In this document: piece after piece, positions 1 through 64,000 of the stretch | Numbering within the stretch: position 1 is the stretch's first letter | Layout: the number at the start of each line of letters is the position of its first letter | Source of the DNA: Thermococcus stetteri | GTDB taxonomy: Archaea > Methanobacteriota_B > Thermococci > Thermococcales > Thermococcaceae | Assembly: GCF_017873335.1 (NCBI RefSeq) | Contig: NZ_JAGGKB010000002.1 | Coordinates: forward strand, 248,001 to 312,000 | Reading direction: 5' to 3' | DNA length: 64,000 nt | The notes under the pieces: generated by a model | What the model was told of the DNA's origin: nothing | What the model saw: only the letters and a program-made list of their open reading frames with translations | Database searches by the model: none | Position numbers and translations under genes: made by a program

Positions 1-1103
1 ACCCTGCTGGATACCACAGGATAGAGCTCGAATATCGCCGTGAAGAAAATCGTTATTGAAACTGCTCTCAGTATCATGTCCGCTATGGACGGAACTGAAT
101 CTGGGATTCCCAGAATTAGTGAGGCCGCTATGAGGTACGTGGCTGCGGTTGTCCTGGAGACGCGGAGCATTGAGGAGATCACCTGGACTCCAACCTCGGC
201 AGTCGGCAGTATGCTCGTAAGTCCTGCGAAGAACATGGAGAGGGCTATCAGGATTAGTAAGTATGAATACCCGGAGAGTAAGTCGGGGAGCTCACCCACG
301 AGCTTGATTGCCTGCTCCTCTCCACCGTAAGCGTAGAGGAGGAGCCTCTCTGGACTGCTGGGTGCGATTGCGTAAACGACAGTTAACGTGGCCAGAAGGC
401 TCACGATTACCTGTATCAGTATACCTGTACCGATGATTGTCTTAGCGTTGAAGCGCTCGTTCATAAAGCTCCCGAGCATTATGTAGAAGCCAAAGCCGAG
501 CCCAACACTGTAAAGTGCCCTCTCGGCGGCGGCTCTAACCATTGAAAGGCTCAGTGGTTGCCAGCTGTAGACCATGTGTTTTGCGGTTGCAAGGAATGCC
601 GCTGTTGGCGGTATTTTGACCTTGAAGAGAATGGCGGTGAGTATCGTAACCCCTATGAAGAACAGCGAACCAATGGACATTATCGCGAAGGTCTTTTCCT
701 TTGCCCTCGTTATTATCACGAAGATCAGCGCCAGCATAATTATCTTAGCGATGAGCCTACCAACGGTTCCGGTACCCACGTACGGTCCAAGGAGGATGAG
801 CATGACGTTCGCCGTGTAGTACGAGAGAAACGTTATTATCGTTACTGCGATGGCAAGTATCATCGCTGGTCTCCGGAGGACTTTCCTATACAGCTCGATG
901 AAATAGTAACCAGACTTCATCACCCTCTCCGTTTCAAATATAGCTACTAACGTGAACACCACCAGGAACCCAAGGTGCACCAGGAGACCCATCAGTCCGT
1001 AGTGGAGCCAGAACTGGGGGAACAAACCGATGCTCCCTATACCCGTTGCGAATCCCGCCACGAGGAATATCAAATACAGCGTCCACTTCTGCGTCTCATC
1101 CAT
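1..1103 (-). CDS. NSS/SNF-like sodium-dependent symporter, C-terminus outside window
   Basis: Polytopic inner-membrane carrier, about 367 codons visible; the gene leaves the window at base 1. The start is ATG at 1101-1103, preceded by the strong RBS GGAGGTGAT. TM1 carries an unwound Gly-rich stretch (GFATGIGSIGLFPQFW) like the Na+-site helix of LeuT-fold NSS carriers, and a later helix (ALYSVGLGFGFYIMLGSF) resembles NSS TM6. At least eight hydrophobic segments are visible. By family it should couple Na+ entry to uptake of an amino acid or related solute; the substrate cannot be read. A TATA-like AGTTTTAAGT lies about 45 bases upstream, so it is probably transcribed separately from the phosphorylase gene. 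Divergence from standard NSS motifs leaves another LeuT-fold family possible. Confidence 0.68.
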   Translation of the reverse strand, partial: MDETQKWTLYLIFLVAGFATGIGSIGLFPQFWLHYGLMGLLVHLGFLVVFTLVAIFETERVMKSGYYFIELYRKVLRRPAMILAIAVTIITFLSYYTANVMLILLGPYVGTGTVGRLIAKIIMLALIFVIITRAKEKTFAIMSIGSLFFIGVTILTAILFKVKIPPTAAFLATAKHMVYSWQPLSLSMVRAAAERALYSVGLGFGFYIMLGSFMNERFNAKTIIGTGILIQVIVSLLATLTVVYAIAPSSPERLLLYAYGGEEQAIKLVGELPDLLSGYSYLLILIALSMFFAGLTSILPTAEVGVQVISSMLRVSRTTAATYLIAASLILGIPDSVPSIADMILRAVSITIFFTAIFELYPVVSSR

Positions 1104-1270
1104 TTTATCACCTCCATTGCTGCATCAGAAAGTCCGTTGAGGTAATACTTAAAACTATTGCTCTTGTTAATTTATGTTTCTGGAGACTTTTCGTGTTAGT
1201 TCACACGTCTCGATTCTTGAAAATATGCAAATTGTTATAAAAATTGGAAAATTGGTATGGTGAAAAAGGA

Positions 1271-3763
1271 TTAGTCAAGTCCCTTCCACTTAACCAGACC
1301 AAGTAGGAACTTGTGGGGGAGCTTTTCGTGATGTGGATGGACCCTGACTGCATAGTGCCAGCAGGGGTCGCCTAGGTGCCTTAGGGCGTTGCCCTCGTAG
1401 GTGTAGAGCCACTCGCTCTCTCCAACCTGCTCTGGATGTCTCAGCTCGACGATGTGAGGCTTTTCGATCTCGTAGCCCTGTGTCCTGACGCCGTAGTAGA
1501 GCTCAACTTCAACGTCTTCTGGCCTGAGGCCGTCCAGGTAAATTCTAACCTCGAGTCTGTTGCCTTCGGCCTTCACGTCCCTTATCTCCACTTTGTCCCA
1601 TGAAGATGTAACCCTCTCCTTCCATGCCGCTATCTCCTTCGCACCTCTGTAGTTCTCCTTCGTGAGCCATATGTAGTTGCTCATCGCCTTGGAATAAAAG
1701 CGGTCCATGTACTCCTTCACCATTCTGTGCGTGCTGAAGCGCGGGGCTATGCTCTTTATGCTCTCCTTCATCATGTATATCCATCTCGCCCTGTTCTCGT
1801 AGTACGTCGGAATGACCTCTTCTTCAAGAAGGGTGTAGAGGCTCTCAGCGTCCTTCGGGTCGTCCGCTTCAGTCTCCGGTTCAGTTGTTTCCTCGCCGAT
1901 GACCCAGCCGTTCTTGCCGTTGTAGCCCTCGACCCACCAGCCGTCGTAGATGCTGACGTTCAATACGCCGTTGAGCCCAGCCTTCATACCGCTGGTACCG
2001 CTGGCTTCCATTGGTCTGCGCGGGTTGTTTAGCCATACGTCAACGCCTGCCACCATGAGCCTCGCGCTTCCCATGTCGTAGTTCTCCATCACGAAGATCT
2101 TGCCCCCGAACTCGGGCATCTTGGAGACCTCATAAACCCTCCTGAGGAACTCCTTTCCTCCCTCGTCCATCGGGTGGGCCTTTCCCCCGAAGACGATGTA
2201 AACCGGCCTCTCTGGGTTGTTCACTATCCTCTTCAGCCTCTCTAGATCCGTGAGGGGGAGGGTGGCGCGTTTATACGTGGCAAACCTTCTCGCGAAACCG
2301 ATTATGAGGGCGTTCTCATCTATGGCGGGTATTGGGTCGTCTATCCCTAGCCTCTTGTTCCTCTCTATAGCTTTTCTCCTTAGGAGTTCTATGAACTCCC
2401 TCTTTGCCTGGAGGTGGGCCTCCCACAGCTCTTCGTTTGGAATTCTCTCGACAGCGTACCAGATACCCTCGATGTTAGTGTGCTCTCTCCAAACCTTGCC
2501 GATGTATCTGTCGAAGAGCTTCCTCATCTCGTTGTGCACCCACGTCATTGTGTGGACGCCGTTGGTGATTCCTTCAATTGGTATCTCGTTGAGGGGAACG
2601 CCCGGCCAGAGGTCCTTCCACATCCTCTTGCTGACCTCGGCATGGAGCTTGCTGACTCCGTTGACGTAGCTCGAAGTCCTTATGGCTAAAAGAGTCATGT
2701 TGAGCTGGTCACCTTCCCTTCCGAGCTCCAGAAGCTCGTCCCTTCCGTTGAGGAACTTTGCGAGCCTCTTCCTGACCTCCTCAATCGGGAACCTGTCGTG
2801 CCCGGCAGGAACCGGGGTGTGAGTGGTGAATACGGTTGTCCCCCTCACGATGCTGAGGGCTTCCGTAAAGGTCAGCCCCTCTTCCATGTACCAGGCTATT
2901 CTCTGAAGGTTTGCGAAGGCTGGGTGACCTTCGTTGAGGTGGATGACTCCCGGCTCGATCTCAAGGGCCTTGAGAAGCCTCATCCCACCGATTCCAAGGA
3001 GGATCTCCTGCTTTATTCTCTTGTCCATCTCGGCGTTGTAGAGGTAGTCGCAGATCGTCCTGTCATCTGGGCTGTTCTCGGGGACATCGGTGTCGAGGAG
3101 GTAGAGCTTAACCCTGCCGACGTTTACCTCAAAGGCTCTCGCATAGACGATTCTGTCCTCGATGGGAACTTCGATGCGGAGTGGTTTACCTTCCCTGCCG
3201 AGGACGGGTTTTATTGGCATTTCCTCTGGCTTGTACTCAGGGAAAATCTCCCTCTGCCGGCCTTCGCCGTCTATCTCCTGCCTGAAGTAGCCGTGCTTGT
3301 AGAGGAGGCCTACGGCGATGAACGGAAGGCCCAGATCGCTCGCTGTTTTAACGTGGTCGCCTGCGAGTATTCCAAGGCCGCCGGAATAAATGGGAAGGCT
3401 CTTGCTTATGCCGTACTCCATGCACATATACACTATCGGCTTGTCCCACTTGGGATAGTTGGTTGAGAACCAGGTCGAGCGCGGGTTCATGTAGGCGTTG
3501 AACTGCTCCATGACCAGCTCGTAGAGGTTCATGAAGTCGTCGTCGTGAAGAAGTTCCTTAAAGCGCTCTTCTGGAGTGTCGAGAAGCAACTTGACGGGGT
3601 TTTTGTACTCCCTCCAGTGCTCTGGGTCGATGTACTCCCAGAGCTTTGTGGCCCTCCTGTTCCAGCTCCACCAGTAGTTGTAGGCTAATTCGACGAGGTC
3701 TCCGAGTAGATACGGAAGCTTCTTTCTTATTTCATCCTCAACGGCGTTCGAAACGTTCACCAT
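1271..3763 (-). CDS. glgP: Maltodextrin (alpha-glucan) phosphorylase, GT35
   Basis: Cytosolic PLP enzyme that releases glucose 1-phosphate from the non-reducing ends of maltodextrins with phosphate. The 830 residues fit the short archaeal/bacterial alpha-glucan phosphorylases. The PLP-lysine motif EASGTSGMKAG is near the C-terminal third (Lys about 594), inside the conserved stretch running from WLNNPRRPMEASG. Alternative starts exist at 3769 and 3772; 3763 is preferred because GGTGAT sits just upstream of it. The promoter has ACTTTTTAAC at about 3811-3820 and a sugar-type operator between TATA and start. It lies downstream of pckA on the same strand but has its own promoter. Known thermococcal orthologues serve starch/maltose catabolism. 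Confidence 0.96.
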   Translation of the reverse strand: MVNVSNAVEDEIRKKLPYLLGDLVELAYNYWWSWNRRATKLWEYIDPEHWREYKNPVKLLLDTPEERFKELLHDDDFMNLYELVMEQFNAYMNPRSTWFSTNYPKWDKPIVYMCMEYGISKSLPIYSGGLGILAGDHVKTASDLGLPFIAVGLLYKHGYFRQEIDGEGRQREIFPEYKPEEMPIKPVLGREGKPLRIEVPIEDRIVYARAFEVNVGRVKLYLLDTDVPENSPDDRTICDYLYNAEMDKRIKQEILLGIGGMRLLKALEIEPGVIHLNEGHPAFANLQRIAWYMEEGLTFTEALSIVRGTTVFTTHTPVPAGHDRFPIEEVRKRLAKFLNGRDELLELGREGDQLNMTLLAIRTSSYVNGVSKLHAEVSKRMWKDLWPGVPLNEIPIEGITNGVHTMTWVHNEMRKLFDRYIGKVWREHTNIEGIWYAVERIPNEELWEAHLQAKREFIELLRRKAIERNKRLGIDDPIPAIDENALIIGFARRFATYKRATLPLTDLERLKRIVNNPERPVYIVFGGKAHPMDEGGKEFLRRVYEVSKMPEFGGKIFVMENYDMGSARLMVAGVDVWLNNPRRPMEASGTSGMKAGLNGVLNVSIYDGWWVEGYNGKNGWVIGEETTEPETEADDPKDAESLYTLLEEEVIPTYYENRARWIYMMKESIKSIAPRFSTHRMVKEYMDRFYSKAMSNYIWLTKENYRGAKEIAAWKERVTSSWDKVEIRDVKAEGNRLEVRIYLDGLRPEDVEVELYYGVRTQGYEIEKPHIVELRHPEQVGESEWLYTYEGNALRHLGDPCWHYAVRVHPHHEKLPHKFLLGLVKWKGLD

Positions 3764-3777
3764 GGCCATCACCCGTG

Positions 3778-3794
3778 TATCATCATCGGTGATA
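3778..3794 (-). promoter_or_regulatory. Thermococcales glycolytic motif (TGM) before glgP
   Basis: Read on the coding strand the site is TATCAC-CGATG-ATGATA, one mismatch from TATCAC-N5-GTGATA, the operator of the TrmB-like sugar regulator Tgr/TrmBL1. It lies downstream of the TATA box and upstream of the start codon, the position reported for repression of glycolytic genes when maltooligosaccharide is absent. The placement fits a maltodextrin phosphorylase. Confidence 0.8.
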
Positions 3795-3859
3795 CCAGAT
3801 GGAAAGAGGAGTTAAAAAGTCTTGCCGCTCGGCAGATGACGAAAAAAGGGAGAAAAGGG

Positions 3860-5731
3860 TCACTCGTCCTCAAAGACGAACGGGCTTATGTAGTCCCCGT
3901 ATTTCTCTCTGGCCTCAAGAAGCCTCTTTCTTTCCTCTTCGAGAACCTTGAAAAGCTCCTCTGGAACGTTGTCGAGCTTCCTGTAGATCTCTTCTATCCT
4001 GTCTATCTTCGCCAGTAGCTCGGGAACCCTTATCTTGAACTGCCTCTCGTAGTCCTCCTTCGTGTACTCCTTGTTGAGGACGTCCTTGAAGAGCTTGACG
4101 AGGTCTTTGTACTTCGGGATGTAGCCAATGGGGGTTTCTATCGCATCAACGTCACCGTGTACGCGAAGCTCCATCCACTTGAGCCAGACGGCCTTGTCGA
4201 GCTTGTGGTTGAGCCACACGCCGTTCTCGCGGAGGAAGTAGTTGACGGCGAATATCTTTGGAGTCATCTTGAGCTTTCTTCCGAACTCCAAGTAGTTTCT
4301 TAGGTAGTCCCCGAGGTGGACGCTCATGAAGTCGAGGATCGCCATCGGGTTGAAGGCTCTAACCCCCTCCTTGCCGAGGGTCGCCGCGGTGGTCTCGCTC
4401 TCAAGCGATGCACCCATCGTTATGACGCCGTGCTCCCAGCTGAAGGCTTCCCTTACCGGTGGCCAGGTATCGGCGTCCCTGCCTCCGAATATCATGCCGC
4501 CAACTTCCACACCGCACGGGTTCTCTAGGGCTTCGAGGTCGGCGTTGGGGAAGTGTTCAAGAGAAACGGTGAAGCGTGCGTTCTTGTGGCTCGGCGGTAT
4601 CTCGTTGCCTTCCGCGTCCTTTTTGCCCCTCCACCACTTTCCGCTGTGGTTCTCGCCTTCGTCGGGAATGTCTATGCCCATGTCGTTCCAGTAGGGCTTC
4701 CCATCGTTGACGAGGACGTTGGAGAATATTACCTCAACTGGAGAGTGGAGGACCTGCCAGATTATCGGGTCGTCCTCAGGGTTTACGCCCTGGATTATTC
4801 CGAATACACCCTTCTCGACGTTCGCTCCTCTAGCAACTCCGTTAACCGGGAGGATGAAGGTCAGGTCGTCGCCGACGATGTTCTCCCAGGGTATCATGGC
4901 CGTTGAGGTCTTTCCGCACATGCTAGGATAGGCACCGGTGAAGTAGGTCTTCCTGCCGTGCGGGCCGTTCACGCGCATGAGGAACATGTGCTCGCTCAGC
5001 CAGCCCTCTTCAACGGCCCTCTTGATTGTGAGCCTGAAGGCGAGCTTCTTCAGGCCGATGGTGTTCCCGCCGTACTGGGTGTTGACGGAATAGACGGTTT
5101 CATCCTCAAGGTCGATGTAGATCCTCCTCTTATCGAGGTTCTTGCTGGTTTTTCTCTCGTCAAGCTCTCCAGCGGAGTGGACGAAGCGGAAGAAGCGCGC
5201 CTCTCTTCCCAGCCTCTTGAACTCCTCGTAGCCCTTCCTGTAGAGGATGAACTCTGAGTGGGCGACGTAAGCAGAGTCGGTGAGCTGAACCGCTGGAATC
5301 GTGAATATCGAGTTCTTGGGCCCGAGGACGAAGAAGCACACGAAGAGCTCCTTGCCCTTCATCATGCCCTTCATAAGCTCGCGTATCTCCTTAAGGCCTT
5401 CCTCCCTGTCCTTGGTGTTCAAGTATGGAAGGGGCTTTCCTCCGGGGGTGAGGATTGCAGTATTTGCTTTATCCCTCGCCTGGTCGTAGTAGTTGTCGTA
5501 GTGGACCGTGTGGTTCGGCATCTCCAGCATCTTTTCCTCGCCGTAGTAGAGGGCCTTCCAGCGGACGTACTGCTCGTCTTCAGGGCTGTCCGTGCAGACA
5601 AAAACCTTATCTGGTTCGAGCCACTCAATCCAGTCCGCAAGGAACTCGTGTAGTTCGGGGTTGTCTATGGCCTTGATTTTTTCAAACTGTTCCTTGTCAA
5701 GGAGCTTTTCAAGCCTTTCAAGGGCGTTCAT
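3860..5731 (-). CDS. pckA: Phosphoenolpyruvate carboxykinase (GTP)
   Basis: Interconverts oxaloacetate + GTP and PEP + CO2 + GDP in the cytosol, linking C4 acids and the glycolytic/gluconeogenic PEP pool. At 623 residues it is the GTP-type enzyme. It shows the kinase-1a P-loop PSMCGKTSTAM (Cys about 272, Lys about 274) and, further on, GGRDADTWPPV and the ENHSGKWWRGK region typical of GTP-PEPCK. The start ATG follows GGAGGCGGTATC. Promoter candidates are ATTTTAATAC near 5761-5770 and ACTTAAACC near 5784-5792. No convincing TGM was seen directly at this promoter, although a TGM-like site lies in the shared divergent region at 5853-5869. Together with ppsA at 38-40 kb it sets PEP flux. Confidence 0.97.
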   Translation of the reverse strand: MNALERLEKLLDKEQFEKIKAIDNPELHEFLADWIEWLEPDKVFVCTDSPEDEQYVRWKALYYGEEKMLEMPNHTVHYDNYYDQARDKANTAILTPGGKPLPYLNTKDREEGLKEIRELMKGMMKGKELFVCFFVLGPKNSIFTIPAVQLTDSAYVAHSEFILYRKGYEEFKRLGREARFFRFVHSAGELDERKTSKNLDKRRIYIDLEDETVYSVNTQYGGNTIGLKKLAFRLTIKRAVEEGWLSEHMFLMRVNGPHGRKTYFTGAYPSMCGKTSTAMIPWENIVGDDLTFILPVNGVARGANVEKGVFGIIQGVNPEDDPIIWQVLHSPVEVIFSNVLVNDGKPYWNDMGIDIPDEGENHSGKWWRGKKDAEGNEIPPSHKNARFTVSLEHFPNADLEALENPCGVEVGGMIFGGRDADTWPPVREAFSWEHGVITMGASLESETTAATLGKEGVRAFNPMAILDFMSVHLGDYLRNYLEFGRKLKMTPKIFAVNYFLRENGVWLNHKLDKAVWLKWMELRVHGDVDAIETPIGYIPKYKDLVKLFKDVLNKEYTKEDYERQFKIRVPELLAKIDRIEEIYRKLDNVPEELFKVLEEERKRLLEAREKYGDYISPFVFEDE

Positions 5732-5852
5732 GATACCGCCTCCAGAGGGGATGCCCCAATGTATTAAAATAGTTTGCCGGTAGGTTTAAGTACTCTAACG
5801 GATAAATGCGGACATCGAAAGCTACCGATAACCTCAAAAATTGGGTAGTTTT

Positions 5853-5869
5853 AAACACTCATGGTGATA
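5853..5869 (+). promoter_or_regulatory. TGM-like operator before the phosphohexomutase-like gene
   Basis: AAACAC-TCATG-GTGATA has one perfect half-site (GTGATA) and one 4/6 half-site with the correct N5 spacing. It overlaps the downstream edge of a TATA-like GTTTTAAAC (5848-5856), so binding should block the rightward promoter. It may also influence pckA, transcribed away on the other strand. The match is weaker than at glgP. Confidence 0.5.
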
Positions 5870-5885
5870 CATGGAGGTGGAAGAA

Positions 5886-6596
5886 GTGGAGCTATACTAC
5901 TCCGAAAAGTTCAATCCCGAGGAACTTGCCCTTCTGGGAAGGGCTATTGGTACCGTGGCCCAGGGAACGGTAATAGTCGGTAGGGATGGCAGGGCGATAT
6001 CAAGGTATGGGAAGCGTGCTATGGTCGTCGGCATAGTCAGTACTGGCTCAACGATAATGGACGTTAGGCTCATCCCGCTGATAGCTCTCAAGGACTTCGC
6101 CCACACCAAGGGAATGCCCTTGGCCTACGTTTACTATCATGGGGGCGTTAGAGTTGAGATAAACGGCCTGGACATTGACGAGGTTGAGGCAATTTTGAAG
6201 AGCAGGAGCTTTATAGAAGCCCACCCGAACGATATAGGTGCCACCGTTTATTATCCAAACGCCCTCGATGACTTCCTCCACGATCTCTTCAAGCACTACA
6301 ATTTTAAGATAGGTGGAAAGGCCCTTGTGGATGCTATGAACACCCCGGCGGTGCTCTTCTTCCCAAGGCTCAGCGAGCACTTCGGCTTTGAGGCTGAGCT
6401 TATAAACGACATGATGACCAGCTACATCCCGCCAAAGCCAAAGGAGGTCTTCCTCCACAAGCTGAACAAAGGCGACTACACCTTTGGCCTGCGCTTCAGG
6501 CCGGATGGAATCGCCGAGTTCTACAAAGACGGCGAGGAGAAGACGTTCGCGAGTATGTGGTCCCTCTTCGACTACCTCAAGAGAGTCTTCAAGTGA
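5886..6596 (+). CDS. Half-length phosphohexomutase-like protein lacking catalytic motifs
   Basis: About 236 residues. It resembles the first two domains of phosphomannomutase/phosphoglucosamine mutase: VIVGRDGRA near the N-terminus, then GIVSTGSTIMD, then a domain-2-like KALVDAMNTPAVLFFPRL. The full family is about 450 residues. The phosphoserine loop (normally TASHNP) reads YVYYHGGVRVE here, with no Ser, and the metal site (normally DGDADR) reads RFRPDGI, so phosphotransfer chemistry looks impossible. GTG 5886 is preferred because GGAGGTGG at 5873-5880 is correctly spaced; in-frame ATG 5871 is the alternative. It is divergent from pckA behind a TGM-like operator. A regulatory or sugar-phosphate-sensing role is only inferred. 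Confidence 0.72.
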   Translation: MELYYSEKFNPEELALLGRAIGTVAQGTVIVGRDGRAISRYGKRAMVVGIVSTGSTIMDVRLIPLIALKDFAHTKGMPLAYVYYHGGVRVEINGLDIDEVEAILKSRSFIEAHPNDIGATVYYPNALDDFLHDLFKHYNFKIGGKALVDAMNTPAVLFFPRLSEHFGFEAELINDMMTSYIPPKPKEVFLHKLNKGDYTFGLRFRPDGIAEFYKDGEEKTFASMWSLFDYLKRVFK

Positions 6597-6659
6597 GGGC
6601 GGCAGTTTTATAAGAGCTGCCCTCCTTTCCCATCTGTCCTAATTTTGGGGGTGACACTG

Positions 6660-7277
6660 ATGTTCATCGTACTCGAGGGAATAGACGGCGCTGGCAAGTC
6701 CACGCAGGCAAGACTCCTGGCAGAATGGTTCGAGGACAGGGGATACGAAGTTGTCCTGACAAAAGAGCCGACGGATACTCCTTTTGGAAAGCTCATAAGG
6801 AGACTCGTTCTCACTGGTGGTAGAGAGGGAATAATAGACGGGGCTAAAATAAGCCACGAGGCGGAGGCGCTCCTCTTCGCCGCCGATAGGGCCGAGCATG
6901 TTGACAAGCTGATAAGGCCTTCGCTTGACGCTGGAAAGGTCGTCATATCCGACCGATACTTCTATTCCTCCCTCGCATACCAGTGGGCGAGGGGCCTTGA
7001 CCTTGAGTGGCTCATAGACCTCAACCGCTTTGCTGTGAAGCCTGACATAGTTTTTCTCCTCGACCTTCCAGTAAAGGAGAGCATGAACAGGATAAGAAGC
7101 AGAAAGGTGAAGAGCGAGTTCGACAAGATATTCGAGCTTCAGAGAAAGGTCAGGGAGAACTACCTAAAGCTGGCCGAGATGTTCCCTGAAATGAAGATAA
7201 TCAACGCGATGGAGGACGTTGAGACTGTCCATAATCAGATAATCGCGCTCATTGAAACGCTCCTTGGAGAAAAGTGA
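6660..7277 (+). CDS. tmk: Thymidylate (dTMP) kinase
   Basis: Phosphorylates dTMP to dTDP with ATP in DNA precursor synthesis. The 205-residue protein opens with the P-loop [15 protein letters not shown] (Gly-Lys-Ser-Thr at about residues 12-15), then the [11 protein letters not shown] motif of TMP kinases and a lid-like region around [13 protein letters not shown] 6660 is chosen over an in-frame TTG at 6645 because GGGGGTGA lies 5 bases upstream. It starts 63 bases after the phosphohexomutase-like gene, so it may be partly co-transcribed. No oddities are seen. Confidence 0.95.
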
Positions 7278-7385
7278 GGGGTCGGCCAGTGCCAGTCTCT
7301 TCATCCTGTCATCCGACCGGTAAACGCTCTTCATCCCCCATTGAAGTTCCGGTTGCTTTTTAAAAGGGTTCCCTCCAACTCTTCT

Positions 7386-7445
7386 CGGCCGATGACGAGC
7401 GTTAGCCACGCTGACCGGTGAGGAAAAGAGGGTTAGCCGAGGCCG
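7386..7445 (+). ncRNA. Candidate C/D box guide sRNA with variant boxes
   Basis: Boxes in order are C ATGACGA (7392-7398), a 12-nt guide, D' CTGA (7411-7414), a 3-nt spacer, C' GTGAGGA (7418-7424), a 12-nt guide, and D CCGA (7437-7440). A terminal stem CGGCC (7386-7390)/GGCCG (7441-7445) closes it. The two 12-nt guides match the archaeal spacing rule exactly. A TATA-like CTTTTTAAAAGG is centred about 25 bases before 7386, placing the transcription start on the stem. Three of the four boxes deviate by one base; the C and D changes fall at the two positions that normally form the U-U pair of the kink-turn. Family rules put 2'-O-methylation at the base paired to the fifth nucleotide before D/D'. 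Targets were not identified. Confidence 0.6.
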
Positions 7446-7504
7446 TTCTGAACCGCAGAGCTCCCCCAGGTTTTTATATCCTCTGGGGATGGCTCTTAGT
7501 GTAG

Positions 7505-7744
7505 GTGAGACGATTGAGAACTATCGAGATTATTAGTCAAGCCTGAAAGGGAGTAGAGGTTGTTTTCGTTAATCCCTCTTATACTTCCTCCCTGTGCCAA
7601 GTGTGTGGGGGTAAACTAAGCCCGAATGGGGCAGGTCTTTTTGAGGAGGATAGGGATGTTGTTGGGAACTGGAATATTCGTTTGAGGGCCCTCTCTGTTC
7701 CCCAAAAGCCAGCCAATGACAAGGGGCTGAAAGGTTGGTCGTAA
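7505..7744 (+). pseudogene. TnpB (IS200/IS605-type OrfB) C-terminal relic
   Basis: One frame reads VRRLRTIEII..., then a TGA, then KGVEVVFVNPSYTSSLC, CQVCGGKLSPNG, and DRDVVGNWNIRLRAL, ending in TAA. This is the C-terminal RuvC/zinc-knuckle part of TnpB. The first Cys pair and the RuvC-III Asp remain. The second Cys pair normally found between SPNG and DRD is missing (GLFEE joins them), and the reading frame is interrupted near 7544. No N-terminal part and no right-end hairpin were seen, so it is a dead fragment. A TATA-like TTTTTATATCC at 7470-7481 and a GGTGAGA upstream may be chance. Confidence 0.75.
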
Positions 7745-7810
7745 CGACATTTACAAACTTCACACAAGTTATGGCTAACCAGAACGGGACTCCAGTAGTT
7801 TTTGTCCTCC

Positions 7811-8599
7811 CTATTCTCTTTGTACAAACTGAAGGAACTCCCTGAGAAACTTCAGTCCCACCCCATGGTTTACGGCCTTTGGATGAATTGATAAGTAGAA
7901 GGTACCCCTACATTTCTTATAGTCGTGTTTAGCTTTCTCCAGTGCTAACTTAAGAGCAATGCTCGAATCCGACAAGTACCAGGTGTACTCCCTGTTCATG
8001 ATTTTGTGCGGCCTCCCTTGAGGAGTGTACAAGCTGTCCTTGGTTATTACGCTCAGGTTATGGGAGAGCACTACCTTAAGGGCGTCCTCTGATATGGCAT
8101 AGTTTGGTGGTATGAAGTAACTTGGTGAAAAATTCAGGGCTTTTAATGACTCCAGGCCAAGCTCCAGCTTTTTGCGCGCAGTTTCCGCGTCGCAATCAAA
8201 CTCTCTGTACTCGTGTGTGTACCCGTGGAGCTCTATGTGATAGCCGTTAGCCCGAGACTCCTTCAGAAATTTCACGAAGTCGGGGTAATCCTCTATGGGA
8301 TGATTGTCAGCGTGGTTTGGGATTACAAAAAGGTACGTGCTGTTCTCCATGCCGTATTCGCTGATTATCTCGGTTATTTCCTTCAGGTCTTTAAGATAAA
8401 CGGGGCTTACATCGTGAATTAGGATAACAAGTTGGCATTGGCTGGAAACGCCGTTGGACGTGTTAGTATGAACCTCTAAAACACTATCGTTTCGTATTAG
8501 GGATAGATCTGGCGAGTAATATTCCTGAATCTTGTGCAGAAAAATACCTGCTCCTATTGTCAGGATAAGTACTGCCATTATTGCCGACAATTTTTTCAT
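7811..8599 (-). CDS. DUF2334 polysaccharide-deacetylase-like protein, membrane-anchored
   Basis: 262 residues with an N-terminal hydrophobic signal/anchor (about residues 5-21), so the catalytic domain should face outside. The motifs LVILIHDVSP (metal-binding Asp region), HIELHGYTHEY (two His) and FIPPNYAISEDAL fit the NodB-like fold of DUF2334, related to polysaccharide deacetylases. ATG 8599 is preferred over in-frame 8632 because a TATA-like TTTTAAA lies about 24 bases upstream, giving a nearly leaderless mRNA. The substrate is unknown; deacetylation or trimming of surface glycans is inference. It is downstream of the alpha/beta hydrolase gene but has its own promoter. Confidence 0.75.
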   Translation of the reverse strand: MKKLSAIMAVLILTIGAGIFLHKIQEYYSPDLSLIRNDSVLEVHTNTSNGVSSQCQLVILIHDVSPVYLKDLKEITEIISEYGMENSTYLFVIPNHADNHPIEDYPDFVKFLKESRANGYHIELHGYTHEYREFDCDAETARKKLELGLESLKALNFSPSYFIPPNYAISEDALKVVLSHNLSVITKDSLYTPQGRPHKIMNREYTWYLSDSSIALKLALEKAKHDYKKCRGTFYLSIHPKAVNHGVGLKFLREFLQFVQRE

Positions 8600-8656
8600 G
8601 GGTATATTGGGGGTGTTCCCCTTTAAAAGCATTACTACAAAACCAAAAAATATTAT

Positions 8657-9529
8657 TTATCGATTATTGAAGGCTCTTTTAAGAAACTCCCCAACTTTTT
8701 CCTTCCACTCCTCCGGGTGGAGCTTGAGGGTTCTGACGTGGGGAGCATCCGTGACCCAGAGCTCGACGTTCGGGTTCACCTTCCTGTTTCTCTCGTAGAA
8801 CTCCCTAATCTCTTCCACCTTAACGAGCGGGTCTTTCTCTCCAGCTATGAGGAGGAGCGGCTTCTTCACCCTGTCTGCATACTCTATGGGGTGTATCTCC
8901 CTTCCGCCGCTGAAGAGCTTCGTGAAGGGCTTGACAAAGGTGTAGAGCCATTCTGGAAGGTTCGCGAAGTATTTGAGGCCCCTTGCCCCGGTTTTGTCCA
9001 GGTCCATAGGTGGTGAGTCGGCCACGCCGCAGCAGACGTCTTCAATCTCGGCAAGCGAGCGTATCGTGACCATAGCACCCATTGAGAAGCCTATGAGCCC
9101 GATTTTGTTCACCTTCTCCGGGTGGCTCTTCTTCAGCCACTCCACGGCGGCCCTGACGTCGGCTATCTCCCTATCTCCGACAGTTGTGTACTTCCCCTCG
9201 CTCTTTCCGTGGGCGCGGAAGTCAAAGACGAGGACGTTGTAGCCCTCCTTCAGAAGGAACTCCACGGTAGGCTTCATGTAGAGCGAGTACCACCTGCTCG
9301 CGGTGTAGCCGTGGAGTGGGATGACGGTTCTATCGCTCCCGCTGTCAATCCACCAGCCGCTCAGCCTAAGGCCGTCCTCAGTTTCGAAGGTTACATCCTC
9401 GTAGTCGAAGCCGAGATCCTTTGGCGTCCACTCCTCGACCAGTCTCGGCGGCCTGACCATTTTGTAGCCGACGAAGGCCGCAAACGCGATAAAAACAAGG
9501 ATTAAAAGCAGTACAATCTGCCAGATCAT
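8657..9529 (-). CDS. Alpha/beta hydrolase, N-terminally membrane anchored
   Basis: 290 residues. One TM helix at about residues 3-21 is followed by a serine hydrolase domain: oxyanion region PLHGYTASRW, nucleophile elbow IGFSMGA (Ser149), acid GEKDPLV (Asp233) and DAPHV (His264). VFDFRAHGKSEG is typical of the COG1073/DUF-type esterase or peptidase-like branch. The start overlaps the stop of the upstream MNT-HepT mini-gene by 4 bases (ATGA), so translation is coupled. The substrate cannot be named. Confidence 0.85.
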   Translation of the reverse strand: MIWQIVLLLILVFIAFAAFVGYKMVRPPRLVEEWTPKDLGFDYEDVTFETEDGLRLSGWWIDSGSDRTVIPLHGYTASRWYSLYMKPTVEFLLKEGYNVLVFDFRAHGKSEGKYTTVGDREIADVRAAVEWLKKSHPEKVNKIGLIGFSMGAMVTIRSLAEIEDVCCGVADSPPMDLDKTGARGLKYFANLPEWLYTFVKPFTKLFSGGREIHPIEYADRVKKPLLLIAGEKDPLVKVEEIREFYERNRKVNPNVELWVTDAPHVRTLKLHPEEWKEKVGEFLKRAFNNR

Positions 9530-9753
9530 TTTTCTCCCTCCAGCTCATTTAAGATTTCTTGGAGCTTCTCCTGCAGGGGAGGAAGGTCTTTAACGAGGGT
9601 TGTCCAGACAATCTCGGGATTTATTCCAAAATACCCATGGATTACCCTGTTTCTCATAGAGGCCATTGCCCTCGGGGGTACTTCAGGATATTTCTCCTCA
9701 AGCTCTCTCTTGTGCTCCCTGAGGATCGATACGATTTCCTGGAGGGTCTTCAT
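9526..9753 (-). CDS. In-frame fusion relic: MNT antitoxin start joined to HepT toxin end
   Basis: 75 residues. The first 22 (MKTLQEIVSILREHKRELEE and on) look like the N-terminus of MntA-type nucleotidyltransferase antitoxins. From about residue 24 the protein looks like the last 50 residues of HepT: PRAMASMRNRVIHGYFG, then EIVW and DLPPLQEKL. The HEPN active-site signature Rx4HxY is intact (Arg34, His39, Tyr41). The pair of genes normally spans about 600-700 bases, so an in-frame deletion seems to have removed the nucleotidyltransferase core and the first HEPN half. It is translationally coupled to the hydrolase gene. Residual RNase activity is doubtful; a pseudogene-like remnant is the simplest view. 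Confidence 0.65.
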   Translation of the reverse strand: MKTLQEIVSILREHKRELEEKYPEVPPRAMASMRNRVIHGYFGINPEIVWTTLVKDLPPLQEKLQEILNELEGEK

Positions 9754-9786
9754 AAGTCTCCCAAAAAAAGATGGAGAAGGAATTAT

Positions 9787-11106
9787 TTAACTTTTCTCCA
9801 CATCGAGATTCTTCATCATCCACACCATCGGCATCGCCAGGAGAACCAGGAGGGCTCCAATGGGGAAGAGCACCCTGTAGTTCTCGCCCGCGAGGTCAAC
9901 TATTGCCCCACCGATCGTTCCTGCGAGAAGTACAGGAAGGGAGCGTGTTGCCTCAAAGAAGCCGTAGTATCTGCCTGTGAACGCTTCCCTCTCGAACTTC
10001 GTAAGCAAATCCCCGATCACCGGGTATGATGCAGCCATGAGGATTCCCCAGCCGATTCCCGCTATTCCGAGGGCTATCGTTATCTGGGCCTTGGTCGTTA
10101 TGAACCATCCCCATACCTGTGGAACCGCAAATATCAGCCCGCCGAGGATTATGCTCAGCCTTCTCCCGAGTTTGTCGTAGATGATCCCTCCAGGAAGGGC
10201 ACCGAGGAGTACCGCTACGTTGAAGAGTGCCATCAGATAGAGGCCGAGGGAGGTTACCGCCTTCACGTTCTCCTCACTCGCCGAACCGTGGAGAATGAAG
10301 GCGAGTATCCCGTAGAGAAACACCGCTATGAACTCGAAGCTCATCCACCAGAGGGTCTGGGCCGCGTAGAACTTCAGGAAGTCCCTGTTCCGGACGATGC
10401 TCCACAGGTACTCCCCAAGGCTTTCGTTCTCTTTTATATCCGGGCTCTCTGGCTCTCTGACTATGAGGTATACAAAGATGGCCGCCCCAATGAGGAAAAA
10501 CGCGGTAACAAGGAACGGTACCTTGAGGTAAGGCGTTTGAGTGAGCGCATTTATCCCCTCGCTTTCGCCGGTCATCTCCACCGCCTTGGCTATCAGGTAG
10601 CCCGCAAGCCCGAAGAGGAAAAGGTTGCCGGCCCATTCGAGCAGGGTTATCACTCCGCTCGCGGTTCCGCGTCTTCCGCTCTCAACGGTATCGGGCATGA
10701 GCGCCCTGAACTGGGCCGTGTAGAGGTGCATCGAGAGGTAGAAGAAGGCCAGCGTTAGCGCGAATCCGATGAGCGGTACACCAATGGCGTAAGCGGTGTA
10801 GATCATTATGGCAGCTGTGCCTGCCAGCAGACCGCCTATTATGATGAACGGTCTTCTTCTTCCGTGCCTTGACCTGAGGGTATCGCTGTAATAGCCGAGA
10901 AGCGGAGGGACTATTATTCCTATCAGGCCCTCAAGGGCGAGGATGGTGCCCTTGACGAAGGCCGACTCAGTATAGCTCGACAACAGCGGAAAAGAGAGCC
11001 CTTTGTTGAGGGCCCATCCAACGCTCCTGCTGAAGCCGAGGAGGGCAAGACCCAGAACGAGCCCCCAGCTAAAGCCCCTTGTTACTTTTTCCCGGTTTCC
11101 CTCCAT
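9787..11106 (-). CDS. MFS transporter, GPH/SLC45-like
   Basis: 439 residues, about 12 TM helices. The cytoplasmic loop 2-3 motif GYYSDTLRSRHGRRRPFIIIG and a second copy in the C-half (YDKLGRRLSIILGG) are classic MFS signatures; the long motif resembles sucrose/GPH-type carriers. The start follows AGGAGGTGTTGGT. It is adjacent to a paralogous carrier and the glycerol/GDPD cluster, which suggests but does not prove uptake of a sugar, polyol or glycerophosphodiester. The direction and coupling ion are unknown. Confidence 0.85.
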   Translation of the reverse strand: MEGNREKVTRGFSWGLVLGLALLGFSRSVGWALNKGLSFPLLSSYTESAFVKGTILALEGLIGIIVPPLLGYYSDTLRSRHGRRRPFIIIGGLLAGTAAIMIYTAYAIGVPLIGFALTLAFFYLSMHLYTAQFRALMPDTVESGRRGTASGVITLLEWAGNLFLFGLAGYLIAKAVEMTGESEGINALTQTPYLKVPFLVTAFFLIGAAIFVYLIVREPESPDIKENESLGEYLWSIVRNRDFLKFYAAQTLWWMSFEFIAVFLYGILAFILHGSASEENVKAVTSLGLYLMALFNVAVLLGALPGGIIYDKLGRRLSIILGGLIFAVPQVWGWFITTKAQITIALGIAGIGWGILMAASYPVIGDLLTKFEREAFTGRYYGFFEATRSLPVLLAGTIGGAIVDLAGENYRVLFPIGALLVLLAMPMVWMMKNLDVEKS

Positions 11107-11215
11107 ACCAACACCTCCTTTGATCCATCAATCGCCCCCACATAAACAAAATACGGCTACGACTTTTTACCTTTTTTAGGTTCTGGGACCGATAAAAATG
11201 AAAAAAACTATGGCT

Positions 11216-12580
11216 TCAGTCCATGTCCGGAACGTATTCGTACGCGTTGTCTGTACCTCCCTTGACGTCTCCCCTTCTGACGAACTGCATGGCTATCACT
11301 GCCAGGAGGAAGAAGGCCATTGCAAAGGGCAGGAGAGTCTTATAGCCTATAAGGTCGAGCAGTGCGCCTGCCAGAGGGGGAGCCACGAGGTTCGCTGCCT
11401 GGCTGAAAAAGTAGTAGAGTCCCGTGTAGCCGCCGACCTTCTCGTTCACTGTCATGTCGACGACCATTGGAAGGGAGTTGACGTTGACCATGGCCCATCC
11501 GATTCCGCCGATGAAGAACAGCCCCATGAACTCCATGATGACAGGGTCGGTAAGGGAGACCTCCTGGGGCCTTGAGGTTTCGCCGATGAAGAAAGCCGCC
11601 AGGATTATCGCAATCACCGTTAGAAGCCCGAGGGTTATCGTCTTCCTCCTGCCTATTCTGGCCCCAAGGAAGCCCGCTGGAATCGCGAATAGCATGAAGC
11701 TGAGGCTGAACATCCCGAGCATGAAGGCACCGGTGCTCTCTATCCTTCTCGTTATCTCAGTTTCCGGGGCCCCAACGGGGATCCCATAAAGGTGGTACTT
11801 GACGTAGCTCGTGAAGAAGGTCTCAAGGGAGTTGAATGCAACGAACCAGAAGAATATCGCGAGGAGAATCGCAAGAAGGCTCCTCTCGTGGCTGGCAAAG
11901 ACGTCCTTGAGGTTTTCCTTGAGTTCACCGAAGCTCTTGTGGGACGTCTCGGAGAGGATTTCCCTGATGTTTATCTTTTTGCCTGGAACGCGGTACTCCT
12001 CCGGCTCCGGGACGAGGAGAACGACCAGCAGGTTGGCGAGGAGCATGATGAGTGCCCCGGCGTAGAATGGATATGCGTAGTTCATGTCGTAGAGCACCTT
12101 ACCCCCAAAGTAAGCGAGGAGCGCACCGAGACCGCCCATGAAGTTTATTATCCCGTTGGCTTGGCTCCTCTTTTCGCTCGGCGTTATGTCTGGCATGAAG
12201 GCAATGACGGGTGAGCGGAAGAGGGCCATGAAGAAGTTCATGAAGATTATCGTGCCCATAAAAAGGGCCAGACTTCCGTGCTCCCTTGCCACCGGAATGA
12301 GCGCGAACATCAGCGCGGCTGAGGGCGCGCCAAGCAGGATGTACGGCTTTCTCCTTCCGAGTCTCGTCCTCGTCATGTCGCTGAGGGCTCCGAGGAACGG
12401 GAGGAGCAGAACGGCGAAGAGGTTGTCTATCGTCATTATGAAGCCAGTCACCGTTCTGTTCATATGGAACGTGTCCTGCAGGAATATCGGAATGTACGCG
12501 TTGTAGAGGGCCCATATTATGCTTATCCCGAAGAAACCGAAGCCGAGCAGGAATATTCTGCTGTATTTGAACTCCACCAC
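11216..12580 (-). CDS. MFS transporter, GPH/SLC45-like paralogue
   Basis: 454 residues, 12 predicted TM helices. LGALSDMTRTRLGRRKPYIL in the first half and ARIGRRKTITLG in the second are the paired MFS loops. It is clearly related to its downstream neighbour at 9787-11106. GTG 12580 follows GGAGGTGGTAAGCA. The promoter TATA-like GATTTTAAGAG is shared in a short divergent region with the GDPD operon, so carrier and phosphodiesterase genes may be co-regulated. Glycerophosphodiester or glycerol 3-phosphate uptake is a reasonable guess from position only. Confidence 0.85.
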   Translation of the reverse strand: MVEFKYSRIFLLGFGFFGISIIWALYNAYIPIFLQDTFHMNRTVTGFIMTIDNLFAVLLLPFLGALSDMTRTRLGRRKPYILLGAPSAALMFALIPVAREHGSLALFMGTIIFMNFFMALFRSPVIAFMPDITPSEKRSQANGIINFMGGLGALLAYFGGKVLYDMNYAYPFYAGALIMLLANLLVVLLVPEPEEYRVPGKKINIREILSETSHKSFGELKENLKDVFASHERSLLAILLAIFFWFVAFNSLETFFTSYVKYHLYGIPVGAPETEITRRIESTGAFMLGMFSLSFMLFAIPAGFLGARIGRRKTITLGLLTVIAIILAAFFIGETSRPQEVSLTDPVIMEFMGLFFIGGIGWAMVNVNSLPMVVDMTVNEKVGGYTGLYYFFSQAANLVAPPLAGALLDLIGYKTLLPFAMAFFLLAVIAMQFVRRGDVKGGTDNAYEYVPDMD

Positions 12581-12671
12581 TGCTTACCACCTCCGGCTAA
12601 TACGGCACGATAAACTCTTAAAATCGTGGATAGAAGGATTTTTAAAGGTTCTTTGAACATAATCGGGCAGG

Positions 12672-13376
12672 ATGAGAGTGCTCACCTTAGGACACCGGGG
12701 GTTCAGGGGAAGGCTTGAGAACACAATTCCTGCCTTCAGGAGGGCCCTTAGATGGGCGGATGGCGTGGAGATGGACGTCAGGCTTACTGGCGACGGAAGG
12801 CTCGTGGCTCATCACGACCGCGGCTTCAGGAGCGATGGGGAGTACCATCTGCTCTCGGAGCTTACCCTCCCTGAGCTCAAGCGCCTCCACCCGCTCGGCG
12901 GTCTGGTCCCGGAGGTGAGGAAGGTTCTCTCCGAGATTCAAGGTTTCTTTGATTTCGACGTTAAGGAAGCCGACGCGGTTGGAAAGCTCGTTGATCTCGT
13001 TGAGAGGAAATCCCTCGTGGGCTCTTGCGTGTTTTCCTCGGACAGTCCTGAAATCGTGAGGAAACTGGTTTCAGAGTGCCCGGACTGCAGGGTCGGCTTC
13101 TCGATAACGTCCTACCGCTCAGTCCTCGAACTTTCCCGCGTTTCGGGGCTTTATTCCATCCACGTTCCGATAGATGGTGTTTCCTACGTGGGGTATGGGG
13201 CGTTCACGACGCTCCTGCGCACCCTTAGAAAGCGCGGCCTTAAGATATACCTATGGAACTACAGGATGGACGAGCTTCTCTGGGTTCCCAGGCTTCTGCC
13301 CTTCGTTGATGCGGTCATCTCGGATGATCCCCTGAAGCTTAGAAAAGCTTTAATTAGGGAGGAACCCGGATGCTGA
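12672..13376 (+). CDS. Glycerophosphodiester phosphodiesterase (first of two)
   Basis: 234 residues, single GDPD TIM-barrel. The catalytic signature GHRGFRGRLENTIPAF, the metal ligands VEMDVRLTGDG and LVAHHD, and the late ISDDPL are visible. It hydrolyses glycerophosphodiesters to glycerol 3-phosphate and an alcohol; no signal peptide, so cytosolic. TATA GGATTTTTAAAGG ends about 25 bases before the ATG, giving a very short leader. The gene is followed after 14 bases by a second GDPD and then glycerol kinase. It is shorter and more divergent in the middle than the second copy, so substrate preference may differ. Confidence 0.9.
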   Translation: MRVLTLGHRGFRGRLENTIPAFRRALRWADGVEMDVRLTGDGRLVAHHDRGFRSDGEYHLLSELTLPELKRLHPLGGLVPEVRKVLSEIQGFFDFDVKEADAVGKLVDLVERKSLVGSCVFSSDSPEIVRKLVSECPDCRVGFSITSYRSVLELSRVSGLYSIHVPIDGVSYVGYGAFTTLLRTLRKRGLKIYLWNYRMDELLWVPRLLPFVDAVISDDPLKLRKALIREEPGC

Positions 13377-13390
13377 TAAGGTGAACCCAG

Positions 13391-14137
13391 ATGGTCGACT
13401 GGAACAAAACGCTCGTTCTCGGACACAGAGGATATTCGGCCAAATACCCGGAGAACACCCTTTTGGCATTTAAAAAGGCAATCGAAGCCGGGGCAGACGG
13501 CGTTGAGCTAGACGTCTGGCTCACGGAGGATGGGGAGGTCGTTGTAATCCACGATGAGACCGTTGACAGGACGAGCAACGGGAGCGGCAGGGTTAAGGAG
13601 ATGACCCTTGAAGAGCTTAAATCCCTCGACTTCGGAAGCGGGGAGAGGATCCCGACGCTTGAGGAAGTTTTCGAGGCCCTTCCGGAGGACGCGATAATCA
13701 ACGTCGAGCTGAAAGATGTGGAGGCCGCCAAGAAGGCCGCTGAAATCATAGGGAACAACAACCCTGAAAGGGTTATCATCTCGTCCTTCATCATCGATGC
13801 CCTGCAGGAGTACAGGAAGTACGATAAGGAGACCAGAATGGGACTCCTCATAGACCGTGAGGAGGTTCTCTCCCGGCTTCCGGCCCTCATCGGGGAGCTG
13901 TCCCTCTGGTCAGTCAACCCGCCGATCGATGCCATGACCATCTTGGGCGTCGAGAAGACCGTTGGAGCGCTCCAGATGGCGAAGAAAGCGGGCCTTAAGG
14001 TTATCCTCTGGCCCCTAAACGATGAGAGCTACTACGCCAACGACAACCTTGTGAGGCTCGGCGGGCTCTTCGATGTGGTTATAGTCAACGACGTTGAGCG
14101 GATGCTCTCATACCTCTGGAATCTCGGTCTCCGCTGA
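13391..14137 (+). CDS. Glycerophosphodiester phosphodiesterase (second of two)
   Basis: 248 residues. [36 protein letters not shown] and DRTSNGSG are textbook GDPD motifs containing the two His, the Glu/Asp metal ligands and the Asn-Gly loop. It is cytosolic. The start ATG follows AAGGTGAACCCAG. It sits between the first GDPD and glpK, so its product, glycerol 3-phosphate, feeds the dehydrogenase encoded downstream. Confidence 0.93.
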
Positions 14138-14183
14138 GCAAACCTAATAAGCTCCCTTCCCCCACTTTTTTTGGTGAGCATCG

Positions 14184-15671
14184 ATGGACAGGTTCCTACT
14201 TTCTCTCGACGAGGGGACGACATCCGCGAGGGCGATAATATTCGACAGGGAGAGCAACATCCATGGAATAGGCCAGTACGAGTTCCCCCAGCACTATCCC
14301 AGGCCTGGCTGGGTGGAGCACAACCCCGAGGAGATATGGGACGCCCAGCTCAGGGCGATAAAAGATGCCATCCAGAGCGCTAAAATCGAGCCGAACCAGA
14401 TAGCGGCCATCGGAGTCACCAACCAGCGCGAAACAACCCTCGTATGGGACAAGGAAGGCAGGCCCCTCTACAACGCAATCGTCTGGCAGTGCAGGAGAAC
14501 GGCGGAAATGATCGAGGAAATCAAGAGGGAGTACGGGACGATGATAAAGGAGAAGACAGGTCTCGTCCCCGATGCTTACTTCTCCGCCTCAAAGCTAAAG
14601 TGGCTCCTCGACAACGTTCCCGGTTTGAGGGAGAAGGCAGAGAAGGGGGAGGTTCTCTTTGGGACCGTCGATACCTTCCTCATCTACCGCCTCACAGGGG
14701 AGCACGTTACGGACTACTCCAACGCCTCCAGAACCATGCTCTTCAACATAAAGAAGCTTGAGTGGGACGATGAACTCCTTGAGCTCTTCGACATACCGGA
14801 GAGTGTCCTCCCCGAGGTGAGGGATTCGAGCGAGGTCTACGGCCACACGAAGAGGAAGCTCCTCGGGGCGGAAATTCCTGTGAGCGGAGATGCGGGCGAC
14901 CAGCAGGCCGCTTTGTTCGGCCAGGCCGCCTTCGAGGCGGGAATGGTGAAGACCACCTACGGGACGGGGAGCTTCATACTGGTGAACACCGGAAAGATGG
15001 TGCTCTATTCAGACAACCTGCTCACGACCATCGGGTGGAGCATCGACGGAAGGGTCAGCTACGCCCTTGAGGGCAGCGTTTTCGTAACCGGAGCGGCTGT
15101 GCAGTGGCTGAGGGACGGGATAAAGATAATCAAGCACGCCTCGGAGACGGAGGAGCTTGCAACGAAGCTTGAAAGCAACGAGGGGGTCTACTTCGTCCCG
15201 GCCTTTGTGGGCCTCGGAGCGCCTTACTGGGACCAGTTCGCCCGCGGACTGATAATCGGCATAACCCGCGGCACCGGCAGGGAGCACCTTGCGAGGGCGA
15301 CGCTTGAGGCGATAGCGTATCTAACGAGGGACGTCGTGGAGGAGATGGAGAAGCTCGTCCAAATCAGGGACCTCCGGGTTGACGGGGGAGCAACTGAAAA
15401 CGACTTCCTGATGCAGTTCCAGGCCGATATTCTCAACAGGAAGGTCATAAGGCCCGTCGTGAAAGAAACAACCGCCCTTGGAGCCGCCTATCTAGCAGGG
15501 CTTGCTGTGGGCTACTGGGAGAGCATTGATGAAATAGCGGAACACTGGAAAGTGGAGAAAGTCTTTGAACCGAAGATGGATGAGGAAACGAGGGAAAGGC
15601 TCTACAACGGGTGGAAAGAGGCCGTGAAGAGGGCCCTGGGTTGGGCAAAGGTCGTTGGGGGCAACTTATGA
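14184..15671 (+). CDS. glpK: Glycerol kinase
   Basis: FGGY-family kinase, 495 residues (usual length), phosphorylating glycerol with ATP. Visible features are [13 protein letters not shown] at the N-terminus, [10 protein letters not shown], the second phosphate-binding region [13 protein letters not shown], the glycerol-contacting [13 protein letters not shown] and the C-terminal [13 protein letters not shown]. The start follows GGTGAGCATCG. It lies downstream of the two GDPDs and is separated by about 150 bases from the dehydrogenase operon. In Thermococcus this cluster feeds glycerol carbon into triose phosphates. Confidence 0.97.
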
Positions 15672-15824
15672 ATGCTCTGCAAAGTGCATTGAAGAGATGC
15701 TCTCCTCCGTCCTTCCTTTTTATGCCTAAAAACGTTCTTTAATTTCGCCTGTACCAAAACTAAAGGTTGAGAAAAGCTTTAAAACCTGAAAGCCCTTTTT
15801 TTCTTTTAGTTTGGAGGTGCGAGC

Positions 15825-17315
15825 ATGAAGACTAAGGTGGCCATCATAGGGGCTGGAATAAGCGGTGCGAGTATAGCACGTGTCCTGAGCAAATACGAGA
15901 ACCTTGAGGTTCATCTCATTGAAAAAGCTCCCGACGTTGGCTGGGGCGTGAGCAAGGCCAACACCGCCCTGATCCACGGCGGCTACGACGACGACCCGGA
16001 CAAGTACCCAACGAGGGCAAAGCTCTGTATCAGGGGGAACCGGCTCTGGCACCGGTGGGTAAAGGAGCTCCAGATAGCCCACGTCTGGAACGGTGCCCTT
16101 ATAGTTGCAACGCAGGAGGAGGACTTTGACACCCTGGAGAAGCTCTTGGAGCGCGGGCGGAGAAACGGCGTCCCCGAGATGAGGATCGTTGATAGGGACG
16201 AGCTCTTCCACCTCGAGCCGGGCCTGACGAGGGATGCAATAGGTGCCCTGTGGGTTCCTATCGTTGGTCAGATAGCGCCTATCCCTGCTGTTATAGCCCT
16301 CGTCGAGAACGCCGTCGCGAACGGGGTCAAAACCCATCTTGAGACCGAGGTTAGGGGCATAAAAGTTGAGAACGGCGAGGTTAAGGGCGTCGAGACCAAC
16401 AACGGCTTCATAGAGGCTGATATTGTCATCAACGCCGCCGGCCTCTACGCCGACGAGATAGCGAGGATGGCAGGAATAGACTACTTTGAGATCCACCCGA
16501 GGAGAGGAGAGTACTGGATCTTTGACGACGACGTTCCCGGCCCGAGGAGGGTTCTCTTCCCAACCCCAACTCCAGTGAGTAAGGGTATCGTCGTCACGAC
16601 CGAGATAAGCGGCCACCTCATGATAGGGCCGAACGCCCAGGACCTCCCACCCGAGGAGAAGGACAACCTCGCCACAACCAAGGAAGGCCTCGAACAGGTC
16701 TGGGAGGGAGCGAAGAAGCTCTGGCCGAACCTTCCGCCGAGGAGCAAGGTGATAAGGACCTTCGCAGGTTTGAGGCCCGAGCCCACCGGAGGGGACTTCA
16801 TAATCAAGGCCGAGGAAGAGGTCTGGGGCTTCATAAACGTCGCCGGAATACGCTCGCCGGGATTGACGAGCGCTCCAGCCATAGCATACGAGGTGAGGGA
16901 CATAATTCAACGCGATCTTGGAATTAATCTCGTTGAGAAGGAGAAGTGGAACCCGTACAGGAAGGAAATAACCCACTTCTTCATGCTCCCGCCGGAGAAG
17001 GCCAACGAGCTGATAAAGAAGAATCCTGCCTACGGAAAGATAGTCTGCAGGTGCAACAACGTGAGCGAGGGGGACATCCTTGAGGCCATAGAGAGGATGA
17101 AATTCATAGGCGTTAAGACTCCAAGCGTTGATTCCGTCAAGTTCAGGACTAAGGCCACCACCGGAACCTGTCAGGGGAGCTTCTGCAGGCCGAGGATCGT
17201 ACAGCTCTTGGCCAGGGAATACGGCGTCGAGCCCTGGAAGATAACCCTCAAGGGCAGGGGAAGCGAGATTGGAATAGGCGACGTTAAGGCCCTTCTCAGG
17301 GGGGATGAGGCATGA
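15825..17315 (+). CDS. glpA: Anaerobic glycerol-3-phosphate dehydrogenase, FAD subunit with BFD-like Fe-S tail
   Basis: 496 residues. The N-terminal Rossmann motif KVAIIGAGISGASIA binds FAD, and the DAO-type body continues to about residue 390 (FAGLRPEPTGGDF). A C-terminal Cys cluster (VCRCNNVSEGD, then GTCQGSFCRP) forms a bacterioferritin-associated-ferredoxin-like [2Fe-2S] domain. It oxidises glycerol 3-phosphate to dihydroxyacetone phosphate. The start follows GGAGGTGCGAGC. It overlaps the next gene by 4 bases, so three genes (15825-18924) form one translationally coupled complex. The reported thermococcal homologues act with the two downstream proteins. Confidence 0.92.
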   Translation: MKTKVAIIGAGISGASIARVLSKYENLEVHLIEKAPDVGWGVSKANTALIHGGYDDDPDKYPTRAKLCIRGNRLWHRWVKELQIAHVWNGALIVATQEEDFDTLEKLLERGRRNGVPEMRIVDRDELFHLEPGLTRDAIGALWVPIVGQIAPIPAVIALVENAVANGVKTHLETEVRGIKVENGEVKGVETNNGFIEADIVINAAGLYADEIARMAGIDYFEIHPRRGEYWIFDDDVPGPRRVLFPTPTPVSKGIVVTTEISGHLMIGPNAQDLPPEEKDNLATTKEGLEQVWEGAKKLWPNLPPRSKVIRTFAGLRPEPTGGDFIIKAEEEVWGFINVAGIRSPGLTSAPAIAYEVRDIIQRDLGINLVEKEKWNPYRKEITHFFMLPPEKANELIKKNPAYGKIVCRCNNVSEGDILEAIERMKFIGVKTPSVDSVKFRTKATTGTCQGSFCRPRIVQLLAREYGVEPWKITLKGRGSEIGIGDVKALLRGDEA

Positions 17316-18580
17316 TGGAGCCGATGCCGCAGATACCGATGCTTTCCTACGATGTCGTCGTCATCGGCGGTGGTCCTGCTGGAATGGCGGCCGCGGCAAA
17401 GGCCAAGGAGCTCGGACTCAACGTTCTCCTGCTGGATGAGAACGACTATCTTGGAGGAATCCTTCCGCAGTGCATCCACCCAGGCTTCGGAATCCACTAC
17501 TTCAAGGAGGAGCTGACAGGCCCGGAGTTCGCGTCGAGACTTGCCAAGCACCTGGTGGAGCTCGGCGTTGAGTACAAGACCTCTGCGAGGGTTCTCGAGA
17601 TAAAGAACTACTCTGACCTCGAGAAGGTAGTGATATTCACCTCGCCCACCGGAGTCTATCAGGTCTGGGCGAAGGCGGTGATCTACGCCGCCGGTGCCAG
17701 GGAGAGGCACGCCTTCGAGATAGGCATAGTGGGAGACCGCGTTTCTGGAATCTACACAGCTGGAGAGGCCCAGACCCTCATGGACATCTACGGAGTCCTT
17801 CCCGGCAAAGAGGTCGTCATAGTCGGCTCGGGTGACGTCGGCCTGATAATGGCGCGCAGGTTCGCCCTCGAGGGTGCGAAGGTGAAGGCAGTCATTGAGC
17901 TCATGCCCTACCCCGGCGGTCTTGCGAGGAACGTTATGATACTCAGGGACTTCAACATACCCCTTTATTTGAGCCATAAGGTCGTTGAAGTCCGCGGAAA
18001 GGGCAGGGTTCAGGGGGTCAAGGTAGTCAAGGTGGACGAGAACCTCAATGAGATTCCGGGAAGCGAGTTCTGGATCGAGGCTGATACTCTGGTTATCTCC
18101 GCAGGGCTGGTCCCGAGCGTCAAGAAGCTCAGGAAGATAGGCGTCGAGATAGACCCGGCAACGGGCGGCCCTGTCGTGAATGACCGTCTTGAAACCAGCG
18201 TTCCAGGGATATTCGTGGCCGGAAACGCCCTTCTAATAAACGACCTCGTTGATTACGTGGCCGAGCAGGGCGAGCTGGCCGCTGAGAGTGCCAGGGAGTT
18301 CATTGAGAAGGGTGGAATAGAGAGCAGAAAGTGGGTGAAGGTCGAGAAGGGCCAGAACGTCAGGCTGATAGCTCCACACTACCTCAGCGGAGACCGCGAT
18401 GTTTACCTCTACCTGCGCGTTTCAAGGCCGATGGAGGACGTTGAGATCAGAATCCCCGAGGTTGGAAAGAGGCTTAGACTCCCGGTTGTTAAGCCCGCCG
18501 AGATGAGAAGGCTCAAACTGAAGGCCGAGGAGATTCAGAAAGCCGGCGAAAAGCTCACCGTCGAGGTGGTGAAGGCATGA
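17312..18580 (+). CDS. FAD/NAD(P)-binding oxidoreductase partner of G3P dehydrogenase
   Basis: 422 residues. VVVIGGGPAGMAAAAKAKE near residue 14 binds FAD, and EVVIVGSGDVGLIMARRFA near residue 170 is a second nucleotide site, so this is a two-dinucleotide-domain flavoprotein. A third motif, TSVPGIFVAGNALL, is the typical FAD-ribityl contact. No CxxC redox disulfide is visible. It probably transfers electrons between the GlpA subunit and NAD(P) or another carrier. ATG 17312 overlaps the upstream stop and is preceded by GGGGGGATGAGGC. It is often annotated as NADH oxidase-like. Confidence 0.88.
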   Translation: MMEPMPQIPMLSYDVVVIGGGPAGMAAAAKAKELGLNVLLLDENDYLGGILPQCIHPGFGIHYFKEELTGPEFASRLAKHLVELGVEYKTSARVLEIKNYSDLEKVVIFTSPTGVYQVWAKAVIYAAGARERHAFEIGIVGDRVSGIYTAGEAQTLMDIYGVLPGKEVVIVGSGDVGLIMARRFALEGAKVKAVIELMPYPGGLARNVMILRDFNIPLYLSHKVVEVRGKGRVQGVKVVKVDENLNEIPGSEFWIEADTLVISAGLVPSVKKLRKIGVEIDPATGGPVVNDRLETSVPGIFVAGNALLINDLVDYVAEQGELAAESAREFIEKGGIESRKWVKVEKGQNVRLIAPHYLSGDRDVYLYLRVSRPMEDVEIRIPEVGKRLRLPVVKPAEMRRLKLKAEEIQKAGEKLTVEVVKA

Positions 18581-18924
18581 AAGCCTACCGCTTCACGTGC
18601 ATCGTCTGTCCCCTCGGGTGCTCCATTGAAGTCGAGGTCGAGAACGGTGAGGTCAAGGAGGTCCGGGGTTGCAAGTGTCCGCGCGGAATGGAATGGGCGA
18701 TTCAAGAAGTTACCAGTCCAAAGAGGGTCGTCATGAGCGTTGTCCCAGTTGAGGGCGGTGCCCTTCCGACGGTGAGCGTCAAGACCGCCGAACCGGTTCC
18801 CAAGGAGAAGATTCCAGAGCTGATGAAGTTCCTGACAAAGCTGAAGCTGAAGGCGCCTGTGGAGATAGGCCAGGTCGTTGCTGAATGGAAAGGGATAAAA
18901 ATAGTGGCCACGAGGGGCGCTTAG
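18577..18924 (+). CDS. DUF1667 cysteine-rich electron-transfer protein of G3P dehydrogenase
   Basis: 115 residues. Four Cys in the pattern CIVCPLGC...GCKCPRG within the first 35 residues look like an Fe-S or zinc site resembling the N-terminal CxxC of molybdopterin oxidoreductases; DUF1667 proteins are regularly third in this operon. It starts 4 bases inside the preceding gene. It is likely the small Fe-S subunit of the GlpA complex. A short T-rich run follows the stop. Confidence 0.85.
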   Translation: MKAYRFTCIVCPLGCSIEVEVENGEVKEVRGCKCPRGMEWAIQEVTSPKRVVMSVVPVEGGALPTVSVKTAEPVPKEKIPELMKFLTKLKLKAPVEIGQVVAEWKGIKIVATRGA

Positions 18925-18930
18925 CCCCTT

Positions 18931-19077
18931 TCATCCAAACACTTTCTTAAAGTCCTCTGCGTTTTCTATTCCCTCTAGAATTTGTATGCTGGTCGGTTTG
19001 TTTATGCTTGATTTGACAGGATAATTGAATTGTGTATTATCCCGTTTATCGGTGTGGTACTTTATGAGTTTAAACCA
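18931..19077 (-). pseudogene. Orphan 3' end of an unidentified gene
   Basis: A 48-codon open stretch reads WFKLIKYHTDKRDNTQF..., ..., IQILEGIENAEDFKKVFG and then TGA. It has protein-like composition with no start codon and an in-frame TAG immediately upstream (19078-19080), so it looks like the truncated C-terminus of a former gene. The family was not recognised. Upstream sequence to 19180 is AT-rich and holds nothing else supportable. Chance openness over 147 bases is possible. Confidence 0.35.
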
Positions 19078-19182
19078 CTAAGTATGTCAAAATAAGGGTA
19101 TGAAAACTGAAGAAGGAAGAACCGATTTAGGTATCGACGTTAGGCTCTTCCTGTCATTACTAAGAACTAAGAGGGAAGAAAA

Positions 19183-19842
19183 CTACCCAGTTAATTCTTT
19201 GGCCCATTCGGTCTGTTCGCATTTTTCTCTTATGGCCGCTGTTATAGTGCGCTTTTCAGTCTGTCCATCGGTTGTCCTCACTTTCACATTGAAGATTAGC
19301 TTGGTGACCTTCTCACCATCCCAGAAGACTGTAACCGTACCGTTCATCCTGACGTTTGTACTCGGTGACACTAGTATGTTGAAAGAGTACACCCTGCTGT
19401 CCTTGTCCTTCCTCACTAGTTTCCCAGCTCCCACTGCCTGGAGGGCTATCTTGACGGGATCTGCAGATAGGAACAGTGCTTTTTCATCAGCCGATAAGGT
19501 TAGGTTGACTTCCCTCGTTGTCCCGTTTATTGAGATTCTCTCCAGTAGGGTGTTGTTGAGTATAACCGCGTGCCAAATGAGCCCCTTGCTTTCTCCCTGG
19601 AAGTAGTAGGTGCCGTTTATTTTGCCACCTTCTATGTTAGATTCCACCGTTCTGTTTTCTGCGGTCGTTGTGACGTTCTCAATATATGAGTAGCAGTCCA
19701 GGTCCCCGAGGTAAGCCAAAATCTGCGCCCTGGTTGTGTCTATCTCTGGGGAGTGGCTCTGAGTCCGGCTAGTGTAAACGTATCCACCGAGGATCACTAG
19801 GCCAATTATTATGCCTACTACGATTGTTCGCCAGCCCTTCAT
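19183..19842 (-). CDS. Membrane-anchored extracellular protein of unknown function
   Basis: 219 residues. One hydrophobic helix (about residues 7-24) at the N-terminus is followed by a beta-rich extracellular domain with many Asn-X-Ser/Thr sequons (ENRTV, NGTYYF, NGTTRE, NLTL), suggesting an N-glycosylated surface protein. A late Cys pairs potentially with the early Cys of DLDCYSY. It is third in a coupled operon with the PrsW-like protease and a 72-residue protein; the start follows GAGGTGAGCCGAG. The fold resembles outer lipoprotein carrier-like sensors only vaguely; no function is assigned. Confidence 0.7.
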   Translation of the reverse strand: MKGWRTIVVGIIIGLVILGGYVYTSRTQSHSPEIDTTRAQILAYLGDLDCYSYIENVTTTAENRTVESNIEGGKINGTYYFQGESKGLIWHAVILNNTLLERISINGTTREVNLTLSADEKALFLSADPVKIALQAVGAGKLVRKDKDSRVYSFNILVSPSTNVRMNGTVTVFWDGEKVTKLIFNVKVRTTDGQTEKRTITAAIREKCEQTEWAKELTG

Positions 19843-19857
19843 CTCGGCTCACCTCGG

Positions 19858-20076
19858 TCACTCGCTTACCGCCCTAAACTTCTGCAGGAATATCTTAAGG
19901 TCCGTCTTGAAAGGCTCATCGGCCCTCTCAATCTCCTCGCTGATTAGTTCAACGAAGTTCTTCTCATCCGTGGCCTCTTCCCACAGCTTCTCAACCAGCT
20001 CTTTAAGCCGGTTCCAGTACTCGACGTAAGGCCTTGCTTCAAATAGGGCATCGTTCAGGATGTTCTTCTCTTTCAT
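19858..20076 (-). CDS. Small acidic helical protein of unknown function
   Basis: 72 residues, rich in Glu, Lys and Leu, predicted mostly helical, no TM segment and no recognisable motif. The ATG overlaps the stop of the upstream PrsW-like gene (ATGA) and its own stop lies 16 bases before the next gene, so it is a genuine operon member rather than a chance frame. A role tied to the membrane protease is likely from context only. Confidence 0.65.
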   Translation of the reverse strand: MKEKNILNDALFEARPYVEYWNRLKELVEKLWEEATDEKNFVELISEEIERADEPFKTDLKIFLQKFRAVSE

Positions 20077-20777
20077 TGCATTCCCCTCCTGAACAGGTAG
20101 TACCAGAGTTTGCTCCTCTCCTCCATTTCAGCCAGCATGAGGAAATAGCGCAGTATGGCCGCGTTAAGCAGGATCAGGAATATCAGTACGAGGTTGTAGG
20201 CCGGGATTCCAGCGCTGAGGAACGCGAAATAGTCCCATATCGCGTGGAGGATCATAGCCAGGGCTAGAAAGCTTCCCGTAGAATACGTCTTTCCTTCGGC
20301 TACTAGTCCATACCCTGCGCCGACTATGGCACTCCACGTGGCATGGGCAAAGGGTGTCAGGAATGCCCTCGCTATGGTAACGCCCACTCCCCAGCCGAGG
20401 CCGTACAGGAAGTTCTCCGTGGCGGCAAACCCTAGGCCCGCTGCGACACCGTAAACGATCCCGTCCATGATGCCGTCCATCTGGCCCGCCGCGAAGGGAT
20501 ACCTTATTGCGAGTGCCTTTGCGGGCTCTTCAACAAGCCCCGCCACCAGGGCAACGTAAAAGGCCGTTGCGGGCAGTATTGGCTTGATTATTCCCCCTAT
20601 CGTGAGCGCGCTCTCCAGGATGTATGCGATTCCAACCGATAGGGTAGCCCCAAGGAGGAACGTTGCCACCACGTACCTCTTAGGCTCAGGCTCGTACCTG
20701 TCCTTGTGATAAAAGTACCAGAGTATGGCCAGCGCTGGGGCGTAAGCGAAGAACGCGATATACGCTATGAGACCCAT
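20073..20777 (-). CDS. PrsW-family intramembrane metalloprotease
   Basis: 234 residues with about seven TM helices. Family motifs are present: LVAGLVEEPAKALAI (catalytic EExxK), GLGFAATENFLYG, PFAHATWSAIVG and LHAIWDYFAF with metal-binding His. It cleaves membrane-bound regulators in bacteria; the archaeal substrate is unknown. ATG 20777 is chosen over 20792 because GGAGGTTGA is correctly spaced. It is first in an operon with two unknown proteins, one of them an anchored extracellular protein that could be its substrate. Confidence 0.87.
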   Translation of the reverse strand: MGLIAYIAFFAYAPALAILWYFYHKDRYEPEPKRYVVATFLLGATLSVGIAYILESALTIGGIIKPILPATAFYVALVAGLVEEPAKALAIRYPFAAGQMDGIMDGIVYGVAAGLGFAATENFLYGLGWGVGVTIARAFLTPFAHATWSAIVGAGYGLVAEGKTYSTGSFLALAMILHAIWDYFAFLSAGIPAYNLVLIFLILLNAAILRYFLMLAEMEERSKLWYYLFRRGMQ

Positions 20778-20824
20778 ACCCTCAACCTCCATCCTATTCT
20801 GGCCTTCAATGTTTAAACTTTTTG

Positions 20825-21502
20825 CTACAGCCTTTTTAGGGCTTCCTGAAGTTTTGATAGGGTTCCAAAGTCTAGGATCTCCCTATCCACTGGTACTAAA
20901 ACTTTGAAGTCTTCCTTCCAGTATCTCAAAAAAGGCGATACGATCTCCCTCAAGACATCGTTGCCGTATGCCCAGGGACTGAATGCAGGCAGGACTATTA
21001 GGTGCTCCCCCATTAGAAACACTGGTACTTTGACAACGGCCCCAACCTCATCCCTCAGCCTTATTGCGGGGTGTTCGTGCCCTATTATGAAGTTCTCACC
21101 CTCTACGAGTTTGTGTCCGTGGACGAGCTTCCATTTCCCCACTTCGAGTTCGTCTACGATCTCAACGCCAAGTTCCTTCAGCCAGAGGATGCCTACGTCA
21201 TGGTTGCCCCTCACGAGGACTATTTCGGATACCAACGGTGATATCTCATCAAGAAATGCCCTAAGCTCTGTTTTCTCCCGCCATTCAGGAACAAATGAGT
21301 GCTTGAAGTCCCCGTTTATTATCAGTCTCTTCGGATTCTCCCTCTCGAGTATGCTTTTCAGGTTCCTCACAACGTCGTGGAAAACCCGAGGGAGATAGAA
21401 GCCCTCTTTGGCCATTGCTATTTCGTAGCCGAGGTGAACGTCGGCTATGACAATGTTTTTTCCCAGCTTTAGGGCCTTCTCTGGGAGAGGTTTCGGTTTC
21501 AT
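20825..21502 (-). CDS. Calcineurin-like metallophosphoesterase
   Basis: 225 residues. All metallophosphoesterase motifs are seen: IADVHLGYE, INGDFKHS, VRGNHDVG, VHGHKLVEG and IGHEHPAI. This is the archaeal single-domain branch (COG1407-like) often found near Lhr-type helicases, though none is present here. It is cytosolic and needs two metal ions, usually Mn2+. The substrate could be a phosphodiester or a nucleic-acid end; not resolvable from sequence. Confidence 0.87.
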   Translation of the reverse strand: MKPKPLPEKALKLGKNIVIADVHLGYEIAMAKEGFYLPRVFHDVVRNLKSILERENPKRLIINGDFKHSFVPEWREKTELRAFLDEISPLVSEIVLVRGNHDVGILWLKELGVEIVDELEVGKWKLVHGHKLVEGENFIIGHEHPAIRLRDEVGAVVKVPVFLMGEHLIVLPAFSPWAYGNDVLREIVSPFLRYWKEDFKVLVPVDREILDFGTLSKLQEALKRL

Positions 21503-21593
21503 GGTGAAAAGTTTGTTGTTTGACTTTTAAGCTTTGTTAGGTGAACCGAAAAAGTTTTAACTCCTGACCAATAGTTCGCATTGGTGAGTAAAG

Positions 21594-21872
21594 ATGGCCT
21601 ATATTGGGTTTGCCCGGACTCATTACAATCCGTCAAAAACCTATGAGCTGATACTTGAAGAGCTGAAAAAGTTGGGGTTTAAAGTGATGTTCTCAAAACA
21701 CCACTGGATGGGAGATGCCCCATTTGGCCTCGTTATTGTTGAAACCGACAGGGGGGACGTCGCCATAAGGTGGTCCCTTGGTGATGAGTTCCGCCTGAAG
21801 CTTGAGGAAGTTGAAAAAGAAGACTACGACGAGTTCGTTGAGGATACACTGGAGTATCTCAGCGGCGATTGA
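21594..21872 (+). CDS. Conserved-looking small protein, unknown function
   Basis: 92 residues with a compact alpha/beta pattern: MAYIGFARTHYNPSKTYE, a helix, then VMFSKHHWMGD and alternating strands. Two adjacent His and a Trp at about residues 38-40 are a possible functional site. The start follows TTGGTGAGTAAAG, and TATA AAAAGTTTTAAC lies about 35 bases upstream, so it is a real gene. Its 3' end overlaps the convergent neighbour by 14 bases. Not recognised. Confidence 0.65.
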   Translation: MAYIGFARTHYNPSKTYELILEELKKLGFKVMFSKHHWMGDAPFGLVIVETDRGDVAIRWSLGDEFRLKLEEVEKEDYDEFVEDTLEYLSGD

Positions 21873-22440
21873 CTAAACGGATCCCTGTTGAATTCGTTAT
21901 TCTCTCTAATTCCTGGATTGACATCAGTATGTAGTTGTTGCTCAGAGAAGATGCCTTATAGCCAACGTAGGAGCCGTTTATAAACATCCAGTCCCCAATT
22001 TGGCGGAAGTATATGTACCCGTCGTTTGTTGACGTGGTTCCCACCCACACATCTATAGTCAGTGTCTCAGGGGGAGTTGTGAAGTTCACTGCTAGGTATC
22101 CATATATCAGTCCTCCTTTACATTTCGGCGTGTGAACGCCTACGGAGGAGTTAATGGCCCTGAACGCGTTTGAGTCCAGTTCATATACAACCAGCTTCCC
22201 AGGGGTAGTGTAGTTGTAAATGTAAGCCACTGTGCAGTCAGTTAGCACCCTGTCTTCAACCTCAAACTGCCAAGTTCCTCCCGGAGCCGTGCTTCCCAGG
22301 TAGATAGCGGTTACGTTTGGCTCCTCTGGTCTAATGTTCTCAGCTATCTTGTTCAACCATGGGCTCGTTGATAGGGCTATGACTACCACAAACAGCACCA
22401 GGAGTAGTATCAGTACCTTGTTCTTCAGCGGGTTTGCCAT
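21859..22440 (-). CDS. Membrane-anchored extracellular protein, unknown function
   Basis: 193 residues. A strong N-terminal TM helix (VLILLLVLFVVVIAL) precedes a Thr/Asn/Gly-rich domain with several N-glycosylation sequons (PNVTA, YNYTT, INSSV, NFTT) and two Cys that could form a disulfide. ATG 22440 is preferred over 22446 because of GGAG spacing. The composition is like the 219-residue anchored protein nearby, pointing to a surface-protein neighbourhood. No family is recognised. Confidence 0.68.
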   Translation of the reverse strand: MANPLKNKVLILLLVLFVVVIALSTSPWLNKIAENIRPEEPNVTAIYLGSTAPGGTWQFEVEDRVLTDCTVAYIYNYTTPGKLVVYELDSNAFRAINSSVGVHTPKCKGGLIYGYLAVNFTTPPETLTIDVWVGTTSTNDGYIYFRQIGDWMFINGSYVGYKASSLSNNYILMSIQELERITNSTGIRLVNRR

Positions 22441-22483
22441 GGCCATCTCCTAAGATTAATAATGGAAAGGAGAGTAAAATACT

Positions 22484-23176
22484 TTATGCTTTTGCTTTGG
22501 CATTCTCCCTCTGTCTTTTGACGTTCTCAATGACATCGAACAGACTCCAAAGATCCCGTATCACGTGGAGGTGGGGGATCAACGCCAGCATCTCCCTCTT
22601 TTCCTCCACGAATTTGGCAGTAAAGGGAAAATAGTACCAGACGTACTCGGTGTTCTCATCCCCGTGCCCTATGAAGCGCCAAGGCTTGTCATCGACCCAT
22701 ATAAAGACATCATCCCCGTACTTCTCGCGGACAAGCCTGAACGCCTTGTCTATCGTCATTTCATGACCGAAGACTATAACGTCGTCGAAGAGGTCGTAGA
22801 CGCCCATTGCCTTCAGTCTTTTGACTTTCATGCCCTCTATGAAGTCCTCCGCGGAGAAAGAGATCACAGTGTGGCCCTGCTCCTTGAGCTTCTTCAGCAG
22901 TTCCGGTGCATCATCAATCGGCCTGCTCAACTTCGCTCTCTCCTCAAACCACGTTTCAAAGAACTTCGTCCTCAGAAAGAACGGTGGTCTGCTCTTCTTC
23001 TTGTGCTTTCCGAAGCTCGGCCTTTCGAACTGCAGTTCTATCTTTGTGAGAATCTTTGCCCAGAGGGCTTTTCCTGGAAGCCAGCGGTAGCGCTTTTCCA
23101 GAGTACGCTTGAACGCCTCTTCGATGCATGAATATGTATCGGCTAGAGTCCCGTCGAAGTCAAAGGCTATTATCAT
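22484..23176 (-). CDS. HAD-superfamily hydrolase
   Basis: 230 residues. HAD motif I (FDFDGTLAD, nucleophile Asp5), motif II (VISFSAED) and motif IV (WVDDKPWRF) are clear; a helical cap of about 80 residues lies between I and II. It is a phosphatase-type HAD of unknown substrate, cytosolic. Its ATG overlaps the stop of the DOMON lipoprotein gene (ATGA), so the two are translationally coupled. No obvious functional link between them is known. Confidence 0.85.
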   Translation of the reverse strand: MIIAFDFDGTLADTYSCIEEAFKRTLEKRYRWLPGKALWAKILTKIELQFERPSFGKHKKKSRPPFFLRTKFFETWFEERAKLSRPIDDAPELLKKLKEQGHTVISFSAEDFIEGMKVKRLKAMGVYDLFDDVIVFGHEMTIDKAFRLVREKYGDDVFIWVDDKPWRFIGHGDENTEYVWYYFPFTAKFVEEKREMLALIPHLHVIRDLWSLFDVIENVKRQRENAKAKA

Positions 23177-23766
23177 CCCTCACCCTCCAGCGTTACGTAA
23201 ACTTGACCCGCTTTTATGTGCATCGATTGAAAGTCGTCGGTCGGCCCATAGGCCCAAATTACCCTGAATGGCCTTCCGATTGGTATGGGGTAGTCGTACT
23301 TGTCGCCGGTGATTAACGGCCTTGAAAACTCTATAACGGTTCCGTTCTCGTCTTCACGTCCACCGTAGGAGAGTATATCGTCGTTGCCCCCTAGAAAAGT
23401 GTCGGGGTTGTGGGGGCCCGAAAAGCCGGTTGAATACGAGTCGCTTATCTCAACACTCCCGTTGGGAAGAACGTAGGCTATTACTATGTCGGTGTTCTTC
23501 ATCCCCGGCCCGCCGCCGAACCCAATGGCTACCCAGCCGTGAGTCTCAGAGGAAATTCCGACATAGAGAGTACTGTTCTCGACCCTAAAAAATACACTGA
23601 GCCCTTCTGTGCTGAAACTGTACTGGTACTCGGCGGACTCGATAACTCCATCTGGTCTCCAGTTATTGGATGAAGCTTTCTGGGATGACTTGGAGAAACC
23701 AATGCACCCGGATATGAGAACAATGAGGGAAAGTATGGCTGTTTGTAGGTATTTTCTTTTTATCAT
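23173..23766 (-). CDS. DOMON-domain lipoprotein
   Basis: 197 residues. A lipoprotein-type signal (LIVLISGCIG, lipobox Cys21) is followed by one DOMON domain: ESAEYQYSF, LYVGISSETHGWVAIGFGGG, MKNTDIVIAYV and the terminal IWAYGPTDDFQSMH. DOMON domains bind heme or sugar in extracellular redox proteins; a Met and a His in the right places are compatible with b-type heme, but this is inference. TATA CCTTAAAAAATG ends about 20 bases before the ATG, giving a leaderless mRNA. It is first gene of a pair with the HAD hydrolase. Confidence 0.82.
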   Translation of the reverse strand: MIKRKYLQTAILSLIVLISGCIGFSKSSQKASSNNWRPDGVIESAEYQYSFSTEGLSVFFRVENSTLYVGISSETHGWVAIGFGGGPGMKNTDIVIAYVLPNGSVEISDSYSTGFSGPHNPDTFLGGNDDILSYGGREDENGTVIEFSRPLITGDKYDYPIPIGRPFRVIWAYGPTDDFQSMHIKAGQVYVTLEGEG

Positions 23767-23805
23767 GCATTATCATGGAAAATGCATTTTTTAAGGTTTA
23801 GCTTA

Positions 23806-23840
23806 CTGACCTCCTCCCCGCCCTGAAGGGCGAGGCTTTC
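23806..23840 (-). mobile_element. Solitary IS200/IS605-type right end
   Basis: Read on the minus strand it is GAAAGCCTCGCCC, TTCA, GGGCGGGGAGGAGGTCAG: a perfect 5-bp CGCCC/GGGCG hairpin with a TTCA loop, then the GGAGGTCAG tail shared with the element end at 56165-56177. No transposase adjoins. It terminates the reading frame of the beta-helix pseudogene and lies just upstream of the DOMON promoter. Confidence 0.65.
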
Positions 23841-26374
23841 AGAAGAAAAAAGTAACCGTCGCATTGATGACGATCTGGGTTCCGTTGGAAACTGAGGTCT
23901 CGTTAACGTCCATCTCAAGCTGCAGGTCGTCGCTCGTCACTGTGACGTTTGAGGTAGTGTTGTCAATGGTAACCGTCTCAGTTATTGTCCTCTTACCGTA
24001 GAAGTTCATTGAAACCTCGTTGGTATTGCCCCATCTGTCCACTGCCCTAACCGTGGCGGTGTACGTGCCAACGTCCGTGGCGTTGTACTCGTAAGAGTAG
24101 ACACCTAGAGACGGGTCAAATGATGCAGTAAGAACCGTTCCGTTGGGGGCCTCTATGGTGAGTTCTACCCCCTGCAACACCGCTTTCGTCCGCTACCATC
24201 CAGGATATGTTGGTTGTGTTTCCGACGTCAACCGTCTGAGGAGTTACTTTGAAGTTCATTATGCTCGGAGGCTCATAGTCCCCCAGTCCTATCATCTGCT
24301 TGATCTCGTCAATCGTGAATGGATACGTGTGGTCTCTGAACGCCCTCAGTTCAATAACCTGAGTGCTGGGGTCGTAGTAGTCGAGGTAAAACGGTCCGTT
24401 GCTTATCACGGCGTGGCCCTTGCCATTTATCCATGTGAGTATTGCATCGTAGCCCTCCGTGGGGTCGGACCCATACTCGAACCACACCTTTACTGAAGTG
24501 CTGCCTCCCATATCTAAGAGAGTGCCTCTGAGCACCGCAGAAGTATTCGTCACGTTAACTGCCAGATCCGTTAGCACTATTGGTTTTATCATGTATGAAA
24601 TCGGATACGGATCTGAATTATTGGCGTCTATGTAATAGGGCTCCTCGCCTATTCCATCTCCGTTCGTGTCCCTGCCGGTGTAGTCGCTCCAGTAGTTGCC
24701 TATGTAATTTGTGAACTGAGTTCCGGGGATTATGAAGGCAGTGCCAGTGTAATTGTATGAGATTGGGTCCGGAGAATACCAGCGAGCGGTTGAACTCTCG
24801 ATGATGGCATTCCTTGGGTTTTCGAAGTGGGTAAGATAGAAGACATTGCCTGTGGAGTTGTACATGTAAACTCCGGTCCCTCTGCTATCCTTGATCGTGT
24901 TGTTCACGAAAGTGTTGTTGTAAACCTCCCAGAGTCAGAAACCCTTCTCATTACTAATCACTAAGTTATCCTCGATAATTGAGTAGTGTGTTCCACGTGA
25001 GAGTGCAATACCCTCGTTTCCTCTGAATATCTGGTTATTGAGGATGCTTATTCCCACAGAAGTTTCCGCCCAAATTCCAGAAAATCCACTAATGCGATTG
25101 TTTGATATAGTAGTACTCTCGGAGTTCACAATAGATACTCCACCATATGCATTGTCCTCCAAATTGTTGTTTGTTATGGTTGAATTGTGCATGTACTGTG
25201 CCCAAATTCCCTCATACTTGCTTCCAACTATCGTGTTATTCTCGATGCGTACCTCAGTAACATTCCAGATGTAAATCCCATCTCCATTTGTGGTGTTTAG
25301 GATTGTGTTGTTGATCACTCTGCTGTCGTACGCCCTGTTCAGAAAGATTCCACCGTACTGGTTTCCTTCAAGGAAATTGTTGGAAACCGTGACGTTAATG
25401 ACGTTGTCTATGAGGTATATGCCAAATTGCCCGTTCGACACATTATTGTCTTCAATTGCAGTATTCGCTGTGTTCTGACCTACTAAAATTGCTTCTCTCC
25501 CAGTATTACTGATTGTGTTGTTGTAAATCCTACCTTCTATCAAGTCATGGAGGTATATTCCCTGGCTAGTGCAGTTGTTAATATTGTTGCCGTGAATAAT
25601 GGTATAATTTCCCCGTCCAACTCCAACCGTATATCCTGCAATGGATGTGAAGCTGTTGTATGCGACCTCAGTACCAGGGGTATAACCGATGTAAACTCCC
25701 GCCTCTGTCGTGTTTACCGTAGTATTGGCGAGTATCTTATTCCCTTCTCCTGCGTTTCATATGAAGACGCCGTCATCCTGCGTGTCCTCTATAACGTTAC
25801 CCGCTATCACATTGTTGTAGCTGAGTTTTCCAATCTCTACAGCATACCAGCGCATCTAGTATATGTGATTATTGTCCACAGTTATGTTTGTGTTTGGAGA
25901 GTGAATGACACCGTCCCAGTCGGTGAACTTAATGCCTACGGATGCGTTATAGATTGTGTTGCCTGTTATGCGGCCGTTACTGGATTCTTGGGTTTCTATT
26001 CCATCGTCCTGAATGTTGAATATTCTGGAGTTCTCGATGATGAAGTTGCTAACGTTCTCAAGGTATACACCGTAGTTCGACCCGTATATTGTAACGTTGC
26101 GAATTACAAAATATGCCCTAGTATTCTTGATCGATATTCCAACCCATGATCCTGTGGCGTTTATTATCCAATTTGCAATGATATATGGGTTTTCGGGAGT
26201 TCCATTGCCACCAACAACAATGTCACTGGTTAGAAATCCCTCGTCTCCAGTAATCTCAACTGGATCGTGGTAACTGGACTGTGCACTTACGAAGTTGATG
26301 GGGTACGAAGATACCAAAAGCAAACTAAAAATCAACACTAAAATAATGCCAGTGCTACTAAGCTTGGATCTCAT
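23839..26374 (-). pseudogene. Secreted NosD-type parallel beta-helix surface protein, multiply disrupted
   Basis: One frame from ATG 26374 encodes a signal peptide (ILVLIFSLLLVSS) and repeated right-handed beta-helix rungs (NNTI..., GIYIWN, SNNFLEGN). It is broken by three in-frame stops, TAG 25856-25858, TGA 25757-25759 and TGA 24935-24937, then by one extra G in a G5 run near 24173 that shifts into the frame carrying ELTIEAPNGTVLTASFD, an immunoglobulin-like segment. It ends in an IS605-type end instead of its own C-terminus. Apart from these lesions about 840 codons stay open, so inactivation is recent. The GVFI*N stop aligns with GIYIWN of another rung, suggesting TGG to TGA. The original role was probably extracellular polysaccharide binding or cleavage. 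Confidence 0.85.
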
Positions 26375-26667
26375 GCATTGCCCCCCATCTTTTTTGAAGT
26401 ACTATATCCATGATTAAAGCATCTGAGGTGTTACGTAAATAAATACTATATCGTTTGTGAATATAACCATTTAAAATTTATACTATATAAAATCCAAAAT
26501 TAGTGATATATAATTATGTAAAATACAAGACAATTATTGGTGATTTAAGCCGATATCATGCTTGTGTCATCATCTCGTAGAAGCATCTGTAAAAGCCTAA
26601 TACGAATAGACTAATATCCAAATATCGGTTCCACTGAATTTTAGCCATACCCTAATTGTAATCCTGG
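26375..26667. other. AT-rich spacer between beta-helix pseudogene and IS element
   Basis: About 290 bases, far richer in A+T than the neighbours, with several TATA-like stretches (ACTATATAAAA, GATATATAATT). It contains no open frame worth reporting. It presumably held the promoter of the beta-helix gene and bears the left target duplication of the IS6 element. The composition suggests imported DNA. Confidence 0.5.
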
Positions 26668-26675
26668 GATCAAAG

Positions 26676-27456
26676 CATACTGTTAGGATAACTTGGGTAT
26701 CACCTCCTGAACCCATTCAGCGATGTTTCCAGGCGGAGCATTAAACCGAGAATGAATCCTGACAAAATTATACCAGAAGGCAAACAGAAAAATAAACCTC
26801 TGAACTCCCCTCCAATCACTACTCCTGAAATTATTCCAGAAACGCTTTGTCCGCTCCTTCACAGTCCTAAACCAACGCTCAACACAGTTCCTCGGCCCGA
26901 AAGTTACGTGAACATAAGCCAGCCCAAGGGATTTAAAAGCAGACTTGTACCAGCTTCCACCATCAACTAGGAAAACAGGCTGACCCTCACAGGATTTTAA
27001 AACGACCAGAATGAAATCTCTAGCAACCCACCAGTTTCTGAGGGTTGTAATCCAGACTGTGAGGATTTCTTTGCTTTCAACATCAATCGCAGCCCAGAGA
27101 AATCTTTTCTGTCCATTGATTTTTATTACAGTCTCATCAACTGCAATGAAGTTTCTCTGTTTTTTCACTGCGAGGATTTTTGGCTTGTAAATTGCTTCCG
27201 CTAGTTTTTGAACTGTTTCCCACACTGTCACGTGGCTGATTTCTAGTATCCTGGAGACTTGCCGGTAGCTGAGGCCTTTCAGGTATAGTTCTACTGCCCT
27301 GATTTTCTTCTCTGCTGGGATTTTGTTTCGGCGAAAGGGTTTTAAGGCTGAAACCACCCAGTAAATAATGGTTTCGGCTTGCATCTTCCCCCATCTTTTC
27401 CTGAAGTATTGCTGGTAACTTAAACCTGACGCCCCACAGCTTACCCTAACAGTATC
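26676..27456 (-). mobile_element. Intact IS6-family (ISPfu-type) insertion sequence, 781 bp
   Basis: Imperfect terminal inverted repeats read CATACTGTTAGGATAA at the left and GATACTGTTAGGGTAA at the right. They are flanked by identical 8-bp target duplications GATCAAAG at 26668-26675 and 27457-27464, the duplication length of the IS6 family. One transposase gene fills the element, and its stop codon lies inside the left repeat. The insertion lies 68 bases upstream of gcvPA's ATG and leaves that gene's TATA box (about 27473-27483) intact. Confidence 0.93.
26683..27384 (-). CDS. IS6-family DDE transposase
   Basis: 233 residues from ATG 27384 (RBS GGGGGAAG overlaps closely; an upstream in-frame extension to 27477 crosses the element end and is rejected). 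An N-terminal helix-turn-helix (GLSYRQVSRILEISHVTVW) precedes the DDE core: NFIAVDETVIKING (first Asp), VFLVDGGSWY (second Asp), and RNCVERWFRTVKERTKRF (Glu). The full length and open frame imply the element may still be active. Confidence 0.94.
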   Translation of the reverse strand: MQAETIIYWVVSALKPFRRNKIPAEKKIRAVELYLKGLSYRQVSRILEISHVTVWETVQKLAEAIYKPKILAVKKQRNFIAVDETVIKINGQKRFLWAAIDVESKEILTVWITTLRNWWVARDFILVVLKSCEGQPVFLVDGGSWYKSAFKSLGLAYVHVTFGPRNCVERWFRTVKERTKRFWNNFRSSDWRGVQRFIFLFAFWYNFVRIHSRFNAPPGNIAEWVQEVIPKLS

Positions 27457-27532
27457 GATCAAAGTAACACAAAGCATATATTCTCTCCCACCAATTTCCG
27501 ATGAGCGTCTAAAAGCTCAGAAGGTGGTAAGT

Positions 27533-28873
27533 ATGGGCAAACACTACATTCCAAACTCGGCCCATAAGGAGGAGATGCTGAAGGAAATCGGCTTCTCCTC
27601 GATTGACGACCTCTTCTCCGACGTCCCAAAAGGCATGGTCAAGGAGTTCGACCTGCCCGAGGGAAAGAGCGAGTACGAAGTTTTCACAGAGTTGAACGAA
27701 ACCCTAAGCAAAAACAGGACAGTCCTTGAGATGCCGAGCTTCCTTGGAGCGGGAACCTACTTCCACTACGTTCCGGCCCACGTTAAGTACCTCATCGAGA
27801 GGAGCGAGTTCCTCACAGCTTACACACCGTATCAACCGGAGGTAAGCCAGGGCATGCTCCAGGCCCTCTTTGAGTACCAGAGCCTCATAGCCGAGCTTGT
27901 CGGTCTGCCGATTGTGAACTCCTCGATGTACGACTGGGGTACTGCGATGGCAGAAGCTGCCCTGATGGCTGCTCGCGTGACGAAGAGGAGCAAGTTCATT
28001 GTTCCAAAGCATCTCAGCCCAGAGAAGAAGCTTGTTCTCAAGAGCTACACCGCCGGCCCAGGTCTAGAGACGGTCGAAGTTCCCTGGGACGAGAGGGGGC
28101 AGATGGACATCGAGAAGCTCAAGGAAGCAGTTGAGGGCGCCGCTGGCGTTTACGTAGAGATACCAAACTTCTTCGGACTCCTCGAGGAGGAAATTAAGGA
28201 GATTGGGGAGATAGCCCACGAGGCAGGGGCGCTCTTCGTGGTCGGCGTTGACCCGACGATTCTCGGCATCGTCGAGGCCCCCGGAGAGCTTGGAGCCGAC
28301 ATCGTCGTTGGTGAGGCCGCTTACTTCGGCAACCCAATGAACTTCGGCGGGCCAAGGGCCGGAATCTTCGCCACCAAGAACGACAGGAAGCTGATAAGGC
28401 AGATGCCGGGAAGGATAATCGGAATGACGAAGGACGCTGACGGAAGGAGGGCCTTCGTGATGACCCTCCAGACGAGGGAGCAGCACATAAGGCGCGCCAA
28501 GGCCACCTCGAACATCTGTTCAAACGAGGCTTTGGTAGCCGTTGCCGCCGCCATCCATCTCGCCACGCTCGGGCCTAAAGGACTCAGGAAGCTCGGAGAA
28601 GTTATACTCAAGAACACCGCCTACCTGAAGAAGCGCCTCGGTGAGGTCGCGGAGGTTCCCTTCGAAGGAATCAACTTCAAGGACGTCCTCTTGAGCTTTG
28701 GAAAGCCCTACGGGGAGATCCACGAGGCTCTGCTGGCTAAAGGAATACACGGAGGTTACTACGTCGGAAAGCACTTCCCGGAGCTGGGCGAGAGCGCACT
28801 CTTCGCGGCCACCGAGACAACGAGGAAAGAATGGGTTGACGAACTGGTTGAGGCCCTCAAGGAGGTGGCCTAA
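27533..28873 (+). CDS. gcvPA: Glycine decarboxylase P-protein, subunit 1
   Basis: 446 residues, the N-terminal half of the split P-protein found in archaea and many bacteria. Conserved stretches include [38 protein letters not shown] and the [11 protein letters not shown]-like [19 protein letters not shown]. With subunit 2 it decarboxylates glycine using PLP and passes methylamine to H-protein lipoate. ATG 27533 is preferred over GTG 27524 because AGGTGGT precedes it. It abuts gcvPB with no gap. GcvH and GcvT are not in this window. Confidence 0.96.
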
Positions 28874-30382
28874 ATGTTCCACCAGGCTAAGTGGGATGAA
28901 CCCACTATCTTCGAGCTTTCCCGCCCTGGAAGGGTGGGCTACACTCTCCCCAAGCCGATTGAGGACGTTGAGGTTGAGATTCCCGAGAAGCTCAGGAGGA
29001 AGAGCCCCCTCAACCTTCCCGAACTGAGCGAGCCCGAGGTTGTTAAACACTACACTAGGCTTAGCGAGATGAACTACGGTGTTGATTCGGGCATCTATCC
29101 CCTAGGTTCGTGCACCATGAAGTACAACCCCAAGATCAACGAGGAGATAGCTTCCCACCCCGGTGTTGCCTACATCCATCCATACCAGGACGAGAGAACC
29201 GTTCAGGGAGCGCTTAAGATAATGTGGGAACTGGAGCAGTGGCTGAAGGAAATTACCAGAATGGACCGCTTCACTCTCCAGCCGGCCGCTGGAGCCAACG
29301 GTGAGTTCACCGGCGTGAGCATAATAAGGGCCTACCACCTCGACCACGGAGAGACCCAGAGGACGGAAATGCTCGTTCCGGATTCAGCCCACGGAACCAA
29401 CCCTGCAAGCGCCGCTATGGCGGGCTTCAAGGTCATAGAGATACCCTCGAACGAGAACGGCACCGTTGACCTTGAGGCCCTTGAGAACGCGGTGAGCGAG
29501 AGGACGGCTGGATTGATGCTAACTAACCCCAACACCCTCGGCATCTTTGAGGATGAGATACTCGAGATAGCCAAGATAGTCCACAAGGCCGGTGGTCTAC
29601 TCTACTACGATGGGGCCAACTTAAACGCTGTCCTCGGTAAGGTGAGACCTGGAGACATGGGCTTTGACGTTGTCCACCTCAACCTCCACAAGACGTTCTC
29701 AACACCGCACGGTGGCGGCGGCCCCGGAAGCGGTCCGGTTGGTGTCAAGGACTTCCTCAAGGACTACCTCCCCGTCCCGCTCGTGAGTTACGACGAGGAG
29801 AACGACCGCTACTACCTCGACTATAACGTGCCGAAGAGCATAGGCAAGGTCAAGGAGCTCTACGGAAACTTCGCCATCATGGTGAGGGCTCTAACTTACC
29901 TCAAAATAATGGGGAGAGATGGACTGAGGGAGGCCAGCGAGGTCGCTGTTCTCAACGCTAACTACATCACCCAGAAGCTAAAGGGAACGAGGGGCTATGA
30001 ACTTCCGGGCAAGGAGCTTAGGAAGCACGAGACGGTATTCTCGGCCGAGCCGATGAAGAAGGAGACCGGTGTTAAAGCTTTAGACGTTGCCAAGAGGCTC
30101 CTGGACTTCGGCATGCACGCTCCAACCATCTACTTCCCGCTGATCGTTCACGAGGCCCTCATGATAGAGCCAACGGAGACAGTAAGCAAGGAGGAGCTTG
30201 ACGCTTACGTTGAGGCCTTAAAGAGGATCAGCGAGGAGGCATACAGCAATCCGGAAGTTGTCACGAGCGCACCCCACAACACTGCCGTTAGGAGGGTCGA
30301 CGACGTCCTAGCGGCGAAGAAGCCAGTAATTACCTGGAGGATGTACCAGGAACTCAAGGAGAAGGGAGAAATTGACTACTGA
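28874..30382 (+). CDS. gcvPB: Glycine decarboxylase P-protein, subunit 2 (PLP-bearing)
   Basis: 502 residues. The PLP Schiff-base lysine is Lys273 in [20 protein letters not shown], the diagnostic glycine-rich motif of P-proteins; [13 protein letters not shown] near residue 75 and the [17 protein letters not shown] stretch are also conserved. It forms the heterotetramer with GcvPA. The ATG immediately follows the upstream stop; AAGGAGGTGGCC serves as RBS. A T-rich terminator (TTCTTTCTTTTCTTCTT) follows the stop. Confidence 0.97.
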
Positions 30383-30738
30383 TTCTTTCTTTTCTTCTTA
30401 GTTTCTTTGTTGATTTTCCCTTGGACGGTTCTTGGGGGAGACCCATTGAAACTTTTCAGCAAGCTTTTAGAAAAAGCTTAGCAAAAGTGTGCCTTCTTCT
30501 TACTTAAACGGCCCATTGATGTGAGTGTATGCTCTTAAAAAGGCAAGCTCGCGCGGGGTTAATTCCAAATCTTCTCGCTAATTGTGATTTTGGCTTTCTT
30601 TTTTAGTTCCCAAAGGGCACTATACGGTGAGAAAATCCTGTAAATCTGGTAACTTAATGGGCAAACCCGGTCAAAAAGCTGACTTGTTAGAAGTGCATAC
30701 TTTTCTTCCGCCAGCGCTTGTGCAAGCAAGGGCTGCAA
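30383..30738. other. Intergenic region with T-rich terminator and perfect small hairpin
   Basis: The gcvPB-proximal 25 bases are pyrimidine-rich, as in archaeal terminators. A perfect inverted repeat AAGCTTTT-AGA-AAAAGCTT occupies 30461-30479. TATA-like CTCTTAAAAAGG lies near 30530-30545 but no gene or RNA could be supported behind it. The rest is unassigned. Confidence 0.45.
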
Positions 30739-30816
30739 TGGTGGGCCCGGGGGGCTTTGAACCCCCGACCACGCGGTTATGAGCCGCGCGCTCTGACCAG
30801 GCTGAGCTACGGGCCC
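30739..30816 (-). tRNA. tRNA with CAU anticodon (Ile2 or elongator Met)
   Basis: Cloverleaf with 7-bp acceptor GGGCCCG/CGGGCCC, D-arm TAGCTCAGCCTGGTCAGAGC, anticodon loop CTCATAA, T-loop TTCAAAG and encoded CCA. The anticodon is CAU. The GGGCCCG acceptor resembles archaeal isoleucine tRNAs, so it may be the AUA-reading Ile2, whose C34 is modified to agmatidine; elongator Met is the alternative. It is 6 bases downstream of tRNA-Asn and probably co-transcribed. Confidence 0.85.
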
Positions 30817-30822
30817 ATCTGA

Positions 30823-30898
30823 TGGCGCCGCCGCCCGGATTCGAACCGGGGACCGCCGGATTAACAGTCCGGCGCTCTACCAACTAAGCTACGGCGGC
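30823..30898 (-). tRNA. tRNA-Asn (GUU)
   Basis: Acceptor GCCGCCG/CGGCGGC, anticodon loop CTGTTAA giving GTT, T-loop TTCGAAT, discriminator G and encoded CCA. The promoter TATA AATTTATAAACGC sits at about 30925-30938. It is the first gene of a two-tRNA transcript with the CAU tRNA. Confidence 0.93.
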
Positions 30899-30991
30899 TC
30901 GACCCAATGTAGGGAATGAAGGGTGCGTTTATAAATTTTGCGGTTTTGAGAAAAGAAAAATTTATAACCGCTCATTCAACTCTTATCCCGT

Positions 30992-31068
30992 GCCCCGGTA
31001 GCCTAGCCTGGCGGGGCGGCGGACTTGTAATCCGCAGGTCGCGGGTTCAAATCCCGCCCGGGGCTCCA
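30992..31068 (+). tRNA. tRNA-Thr (UGU)
   Basis: Acceptor GCCCCGG/CCGGGGC, anticodon loop CTTGTAA giving TGT, T-loop TTCAAAT, encoded CCA. TATA AAATTTATAACC is at about 30957-30969, divergent from the tRNA-Asn promoter. Its 3' end is only 3 bases from the convergent upp stop. Confidence 0.93.
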
Positions 31069-31071
31069 TCT

Positions 31072-31740
31072 TCAAACTTTTATCGGTTCTCCGAACGCTC
31101 TGTCGCCGGCGTCTCCAAGGCCAGGAAGGATATAGCCCTTGTCGTTAAGCTCTCTGTCTATTGCCGCCACGAACATTTCAACTTCTGGATGGGCATCTTT
31201 TATCCTAGTTATCCCCTCTGGAGCGGCTAGAACTCCAACTATGACGTAGCGCTTGGCTTTTCCGTACTTTTTAACCTCGTCTAAAACTTTGATGAGAGTC
31301 GAGCCAGTTGCTATCATCGGGTCGGCTATTATGACTGTGTCCTCCGGCTTTATCCGGGGTACCTTGACATACTTCATTTCGATCTCGAATTTCGGCGCCT
31401 TTCCTCGGGAGGCGGAGACTATTCCCACTCTCGCATGCTCAAAGACCTTAATGAGACCTTCCATTAATGGGATCGCGGCCCTAAGAACGGTGATTATCAC
31501 GATGTTTCTGCGATCCTTTACGATTATGCCCTCTGTTTCCTCCAGAGGTGTTTTTATGGGGACTCTCTCGGTCGCCATAGTCTTAGTTATCTCGTATGCC
31601 ATATAGCGCCCGAGCTTAACGAGTCCTTTTCTGAACTCTATCGGACCGGTGTTCTCGTCCCTCAGCCCTGTGAGAATCTCCATAATGAACGGGCTGTCCT
31701 CAAAGGAGTACACACCCTCCCAGCGCTCGTCTCTCTTCAT
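31072..31740 (-). CDS. upp: Uracil phosphoribosyltransferase
   Basis: Salvages uracil with PRPP to UMP. 222 residues; the PRPP loop [14 protein letters not shown] and the uracil-binding C-terminal [12 protein letters not shown] are clear. ATG 31740 follows GGTGAAGTCC; an in-frame GTG 31749 is less likely. It is convergent with tRNA-Thr, nearly abutting it, so the two transcripts must terminate within each other's genes. Confidence 0.96.
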
Positions 31741-31774
31741 GGACTTCACCGTTGGGAGTTGGGGCCTGGGTTTA

Positions 31775-33244
31775 TTAGACTTCCGTTTGCCGATTTCTGC
31801 TAAGGGAGCGTTGATCTTTTGATTCCTCCTCGATAATGCGCCTCATCCACGTCCCCCTGCTGAACCAGAGGAAAGCAACTATCGCCGCCAGAAAGTTGCT
31901 CATGCCCATTCCAAAGAACACTCCCTTGGGGCTCATTCCGAAAAGCTCTGCCAGCGGAATTCTAAGTCCGAAAACCATTACCGCCGCAACGTAGCCGAAG
32001 ACGTAGCTCAAGGGTATCCTGAGGCCCCAGAGGCGCAACATGCTGAGAACCATACTCTTCTTTGTATGTCCTGCAGAACTGAACGTCCTCGTCACGACGA
32101 CGAAGATTCCATTGAAGAACGGAACGGATATCAGGAAGTACTTGAGGACGTACTCGCTCTGGGCTATGACCTTGGGGTCATCGAGAAAGACCTTGAAGAC
32201 GGGAACTCTGAAGATTCCGATTATTAGGATTGCAGAGGAGGCTATGAGGAAGTTGATTACCATAGTCCTCTCGGCTATCATCTTCGCCCTCTCGTATTTC
32301 TCCGCTCCGATGTTCTGGGCTATCATCGTTCCCATAGCCATGCTGACACCGCGAGCTATGCTAGTTATGAAGTTCACCAGTCTGGTGGTTATTATGTATG
32401 CCGCGTAGGTCACATCTCCGTAGCCGTATATAATCCTCGTCAGAACCACGAAGCCGAAGCTGTTGGCCGACTGGCCGACTGCAGAAGGCAGGCCGACTCG
32501 GAAAATCCTCGAGTAGAAGTCCATATCCGGCCTGAGGGTCTCCCTCGTGAGATGAAGGCCGCTCTTCCCGCTCGTGAGGATCTTCGCCCCAATCAGCGCC
32601 CCCGTTGAGTTCGAGAGGACTGTGGCTATCGCCGCACCCTCAACACCCCATCTCGGAAATGGCCCAATCCCGAATATCATAATAGGATCAAGGATTATGT
32701 TCATGGCGACGGTGAGCATGCTTATCTTCACCGGCGTTTTTGTATCACCAGAAGCCCTCATGAGGGCCGAGAATGCCATGAAGGTGAAGGAGAATGGAAC
32801 ACCGGCGAAAACGACCGTGGCATAGGCCTTGGCATAGGGATAGACGTTGGGAGTAACCTTCATGAAGTGGAGCGCGTAGGGCAGAATCGCGAGACTTATC
32901 AAAGCGGTGGCCGTTGAAAAGAGGAGCATGAGGGAGTAGAGCGCTCCGGCTGAACGGTTGGCCCTCTCGTAGTTCCCGGCCCCGATGTACTGCCCCACGA
33001 AAGCGAAGCCAGCGGTGGCAAAGCCCATGCCGAGGGCCATGAGAGTTCCTATTATCGGCCAGCTCGTTCCCGGAGCGGCCAATGCCTCTCTGCCGAGCTT
33101 TCCGAGCCAGAAGGTGTCGGTTATGTTGTAGACGACCTGGACGAGGTTGCTGACGATCAGAGGATAGGCTAACTTGAAAAGGGTTCTCTCTATCGGCCCG
33201 GTGAGTATCTGCTCTCGCATCGCTTGAATTTTCCCGCGCTCCAT
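31775..33244 (-). CDS. MATE-family multidrug/metabolite exporter (copy 1)
   Basis: 489 residues, 12 TM helices. [19 protein letters not shown] in TM1-2 and the symmetric repeat near residues 245-280 ([21 protein letters not shown]) are DinF/NorM-type MATE signatures. Ion-coupled export of cationic or organic compounds is the family role; the substrate is unknown. ATG 33244 lies behind a palindrome (33248-33268) and TATA AGTTATAAAAAG. A close paralogue is at 36490-37902 with a similar promoter. Confidence 0.92.
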
Positions 33245-33247
33245 TGG

Positions 33248-33268
33248 GATCACAGTGAGATGGTGATC
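33248..33268 (-). promoter_or_regulatory. Palindrome GATCAC-N9-GTGATC before MATE copy 1
   Basis: A perfect 6-bp inverted repeat lies between the TATA box (33278-33286) and the start codon, a typical repressor position in archaea. The half-sites resemble but do not match the TGM spacing (N9, not N5). The second MATE promoter shares TCGAAACG and TATAAAAAGTT but not this palindrome. Confidence 0.45.
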
Positions 33269-33384
33269 GAAACGGAGTTATAAAAAGTTAATGGAAGTGG
33301 ATACGCAACAAGAAAATTGCAAGATAGAAGCAGGAGTGATGGATGGCTCGATTAATATGGTTGGATACTGTGGACTTTAGATTT

Positions 33385-33573
33385 TTAGACCTCTTCGAGC
33401 TTTTTCCTCACTTCTTCGGTGTTCTTCCGGGTCTCCTCAAGGGCGTTCCTGAGCTTCTCCAGCTCAAGCTTCATCTCGTTCAGCGTCTTGTTCATCTGAT
33501 AGAACGCGAATATGAACACCACAAGGATTATCAAACCGAGGATTATGCTTATCCATCCACTTGGAGTTGACAC
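33385..33573 (-). CDS. Small membrane protein with C-terminal coiled coil
   Basis: 62 residues: one TM helix (SIILGLIILVVFIFAFY) then a heptad-rich tail of about 35 residues (LNEMKLELEKLRNALEE and on) predicted to form a coiled coil. GTG 33573 is chosen because GGAGGTGA precedes it by 4 bases; an upstream ATG 33594 would place the RBS inside the gene. It follows the ArsR-like gene by 24 bases in one operon. The function is unknown. Confidence 0.72.
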   Translation of the reverse strand: MSTPSGWISIILGLIILVVFIFAFYQMNKTLNEMKLELEKLRNALEETRKNTEEVRKKLEEV

Positions 33574-33597
33574 GTGCTCACCTCCCCACGGCATGTT

Positions 33598-33891
33598 TCA
33601 TTCCTCCAGGCTCTTTATCGTTTCGTTGTCTATAACCACTCTAAACTGCTTTGCGCGGTAGTACTTCTTGGCCCTCGAGTCGTCGGGCTCAAGACGGAGC
33701 TCGCTCTCAACGAGGCCGGCCTTTTCGAGCTTCTTGAGGTGGAGATAAAGGAGCTGCCTTGAGATGCCCAGCTCCTTGGCCAGCTCATAGACGTACCACT
33801 CCTTCTGGCAGAGGAGTTTAAGTATTCTAACCCTCACTGGATTGCTGAGGGCCTCTCCGAGGGCCACGAGTTCCTCAATGCTCCGCACCAT
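33598..33891 (-). CDS. ArsR-like winged-helix transcription regulator
   Basis: 97 residues. A winged helix-turn-helix is evident: EALSNPVRVRILKLLCQKEW, then YELAKELGISRQLLYLHLKKLEKAGLV (recognition helix) and a beta wing (ELRLEPDDSRAKKYYRA). No metal-binding Cys pair of metal-type ArsR proteins is present. ATG 33891 follows GTGATGG; TATA-like GCATATACAG is about 30 bases upstream. It is the first gene of a pair with the coiled-coil membrane protein and adjoins the DUF2202 operon, so it is a candidate regulator of the palindrome at 36343-36368. Confidence 0.87.
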   Translation of the reverse strand: MVRSIEELVALGEALSNPVRVRILKLLCQKEWYVYELAKELGISRQLLYLHLKKLEKAGLVESELRLEPDDSRAKKYYRAKQFRVVIDNETIKSLEE

Positions 33892-33967
33892 GGCCATCAC
33901 TTTTAGACTGTATATGCAATCAATGTCTTACAGAGAGAAAAGGGAGAGAGTAGATAAAAGTTTTCCG

Positions 33968-34651
33968 TTAGTTGGGACCGACTATCTCCGAATACTCCTC
34001 CTCGCTGAGTATCGCCGGCCTGTACTCCTCCCCGTTCTTCTCAATGTTGTTCACAAAGGCGCGGAGGTGGTTCTTGCTTCCCTTCCTTAAGTTTTCAAAG
34101 ACCACCCTTATGTCCTGGTTGTCCACCTTTTCGAGCCATTCGTCGAGATCTTTTATGTCCAGCTCCTCTATGTAAGCTCCGACCTTCAGAGCCTCTAGCT
34201 CGCTGGTCTTCCCCCTCTCAACGAGCTCGTTGTAGAGGTTTTCCATTTCAGGACTCGCGAATTCTCCAATTTCTAGTCCCTCAACAGGGTCGGTGAGGTT
34301 GTATTTTTCAATTAAAGATAGCACCATGTCCATGTGGGTCTCTTCACTCTTCTCTATGTTTCTGAACACCGTCAATCCCGTCTCTTTGTAGAGCGTAAGG
34401 TAAACGTCCCTCGCGAGCTTCTCTTCCTCTCGCATGTAGAGGATTGCCTCTATCTCATCCGGGCTAAGGTTCTCGACAGGCAGTGTTGAGACGTCCTCTT
34501 CTCCCTTCACTCCCTTGCCGTAGCCCTTGTCCTCATGGGGGCTTCCACCGGCATTCTCATTTGGAGTGCTGCTCGATATGCACCCACTCACTGCAACGAG
34601 AATAACCAAAAGGCCGACCAGCCCAAAGATCGCTTTCCTTCCCATCTTCAT
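33968..34651 (-). CDS. DUF2202 ferritin-like lipoprotein
   Basis: 227 residues. A lipoprotein signal (LLVILVAVSGCISSS) ends in the lipobox Cys, then an acidic linker, then a DUF2202 four-helix domain: YMREEEKLARDVYLTLY, EKSEETHMDMVLSLIEKY, KNHLRAFVNNI. Conserved Glu and His in these helices match the pattern of ferritin-like metal sites (inference). ATG 34651 overlaps the upstream stop (ATGA); a second ATG is at 34645. The N-terminal extension in the longer frame to 34891 lies inside the upstream gene and is not real. It is last in the operon. Confidence 0.82.
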   Translation of the reverse strand: MKMGRKAIFGLVGLLVILVAVSGCISSSTPNENAGGSPHEDKGYGKGVKGEEDVSTLPVENLSPDEIEAILYMREEEKLARDVYLTLYKETGLTVFRNIEKSEETHMDMVLSLIEKYNLTDPVEGLEIGEFASPEMENLYNELVERGKTSELEALKVGAYIEELDIKDLDEWLEKVDNQDIRVVFENLRKGSKNHLRAFVNNIEKNGEEYRPAILSEEEYSEIVGPN

Positions 34652-35016
34652 CCCCTCAGCAGGGCGTAGATTATTCCCCCACCAACGAAGAGCACTGAGA
34701 GAGCCGTTAGGGTAGCTGTGGCCCTCCAGTTTACCTTCCGCTCCTTTCTGTTTGTGACGATGTTTCTCAGCATGCACAGCATCGGGTTGAAATTGATGAT
34801 GAGGTGGAGCGCCACCAGCGCGACCATGGCGAAGCCGAAGTATATGTGAAGTCCTTCCCATGCTTCTTTGTCGAGGCCCAGGAAAGTCCATAGCTCCTCC
34901 CTCGCAATCCTTCCGTTTGGGGCGATATACAGGGCTATCCCCGAAAGGGCTTCGATGATAAAATCAAAGAGCAGGAGCAGGTCGAGGGTTGGTTTAAACC
35001 ATCTCGGGACTCTCAT
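34648..35016 (-). CDS. DUF4405-like membrane cytochrome b-type protein
   Basis: 122 residues, three TM helices. His57 (GLHIYFGF) and His71 (ALHLIINF), 14 residues apart in one helix region, are positioned like the b-heme ligands of DUF4405/cytochrome b561-type proteins. It would carry electrons across or within the membrane. The start overlaps the preceding 46-residue gene (ATGA) and its stop overlaps the DUF2202 lipoprotein start, so all are translationally coupled. Heme binding is inferred. Confidence 0.75.
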   Translation of the reverse strand: MRVPRWFKPTLDLLLLFDFIIEALSGIALYIAPNGRIAREELWTFLGLDKEAWEGLHIYFGFAMVALVALHLIINFNPMLCMLRNIVTNRKERKVNWRATATLTALSVLFVGGGIIYALLRG

Positions 35017-35153
35017 TCTTCTTCACATTCCTCTATTTCTTCTTCCCTGAAAGATCCTCTCGCGATAAGGTAGCCGACCACCATCATCGCGGCGATTACT
35101 ATAAGACCAACCACGAGACCAATCTCGTTTCTACCAGCGTTAATCGGCCCCAT
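35013..35153 (-). CDS. 46-residue single-TM protein
   Basis: A short polar N-terminus, one TM helix (GLVVGLIVIAAMMVVGYLIA) and an acidic tail of consecutive Glu with one Cys. The RBS GAGGAGGGTAA precedes ATG 35153. The stop overlaps the DUF4405 gene start by 4 bases, and the start overlaps the end of the 39-residue frame by 14 bases. Too short for routine gene finders, but spacing argues that it is real. Unknown function; perhaps a small subunit of the cytochrome complex. Confidence 0.65.
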   Translation of the reverse strand: MGPINAGRNEIGLVVGLIVIAAMMVVGYLIARGSFREEEIEECEEE

Positions 35154-35259
35154 TTCTTTTACCCTCCTCTCTGTGGATAGCCGGTGAGGGCTGGGAGCTC
35201 TGGGTCCCCTTGGTGAGTTTTAATATGAAGCTCAGAATTGCCGTTATGGACTCACGCAT
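35140..35259 (-). CDS. 39-residue small protein
   Basis: An amphipathic N-terminus (MRESITAILSFILKLTKG) and a polar, Pro/Ser/Glu-containing tail. A very strong RBS GAGGAGGTAGGAAA lies before ATG 35259, overlapping the stop region of the 57-residue gene. The frame is coupled to both neighbours. No family. It could be a regulatory or leader peptide rather than a subunit. Confidence 0.5.
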   Translation of the reverse strand: MRESITAILSFILKLTKGTQSSQPSPAIHREEGKRNGAD

Positions 35260-35263
35260 TTTC

Positions 35264-35437
35264 CTACCTCCTCAGCAAGGCATAGAGTATTGCGCCGAAC
35301 AGGAGCAGGGGCAGTAGGAGCAGTGAAAATCTTGCCATCAGGAAGAGGATTCCGAATATTCCTAAGCCCCACCAGCCCCAGCCGAACCTCTTTCTTCCGT
35401 GCATCGGGCCCATCATTGGGCCGAACCCGCGTGGCAC
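35264..35437 (-). CDS. 57-residue Met/His/Trp-rich membrane protein
   Basis: The N-terminus PRGFGPMMGPMHGRKRFGWGW is rich in Met, His, Gly and Trp, as in copper-handling peptides; a long hydrophobic helix follows (LLLLPLLLFGAILYALL). GTG 35437 is chosen because GGAGGTGA precedes it by 5 bases. It sits 35 bases after the His/Met-rich DUF2202 gene. Metal handling is an inference from composition. Confidence 0.65.
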   Translation of the reverse strand: MPRGFGPMMGPMHGRKRFGWGWWGLGIFGILFLMARFSLLLLPLLLFGAILYALLRR

Positions 35438-35472
35438 TTCTCTCACCTCCCAGAGGAAAATAAAGAGAGGCT

Positions 35473-36327
35473 TCAGGCCCCCTCTCCCTGCATGGAGCAG
35501 TCCCCGTTATCGTAGCCTCTCACAAGCATGTGCCCTCCATCGTTGCCGCTTTTTCCATGTTCGTGGGCGCCTTTCCTGTGTTCGTAACCTTTCATCATAT
35601 TTCCTCTATGTCCTTTTGCCATCCTGTCACTGTGCTTCATGTGGCTGTGGTTTTCTCCCGCCATCATCTTACCGTGTCCGCTGTGGCCAGTCTCTCCAGC
35701 CAATATCTTGCCAAGCTGCTCCTGGGGAAGCACCTGGGCGCTGTACTCAACGTCCTCTGCCTCCAGGTTCCTCACAAAGGCCCTTAGGTGGTTCTCGCTT
35801 CCGGCCATGAGGTTGCTGTAAACCCTTGCTATGTCCTTGTTGTCGGTCTTGGCGATCCAGTCTTCAAGGTCCTTGATGTCAGTTTCCTCTATAAGTGCCC
35901 CAACTTTGAGTGCATCAACGGTGCTCTGACTTCCCTGCTCGATCAGCTGGTCGTAGAGGGCCTGGAGCTCAGGGTTCTCAAAGACGCCAACCTTGTCGAG
36001 CGTATCCGGTGCGGTCAGGTTGTACTTCTCGATCAGCGAGAGCACGACATCCGTGTGTCTTTGCTCGCTCTGGGCTATCCTCTCGAAGACTGCGAGACCA
36101 GTTTCGTTGTAGAGCGTTAGGTAGATGTCCCTCGCAAGCTTCTCCTCCTCGACCGTATAGAGCAGGCCGCTGGCCTCTTCGTCGCTCAGTGGAGCGTAGT
36201 AGTCCTGGTATGCCCTTGGTGCCTCAGGGTTAGTTCCTGGCACTCCCATGTAGGCCGCTGCTCCCCCCAGCACCAGCCCGAACAGGGCCAGCACCAGGAA
36301 ACCAATTCCCAATATTTTCTTTCTCAT
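35473..36327 (-). CDS. Secreted DUF2202 ferritin-like protein with His/Met-rich tail
   Basis: 284 residues. A signal peptide (ILGIGFLVLALFGLVLGG), then the DUF2202 domain (about residues 45-205) with VEEEKLARDIYLTLYNE, IAQSEQRHTDVVLSLIEKY and GSENHLRAFVRNL, then a tail of about 70 residues dense in His, Met, Gly and Lys (SGHGKMMAGENHSHMKHS and more). The tail looks like a soft-metal buffer for Cu or Ag, perhaps Fe. It heads a six-gene operon behind a strong palindrome. The second DUF2202 at the operon end lacks the tail. Confidence 0.84.
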   Translation of the reverse strand: MRKKILGIGFLVLALFGLVLGGAAAYMGVPGTNPEAPRAYQDYYAPLSDEEASGLLYTVEEEKLARDIYLTLYNETGLAVFERIAQSEQRHTDVVLSLIEKYNLTAPDTLDKVGVFENPELQALYDQLIEQGSQSTVDALKVGALIEETDIKDLEDWIAKTDNKDIARVYSNLMAGSENHLRAFVRNLEAEDVEYSAQVLPQEQLGKILAGETGHSGHGKMMAGENHSHMKHSDRMAKGHRGNMMKGYEHRKGAHEHGKSGNDGGHMLVRGYDNGDCSMQGEGA

Positions 36328-36342
36328 GTTGGTTCACCTCTC

Positions 36343-36368
36343 CATATGTAACTTCGGTATTACATATG
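36343..36368 (-). promoter_or_regulatory. Perfect 9-8-9 palindrome at the DUF2202 operon promoter
   Basis: CATATGTAA-N8-TTACATATG lies 15-41 bases before the first ATG. TATA GCTTTATAAACC (36377-36390) is just upstream, so the predicted transcription start falls inside the palindrome, the classic archaeal repressor site. Half-site length suits a winged-helix dimer such as the ArsR-like protein at 33598-33891. Confidence 0.7.
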
Positions 36369-36489
36369 CATGTTTGGTTTATAAAGCTTTTGGTTTGAGT
36401 TGCGAGAACGAAAGCACGTATGTATTTTGAGTAAGAGTCTCAATGAGCGTTAGAAATTGAAGAAGAATGACAGAACTCATAACGGGAAA

Positions 36490-37902
36490 TCAGTGCCTCT
36501 CGATTATAGCCTTCATCCAGCTCCCCCTGAGGAACCAGGCGAGGGCTATAACGGCTCCGAGGAAGTTGCTGAGGCCCATTCCGAGCCACATTCCAGCGGT
36601 GTCCCTCATCAGAACTCCAAGGCCGTAGCTGAGAGGGAGCCTTATGCCCCAGAGGCGAACCATCCCAATGACCATGCTCTTCTTCGTATGTCCGGCGCTG
36701 TTGAAGGTGTTGTTCACGGCCGAGAATATTCCGAAGAACGGGAGCGATGCGGAGAAGTAGAGGACAACCTTTCTGCTCTCTGCTATTATCGCCGGGTCGT
36801 TGATGAAGAACCTGAATATTGGAACGCGGAATAGGACGAAGAGTATTGTCCCAGCACTCAGGATAGCGAAGTTTATGAGCATCGTCTTCTCAGCTATCTT
36901 CTTGGCCCTCTCGTAGAGGCCGGCACCGATGGCCTGGCCCACCATGGTACCCATCGCCATGCTTATGCCGTCGGAGAAGGCGAACATGAAGTTGGTGAGC
37001 CTGTTGGTTATGCTGTAGGTCGCGAAGGCAACGTCTTCAAAGTGCAGAATCCCGTGGGCTTCCCCGTAGAGCCGTCCGACGGTGAAGATGACCCTCGTAA
37101 GGATCACAAAACCGAGGGCAGTTGTTGATGAGCCGACGCTTGAGGGCAGGCCAACGCGGAAGATTCTGGAATAGAAGTGGAAATCCGGCTTGAGGGTCTC
37201 GGGAGTGAGGTGTATGCTCACCTTTCCGGTGAAGAGAAGGTAGCCCCCGATGAGGGAACCGAGGCTGTTGGAGAGCATGGTTGCGACTGCCGCACCGACG
37301 ACACCCAGTTGGGGAAACGGCCCCCAGCCGAAGATGAAGAATGGATCAAGGACCAGGTTAAGTAGAACGGTGCCGATGTTTATCTTAACCGGCGTCCTCG
37401 TGTCCCCAACGGCCCTCAGGAGGAAGTTGAAGGCGAAGAGCGTGAAGGAGAAGGGTATGCCCGCGAAGATAACCCTCGTGTAGAGGAGCGCGTATGGGAA
37501 GATGGTATCGCTCACGCCCATCAGGCGGAGGAGATAGGGGGCCAATATGACGCCGGATATTCCAACGGCCGTGGCAAAGAGAAGCATGAGGGAATAGAGG
37601 GCGCCCGCATAGCGGTTTGCCTTATCGTAGTCCCTAGCTCCAACGTACTGGCTCACGAAGGCGAAGCCCGCCGTTGCAAACCCCATGCCTATGCTCATGA
37701 AGAACCACACGAGCGGCCACGCCGTTCCTGGAGCCGAGAGCTCAAGCCTCCCGAGCTTTCCGAGCCAGAAGGTATCGGTGAGGTTGTAGAGAACCTGAAC
37801 GAGCTGGTTTATGATTAGGGGGTACGCTAACAGGATGAGCGTCTTAACTATCGGCCCGGTGAGTATCTGCTCGCGCATCTGCTCTACTTTCTCGCCCCTC
37901 AT
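36490..37902 (-). CDS. MATE-family multidrug/metabolite exporter (copy 2)
   Basis: 470 residues, 12 TM helices, paralogous to 31775-33244 (shared [25 protein letters not shown] and TRTPVKI stretches). It differs by an insertion before the second half-repeat (VGRLYGEAHGILHFEDVAF). TATA GGTATAAAAAG is about 25 bases before ATG 37902, with no RBS, so the mRNA is likely leaderless. Substrate unknown. Its position beyond the DUF2202 operon is not obviously functional. Confidence 0.92.
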   Translation of the reverse strand: MRGEKVEQMREQILTGPIVKTLILLAYPLIINQLVQVLYNLTDTFWLGKLGRLELSAPGTAWPLVWFFMSIGMGFATAGFAFVSQYVGARDYDKANRYAGALYSLMLLFATAVGISGVILAPYLLRLMGVSDTIFPYALLYTRVIFAGIPFSFTLFAFNFLLRAVGDTRTPVKINIGTVLLNLVLDPFFIFGWGPFPQLGVVGAAVATMLSNSLGSLIGGYLLFTGKVSIHLTPETLKPDFHFYSRIFRVGLPSSVGSSTTALGFVILTRVIFTVGRLYGEAHGILHFEDVAFATYSITNRLTNFMFAFSDGISMAMGTMVGQAIGAGLYERAKKIAEKTMLINFAILSAGTILFVLFRVPIFRFFINDPAIIAESRKVVLYFSASLPFFGIFSAVNNTFNSAGHTKKSMVIGMVRLWGIRLPLSYGLGVLMRDTAGMWLGMGLSNFLGAVIALAWFLRGSWMKAIIERH

Positions 37903-38003
37903 TAAGATAGTTGTCGAAACGTGGGTATAAAAAGTTTAGCGTGGATAAAAGAGCCAAGCCCAGCTCAAATCAGGAGAAAACGAATAGAAAAGGAGAGAGG
38001 ACT

Positions 38004-40382
38004 TCAGAACTCGAGCTCGTCCTCTTCCTCGAAGAGCTTCTTCCTGGCAGCCTCGAGGAGGATCTTCTGCTCCTCCTGGGCGACGGTCTTCCTGATGAGC
38101 TCGACTGCATCTGGGTTAGCTGAGATGCTGTCGATGCCGAGCCTGACGAGGATCTTGGCCATCTTCGGGTCGCTTCCGGCCTGGCCGCAGATGCTGGTCT
38201 CGACGCCGTACTTCTTGGCGACCTTGATGACGTGCTTGATGAGATTGAGCACTGCCGGGTGGGTCTCGTCGTAGAGATAAGCTATTCTGTCGTTGTCCCT
38301 GTCGATGGCGAGGGTGTACTGGGTGAGGTCGTTGGTGCCGAAGCTGACGAAGTCGATGCCCTCCTTGATGAGGTCCTCGATGATGAGGGCCGCTGCCGGG
38401 ACCTCGATCATTATACCCCACTCGACGTCCTTGTGCGGCTCAAGGCCGACTGAGCGGGCTATCTCCTTGGCCTTCCTGATCTGCTCCGGGTGGCCGACGA
38501 GCGGGAGCATGACGCCGATGTTGTTGTAGCCCTCCTCGACGACCTTCTTGATGGCGGTGAACTCGGCCTTGAGGAGCTCCGGCTGGTCGAGACCTCTCCT
38601 TATTCCGCGCCAGCCGAGCATCGGGTTCCTCTCGTCCGGCTCGTCCTCTCCACCGGGCATCTCCTTGAACTCATTGGTCGGAGCGTCGAGGGTCCTGTAC
38701 CAGACAGGCCTCGGGTAAAAGGCAGCTGCGACAGTCCTGATGCCGTCGGCGAGCTTCTCGACGAGCTCGTCGAACTTGCCATCCTTGATGAACTTGATCG
38801 GGTGCTGGCCGATGCTGAGGATCATGTGCTCGGCCCTGAGGAGACCGACACCGTCGGCACCGGTGGCAGCTGCGCGCTCAGCAACCTCGGGCATTGAGAC
38901 GTTGACCTTGACCTTGGTCGCGGTGATGAGCGGAGCTCCAGCAACGACGACCTGGCCAGCTCCTCCAGCGGCCTTCTCCTCCTTCTTCTCGACGAGGCTC
39001 TTGACTATGCCCTTGTAGACGACACCCCTGGTTCCGTCAACGGTGACGTAGTCGCCGGTCTTGAGCTTCTTGGTGGCTTCCTTGGTACCGACGACGGCTG
39101 GAATGCCGAGCTCCCTGCTGACGATGGCCGCGTGGCTGGTCCTTCCACCCTCGTCGGTGACGATGGCGGAAGCCCTCTTCATTGCCGGAACCATGTCCGG
39201 GTCGGTCATGGTGGTGACGAGGACGTCGCCCTCCTTGACCTTGTCGATCTCGCTGGCGTCGAAGATGACGACGACCCTACCGGCACCGATGCCCGGTGAG
39301 GCACCGAGACCCTTGAGGATGACCTCGGCCTCCTCAGTGCCCTCGACCTCCTCGGCCTTGGTCTCTTCCTTGAGGGTGGTGATCGGCCTGCTCTGGACGA
39401 TGTAGAGCTTGCCGTCGTCCTTGTCGTAGGCCCACTCGATGTCCTGCGGCCAGCCGTAGTGCTCCTCGATCTTGGCACCCATCTTAGCGACCTCGATTAT
39501 CTGCTCGTCGGTGAGAACCTGCTTCTCAACCCACTCCGGACCGAGGTAGTCGGCGACCTTGACGTAGACGGTGCCCTTGCCAGTCTCTGGGTTGCGGACG
39601 ACCATGACTTCCTTCTTGGCGATGAACTTCTCCTTGATCTTCCAGGTGCCCTTCTCGACGATGTACTCGTCCGGAGTGACGCTGCCGCTGACGACAGCCT
39701 CACCGAGGCCCCAGCTGGCGTTGATCATGATCTCGTTCCTGTTGTTTGTGACCGGGTTGGCGGTGAACATGACGCCGCTCTTCTCGCTGTTGACCATCTT
39801 CTGGACGACGGCGCTGAGGTAGACCTTGCTGTGGTCGAAGCCCTGCTTGGCCCTGTAGAAGGTGGCCCTGGCAGTCCAGAGTGAAGCCCAGCACTTCTTG
39901 ACCTTGCCTATGACGTCGTCAACGCCGTAGACGTCGAGGTAGGTCTCCTGCTGACCTGCAAAGGAAGCCTCCGGGAGGTCCTCGGCGGTAGCGGATGAGC
40001 GGACGGCGACGTAAACGGCGTCCTTACCAAAGCGGGCGCTAAGCTCCTTGTAGGCCCTCTCGATCTCCTCAGCTATCTCCGGGAGCATCGGGAGCTCGAT
40101 GATCTTCTGCCTGATCTTGGCGGTGTTTTCCTGGAGCTGCTTGGAGTCGTCAACGTTGGTCTGGCTGATGATCTCCATAATCCACTCCTGGAGGGTCTTA
40201 CCGTCCTCAAGCTTGACGTTCTCAACAAAGTACTTGTAGGCCTCGGCAGTTACACAGAACCCGGGCGGAACTGGGATCCCCGCGTTGGTCATTTCTCCGA
40301 GGTTGGCACCCTTTCCGCCGACAAGGGGAACGTCTTCCTTGCCGAGCTCCTCAAACCACTTTATAAACCTGTATTCGCTCAT
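38004..40382 (-). CDS. ppsA: Phosphoenolpyruvate synthase
   Basis: Converts pyruvate + ATP + H2O to PEP + AMP + phosphate; in Thermococcales it works mainly gluconeogenically but can run in reverse. 792 residues: N-terminal ATP-grasp (PLVGGKGANLGEMTNAGIPV), the phosphohistidine swivel domain GGRTSHAAIVSRELGIPAVVG with catalytic His, and a C-terminal PEP/pyruvate barrel ending with ETSICGQAGSD. Very strong, uniform codon choice indicates high expression. TATA-like ACTTTTAAAA and a GTGATA half-site (40400-40416) lie upstream. No intein is present. Confidence 0.97.
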   Translation of the reverse strand: MSEYRFIKWFEELGKEDVPLVGGKGANLGEMTNAGIPVPPGFCVTAEAYKYFVENVKLEDGKTLQEWIMEIISQTNVDDSKQLQENTAKIRQKIIELPMLPEIAEEIERAYKELSARFGKDAVYVAVRSSATAEDLPEASFAGQQETYLDVYGVDDVIGKVKKCWASLWTARATFYRAKQGFDHSKVYLSAVVQKMVNSEKSGVMFTANPVTNNRNEIMINASWGLGEAVVSGSVTPDEYIVEKGTWKIKEKFIAKKEVMVVRNPETGKGTVYVKVADYLGPEWVEKQVLTDEQIIEVAKMGAKIEEHYGWPQDIEWAYDKDDGKLYIVQSRPITTLKEETKAEEVEGTEEAEVILKGLGASPGIGAGRVVVIFDASEIDKVKEGDVLVTTMTDPDMVPAMKRASAIVTDEGGRTSHAAIVSRELGIPAVVGTKEATKKLKTGDYVTVDGTRGVVYKGIVKSLVEKKEEKAAGGAGQVVVAGAPLITATKVKVNVSMPEVAERAAATGADGVGLLRAEHMILSIGQHPIKFIKDGKFDELVEKLADGIRTVAAAFYPRPVWYRTLDAPTNEFKEMPGGEDEPDERNPMLGWRGIRRGLDQPELLKAEFTAIKKVVEEGYNNIGVMLPLVGHPEQIRKAKEIARSVGLEPHKDVEWGIMIEVPAAALIIEDLIKEGIDFVSFGTNDLTQYTLAIDRDNDRIAYLYDETHPAVLNLIKHVIKVAKKYGVETSICGQAGSDPKMAKILVRLGIDSISANPDAVELIRKTVAQEEQKILLEAARKKLFEEEDELEF

Positions 40383-40511
40383 GGCAATCCCTCCAAATTA
40401 ATTACTGCGGGTGATATATCAACCGGCCACTTTTAAAATTAACTATCCAGACCTGTTCTTTGGTGTATAGGGATGAAAAAAGAGGAAAAAATGTCCATTG
40501 GGGTGTGTATG

Positions 40512-42974
40512 TCACGGAAGAAACTTTGGAAGAGAATGCCGTTCGAGAAGGGAGTTCAGGAACTCTATAGCCTTTTCTCTTCCGTATGCGTACGTCATGT
40601 AGCGGTATATTAAAACTGTCGCATCAAGAGGATGCGCCTCTTTAGTCGGGTCAAAGGTTTTCATAATGAACTCAAGCGTTTTCTGTGCCTGTTCTTCAAG
40701 ACCGGCTACGTGGTAGATATAGGCGATCTGAATGTAGCTCGTCCTTGAGTATGCGTACGGGTACTTTTCTGCCTTAAGCTTTCCGTCATCCTCCTGCTGG
40801 TCTTTAAGCCATTCTGCTGCCTTCTTGACTGATGCCAAAACCGTTTCATTCCCTGTGAGCTGATAATACCTTGCCAGGGCAGACGCTACCGCAAGTGTTG
40901 TACCGATGTTGTTTCTCCAGTCTCCCTTTTCACCCTGCTCGTTCAGAATTTCTCTAAGAACGTTTTTCTCCGTTGTGGAGTTTAAGATGCCGAGCTCCTT
41001 GTACAGTGGGAGCAGTAAGGCGTTTACCACAAAGCTCCCTGATTTGTCCTTTGGAGTTGTCATGAAGTAGTCCTCTTTCTCCCGTGACCTCAGGAGGTTG
41101 AGCGCCTTCCCGGTTCCTCCGAACTGGAACTTTTTGATCGGCTCCAGGGTGTACGCCGTGTACAGCGTGAAGTCATTGGGAGGAACTCCCCACGGGAACG
41201 CTCCGTTGTCCATCTGCTTGTATTCCAACCACCTGAGGAGCCAGTCTGCACGTGCTTTAAAGCTCTCATCCCCCGTCTCGTTGTACAGGTAGTAGTAGAT
41301 GTCCACCATCCACGCGTTGAGGTTGAAGTTCGCCTTGTATCCCGTATCGAAGTCGGCATAGTTGTAGCCCGTCCAGAACTTCTCGAAAAAGTTCACTAAA
41401 GGAGAGTATTCTCCGGAGTACTCTATGGGGAGGGGCTGTTCCATCCTGAGCTCAGGCTCGGGGATGAACTTATAGATAACTGAACCGCCGTTGCAGAACT
41501 CCAGTTTGAAGTGTGTATCATAGGGTGCGTATTCCATAAGGCCGTAGCGTACCAGCCCGTAAGAGTAACGCTTTCTATCTACGAACACATAACTAACGTT
41601 GTATTTTTTCATGAGGTAGTAGACTAGGTTTTTCTGGTCGGAACTGAACATTAGGACATGATCCGTGTATGCTTGTCCCGCTTCCCTCACTGTTGGAGCC
41701 TCGCCAAAGAAGCCTTGATACACTTTTTTCCATACTACGACGTCCTTTCTATGGGTGTTCCCTATTAAGAGGTACCCCATATCCCACCAGACTAAGATGG
41801 TGGCGTCCTCTGGTGTGTTCTGGATGATCCACTCGTATGCCTCCTTGTCAGTTATACTCGGCGCCTCTATGTATGCATAGGCCCCGTAGACACCCTGTAA
41901 AATCGGTGTTAAGACTAGAATGGCTATTATTGTGGTAAGAACCTTCCTCCTCTCGGGTAGGCTCCTCACGAACTCTGAGCCAAGCCCCCTAACATCTTCA
42001 AAGGCTTTTTTCAACATGGGTCTAATTGATGGGAAGACTATCTCCAGGAGGTACTCTGAGGCCATTGCCGCGAGGGGTATCGTTGCATAGGGGTCCCTGA
42101 AGCGGAATGAGACGCCGCCCGCTAGCAGGAATATCCAGGCCCAGAGGGCAAGGCCCCTTCTCAACGGGTTCTTTTTTAGGTAATATGGGGTCCCTAAAGC
42201 TCCAAAAACTAGCTGGATAACTCCGATCCACTTAAAGTACCCTAGGAAGCTAACCTCACTTCTCTGGAGCCTCAGGAAGAGCTCCCCTACGGTTGATTTC
42301 ACAGGGGATAAGCCAAAGTACGCTAGGATCGCAACAAGGGCCAGGAGAACCACGTAATGAATGTTGCGTTTGATGACGGGTTCAAAGTAAGAGGCTAAAA
42401 CTATTGCTGCCGCAAAGGCAAAGAATATCCATCCTCTGTGGGTTAGGGTATAGATCCCAAATGTCGCGACAAAGAAAAAGAAATTCGACAGGCTTCTCTT
42501 TTTGAGGAACCTCACTCCGAAAAGCATGCTCAGCGAGAACAGTAGTAGCCCCATGTTTTCGGGGATATACATGCTCGTCCGGTATACAAAGTTGGGGGCA
42601 AACGCGAGCAGGAGTGTCGCGAGGAGGGCCTTTTTCTCATCCTCTAACAGCTCCTTGTATGCAAAGTAAAAGCCAAGGACCGCCAATGTGCCGTAAACTG
42701 CTGGTATCACGAAGAAGAAGTACTCAGAGGGGAAAATCCTGTAGAGAAAGGCGCTAACTATATGGAAGAGCGGTGGGTAGCTGTAGGCACGAAGGCCGAG
42801 GAGGGATGGCAGGTCATGGGAGATGCTCCCAACACCTTCATTAACGATTCTCAGGGTCAGGTCTTGGTGGAGGTACTCATCGTATGCAGCCAGTATGAGG
42901 TTTCTGTGCGGGATCAATCTGACTACGAAGGATGTCAGGAGAATCAGTGAGAGGTAGAGCCTTTCCCGTCTCAC
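40512..42974 (-). CDS. STT3-like GT-C membrane transferase fused to a C-terminal alpha/alpha-toroid domain
   Basis: 820 residues in two parts. The first about 350 residues contain about a dozen TM helices with an early acidic loop (AAYDEYLHQDL), as in STT3/GT-C enzymes; the WWDxG signature follows at residues 396-400 (LVWWDMGYLLIGNTHR). From about residue 530 to the end is a soluble helical-repeat domain with Trp/Tyr-rich repeats (ARADWLLRWLEYKQMDNGAFPWG, KKAAEWLKDQQEDDGKL), like (alpha/alpha)6 toroid glycosidase or epimerase folds. AglB/STT3 proteins normally carry a beta/alpha C-domain instead. Transfer of a lipid-linked glycan to a surface acceptor is likely; the toroid role is unknown. 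GTG 42974 follows AGAGGTG. Confidence 0.7.
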   Translation of the reverse strand: MRRERLYLSLILLTSFVVRLIPHRNLILAAYDEYLHQDLTLRIVNEGVGSISHDLPSLLGLRAYSYPPLFHIVSAFLYRIFPSEYFFFVIPAVYGTLAVLGFYFAYKELLEDEKKALLATLLLAFAPNFVYRTSMYIPENMGLLLFSLSMLFGVRFLKKRSLSNFFFFVATFGIYTLTHRGWIFFAFAAAIVLASYFEPVIKRNIHYVVLLALVAILAYFGLSPVKSTVGELFLRLQRSEVSFLGYFKWIGVIQLVFGALGTPYYLKKNPLRRGLALWAWIFLLAGGVSFRFRDPYATIPLAAMASEYLLEIVFPSIRPMLKKAFEDVRGLGSEFVRSLPERRKVLTTIIAILVLTPILQGVYGAYAYIEAPSITDKEAYEWIIQNTPEDATILVWWDMGYLLIGNTHRKDVVVWKKVYQGFFGEAPTVREAGQAYTDHVLMFSSDQKNLVYYLMKKYNVSYVFVDRKRYSYGLVRYGLMEYAPYDTHFKLEFCNGGSVIYKFIPEPELRMEQPLPIEYSGEYSPLVNFFEKFWTGYNYADFDTGYKANFNLNAWMVDIYYYLYNETGDESFKARADWLLRWLEYKQMDNGAFPWGVPPNDFTLYTAYTLEPIKKFQFGGTGKALNLLRSREKEDYFMTTPKDKSGSFVVNALLLPLYKELGILNSTTEKNVLREILNEQGEKGDWRNNIGTTLAVASALARYYQLTGNETVLASVKKAAEWLKDQQEDDGKLKAEKYPYAYSRTSYIQIAYIYHVAGLEEQAQKTLEFIMKTFDPTKEAHPLDATVLIYRYMTYAYGREKAIEFLNSLLERHSLPKFLP

Positions 42975-43028
42975 AGTACAACACCTCTAAATTTTTAAAC
43001 ACTCTTGTTAATCCCAATTGGTGGTGTT

Positions 43029-44117
43029 GTGGGGGGGTTAAAAATATTTAGCATTGCTTTTTTTAGTTACCTCTCTCTAGCGCTTTATTCTAACTATCTG
43101 GACAGAGACTTACGGGGTATTGTTTATCAGAGGGGTTTTGTGCCCTCCGCAGTTCTCCTTGGATTGGTTGTGGCCTTAGTTTTTTTCGTGGCTTTTGTTG
43201 TAGGGTACTTTTCGAAGCTTCAGCTTCCAACGGGCTTTCTCATATTACTCTTTTTGGTACTCTCCTTCCATGATCCACCTGTAGCCCCTATCTTAGCCCT
43301 CCTCCTGGTTGCGGCTTACTATATCGGCCTTAACCCTTTTGAGAAGTTTCCCGATGTTGCCCTTGGTCTATCCTTGACTGTTCCAGTGATCCTGTATGCG
43401 GTAGAGGGCGTTCCACTCTTCCACTGGGAACTTCGCTATAAACTTGTAGGGCCTCTAGTTCTCCTCGCCCTCTTGGGGGCAGTCGGCATGTCCTACACTA
43501 ACTTGTCGCTCAGGACAAAAACGCTCCTCCTCTTGATTTACTCCGTGGTCTTCTTTCTTGGGACTTTCCGCTCCCTGCTCCTCTTAGGTTACCTTCCATA
43601 TTTACTGGGGTACATGGCGAATTCTGACAAAAAGTCGAGCGTGTTTGCACTGTTTTTTGGAGCACTTGTTTTGGGTCTAGTCTTCACCATAAGTGGAAGC
43701 CTAACAGCCTTGCTTGTCCGTGTTGGCTTTACGTTCTTGGTTTTCCATAACTTAGTCCGCATCTCTCTCCCAGGGGGCTACTTTCATGGATCTCTCCTTC
43801 TGAGCGACAACCCCAGGCACCTCGTTTCTGAACTGTTCGGGGCCTCGACGAATTACACCTACTTCTTTTTTGGCCAGGCAGTGGCCGATTTTGGGGTTTT
43901 GGGTCTTTTGGAGGCTTTTCTGCTGGGGGTCTTTCTTAGGGATAGTGAAGCGGATTCAAAAACCCTGGGTTTTGTCTGCTCAGTTATGATATATGCTCTG
44001 GATTCTGGAGTTGATGCCCTGATTTTGTTGTTCATCATCGGTGCGTTGATCTTTCAGAGATTTGGAAAACCAAAAACTCGTGGTACATCGTGCGTAGTTT
44101 GGTCGTGGTGGATGTGA
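43029..44117 (+). CDS. Polytopic membrane protein, Wzy/oligosaccharide-polymerase-like
   Basis: 362 residues with about ten TM helices and almost no soluble loops longer than 20 residues; one loop (ISLPGGYFHGSLLLSDNPRH) holds charged residues as in Wzy-type polymerases. GTG 43029 is preferred over TTG 43005 because GGTGGT precedes it. It is divergently transcribed from the STT3-like gene through a shared promoter region (TTTTTAAAC), which fits a surface-glycan role. No decisive motif; it could be an unrelated permease. Confidence 0.5.
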   Translation: MGGLKIFSIAFFSYLSLALYSNYLDRDLRGIVYQRGFVPSAVLLGLVVALVFFVAFVVGYFSKLQLPTGFLILLFLVLSFHDPPVAPILALLLVAAYYIGLNPFEKFPDVALGLSLTVPVILYAVEGVPLFHWELRYKLVGPLVLLALLGAVGMSYTNLSLRTKTLLLLIYSVVFFLGTFRSLLLLGYLPYLLGYMANSDKKSSVFALFFGALVLGLVFTISGSLTALLVRVGFTFLVFHNLVRISLPGGYFHGSLLLSDNPRHLVSELFGASTNYTYFFFGQAVADFGVLGLLEAFLLGVFLRDSEADSKTLGFVCSVMIYALDSGVDALILLFIIGALIFQRFGKPKTRGTSCVVWSWWM

Positions 44118-44328
44118 AGAGGTCATGATGATAGTGCCGATTGTCAGGTCGTTTTATTCTAAACTCTCAATAGGGTAACTCCTGGCTACAAATTCTTTTG
44201 GGTGTTATTCTGCCATACTATAAAACCCCAATGTTAGTCATCAGTGGTGATACAGATCCTTCCTTGGCGAAATATTTATATCACTGTCGGCACTTAGCTT
44301 CTAATGCTAAACAGCCGGAGGTGTCGCT

Positions 44329-47300
44329 ATGAATCGAAGAGTGTTAAGCCTCTTAATCGTGGCAGTAATGCTACTCTCTGCGATCCCAGCGGCAGTATCA
44401 GTGCCAGCAGTGACTGCTACTCCAGTGCAACCAACCGAGAGTCCCCAGCAGGTCGCGGTAGAGAAGCCCAGCAATTTCATACCAGGGGAAGTCCTCCAGA
44501 AGGAAATCCAAAAGGTTCTGGAGAGCAGCGGGAAGACGGTGCGCCTCATTATTGCCCCCGAGAAAGACAGGGCAATGGAGGTCTACGAAACTCTCAAGAG
44601 GCTCGGAAAGATTGACCCCATCAGCAAGCCCGAGCTACAATTCATAGTTGTTGAAATGCCGGTTTCGAACGTTGAAAAGCTCGCCGAGATACCCGGAATT
44701 CTGCACGTCTGGAAGGACGAGATGGTGAAGCTCCAGGAGCCTGTTTCTCCCGAGGCTGGAATGGACGGTGTTACACCTGCCGTTCAGGATCCCAAGCTCC
44801 CGGATATGTTCATGAGCGTCTACAAGATCCACGCCTACGACACCTGGATTAACTACGGCGTCCTCGGAGACAACGTTACCGTTGCGGTTCTCGACACAGG
44901 AATTGACGTCGGCCACCCGTTCCTCCAGGTTACCCTCGACGGGAGGCCGAAGATCGTCGACATATACGATGCGAGCGACGAGGGAATAGCCCAGATCTAC
45001 TATGCGACCAACGTTACAGAGAACGGCACGATAACAGTCAACATGACGGTTCCGGTCTACTGGGGCTTTTATGCAATGTACTATGGACACGAGCAGATCA
45101 CAGACTACACCATGGGCACCTACTACGTTGGCGGGATAAACGGCAGCGAGTACTACCTCGGTCTTCTTCCGGAGAGGTACTTCGACCTCAACAACTTAAC
45201 TTCGCGTCCTGATGACCTTATGGGAGACCTCAACGACGTTTATCCGGTCCTTATAGTGAACCAGAGCGGAAACTTCGTTGCCTACATTGACTTCAACCTC
45301 AACAACGACTTCACCGACGACCAGCCCATAGGGCTTTTCACCGAGACCGGGGACTACTTCCAGACCCCTGACACTCTCGTGGACATAGCCCTTGCAAAAG
45401 TTCACATTGGCGACATGAGTAACCCCGATAACTATCTGTACACCGTCCCCTACGGAGACGGCATAGGTTACGCGATGTTCATGTGGGACGCCCAAGGCCA
45501 CGGAACCCACGTCAGCGGTACCGTTGCGGGTGTTGGCCTTCCAACCGATCCAGTCTTCAACGGAACCTACGGCGTCGCCCCCAACGCTCAGCTCATGGAG
45601 GTCAAGGTTCTTCCGGGTGAGTTCGGATTCGGTGCCACTAGCTGGATCATCAACGGAATGATCTACGCTGCCAGTAATGGTGCGGACGTCATAAGCATGT
45701 CCCTCGGCGGCGGAGGCGAGATAAACGACGGTATAGAGAGCCCCGAGAACTTCTACGTTAACCTCCTAACCGACTGGTTTGGTGTTACCTTCGCCATAGC
45801 GGCAGGAAACGAGGGGCCGACCACGAACACCGTCCACGCTCCGGGCGACAGCGACCTCGTCATAACGGTTGGCGCCTTCCGCTCAAGCCTCAGGTGGCAG
45901 ATATTCTACGGTGTTGACGGAGTCGCCGACACGGTCGCGAGCTTCTCAAGCAGGGGCCCGAGGATGGACGGCCTCCTCGATCCTGACGTCATAGCACCGG
46001 GCGAGATGATATTCTCCAGCCTGCCGCTCTGGTACACGGTGACGAACAATGACTCATACAACTACTACGGCATCTGGGACGGAACCTCAATGGCAACACC
46101 GCACGTCAGCGGTGCCGTTGCCCTGATGATCAGCTACGCCAAGCAGCACAACCTGACCTACGACCCCATAATGATAAAGCGCGCCCTCGAACTTAGCGCC
46201 AAGCCCGTCAATGGAACCCTCATCGACCAGGGCTTCGGCCTCATACAGGTGGACAAGGCCATCGAGGAGCTTGAGAAGCTCAGCCAGGAGCCGACCACCT
46301 ACATCTTCGCCGGAACCACCTACACCAGCTTCAAGAACCCGATAGAGGAGCCACTCATACCGATTTCACCAGCTTACGTTGACTCCAACGGCTACTTCCA
46401 GAACGTGTTCGGCTTCCCGTACCTCTACAGGGGAGTCTACATAAGGAACGAGTACCCGGGAAGCGTCCCGATATACTTCTACCCGATGAAATACGTCGAA
46501 GACTATGGACTTAACTACACCACCTCAGAGAAGACATACAAGATAAGCACGAACGTTGACTGGATAATTCCAAACACCAACGCCGTTGTTGCCGGGAACA
46601 ATACCATCGGAGAGTTCTCAATAAACATCGACTACTCCAAGCTCCAGAAGAGTGGAACCTACGTTGGACTCGTTTACATCGACGACCCTGACACCAGCTA
46701 CATCGACGGCTACATAGCTGTCACCGTCGACATTCCGGTGAACTTCAACGGCGAGAGCCACGCGGCGCTGAGCGACACGGCCCTTCCGGGAGAAGCCAAG
46801 CACTACTTCGTCAAGGTTCCGCGCGGCACCAAGGAGCTCCGCGTCACCCTCAGGGTTCCCCTCGATGAGAGCGGAACCCCGATGGGGAGGACAACTCTCA
46901 TGATAGCGAGGCCGGAGGGAGCCGTTGTTGCGGAGTACGTCCCAGGCTACGGGTTCGTCGGTCCGGGTCTGCCGGAGTACACCTGGGTCATTGAGGATCC
47001 CGAACCGGGAACCTGGGAGATCACCGCCTACACGAGCACGTTCACCAAGGCCAGAACTGGCTACGACACCTCCCAGTACGAGATTGAGGTCAGCCTGGCT
47101 TCCGTCTCCATAGAGCCAGAGCTTATACTCAATGACGTCGCTCAGCCCTCAAACGTCACAGTCAAGGCCACAGTGAGCAACAACTACGGTGACTTTAACG
47201 CCACCGCCATCGGCTACGGTGTCGGAAGGCTTGACACCGCTTACGCTTGGGTGAGAAACGTCAGCCAGGACGAGTGGGACGTTATTGGAGCCTTCTACCA

Positions 47301-48654
47301 GGACGAGTGGGACGTTATTGGAGCCTTCTACGCTGATCCAACTACCTACTTCATCAGGTTCGGAATAACCCAGCCCGAGGATCCAAGCGCGGACCTCGAC
47401 CTGTACGTTTACTACTTCCCGACCTATGACGACCTCGTCAACTTCACCAACTACGTCGAGTACACCGACCAGATAGGGCCGACCAGTGACGAGGTCTTTG
47501 AGCAGTTCCGGCCAAAGTCCGGCTACTACCTCGTTATGGTCCACGGATACGACACAGTTGGCTACAACCCGATCCACTACCTCTTCTACTACCAGATCCT
47601 CAGCGACAACGGCGACGTGGACATGCAGACCGGCTCGTTCCTCTTCAAGAACGGCGGCACAGTCGACCTGAAGGCCAGGGTCGAGCTCGAGTCCAACGGA
47701 ACCTACTTGGGCATCGTCGGTCTCATCAACAACGACACCGGCGAAGCTATGACCTACGCCCCGATGATATTCCAGGTCGGAATGCCTGAGATGTCAATCG
47801 TGGTCTATCCTGAGGCCACCCTCGGAAAGCCGTCAAAGCTCATCATCAAGCTCATTGACCTCGCCACGATGGAGCCAATAAATGTCTCCGCCACCGTCAT
47901 CGTGAACGGCAGGGAGTATCACACCGACAACGGACAGGTCATCGTTGACTACGTCCCGCTCCATCTCGTTGAGACTCTCCAGATAAAGGCCACTAGTCCG
48001 TACTACCAGGACGCCTGCACCGAGGTCACCGTCAGGGCTAAGGAGCCGGTCGAGAAGGAGGTGTATTCACCGACCACCCTCGAGCCGTACGTGGCGGTTG
48101 GAGTCGGTGAGGTCACCGGAGTCACCACAGATAAGACCACACTCACGATAACCGCCAACGGGCTGAGCGGTGCGGAGGGCTACATCTTCGTCACTATGCC
48201 CGTTGATACCAGGTACATCAAGATAACTGGCGACCACGTCATCGACTACTACACCATCGAGGGCAAGAACGCGCTTTACGTTGTCATCAAGGTCAGGTAC
48301 GGCACTGCCCCCATAACGTTCAGGATAGAGTTCGTCTCACTTAGGCAGGTGATGCCAGGAATTAACTTCTTCTACTACTCAAGGTTCCTTAAGCTGAACC
48401 AGACCTTCACTGAGCTATACGAAAAGGCCCGTGAACTTGGTGTTGACAACCAGACTCTTCAGATGGCTCTCGAATATCAGAAGGCCGCAGAGCAGCTCTA
48501 CCAGGAGGGTCTTGAGGCTATGAACCCGAACTGTGAGACCAGTGGAATCTTCGCCTTCATGAAGTTCAGAGGGGCATACATCAGCATCAGAGATGCAATA
48601 AACATCCTTGAGACAGCGATCCAGAAGCTTGAGTCTGAATCCTCAGAGGGTTGA
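44329..48654 (+). CDS. Secreted pyrolysin-type subtilisin-like protease (S8)
   Basis: 1441 residues with signal peptide (RVLSLLIVAVMLLSAIPAA). The catalytic triad is Asp189 (VAVLDTGIDVG), His391 (GHGTHVSG) and Ser587 (GTSMATPHVSG). About 200 residues are inserted between Asp and His, as in pyrolysin/stetterlysin-type large subtilases; a propeptide-like region precedes. Beyond residue 640 lie several beta-rich domains and a helical C-terminal tail. It degrades extracellular protein to feed peptide fermentation. TATA ATATTTATATC and RBS GGAGGTGTCGCT precede ATG 44329. It contains a perfect 33-bp tandem duplication (47266-47331). Confidence 0.94.
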   Translation: MNRRVLSLLIVAVMLLSAIPAAVSVPAVTATPVQPTESPQQVAVEKPSNFIPGEVLQKEIQKVLESSGKTVRLIIAPEKDRAMEVYETLKRLGKIDPISKPELQFIVVEMPVSNVEKLAEIPGILHVWKDEMVKLQEPVSPEAGMDGVTPAVQDPKLPDMFMSVYKIHAYDTWINYGVLGDNVTVAVLDTGIDVGHPFLQVTLDGRPKIVDIYDASDEGIAQIYYATNVTENGTITVNMTVPVYWGFYAMYYGHEQITDYTMGTYYVGGINGSEYYLGLLPERYFDLNNLTSRPDDLMGDLNDVYPVLIVNQSGNFVAYIDFNLNNDFTDDQPIGLFTETGDYFQTPDTLVDIALAKVHIGDMSNPDNYLYTVPYGDGIGYAMFMWDAQGHGTHVSGTVAGVGLPTDPVFNGTYGVAPNAQLMEVKVLPGEFGFGATSWIINGMIYAASNGADVISMSLGGGGEINDGIESPENFYVNLLTDWFGVTFAIAAGNEGPTTNTVHAPGDSDLVITVGAFRSSLRWQIFYGVDGVADTVASFSSRGPRMDGLLDPDVIAPGEMIFSSLPLWYTVTNNDSYNYYGIWDGTSMATPHVSGAVALMISYAKQHNLTYDPIMIKRALELSAKPVNGTLIDQGFGLIQVDKAIEELEKLSQEPTTYIFAGTTYTSFKNPIEEPLIPISPAYVDSNGYFQNVFGFPYLYRGVYIRNEYPGSVPIYFYPMKYVEDYGLNYTTSEKTYKISTNVDWIIPNTNAVVAGNNTIGEFSINIDYSKLQKSGTYVGLVYIDDPDTSYIDGYIAVTVDIPVNFNGESHAALSDTALPGEAKHYFVKVPRGTKELRVTLRVPLDESGTPMGRTTLMIARPEGAVVAEYVPGYGFVGPGLPEYTWVIEDPEPGTWEITAYTSTFTKARTGYDTSQYEIEVSLASVSIEPELILNDVAQPSNVTVKATVSNNYGDFNATAIGYGVGRLDTAYAWVRNVSQDEWDVIGAFYQDEWDVIGAFYADPTTYFIRFGITQPEDPSADLDLYVYYFPTYDDLVNFTNYVEYTDQIGPTSDEVFEQFRPKSGYYLVMVHGYDTVGYNPIHYLFYYQILSDNGDVDMQTGSFLFKNGGTVDLKARVELESNGTYLGIVGLINNDTGEAMTYAPMIFQVGMPEMSIVVYPEATLGKPSKLIIKLIDLATMEPINVSATVIVNGREYHTDNGQVIVDYVPLHLVETLQIKATSPYYQDACTEVTVRAKEPVEKEVYSPTTLEPYVAVGVGEVTGVTTDKTTLTITANGLSGAEGYIFVTMPVDTRYIKITGDHVIDYYTIEGKNALYVVIKVRYGTAPITFRIEFVSLRQVMPGINFFYYSRFLKLNQTFTELYEKARELGVDNQTLQMALEYQKAAEQLYQEGLEAMNPNCETSGIFAFMKFRGAYISIRDAINILETAIQKLESESSEG
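47266..47331 (+). repeat. Exact 33-bp tandem duplication inside the protease gene
   Basis: Two identical adjacent 33-base copies (47266-47298 and 47299-47331) encode the 11 residues QDEWDVIGAFY twice, in frame. Zero divergence marks a very recent slip or copy event; the extra loop sits in a C-terminal beta domain, far from the active site. Confidence 0.95.
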
Positions 48655-48794
48655 AACCCCTCTTTCCCTTTCTCTCTGTTTTTCTTTTCGAAGGATAGAA
48701 GTTTATAGACAATTTTAGCATGCGATATTTCTTTTCTAGCTAAAACCTTATATACAGCCCTGTGTTATCTATCCTCGAGTGGGGGGTGATTATC

Positions 48795-49017
48795 ATGAGG
48801 AAAGCCTCTGTACTGATAGTGCTTGCTTTTATGTTGCTGTTGATAGCCCCGGCAGTCCACTCTGCGAGCGTTCCAGCGTTACGAGGCCATGAACCCGAAC
48901 TGTGAGACCAGTGGAATCTTCGCCTTCATGAAGTTCAGAGCGGCATACATCAGCATCAGAGATGCAATAAACATCCTTGAAACAGCTATAAGCAAGCTTG
49001 AAAACACCCGCTTGTGA
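48795..49017 (+). pseudogene. Recombined relic of a second subtilase-like gene
   Basis: TATA CTTATATAC and RBS GGGGGTGAT lead to ATG 48795, which encodes a complete signal peptide (KASVLIVLAFMLLLIAPAV). After about 30 codons the frame hits a near-identical copy of the 3' end of the protease gene (48886-48985 versus 48513-48612) but out of phase, stopping at 48903-48905. The other frame (48889-49017) encodes MNPNCETSGIFAFMKFRAA..., the same helical tail as the protease C-terminus. An ancestral tandem paralogue seems to have lost its whole middle. Confidence 0.75.
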
Positions 49018-49065
49018 GGTGGGTAGGCTTTTAAACTTCTCTCCATCTTTTCTCCCGGTGGTCAA

Positions 49066-49365
49066 ATGATATACGTGAAAGTTTATCGAGTTCAGGGGGA
49101 GGTTCTCCTTGCCGCCTGTGACGAGGAACTGCTTGGAAAGACGTTTAGGGAGGGGGAGCTGAAACTGGAGGTCAAGGAGCGCTTTTATAAGGGTGAGCTC
49201 GTCGAAGAAGACCGTCTGGAAGAGCTTCTGAACGAGGCAACGATAGCTAACTTAACGGGAGAACGCTGCGTTTCAAAGGCGATTGAGCTTGGATACGTAA
49301 ACCCGGAGAGGGTTCTCAGGATTCAGGGTGTCCCACACGCCCAAATGGCAAGGCTTTTCTTTTGA
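49066..49365 (+). CDS. DUF424 protein
   Basis: 99 residues, a compact alpha/beta protein widely conserved in archaea: MIYVKVYRVQGEVLLAACDEELLGK, a short helical region and ANLTGERCVSKAIELGYV near the C-terminus. No catalytic motif; function not established, although genomic context in archaea tends to be translation-related. The start ATG follows GGTGGTCAA. It is 47 bases upstream of the Nmd3-like gene, consistent with one transcript. Confidence 0.85.
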   Translation: MIYVKVYRVQGEVLLAACDEELLGKTFREGELKLEVKERFYKGELVEEDRLEELLNEATIANLTGERCVSKAIELGYVNPERVLRIQGVPHAQMARLFF

Positions 49366-49412
49366 GTTAGGTTTTTAACTTGCCTCTTGACACCAGTTCC
49401 GGTGAGAGATTA

Positions 49413-50600
49413 ATGAGCGAGAGGTTCTGCTACAGGTGCGGGATAAGCGAGCGAGAGGGTGGGCCTCTTATAGATGGCCTCTGTCAGGTGTGCTACCGAA
49501 AGGAAAACCCTGTCCTTCTCATTGAGGACGAAATAAACACCGAGCTCTGTCAAAACTGCGGGAGCTACAAAAAGAGGGGGGTTTGGGTTGACCCTCACAG
49601 CTACGAGCTGGAAGAACTCATCTTTGAGGTTGCTGAAAACGCCCTGCTTGAAGCCCTTGAAGATTCTCTCAGCGATAAAATCCGCGAGTACGAAGTTGTC
49701 TCGCCCGAGGAGCTTGAGGAGATTGAAGACCTGCCCGTTGGCAGGGCTGTTGTTGCTTTCGAGCCAGTGGATTATCACATAGAGTACTTTCCTGCAATAA
49801 TAACCTATGAAGTCCGCGTTAAGGCCAGAACTCACGAGCTCCAGAGAGAGCTACACGACGAGCGTATGAGGGTTACAGTCTACGTCCGCCAGACCGTCTG
49901 TCCGCGCTGTCAGAAGTTCCTCGGCGGCTATTTCGAGGCTATACTTCAGGTCAGGGCAGAGGACAGGCCCTTGACGGAGGAGGAAAGAAAGGCCATTGGG
50001 AAGCTCGTCGAGGAAAAAGTAGATGAGATAATGCGCAAGGACAGGATGGGCTTCATACAGGACACGATAGAAAAGGATGAGGGGTTGGACTTTTACATGG
50101 GATCAACAAGCGCCGCGAGGAAGCTGGCCCAGGCCATAAAAGAGCGCTTTGGCGGAAAGATAAGCGAGGCCTACGAACTCGTTGGTATGGACAGGCAGAC
50201 GAGCAGAGAGGTTTACCGGACGAGTGTCAGCGTCAGGATACCCAAGTTCCAGAGGGGGGACATAGTAACTGACAAGAGAGGAACAGTGTACGAAGTCGAG
50301 AGGGTCGATGGCAAGGGCATGACCCTCCGCAACCTCTCCACCGGGGAGAGCGAGCACAAGGACTGGAAGACCCTCGACAGGGAAGGAGTTGATACCGTCG
50401 AGCACGAGGAAAGCGAGGCCATGGTCACGAGCATAGGAAGGGATGAAGTTCAGCTCATGGACATGGAGAGCTATGAGACCTATGAAATTGAAAAGCCCGG
50501 TGTGGAGCTGACGGAGGGTGAGGTCTACCGGGTTGTCTCCGTGAAGGGGAGGCGGTACATACGCGGCCACAAGGGTGAGGTGTGGAAGTTAGTGGAATAG
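49413..50600 (+). CDS. Archaeal Nmd3-like zinc protein
   Basis: 395 residues. Two zinc ribbons near the N-terminus (CYRCG with CQVCY, and CQNCG with CPRCQKFLGGYFEAILQ) match the N-terminal part of eukaryotic Nmd3, the 60S export adaptor; archaeal homologues likely act in large-subunit assembly. The C-terminus is OB-like beta-rich (FQRGDIVTDKRGTVYEVERV). ATG 49413 follows GGTGAGAGATTA; an in-frame TTG at 49380 is less likely. Confidence 0.9.
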   Translation: MSERFCYRCGISEREGGPLIDGLCQVCYRKENPVLLIEDEINTELCQNCGSYKKRGVWVDPHSYELEELIFEVAENALLEALEDSLSDKIREYEVVSPEELEEIEDLPVGRAVVAFEPVDYHIEYFPAIITYEVRVKARTHELQRELHDERMRVTVYVRQTVCPRCQKFLGGYFEAILQVRAEDRPLTEEERKAIGKLVEEKVDEIMRKDRMGFIQDTIEKDEGLDFYMGSTSAARKLAQAIKERFGGKISEAYELVGMDRQTSREVYRTSVSVRIPKFQRGDIVTDKRGTVYEVERVDGKGMTLRNLSTGESEHKDWKTLDREGVDTVEHEESEAMVTSIGRDEVQLMDMESYETYEIEKPGVELTEGEVYRVVSVKGRRYIRGHKGEVWKLVE

Positions 50601-50733
50601 TGCAACTAGGCCTCCATGAAGAAAAATGTCGGAGCGTCTTGAGGAGTGGAGCTCCCGCTGGCTTTGTGGGACTTCCCTTTTCTGCCCACCAACATTTTTA
50701 ACCGAAGGTTTTGAACCTCTCTCGGTGATGGTG

Positions 50734-52062
50734 ATGGAGAGAAAGACCGTCATTGTTATAGGTGGTGGAGCGGCCGGAATGAGTGCTGCCTCGCGCGTCA
50801 AGAGACTTAAGCCCGAATGGGACGTCAAGGTCTTCGAGGCAACGGAGTGGGTCAGTCACGCTCCCTGCGGCATTCCCTACGTCGTTGAGGGCATCTCACC
50901 CAAGGAGAAGCTCATGCACTATCCTCCAGAGGTCTTCATCAAGAAGCGCGGTATAGACCTCCACCTGAGGGCAGAGGTAATCGAGGTCGAGCAGGGCAGA
51001 GTCAGGGTGAGAGAGGAGGATGGAGAGAAGACCTATGAGTGGGACTACCTCGTCTTCGCCAACGGCGCCTCGCCACAGGTTCCCACGATTGAGGGCATCG
51101 ACCTTCCGGGAGTCTTCACTGCAGACCTTCCGCCCGATGCGGTTGCGATAACAGAATACCTTGAGAAGAACCCTGTAGAAAACGTCGTCGTTATCGGAAC
51201 GGGATACATAGCAATAGAGATGGCCGAGGCCTTCGTCGAGAGGGGCAAGAACGTTATCCTCATTGGTAGGAGCGAGAGAATCCTCAGGAAGACCTTCGAT
51301 AGGGAGATAACTGACATAGTCGAGGAGAAGCTTAGAAGCCACCTCAACCTCCGCCTTGAGGAGGTCACGTTCCGTATTGAAGGAAAGGAGAGGGTTGAGA
51401 AGGTCATTACCGATGCCGGCGAGTACCCTGCTGACCTTGTAATATTGGCGACGGGGATAAAGCCCAATACCGAACTCGCCCGCCAGCTTGGGGTCAGGAT
51501 TGGGGAGACCGGCGCCATATGGACAAACGACAGGATGCAGACGAGCGTTGAGAACGTCTACGCCGCTGGAGACGTTGCCGAGACGAAGCACCTGATAACT
51601 GGCAGACGCGTGTGGATGCCCCTTGCCCCGGCTGGAAACAAGATGGGTTACGTGGCCGGAAGCAACATAGCGGGAAGGGAAATACACTTTCCCGGCGTTC
51701 TTGGGACGAGCGTAACTAAGTTCCTCTACCTTGAGATTGGAAAGACGGGTCTTACCGAGGCGGAGGCAATAAAAGAGGGCTACGATGTTAGGACTGCATT
51801 TATAAAGGCTGGAACGAGGCCCCATTACTATCCTGGCTCAAAGACGATATGGCTCAAGGGAGTCGTTGACAACGAGACCAACAAGCTCCTTGGAGTTCAG
51901 GCGGTCGGCGGCGAAATCCTTCCGAGGATAGATGCGGCCGCGGCAATGATTACGGCAGGCTTCACGACGAAAGACGTCTTCTTCACTGACCTGGCCTACG
52001 CACCACCGTTTGCGCCCGTCTGGGATCCACTCATAGTCCTCGCCAGAGTTCTCAAGTTCTGA
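50734..52062 (+). CDS. CoA-disulfide reductase / NAD(P)H oxidase-type flavoprotein
   Basis: 442 residues. FAD motif [18 protein letters not shown], a single redox Cys45 ([13 protein letters not shown]), an NAD(P) site ([20 protein letters not shown]) and [14 protein letters not shown] define the CoADR/Nox family. Pyrococcal relatives reduce CoA disulfide, sulfur compounds or oxygen. ATG 50734 follows GGTGATGGTG; TATA CATTTTTAACC is about 35 bases upstream; the longer frame to 50626 is rejected. It is cytosolic and likely protects against oxidants. Confidence 0.9.
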
Positions 52063-52136
52063 GTTTCCTTTTGTTTATCTTTTCTACGCAGTATTAAGTG
52101 GAAAGCTTTAAAGTTAATAACGCCGCTTTTTCTTTG

Positions 52137-53584
52137 ATGTGCGAGTACACCTATGAGAACGGGAGAAAGTGCAGGTTAAAACCCTTAGAAGGCTCGAGGT
52201 ACTGCCCTCTCCACATCCCACGGGAAGAGGGGGAGGCACTCTACGGCGAAAGGCTGAAGGAGATTAAGAAAGAGGCCTTCGAGAAGAGACTGAAGGTAGG
52301 CCAGACCTATTTTGAGGGTGTTGACCTCTACGATGTCACGATAAAGGGGTTCACCGCTGAGGAGGTGCTTGTCTTCAAAAACTCCCGGGTTACAAACCTA
52401 ATCATGGATGCTTCCTCGGTTAGGGGTCTTATTCTGATCAACTCAAAGGTTGAGAGGGTGGTTATTTTTGAAAGCTCCCTTGAGACTATTTTCATAAAAA
52501 ACTCGACTATCTTCGGCCTCAATATTCTAAGGACGGACTTCTCCAGCCATATTTCGATAAGGGACTCAGAAGTCAAATACTTGATGATAAACTCAACGCA
52601 GTATACCCCTAAAGAGGAGGCGAGCGAGGAGAAGGCCTACGGGGAAACTGAGAGGATCGTTGGCAACATTGAGGTCTCGAACCTTACCGGCGTCAGGAGA
52701 ATAGGCATAAACACCCGCTACCCCCTTCTCAGGGACATCCTGAAGGAGCACGGGATAAATATATCTGAGAGCAGGGAGAAGAGCGTCAGGGCACGGAACC
52801 TGATAATCAGAGACGTTTCATTTGATGTGTCCCCCCGCTATAAGAGGAGGGTGAGGCTTACCGTTGCCGGCTTCCACGGCAGGCTACACCTCGAGAACAT
52901 TGAGGTTTTCGGCCACGTTGAGATTCGGCGGAGCTACCTGGCCTCTCCAGAGTTCGTGAACGTCAAGGTTAAGAGCAACTTGGTACTTAGGAGCACTTCA
53001 ATCCATACGGATTCCACATGGGGTATGACGGTTCTCCCCAACCTCCCGATAGAGCTAGAGGTAGATGGGTTTATCATAGTTGAGAACTGCAGGTTTAACA
53101 ACCCGCATGCCGAAGAGCTGTTCTACCGCCTCGCGAGGACTAGCTGGGAAAAGAGCGGAGACTTCGACAGAGCGGACGAGTACTATTACCTAGAGATGCT
53201 GGCGAAGAGAAAAGCCAAGCTCCAGTCTAGGAAGAGGGGTTTAAAGAGGATAATAAACAGGGCAGAAGTCTGGTTTGAGTGGCTATTCGCGGATTTGACG
53301 TGTAAGTATGGCACCGACTGGAAGAGGCCGATCCTCCTATGGTTAGGTGCCGTCAACGTCCTTTTCCCCTTCTGTTCTGGGCGACAAAGAGCGTTGAGGG
53401 CATCTCAAGCTCCCTGAGCTTCCTCGACTATGAGTACTTTAGCATCGTCACTGCCACGACCCTCGGCTACGGTGACTACCACCCCTTCGGCGTTGGCAGG
53501 GTCATAGCGTCCGTCGAGGCGCTCTTCGGAATGTTCATGTGGGCTGTCTTCCTCACGGTCTTTGCGAGGAAGTATATGAGATGA
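52137..53584 (+). pseudogene. Potassium-channel-like protein with beta-helix N-domain, broken by a 1-base frameshift
   Basis: One gene split by a frameshift near 53365. The first frame gives a Cys/His cluster (CEYTYENGRKC...YCPLH, possible zinc site), a beta-helix or pentapeptide-like region (LVFKNSRVTNLIMDASSV) and the first half of TM1. The second frame, from about 53365 to 53584, gives the end of TM1, the selectivity filter TATTLGYGDYHPFG and TM2. Restoring one C in the run CCCC (VLFP joined to LLFWATKS) makes one protein of about 482 residues. TATA AAGCTTTAAAG is about 30 bases before ATG 52137, implying leaderless mRNA. Sequencing error, phase variation or recent loss cannot be told apart. 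Confidence 0.82.
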
Positions 53585-53630
53585 GGGCAAGCTTTAAGCA
53601 CCCCACGTTCTACCCTTTCAGGGGATAGAC

Positions 53631-54776
53631 ATGAAGAAGTTTAGAGTCGGGTTTATAGTCAACCCGATAGCTGGGATGGGTGGTAGGGTAGCGCTGAAGG
53701 GAACAGATGGCGTTGTTGAGGAGGCCATAAGAAGAGGGGCAAGGCCGGTAGCGCCTGAAGTTGCCCGTCTGTTTTTGAGTGAGCTGAAGCACTACGAAGA
53801 GGCTGAGAGCTTTGAGTTCATAACTGGGCCCGGCCCCCTCGGTGAGGAGTACCTTAACGAAGCTGGGCTCCACTTTGATGTGATCAAGCACAGGGAAGTT
53901 GGATACCGCGAGGTTGAAGGCGTGAAAATTCCGGACACCACTGCCGAAGACACTAAAGTCCTCGCCCGTGAGATGCTTGGGAAAATTGACATCCTGGTCT
54001 TTGCCGGCGGCGACGGTACCGCGAGGGATGTCTATTCAGTGGTCGGGAAGAGAGTTCCGATCCTCGGCGTGCCGACTGGAGTTAAGATGTTCTCAGGTGT
54101 TTTCGCTGCCTCTCCGGAGAGCGCCGCCAGGCTTCTCATCGAGGTTGCCCACGGGAAGGCCAGGCTTGAAGAAAGGGACGTCATGGACCTCGACGAAGAT
54201 GCCTTCAGGAGGGACGAAGTCAGGCCCAAGCACTACGGAAAGGCACTGACGCCGGTTGTTGAGCTCCTCATCCAGGGTGCGAAGCAGCCTCAGAAGGTAG
54301 ACGAGAGCGAGACCCTTGAGGCCATAGCGGATGCGGTAACTGAGGAGATTCTGAACGAGGACGGAATTTACTTCCTCGGGGCCGGCTCAACGATAAAGAG
54401 GGTAAAGGATAGGCTGGGGATAAACGGGACACTGCTCGGGGTTGACGTCGTTGAAGTAAAGGACGGAAAAGCCAGGCTCCTCGTGAAAGACGCCGCCGAG
54501 AAAGACCTCCTCCGCTTTGCGGATAAGAACCCTAAGATAGTCGTTACGGTGATAGGCGGCCTCAACTTCCTCTTCGGCAGGGGTAACCAGCAGTTCTCAG
54601 CTGAAGTTTTGAGGAAGATCCCAAAGGAGAACATCATCGTCGTTGCCACTCCGTCGAAGGTTGAAAACGGTATTATCAGGGTGTACACGGGCGATAAAGA
54701 TGTTGACGAAAAGCTCAGGGGCTACATCAGAGTTAGGGTCTCGCCCTGGATGGAGAAGATGGTGAGAGTCCTCTAG
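53631..54776 (+). CDS. ATP-NAD kinase-like protein (COG3199-type)
   Basis: 381 residues. The kinase-fold nucleotide motif VFAGGDGTARDVY near residue 123 and FIVNPIAGMGGRVALKGTDG at the N-terminus match the NAD kinase/diacylglycerol kinase superfamily; the conserved GAGSTIKRVKDRLG follows. The true substrate of this branch is not settled. The start ATG follows GGGGATAGAC. It precedes the degenerate HerA-like gene, with a short gap of 47 bases. Confidence 0.85.
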   Translation: MKKFRVGFIVNPIAGMGGRVALKGTDGVVEEAIRRGARPVAPEVARLFLSELKHYEEAESFEFITGPGPLGEEYLNEAGLHFDVIKHREVGYREVEGVKIPDTTAEDTKVLAREMLGKIDILVFAGGDGTARDVYSVVGKRVPILGVPTGVKMFSGVFAASPESAARLLIEVAHGKARLEERDVMDLDEDAFRRDEVRPKHYGKALTPVVELLIQGAKQPQKVDESETLEAIADAVTEEILNEDGIYFLGAGSTIKRVKDRLGINGTLLGVDVVEVKDGKARLLVKDAAEKDLLRFADKNPKIVVTVIGGLNFLFGRGNQQFSAEVLRKIPKENIIVVATPSKVENGIIRVYTGDKDVDEKLRGYIRVRVSPWMEKMVRVL

Positions 54777-54823
54777 CGGAAGCCGTTTATATTTCTTTGC
54801 CGATTCTATCTTTGGTGAGCATG

Positions 54824-55732
54824 ATGAAGTACAGCAGAATAGCAGTCCGTTTGTTTGCTAATGAGGGAGAGGAGGTTTTCTACGACCCTGTCTACCACGG
54901 GAGGACACTCAAGGTCTTTGGTATGGACGAGTTCCCGGATAAGGCCGTTGGCTACTTTGTTGAAGCTTACAGGGAAAAGGGCTACTCGACGATAGTCTTT
55001 GATACGAAGGGAACCCAGCCGAGGGAGGGCTTTGACACAGTTCTTGAGATCGAGGACACGAAACCAAACGGACTCGACCCCATAAAGTTCGCCGTTGAGG
55101 GGTACTTCGACCCCTACACTGCAGCTACGATTGTCCAGACCGTTTATGGGCTGGACAGGGCGCTCACTGAGAGACTCTACTCCGACATTCTCTCAGGCAA
55201 AGTCGGGAGCGTCCCCGAGGCCCTCAAGGCGGGTGAGAAGTACTCTGAAGTAATAGCGGAGAGTTACTCTGCCATAGACCAGCTCCTGTACTCAGGTGAC
55301 GTCCCCCAGCTCGGGAACAGTGTTCTTGTGGACTTCGGGAAGGCCCACAGCATAACACTCGTTGGGACTGCTTTCCTCGTCCTCGCGGCGGCCATTGAGA
55401 AGAGGAGGAACGTAATGATCGTTCTGAACGACGCGGCAGTTTTGAGCTACACTTCGGCCGGTGGTGCCGGACTGCCACTCCTCACGAAGCCAATGCTGGG
55501 GAGGGTCACTGTTGTCGCCAGTGAATACGCCCTTGATTCACTTCTCAACTTGGCTGGTCCGGTGCTTCTCCTCTATCATGACCCGGACGTCCAGAGCGTG
55601 GTCTACGAAGCCAGTGGTGTCCCCTCCGGACCGATGAGGAAGCACGTTCAGAAGGGAGAGGGGGCGTTTATTTACAGGACGCCGGAAACTATAAACGTGG
55701 AAACGGGGCATTTCAGGGCCAAGGAGCAGTAA
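54824..55732 (+). CDS. HerA/FtsK-like ATPase homologue with degenerate Walker motifs
   Basis: 302 residues. The layout follows HerA-type ATPases: a strand and would-be P-loop (VFGMDEFPDKAVGYFVEAY) followed by GYSTIVFDTKGT, a GLDPIKFAVEGYFD segment, and later VLVDFGKAHS with VMIVLNDAAVL where Walker B would be. The P-loop lacks GxxGxGK[ST] and the Walker B acid pair is changed to Asn-Asp-Ala, so ATP hydrolysis is unlikely. ATG 54824 is preferred to 54821 by spacing to GGTGA. Resemblance is judged by eye; it may be a structural or regulatory partner. It follows the NAD-kinase-like gene. Confidence 0.5.
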   Translation: MKYSRIAVRLFANEGEEVFYDPVYHGRTLKVFGMDEFPDKAVGYFVEAYREKGYSTIVFDTKGTQPREGFDTVLEIEDTKPNGLDPIKFAVEGYFDPYTAATIVQTVYGLDRALTERLYSDILSGKVGSVPEALKAGEKYSEVIAESYSAIDQLLYSGDVPQLGNSVLVDFGKAHSITLVGTAFLVLAAAIEKRRNVMIVLNDAAVLSYTSAGGAGLPLLTKPMLGRVTVVASEYALDSLLNLAGPVLLLYHDPDVQSVVYEASGVPSGPMRKHVQKGEGAFIYRTPETINVETGHFRAKEQ

Positions 55733-55770
55733 CCTTTTTAACTCTCCTTTCTATTTTTACATTTTTCTTC

Positions 55771-56177
55771 CGAAAGCCTTGCCCTTTAGGGCGGGGATGC
55801 AGTAAACCGCCCAACAGCCTTTCAACAGTCAAAACCCTTTTAAACTTTGGAGTGTAGTAGGGTCTCGAAGAGACCACTCAAAACAACCCGATGAGATGAG
55901 GGGTTTCATCATGTCCTCCCGCTTTGGGAGGAAGACGCCGGCAGGCGTCCCTGAAGGACTGCCCGTTTGGGCAGTCAAGAACTGGAGTTCGGTCTCTAAG
56001 TGATAACCCCAATCTGGCTTTGGCCGGTAGGGGTAACGGGCACAAGACCGTGCCCTCGGGCTGAACCGAAACCGGCAACGGGAGTAGGGAATGAGTGAGT
56101 GCCCGTAAACCGAACCGCCCGCTGGCGAGGGGTTAAAACGTTGGAACCCTCGCCGTTCACGGCGGGAAGGAGGTCAG
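55771..56177 (+). mobile_element. IS200/IS605-derived non-autonomous element, hairpin-rich (guide-RNA-scaffold-like)
   Basis: No transposase. The left end has CCTTGCCC-TTTA-GGGCGGGG (55778-55796); the right end has CGCCG-TTCA-CGGCG (56151-56164) and the tail GGAGGTCAG, as in the solitary end at 23806-23840. Between them lie at least seven near-perfect hairpins, for example GGTCTC/GAGACC (55861-55875), CCTCCC/GGGAGG (55915-55931), GACGCC/GGCGTC (55934-55949), GACTGCCC/GGGCAGTC (55957-55976), GGGCAC/GTGCCC (56038-56055) and GGCGAGGG/CCCTCGCC (56124-56154). TATA-like CCTTTTAAAC is at about 55836-55845. The position next to a right end fits a TnpB omegaRNA scaffold, but this is inference. Confidence 0.6.
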
Positions 56178-56190
56178 TTGGGGTGGAAGG

Positions 56191-56796
56191 ATGGTTTACT
56201 ACGCACATGGAACAACTCCGGTAATATTCGGCCTTTTAATCTCCCTGTACTACTTCTCAATACCAGCTGCCCTGGCACTGTGGTTTGCCCTTTCGATGCC
56301 CTACATTAAAAAAGGAAACTACCGCCCAAAGCTCCTCGCTGCCCTCCTCATACTGGCTTTTTTCATAACTTCCCTAGCTGGTGGGCAGGCCATAGACAAG
56401 TACCTCTATATACACTCTCCAGCTAGTCCGGAGTTCTGTCTCTCATCCTCATGTGTAACTTCATTTAAGCCCCTGCAGAGATACCACGTGGACACTAAAG
56501 ACCTCGAAGAGCTGGGAGTCCCTTCATACGGGCCGATGTGGGCCTACTTTCTCAATGACGTTGGCCCCACTCACTCCCTCGGACTCAACAAGAGGCTTAA
56601 GGCCCTTGTGGTCGTGAGGCCTTTACTGCTCGTTCCAGTTGTAGAGGTCAACGCCTATGAGATATCCGATGGAAAGATAACTGGAAGGGACAAGTTCTAC
56701 GTTGTATGGCCTGTCTCCCCTGGAAAAGTGCTCACGGAAAAGTTTGATTTTGAGTTTACGGTCATAATAGTTACTGGAGGAGGGGTTGGGGCTTAG
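56191..56796 (+). CDS. Membrane protein of unknown function beside the IS605-derived end
   Basis: 201 residues with two TM helices in the first 75 residues (IFGLLISLYYFSIPAALALW, LLAALLILAFFITSLAG), then an extracellular domain with a Cys pair (FCLSSSCVTS). ATG 56191 is preceded by GGGGTGGAAGG, which begins directly after the IS605-type tail GGAGGTCAG, so the leader was supplied or altered by the element. The original 5' end may have been lost. No family is recognised; it overlaps the convergent sufS-like gene by 4 bases. Confidence 0.62.
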   Translation: MVYYAHGTTPVIFGLLISLYYFSIPAALALWFALSMPYIKKGNYRPKLLAALLILAFFITSLAGGQAIDKYLYIHSPASPEFCLSSSCVTSFKPLQRYHVDTKDLEELGVPSYGPMWAYFLNDVGPTHSLGLNKRLKALVVVRPLLLVPVVEVNAYEISDGKITGRDKFYVVWPVSPGKVLTEKFDFEFTVIIVTGGGVGA

Positions 56797-57992
56797 CCCT
56801 TTAACCCCTTTACCAGTTCTTCCATAACGCCCAAGAACATCTCAACTTCCTCAACGCTGTTGTAGACGTGGAAGGATGCCCTCACAGTCCCCTCAACTCC
56901 GAGTTTCTTAATTGCGGGAAGGGCGCAGTGGTGTCCAGAGCGGACCATAATGCTGTGCTCGTCAAGTATTGCAGCTACATCGTGAGGGTGGAGGGGCGGA
57001 ACGTTGAAGCTCACAACACCGGCGTGCTTATCCAAGTTCCTTGGGCCGTACCATGGTATTTCAAGCTCGTCGAGGCCTTCAGTTATGCGCTTCACCAGCC
57101 TACGTTCCTGCCTCTCGATTTTATCCAACCCTATCCTCTCGATGTAGCGTATCCCTGCGGCGAGACCAATGGCCCCGCCAATGTTCGGGGTTCCTGCTTC
57201 AAAGCGCTCGGGTGGCTCCGTGAGTTTGTACGAATCAAGGTCAACGTCCTCGATAGTTCCGCCGCCTATGAGCGGCGGCTCGAAGACGTCAAAGAACTCC
57301 TCGTTGATGTAGAGCACTCCAATCCCTGTCGGTCCCATCGGCCCCTTGTGACCGGAAAAGCCCAAAAAGTCGGCGTGGAGCTTTTTCACGTCAACCTCCA
57401 TGTGGCCAGCACTCTGGGCGGCGTCGACAACGAAGATAGCACCCTCTTCCTTCGCCATCTTCCCGAGCTCTTCAACTTCGTGAATCACCCCAAGGGCGTT
57501 CGAGACGTGCTGGACTGCCACGAGCTTCGCGCCTTTGATCTTCTTCTCGGCATCTGGCAGGTCGAGGTTGCCTTCCAGGTCTCCCTCTATGAACTCCAGC
57601 TTTAGCCCCTTCCTCTTTGCCAGCCTCTGCCATGGGAGCAGGTCGGAGTGGTGCTCGTATAGAGTCGTCACTATCTTGTCGCCGGGCCTGAAGATGTGCT
57701 CCAGCCCGAGGGCCACCAAATTCAGGCTCTCGCTCGTGTTCTTGGTGAAGACCACCTCCTCGAACATAGCGTTGAGGAAGTCGGCCACGACCTTCCTGCT
57801 CTCCTCGTATTTGTGAGTGGCCATTTGTGAAAGCCTGTGGACGCCTCTGTGGACGTTGGCACGGTACTTCAGGTAGTACTCGTCCATCGCCTCAACGACG
57901 GGTTTTGGAGTGAGCGAGGTTGCGGTGTTGTCGAAGTATATGACCTCGCTTGTGAGCGGTATGTCCCTCCTTACATCGTCAGGTATCTTCAT
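56793..57992 (-). CDS. Cysteine desulfurase, SufS/CsdA-type
   Basis: 399 residues, fold-type I PLP enzyme. Motifs: IYFDNTATSLTPKPV at the N-terminus, VVDAAQSAGHMEVDV, the PLP lysine GFSGHKGPMGPTGIGVLY, and the persulfide Cys in the loop MVRSGHHCALP. It removes sulfur from cysteine for Fe-S cluster or thiolation pathways. The ATG overlaps the small TBP-like gene upstream by 4 bases, so the two form a coupled pair. No SufBCD genes in the window. Confidence 0.93.
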   Translation of the reverse strand: MKIPDDVRRDIPLTSEVIYFDNTATSLTPKPVVEAMDEYYLKYRANVHRGVHRLSQMATHKYEESRKVVADFLNAMFEEVVFTKNTSESLNLVALGLEHIFRPGDKIVTTLYEHHSDLLPWQRLAKRKGLKLEFIEGDLEGNLDLPDAEKKIKGAKLVAVQHVSNALGVIHEVEELGKMAKEEGAIFVVDAAQSAGHMEVDVKKLHADFLGFSGHKGPMGPTGIGVLYINEEFFDVFEPPLIGGGTIEDVDLDSYKLTEPPERFEAGTPNIGGAIGLAAGIRYIERIGLDKIERQERRLVKRITEGLDELEIPWYGPRNLDKHAGVVSFNVPPLHPHDVAAILDEHSIMVRSGHHCALPAIKKLGVEGTVRASFHVYNSVEEVEMFLGVMEELVKGLKG

Positions 57993-58282
57993 GAGACCAC
58001 CTCCAGAATTCCAGCGCAGTCGTAAACCGTTTCGGCTATCCTCCTTCCGAGCTCTGCATCATCAAGTAGTTTGACTATTATCTTCCCGCTCGGATAAACG
58101 CTGACTTCGTATCCCTCCATTTCGAGAATGAGCATCATACCGGGGAGGAGCTTCTTCACAGTGTGCCCCTTTTCGCGGAGACACTGGGCTGTCTTCCGGA
58201 GGTCTATCTTTACTGGCTTGTCCCAGGAGTAGCCAGAGATAACGATCCCCTTCATCGTGGTGCACGGTTTGGCGATTATCAT
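57989..58282 (-). CDS. Small TBP-like-fold protein coupled to cysteine desulfurase
   Basis: 97 residues. MLILEMEGYEVSVYPSGKIIVKLLDDAELGRRIAE resembles the strand-turn-helix half of TBP-like proteins (VSVYPSGKIIV corresponds to the FxSGKxV strand). Cys at the N-terminus (KPCTT), an internal QCLREK and YDCAG may matter for sulfur chemistry. ATG 58282 follows GGTGATAGGG; its stop overlaps the sufS-like start. A role as sulfur acceptor or DNA-binding regulator is inferred only from coupling. Confidence 0.6.
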   Translation of the reverse strand: MIIAKPCTTMKGIVISGYSWDKPVKIDLRKTAQCLREKGHTVKKLLPGMMLILEMEGYEVSVYPSGKIIVKLLDDAELGRRIAETVYDCAGILEVVS

Positions 58283-58430
58283 CCCTATCACCTGACTTAA
58301 GTTCGATTTGGAGCTTATACGGGTTTCCTGAACCCAAGGTTAAGGACAAAAATGGGAATTGGGGGATCATTTTATTCGACCTTTTAACGTTTCGATATGC
58401 TTATAAAGAACCGTCCGGTTATCCAGCCTG

Positions 58431-59597
58431 ATGAGAGAGTACCTTTCCTTCAGCCGCGACGCTTATCTAGTGGTTGTTTACTCCTTCTTTGGCTGGTTAG
58501 GGGGCAATATAGCCTGGTTCATAGTCCCGTTCTACTTCAAGTCCCTTGGCATGGACTATTCTACCATGGGCGTTCTGTTTTCCCTGTCGACAATAGCCCA
58601 GGCTGCTCTCCTCCTTTTCACCGGCCCACTTGCAGTAAAAATCGGGTACAAAAGGAGCATAATTCTAGCGCTCACCTTTTTCGCATCGGGAAGGCTGATG
58701 CAGGTCTTCCTGCCCGAGTTCCGCTTTCTGGCAACTGCCTCGGTGCTCCTCGGGGTCGGTATGGCACTTGAGGGCCCGGCCCTGATATCGCTCCTCAGCG
58801 AGGAGGCGAGCGATGAGGCCAGGCACTACCTGTTCTCCCTCAATTCAGCCATGGGCACGTTTGGGGCGGCCTTCGGGACCCTCCTAGGAGGGTTTTTGCC
58901 GAGACTCCTCGATGGAAGCAATCCGTACAGGGAGACGCTGATGGCCTCAATCGGCTTTATTCTCCTCCAGCTGGCTGTTATTTCCCTTTTGCACCCAATA
59001 CTTGAAAGAAAGGGACGCGAGATAAGGTTCGAGCGGGAAACGGTTGTCAAAATCCTCAAGTTCTCGCTTCCCAGCGCCCTCATCGGTCTCGGAGCGGGGA
59101 TAACGATCCCCTACATGGGCCTGTGGTTCAACAGGAAGTTCGGCACCAGCTTGGAGAGCATAGGCGGCCTCTTCGCACTTCAGCAGTTCATAATGGGCCT
59201 CGGTACTTTTCTCCTGCCCTCCATAGCTGATAAAGCAGGGAGTGTTAAAACGATAGTGACCTTCAACGGGAGCGCAACCGTCCTCATTGCTGGAATGCCG
59301 TTCCTGCCGAGTTTCCCCCTTGCGGCACTGGTATACATTGTCAGGACAATCCTGATGAACATAGTCAACCCCATATGGGACGCTTTTATGATGCGCTTCT
59401 TCTCCACAGAAGAGCGCTCAACGGCTTTGGCCCTTCGGAATCTCTCGTGGACTGCTACCTTTGGAATCGGCCAGTACGTGGGAGGCATGATATTTGATTT
59501 CTCGCTCACTGTTCCGTTCCTCATAACGGGCTTCCTATACGGGGCTTCCATGGTGACCTTCTGGGCACTGTTTTCAAAGGAAGAGGGAGAAAGGTAG
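58431..59597 (+). CDS. MFS transporter
   Basis: 388 residues, about 11-12 TM helices. The loop motif GPLAVKIGYKRSIILALTF and a second, SIADKAGSVKTIV, are degenerate MFS patterns; the structure resembles permeases of the YceI/multidrug type. TATA GCTTATAAAG is about 28 bases before the ATG, so the leader is minimal. It is convergent with hypE with only 3 bases between stops. The substrate is unknown. Confidence 0.85.
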   Translation: MREYLSFSRDAYLVVVYSFFGWLGGNIAWFIVPFYFKSLGMDYSTMGVLFSLSTIAQAALLLFTGPLAVKIGYKRSIILALTFFASGRLMQVFLPEFRFLATASVLLGVGMALEGPALISLLSEEASDEARHYLFSLNSAMGTFGAAFGTLLGGFLPRLLDGSNPYRETLMASIGFILLQLAVISLLHPILERKGREIRFERETVVKILKFSLPSALIGLGAGITIPYMGLWFNRKFGTSLESIGGLFALQQFIMGLGTFLLPSIADKAGSVKTIVTFNGSATVLIAGMPFLPSFPLAALVYIVRTILMNIVNPIWDAFMMRFFSTEERSTALALRNLSWTATFGIGQYVGGMIFDFSLTVPFLITGFLYGASMVTFWALFSKEEGER

Positions 59598-59600
59598 AAA

Positions 59601-60617
59601 TCAGCATATCCTCGGAACGGGGTCTCCCTCTGGAGGCTCCATGAACCTCTTTCCACCTATTCCCGTCTCCAGGAGAACCTTTCCTTTATACTCCTCTATC
59701 ACCTCACCTATCATTGCGGCATCACGGCCCCTCTCCGTTTTTCTCATCGCATCAAGGGCTTCCTCCGCGTAGTCCCTCGCGACAACCATAACCACCTTTC
59801 CCTCGTTGGCGACGTCGTATGGGCTTATCCCGAGCATCTCGCTCGCGGCCCTCACCTCTGGCCTTATCGGGATGTCGGCTTCCCTCACGAGGATTCCGAC
59901 GTTGCTCTTTCTGGCTATCTCGTTGAGCGCATTGCTCAGGCCAGCCCTCGTCGGGTCTTTCATGGCGTGGATGTTCTCCCAGCCGATTGCATCGGCGACC
60001 GCCTTGACGACGTCCCATATCGGTGCGACATCGCTCTTGAGCTCGGTCTCGAAGGCTATACCTTCTCTGTGGCTCATCAGCGCTATGCCGTGGTCTCCTA
60101 TCGTCCCGCTGACTAACACAACGTCACCGACCTTCGCACCTGCATCGCTTACGGGGTGTTCCGCTATTCCTATTCCGGCGGTTATCACGAACATTTCTAT
60201 CCTATCTTCAACGACCTTGGTGTCTCCCGTAACTATTGGAACTGGAACTTCCCTCGCCGTCTTGTCCATCGACTTGAGAACCCTCTTCAGGACTTCCATC
60301 TCAAGGCCCTCGCCGATAATCATCGAGTTGGCTAGAGCCACCGGCTCCGCTCCCATAACTGCCAGGTCGTTCACAGTCCCGCTGACGGCTAAGCGGCCTA
60401 TGTCCCCTCCAGGGAAGAAGAGGGGCTTTACCGTGTGCCCGTCTATCGTGAAGACGATGTGCTTGTCCCCAAATGGTATGGTCGCACCGTCGTCGAGGGC
60501 GTCCAAACCGATTCCTCCAGCCGACTTCAGCGTCAGGGTCTTGAGGACAACGTCCCTCAAAAGCTCCTCCATTATCTCTCCGCCGGCTCCGTGTTCGAGC
60601 TTTATCTTTTCGGTCAT
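59601..60617 (-). CDS. hypE: Hydrogenase maturation protein HypE
   Basis: 338 residues. The AIR-synthase-like fold is shown by DDGATIPFGDKHIVFTIDGH, GGDIGRLAVSGTVNDLAVMGA and VTGDTKVV; the C-terminus ends in the invariant PRIC Cys that HypF carbamoylates before dehydration to the cyanide ligand of [NiFe]-hydrogenase. ATG 60617 follows GGTGGTTGAA (the upstream GTG 60626 is rejected). It lies just downstream of hypF in one operon. Confidence 0.97.
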   Translation of the reverse strand: MTEKIKLEHGAGGEIMEELLRDVVLKTLTLKSAGGIGLDALDDGATIPFGDKHIVFTIDGHTVKPLFFPGGDIGRLAVSGTVNDLAVMGAEPVALANSMIIGEGLEMEVLKRVLKSMDKTAREVPVPIVTGDTKVVEDRIEMFVITAGIGIAEHPVSDAGAKVGDVVLVSGTIGDHGIALMSHREGIAFETELKSDVAPIWDVVKAVADAIGWENIHAMKDPTRAGLSNALNEIARKSNVGILVREADIPIRPEVRAASEMLGISPYDVANEGKVVMVVARDYAEEALDAMRKTERGRDAAMIGEVIEEYKGKVLLETGIGGKRFMEPPEGDPVPRIC

Positions 60618-60666
60618 TTCAACCACCTTTAACGTAATGACTGCATTCAGATTTAACGTTTTATCC

Positions 60667-62985
60667 CTAAAGCATCAGGTCCTCCTTCGTCAGGTAGCCC
60701 TCGAGGTAGAGGCCACCGAGGAAGGCCTGGCCGACGTTTATCCCGTTATCACCTCTCGGAACTTCGGTCGTCACGTGGAAGCTCAGCCTGTTCGCCTCCA
60801 CGACCTTCCTTATCGTCTTGGTTATGAGCTCGTTGTAGGCAACTCCACCGCTCAAAGCCACGTTCTTCACGCCAAACTCCCTGGCCCTTTCGACGGCTGT
60901 GTGGGCAAAGGCCCTCGCGAGGGCTAAATGGGCAGAGTAGGCTATGTCCGCTGGCGAGGCGCTGTCAATCACATCAAGAATCCCTTCGAACAGGCTCTCA
61001 ACCCTAATCAGCTCCCCATCAACCGGAACCTCGAACTTGAGGTCGTTCTTGCCCTTGCAGGCGAAGCTCTCGAGCTTCATTGCAGGCTCTCCCTCGTAGT
61101 GCCTCCTGTAGGCGACGTTGAGGAGAACCGCTATTGAATCGAGAACCCTTCCCGTCGATGAGGCGTAGGCGGTGTTTATCCCCTTGGCGAGCTGGTTTAG
61201 GACCACGTTGAACTCAACCTTTCCGTACTTGAGGCTCTCGACGGCCTTCGGGCAGCAGTGGGCTATAACCTCCTCAAGCTCTTCAATCGAGTAGACCCTG
61301 CTCAGTATCCCCATCAGCGCCCTCAATGGATAGTAGCTCGCCAGATCCCCGCCTGGGAGAGGGTAGTAGTCGATGTGAGCTAATCTTTCAACGTCCTCGT
61401 AGCTAAGGTAGAGAACCTCGCCGCCCCAGGTGTTTCCGTCCGTTCCGTAGCCAACCCCGTCGAGGGCTATTCCAATCACCGAGTCCAGGTTTCTCTCTGC
61501 CATGACGCTGGCTATGTGGGCGTAGTGGTGTTGAACCTGGAGGAGCTCGACGTTCAGCTCGTTCGCCATCTCCATCGCCAGCTTCGTCGTGTTGTAGCTC
61601 GGGTGGAGGTCGGCTATGATTAGGTCGAGCTCCTTTACGCGGAGGATCTTCCTGAAGTGGGCTATGGCACTTCTCATGAACTCGAGAACCTCAACCTTTC
61701 CAGTGTTGCCTATGTACTGGCTCGGGTACACTTTTCCGTTCTTTGCCACGCCGAAGGCGTTCATGAGCTCTGCCCCCACTGCTAAGCCGTTGTACTCAAA
61801 GGGTATCTCTATCGGGAGTGGAACGAAGCCACGGGAGCGCCTTATCACCGCTCTCTTCCCGTCTACGAACCTTATCACGCTGTCGTCGGCCCTGTTCAGT
61901 ATCTTCCTGTTGTGGAGGAGCAGGTAGTCCGCCATCTCCTTAAGCTCCTCAAAGGCCCTCTCGTTGTCCTTGACCATCGGCATTCCAGGGTAGTTGGCCG
62001 AGGTCATGACATAAACTGGAGTTTTGCTCCAGTGGAAGAGGATGTAGTGGGTTCCAGCGTAGGGGAGCATAACTCCAATTGTGTGGAGGCCGGGTGCAAG
62101 GTTCTCGGGAAGCGGGAACGGTTCCCTCTTGCGGAGCGTTATTATCGGCCGCCTGTACGAGGTCAGCTCCTCCTCTTCCTCCGGGCTCACATAGGCAAAG
62201 CTCTTTACAGTCTCGAGGTCTTTGGCCATTATCGCGAAGGGCTTCTGTGGCCTGAAGGTTCTCTTCCTCAGCTCGGCCACCACATCTTCCCTCGTGGCGT
62301 CGCATGCCAAGTGTATCCCGCCGATTCCTTTGATGGCCACGATGTAGCCCTTGTCTATGAGCTCGGCCGCTTTCCTGAGCGGGTCGCCGTATATCTCCCG
62401 CCCGTCGCTGGTATAGAGCCTGTATGAAGGCCCGCAGACGGGACAGGCTATCGGCTCGGCATGATAGCGCCGGTTGAGTGGATCCTCGTACTCGCTCCGG
62501 CAGAAGTCGCACATCGGGAACTCTTTCATCGTGGTGTTCTCCCTATCGTACGGGAGGTCTTCTATTATGGTAAACCTCGGCCCGCAGTTGGTGCAGACTA
62601 TGAAGGGATACATGTAGCGCTTGTTCGTGGGGTCGAACAGCTCCCTCAGACAGTCGTCGCATATCGCTATGTCCGGGGGGATTATTGAATCGCCGCCCTT
62701 GCCTCCCTTAGAGCTTCTCTCGATGTAGAAACGGTCAAAACCCTGAGGGGGTATTTCCCTTTTCTCGATCCGGTCTATCCTCGCCAGGGGAGGCTTCTTC
62801 CTGTTGAGGTCGTGAAGAAAAGCCTCCACATCCTCCTCCCTGCCCTCAACCACTATCTCCACGCCCGCATCGCCGAGGTTCTTGACGTAACCCTTTAGAT
62901 TGTGCTCGTGGGCTATCCTGTAGACGAAGGGGCGAAAACCGACGGCCTGGACGATTCCCTGAACGTGAAGATGATAAGCCTTCAT
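60667..62985 (-). CDS. hypF: Carbamoyltransferase HypF
   Basis: 772 residues. In order: acylphosphatase domain (HVQGIVQAVGFRPFVYR, residues 5-90), paired zinc motifs (CDDCLRELFDP with CTNCGP, CDFCRSEY with CPVCG), a YrdC-like domain (RKTFRPQKPFAIM-type), and the Kae1/TsaD-like carbamoyltransferase C-domain (NVELLQVQHHYAHIASVMAE, NVALSGGVAYNELI). It transfers the carbamoyl group from carbamoyl phosphate to the HypE cysteine. ATG 62985 follows GGTGAGGGT; the longer frame to 63039 is rejected. TATA AGGTATAAAGG is upstream. Confidence 0.97.
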   Translation of the reverse strand: MKAYHLHVQGIVQAVGFRPFVYRIAHEHNLKGYVKNLGDAGVEIVVEGREEDVEAFLHDLNRKKPPLARIDRIEKREIPPQGFDRFYIERSSKGGKGGDSIIPPDIAICDDCLRELFDPTNKRYMYPFIVCTNCGPRFTIIEDLPYDRENTTMKEFPMCDFCRSEYEDPLNRRYHAEPIACPVCGPSYRLYTSDGREIYGDPLRKAAELIDKGYIVAIKGIGGIHLACDATREDVVAELRKRTFRPQKPFAIMAKDLETVKSFAYVSPEEEEELTSYRRPIITLRKREPFPLPENLAPGLHTIGVMLPYAGTHYILFHWSKTPVYVMTSANYPGMPMVKDNERAFEELKEMADYLLLHNRKILNRADDSVIRFVDGKRAVIRRSRGFVPLPIEIPFEYNGLAVGAELMNAFGVAKNGKVYPSQYIGNTGKVEVLEFMRSAIAHFRKILRVKELDLIIADLHPSYNTTKLAMEMANELNVELLQVQHHYAHIASVMAERNLDSVIGIALDGVGYGTDGNTWGGEVLYLSYEDVERLAHIDYYPLPGGDLASYYPLRALMGILSRVYSIEELEEVIAHCCPKAVESLKYGKVEFNVVLNQLAKGINTAYASSTGRVLDSIAVLLNVAYRRHYEGEPAMKLESFACKGKNDLKFEVPVDGELIRVESLFEGILDVIDSASPADIAYSAHLALARAFAHTAVERAREFGVKNVALSGGVAYNELITKTIRKVVEANRLSFHVTTEVPRGDNGINVGQAFLGGLYLEGYLTKEDLML

Positions 62986-63181
62986 ACCCTCACCAAAGCC
63001 CTTTTGATGTTCTGGGCCTTTATACCTTTCCAAAACCAAAAGTTGAAAACTGTAATGGAGTTTTAAACCTTTGGTGCCCTATTGTCTGCTTCTGGACTAA
63101 CTACTAAAAGATGGTACCAGCGCAAGAGGACAAAATCAGAAGGAGAATTCTCCTCAAGAAGGAAAAAGAGATGTGAAGCCT

Positions 63182-63793
63182 TCAAGCGAAGGTAATGCTC
63201 CTGTCCTTGAGGGAGCGGTTAAGCAGGTCGGCGTGCTCGAGGGTAACCTGGTACTCGGCGATCTTCTCGAGCTTAACCTCCTCGCCGTCGAGGATTATCT
63301 TGTTAACGTAGACCTTGCCCTCGTCGAAGCCGACTGTGTAGACGAAGAGATCCTTCTTGCCGAGGTACTCCCTTACCTTCTCGTCCTTGAGGGCCTCGGC
63401 GAGTCCTCCTGCCGCGAATATCCTGACGTGGACGACAAAGGCTCCTGGAACGTCCTGCTCGGCGAACTGCCTGAGGGTCTCGACGAATATCTTCTTGGTC
63501 TCCTCTATCGGGGTCTCACCGCCGAACTGGAGCACTGTAACCTGTGGAGCGAACTCCTTGACGCGCTTGGCGATATCTGCCTCCTTACCGGCCTCGGCGA
63601 GGAAGTGGTAGGTAACTCCTCCGCTGAGGGTTATGAAGGTAGCCTCGGTCGCGGTGGCTATGCTTGAGCAGATTATGTTCCTGCTGGCAACGACGGCGAC
63701 CTTGTTGAGTCCAAGGTCCGCGAGTGCCTTCCCGACCAGCCTTCCCGTAAGGGCCCTAAGGTAGATCTCCTCCTCAAAGGTCGTCTTTGCCAT
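63182..63793 (-). CDS. Conserved-looking soluble protein of unknown function, likely well expressed
   Basis: 203 residues, no signal or TM segment, an alpha/beta pattern with IICSSIATATEATFITLSGGV, FGGETPIEETKKIF and HVRIFAAGGLAEALKD. Codon usage is very uniform, similar to ppsA, and the RBS GGAGGTGGTGCCA before ATG 63793 is strong, so expression is probably high. No family was recognised; nothing in the sequence indicates a link to HypEF apart from proximity. An elaborate promoter region with repeats precedes it. Confidence 0.65.
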   Translation of the reverse strand: MAKTTFEEEIYLRALTGRLVGKALADLGLNKVAVVASRNIICSSIATATEATFITLSGGVTYHFLAEAGKEADIAKRVKEFAPQVTVLQFGGETPIEETKKIFVETLRQFAEQDVPGAFVVHVRIFAAGGLAEALKDEKVREYLGKKDLFVYTVGFDEGKVYVNKIILDGEEVKLEKIAEYQVTLEHADLLNRSLKDRSITFA

Positions 63794-63841
63794 TGGCACC
63801 ACCTCCTTTACACAACTATGGGAATTTGTTCTCGTTATTGT

Positions 63842-63886
63842 CTAATGAAGTTTGGAGAATATAACCTTTTCGGTTCTCCTAATGAA
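63842..63886 (-). promoter_or_regulatory. Promoter with flanking repeats before the 203-residue gene
   Basis: TATA-like GGTTATATT (63859-63867 on the minus strand) is flanked by direct repeats CTAATGAA at 63842-63849 and 63879-63886 (plus strand), and by the inverted repeat GGAGAA (63855-63860)/TTCTCC (63874-63879). A dimeric or cooperative regulator could bind across the promoter. Sequence beyond, to 64000, is AT-rich without features. Confidence 0.4.
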
Positions 63887-64000
63887 CTTTTGTAAGCCAA
63901 ATTGACGGTTCTTTGTACAATCTACAAAGATAGCTGGAAAATCAAGTTTAAAATTGACAGATGTACATCACAAATGTGGAAAATTAGCATAGCGTCAATC

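Follow-up and report, generated by a model that had tools for sequence, protein, structure and literature searches.

A conserved DUF2202-DUF4405 operon in Thermococcus stetteri with a presumed ArsR-type repressor and presumed palindromic operator

Gene content of the locus

The locus lies within a 64,000-nucleotide stretch of the Thermococcus stetteri genome (the whole stretch is referred to here as the window) and comprises six minus-strand frames, A to F, which run from 36327 to 33968 behind a single TATA box, followed by two further genes, G and H, with a TATA box of their own. The initial annotation had described the six frames, and their coordinates, spacing and common TATA box were confirmed here, with the TATA sequence found to be conserved; the locus itself continues to G and H. 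A 26-bp palindrome ahead of A had been missed. The features are as follows.

A, 35473..36327, minus strand: secreted DUF2202 ferritin-like protein, 284 aa (PF09968, 194.1 bits)
B, 35264..35437, minus strand: 57-aa membrane protein with a GTG start (24 family members, including the window's own)
C, 35140..35259, minus strand: 39-aa open frame, coding status unsupported (no third-position bias)
D, 35013..35153, minus strand: 46-aa single-helix protein with an acidic tail, lineage-specific
E, 34648..35016, minus strand: DUF4405 half-cytochrome b with three membrane helices (PF14358, 66.3 bits)
F, 33968..34651 (or from 34645), minus strand: DUF2202 lipoprotein, lipobox ending at Cys22 (PF09968, 198 bits)
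G, 33598..33891, minus strand: ArsR-type winged-helix regulator, own promoter upstream (PF01022, 54 bits)
H, 33385..33594, minus strand: 69-aa protein with one membrane helix and a coiled coil, adjoining G in nearly all loci examined
TATA box of the A-F unit, 36378..36386, minus strand: CTTTATAAA, after a BRE-like ACCRAAA, at a fixed spacing in about 30 relatives
26-bp palindrome, 36343..36368, unstranded: CATATGTAA-N8-TTACATATG, presumed G operator over the expected transcription start

A and B are 35 bases apart and B and C 4 bases apart, C and D overlap by 14 bases and D and E by 4, and E and F either share an ATGA overlap (F start at 34651) or lie 2 bases apart (F start at 34645). One hydrophobic stretch is present in each of B, D, and H, three are present in E, and C has none. 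In the sequence, two related MATE-type transporter genes (31775-33253 and 36490-37902) can be read on the same strand at either side of the locus.

The T. stetteri genome contains two DUF2202 genes, both within the A-F operon, and their products score far above the curated PF09968 cut-off of 22 bits, in agreement with the initial assignment. The N-terminus of A is signal-like, and its 70-residue tail is rich in His and Met, which make up 26% of the residues (fractions of 0.11 to 0.30 where relatives possess a tail); the tail of many relatives terminates instead in what looks like an amphipathic helix, and it is missing altogether from one. F had been read as a lipoprotein, and 94% of relatives share its lipobox cysteine. 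Each of E73 to E75, E101, H104, E160, D163, S190, and H193 (F numbering) is retained in at least 82 of the 85 aligned DUF2202 rows, with helix 2 of the domain carrying ExxH and helix 4 carrying S-x-N-H rather than the classical ExxH in this 85-row alignment. The classical ferritin/rubrerythrin diiron site, defined by two ExxH motifs and two further Glu ligands, was not found in A or F, in which the second ExxH is missing and the Rubrerythrin profile score is below the cut-off. The conserved residues resemble a ferritin-like metal site, which need not be a normal diiron site. The DUF2202 domain is shared with MJ0754 (PDB 3q4n, 3q4o, 3q4q, and 3q4r; phmmer E values of 1.6e-58 to F and 1.1e-53 to A), which was deposited as uncharacterised and whose matched region lacks the His/Met tail that A possesses. 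Literature searches found no paper naming DUF2202 or MJ0754, and the MJ0754 PDB identifiers retrieved unrelated papers only.

E, the DUF4405-type protein of the initial annotation, passes the PF14358 cut-off of 26.7 bits, and its His57 and His71 are invariant in 11 diverse proteins from across phyla. The predicted E structure has fair confidence (mean pLDDT of 85), and its top matches in the PDB were cytochrome b chains, none of them significant; a sequence-profile search of E against the PDB gave no cytochrome among the matches, and no significant match came from a fold search with a long bacterial E. With three helices and two histidines of this kind, E differs from the single-chain DUF4405 form, which has six helices and four histidines, and bacterial E proteins appear to contain two copies of the unit. 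According to PMC5898192, a DUF4405 unit with two such histidines corresponds roughly to half of a cytochrome b561, and E is therefore likely a homodimer, which would be needed to equal the six-helix form. The binding of haem b has been shown for a DUF4405 protein and for the related FezC (PMC11334425), which are likewise membrane proteins with central histidines, with FezC modelled as a homodimer; they differ from the present case in that no ApbE or flavinylated partner occurs among A to H and the partner of E is ferritin-like. In most relatives, E is about 213 to 244 residues long, its third helix being followed by an extracytoplasmic C-terminal domain, and the E of the window is a short form without it. 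This C-terminal domain passed the IF2_N profile cut-off in one of the two longer proteins scored.

The three tiny proteins proposed initially differ in their support. Relative to the sister genome G021, substitutions by codon position number 4/1/9 in B (dN/dS 0.19), 3/0/9 in D (dN/dS 0.12), and 6/3/5 in C (dN/dS 0.42), a pattern indicating that B and D are under purifying selection. B is conserved widely and D narrowly, the latter being found in this genome and two relatives, with a remnant of its last 15 codons in the close relative G030, from which B, C, and the greater part of F have also disappeared. C is restricted to the window and one sister genome and has no coding support; because a plausible ribosome-binding site can be read ahead of it, C is not disproved and may still be a gene. 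B had been described as rich in Met, His, and Trp, of which one Trp is conserved, together with Pro, Gly, and Arg residues, and the Met/His content is not.

Palindrome and regulator G

The palindrome begins 9 bases after the TATA box and ends 15 bases before the start codon of A, and it is the single match in the window, where 0.01 is expected with up to 3 mismatches. It was found in 40 of 61 genomes of the genus, and the reversed control pattern was found in none. Both the palindrome and G occur in 37 genomes, a broken G alone in 1, the palindrome alone in 3, and neither in 20, so that the palindrome accompanies G in 37 of 38 genomes and is present in 3 of the 23 without G (Fisher P = 5.5e-12, a value that ignores shared ancestry). 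Two of the three palindrome-only genomes (G017 and G043) have their contig end next to E, short of the expected position of G; the third is G020. G and H have their own conserved TATA box, without the palindrome. Since the palindrome covers the expected transcription start of A-F, G probably represses the operon through it. G scores 51.5 bits against the NF033788 profile of ArsR/SmtB metalloregulators, below the cut-off of 55, and has no obvious metal-binding cysteine motif.

Other palindrome sites precede an E operon of a second arrangement, stand-alone DUF2202 genes, and the gene of a secreted protein of 153 aa; some of them have a gene resembling peroxiredoxin or AhpD next to them. A similar palindrome in the distant archaeon G087 is followed by a secreted protein and then by G-like and H-like genes. 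The 153-aa protein (L241 to L248) has an AAYQGVPGPNP N-terminus that resembles that of A; in several genomes, sequences related to its C-terminal part lie between A and B, and in G007 a secreted protein of this type replaces A. Imperfect palindromes also occur upstream of or near a 100- to 106-aa gene of unassigned family that follows a glycine dehydrogenase subunit gene (L249 to L255); being imperfect, these were not counted as part of the regulon.

Conservation in Thermococcus and pairing in other phyla

Among 100 relatives searched, E had a match in 35 and DUF2202 in 41. The search for the same gene order in related genomes, which the initial annotation had proposed, recovered A-B-E-F-G-H, with losses, in about 35 relatives (40 fetched regions), with F absent from several and G and H following the locus in nearly all. 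Several genomes have a second arrangement consisting of E, an H-like gene, a CW_binding_2 protein gene, A, B, G, and H.

The system had been called undescribed, and this does not hold for the Thermococcus neighbourhood, which was described in 2015 in PMC5898192 as CL1_0239-CL1_0246 and proposed as a possible iron-dependent redox complex or electron transfer system. This locus type, with the DUF4405 cytochrome, two ferritin-like proteins, the ArsR regulator, and the coiled-coil protein together, is also present in T. stetteri. Compared with that neighbourhood, T. stetteri has a short E, the additional frames D and C, and no secreted protein of the 153-aa type anywhere in its genome. Aldehyde oxidoreductase and aldo-keto reductase genes adjoin the locus at L117 and are not next to the T. 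stetteri operon. The relevant section of PMC5898192 makes no mention of the palindrome or of cross-phylum pairing; that paper was the only one found to name the arCOGs of the locus, and the operon is not mentioned in the accessible portions of Thermococcus papers on cadmium, iron sulfide, pressure, and heat or oxidative stress. What is new here is the cross-domain pairing, the operator with its small regulon, the coding verdicts, and the short-cytochrome variant.

Scanning named genomes yielded 80 DUF2202 loci, in which DUF4405 was sought with a profile built from E-like proteins. In six loci outside Thermococcus, from five phyla (four bacterial), DUF4405 lies less than 100 bases from DUF2202: in Thermoproteales, WOR-3, two Aquificota (Thermovibrio and Desulfurobacteriaceae), Acidobacteria, and Anaerolineales. 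Divergent pairs less than 700 bases apart occur in another Acidobacteriota genome and in an Aminicenantes genome. By plain count, DUF4405 outnumbers every other Pfam family among the 132 genes immediately beside DUF2202 outside Thermococcus, with 6 members, and the majority of bacterial DUF2202 genes lack a DUF4405 neighbour. Most of the paired contigs outside Thermococcus come from metagenome-assembled genomes, and their taxon labels thus carry some risk.

Proposed function and alternatives

From the computed gene order, families, conserved residues, palindrome, and palindrome-G co-occurrence, we infer a mechanism in which the metal, haem binding by E, the direction of electron flow, the roles of B and D, repression by G, and the substrate are predictions. 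The four-helix ferritin-like domains of A (secreted) and F (lipid anchored) would each bind a metal, most likely iron, through their conserved Glu and His residues. E would pair with a second copy, holding two b haems across the membrane, and pass electrons to (less likely, from) the A/F metal centre, which may then react repeatedly with an oxidant (O2 or peroxide, for example) or alternate between Fe(III) and Fe(II). B and D may be small membrane subunits that stabilise the complex or help it to dock, and G, made with H from its own promoter, would bind the palindrome and repress A-F until a signal appears. Such a device, an extracytoplasmic redox centre of ferritin-like type that receives its electrons from the E cytochrome and is repressed by G, is given an even chance of being correct. 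The coupling of an extracytoplasmic ferritin-like protein to a membrane cytochrome, already suggested by the initial annotation, is supported by the conserved Thermococcus operon, the DUF2202-DUF4405 adjacency in unrelated phyla, the invariant metal- and haem-type residues, and the published haem binding of DUF4405 proteins (PMC11334425). The metal storage or oxidation that the annotation also suggested, and a role in Cu or Ag handling, remain conjectural.

The locus is real, conserved, and only partly described before, and the redox reading is the best supported, with storage and soft-metal capture remaining as rivals. A and F might instead oxidise and hold iron outside the membrane while E removes or returns electrons, as proposed for FezC in ferrosomes, a role to which the ferritin-like relatives of known structure, the relationship of DUF4405 to FezC (PMC11334425), and the iron-rich vent habitat of Thermococcales would be suited; however, nothing points to cage formation, the diiron motif is incomplete, and no ferrosome ATPase (FezB) was seen on reading through the open reading frame list of 31.5 to 39.5 kb, and iron storage or ferroxidase activity is considered unlikely. 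The capture of copper, silver, or another soft metal by the A tail, with G as the metal sensor, is in keeping with the His/Met content of that tail and the ArsR type of G, but it appears rather improbable given the helix-ended tails of many relatives and the tailless one, the unconserved Met/His of B, and the lack of a recognised metal motif in G. Lower still stands the idea that A/F and E do not act together and merely share regulation in a general envelope-stress response: the palindrome sites before the 153-aa protein gene and stand-alone DUF2202 genes, some beside peroxiredoxin-like or AhpD-like genes, are consistent with it, and the tight DUF2202-DUF4405 adjacency in unrelated phyla argues against it.

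Extended beyond this operon, the ferritin-like redox centre may be one case of a two-part DUF2202-DUF4405 oxidoreductase widespread in archaea and bacteria, with an extracytoplasmic ferritin-like centre that has altered fourth-helix ligands, a half-cytochrome b that powers it as a dimer and, in Thermococcus, an ArsR-type repressor of its own acting at a 26-bp operator; this generalisation is tentative and somewhat more likely to fail than to hold. A partner cytochrome conserved in several phyla, together with a predicted regulator and operator, makes this orphan ferritin-like family testable, and would point to anaerobic hyperthermophiles delivering electrons to an extracellular metal centre.

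Two open frames, L130 (in G005) and L043 (in G052), have two tandem DUF2202 domains each; the G005 frame is preceded by the palindrome and lies apart from the main operon.
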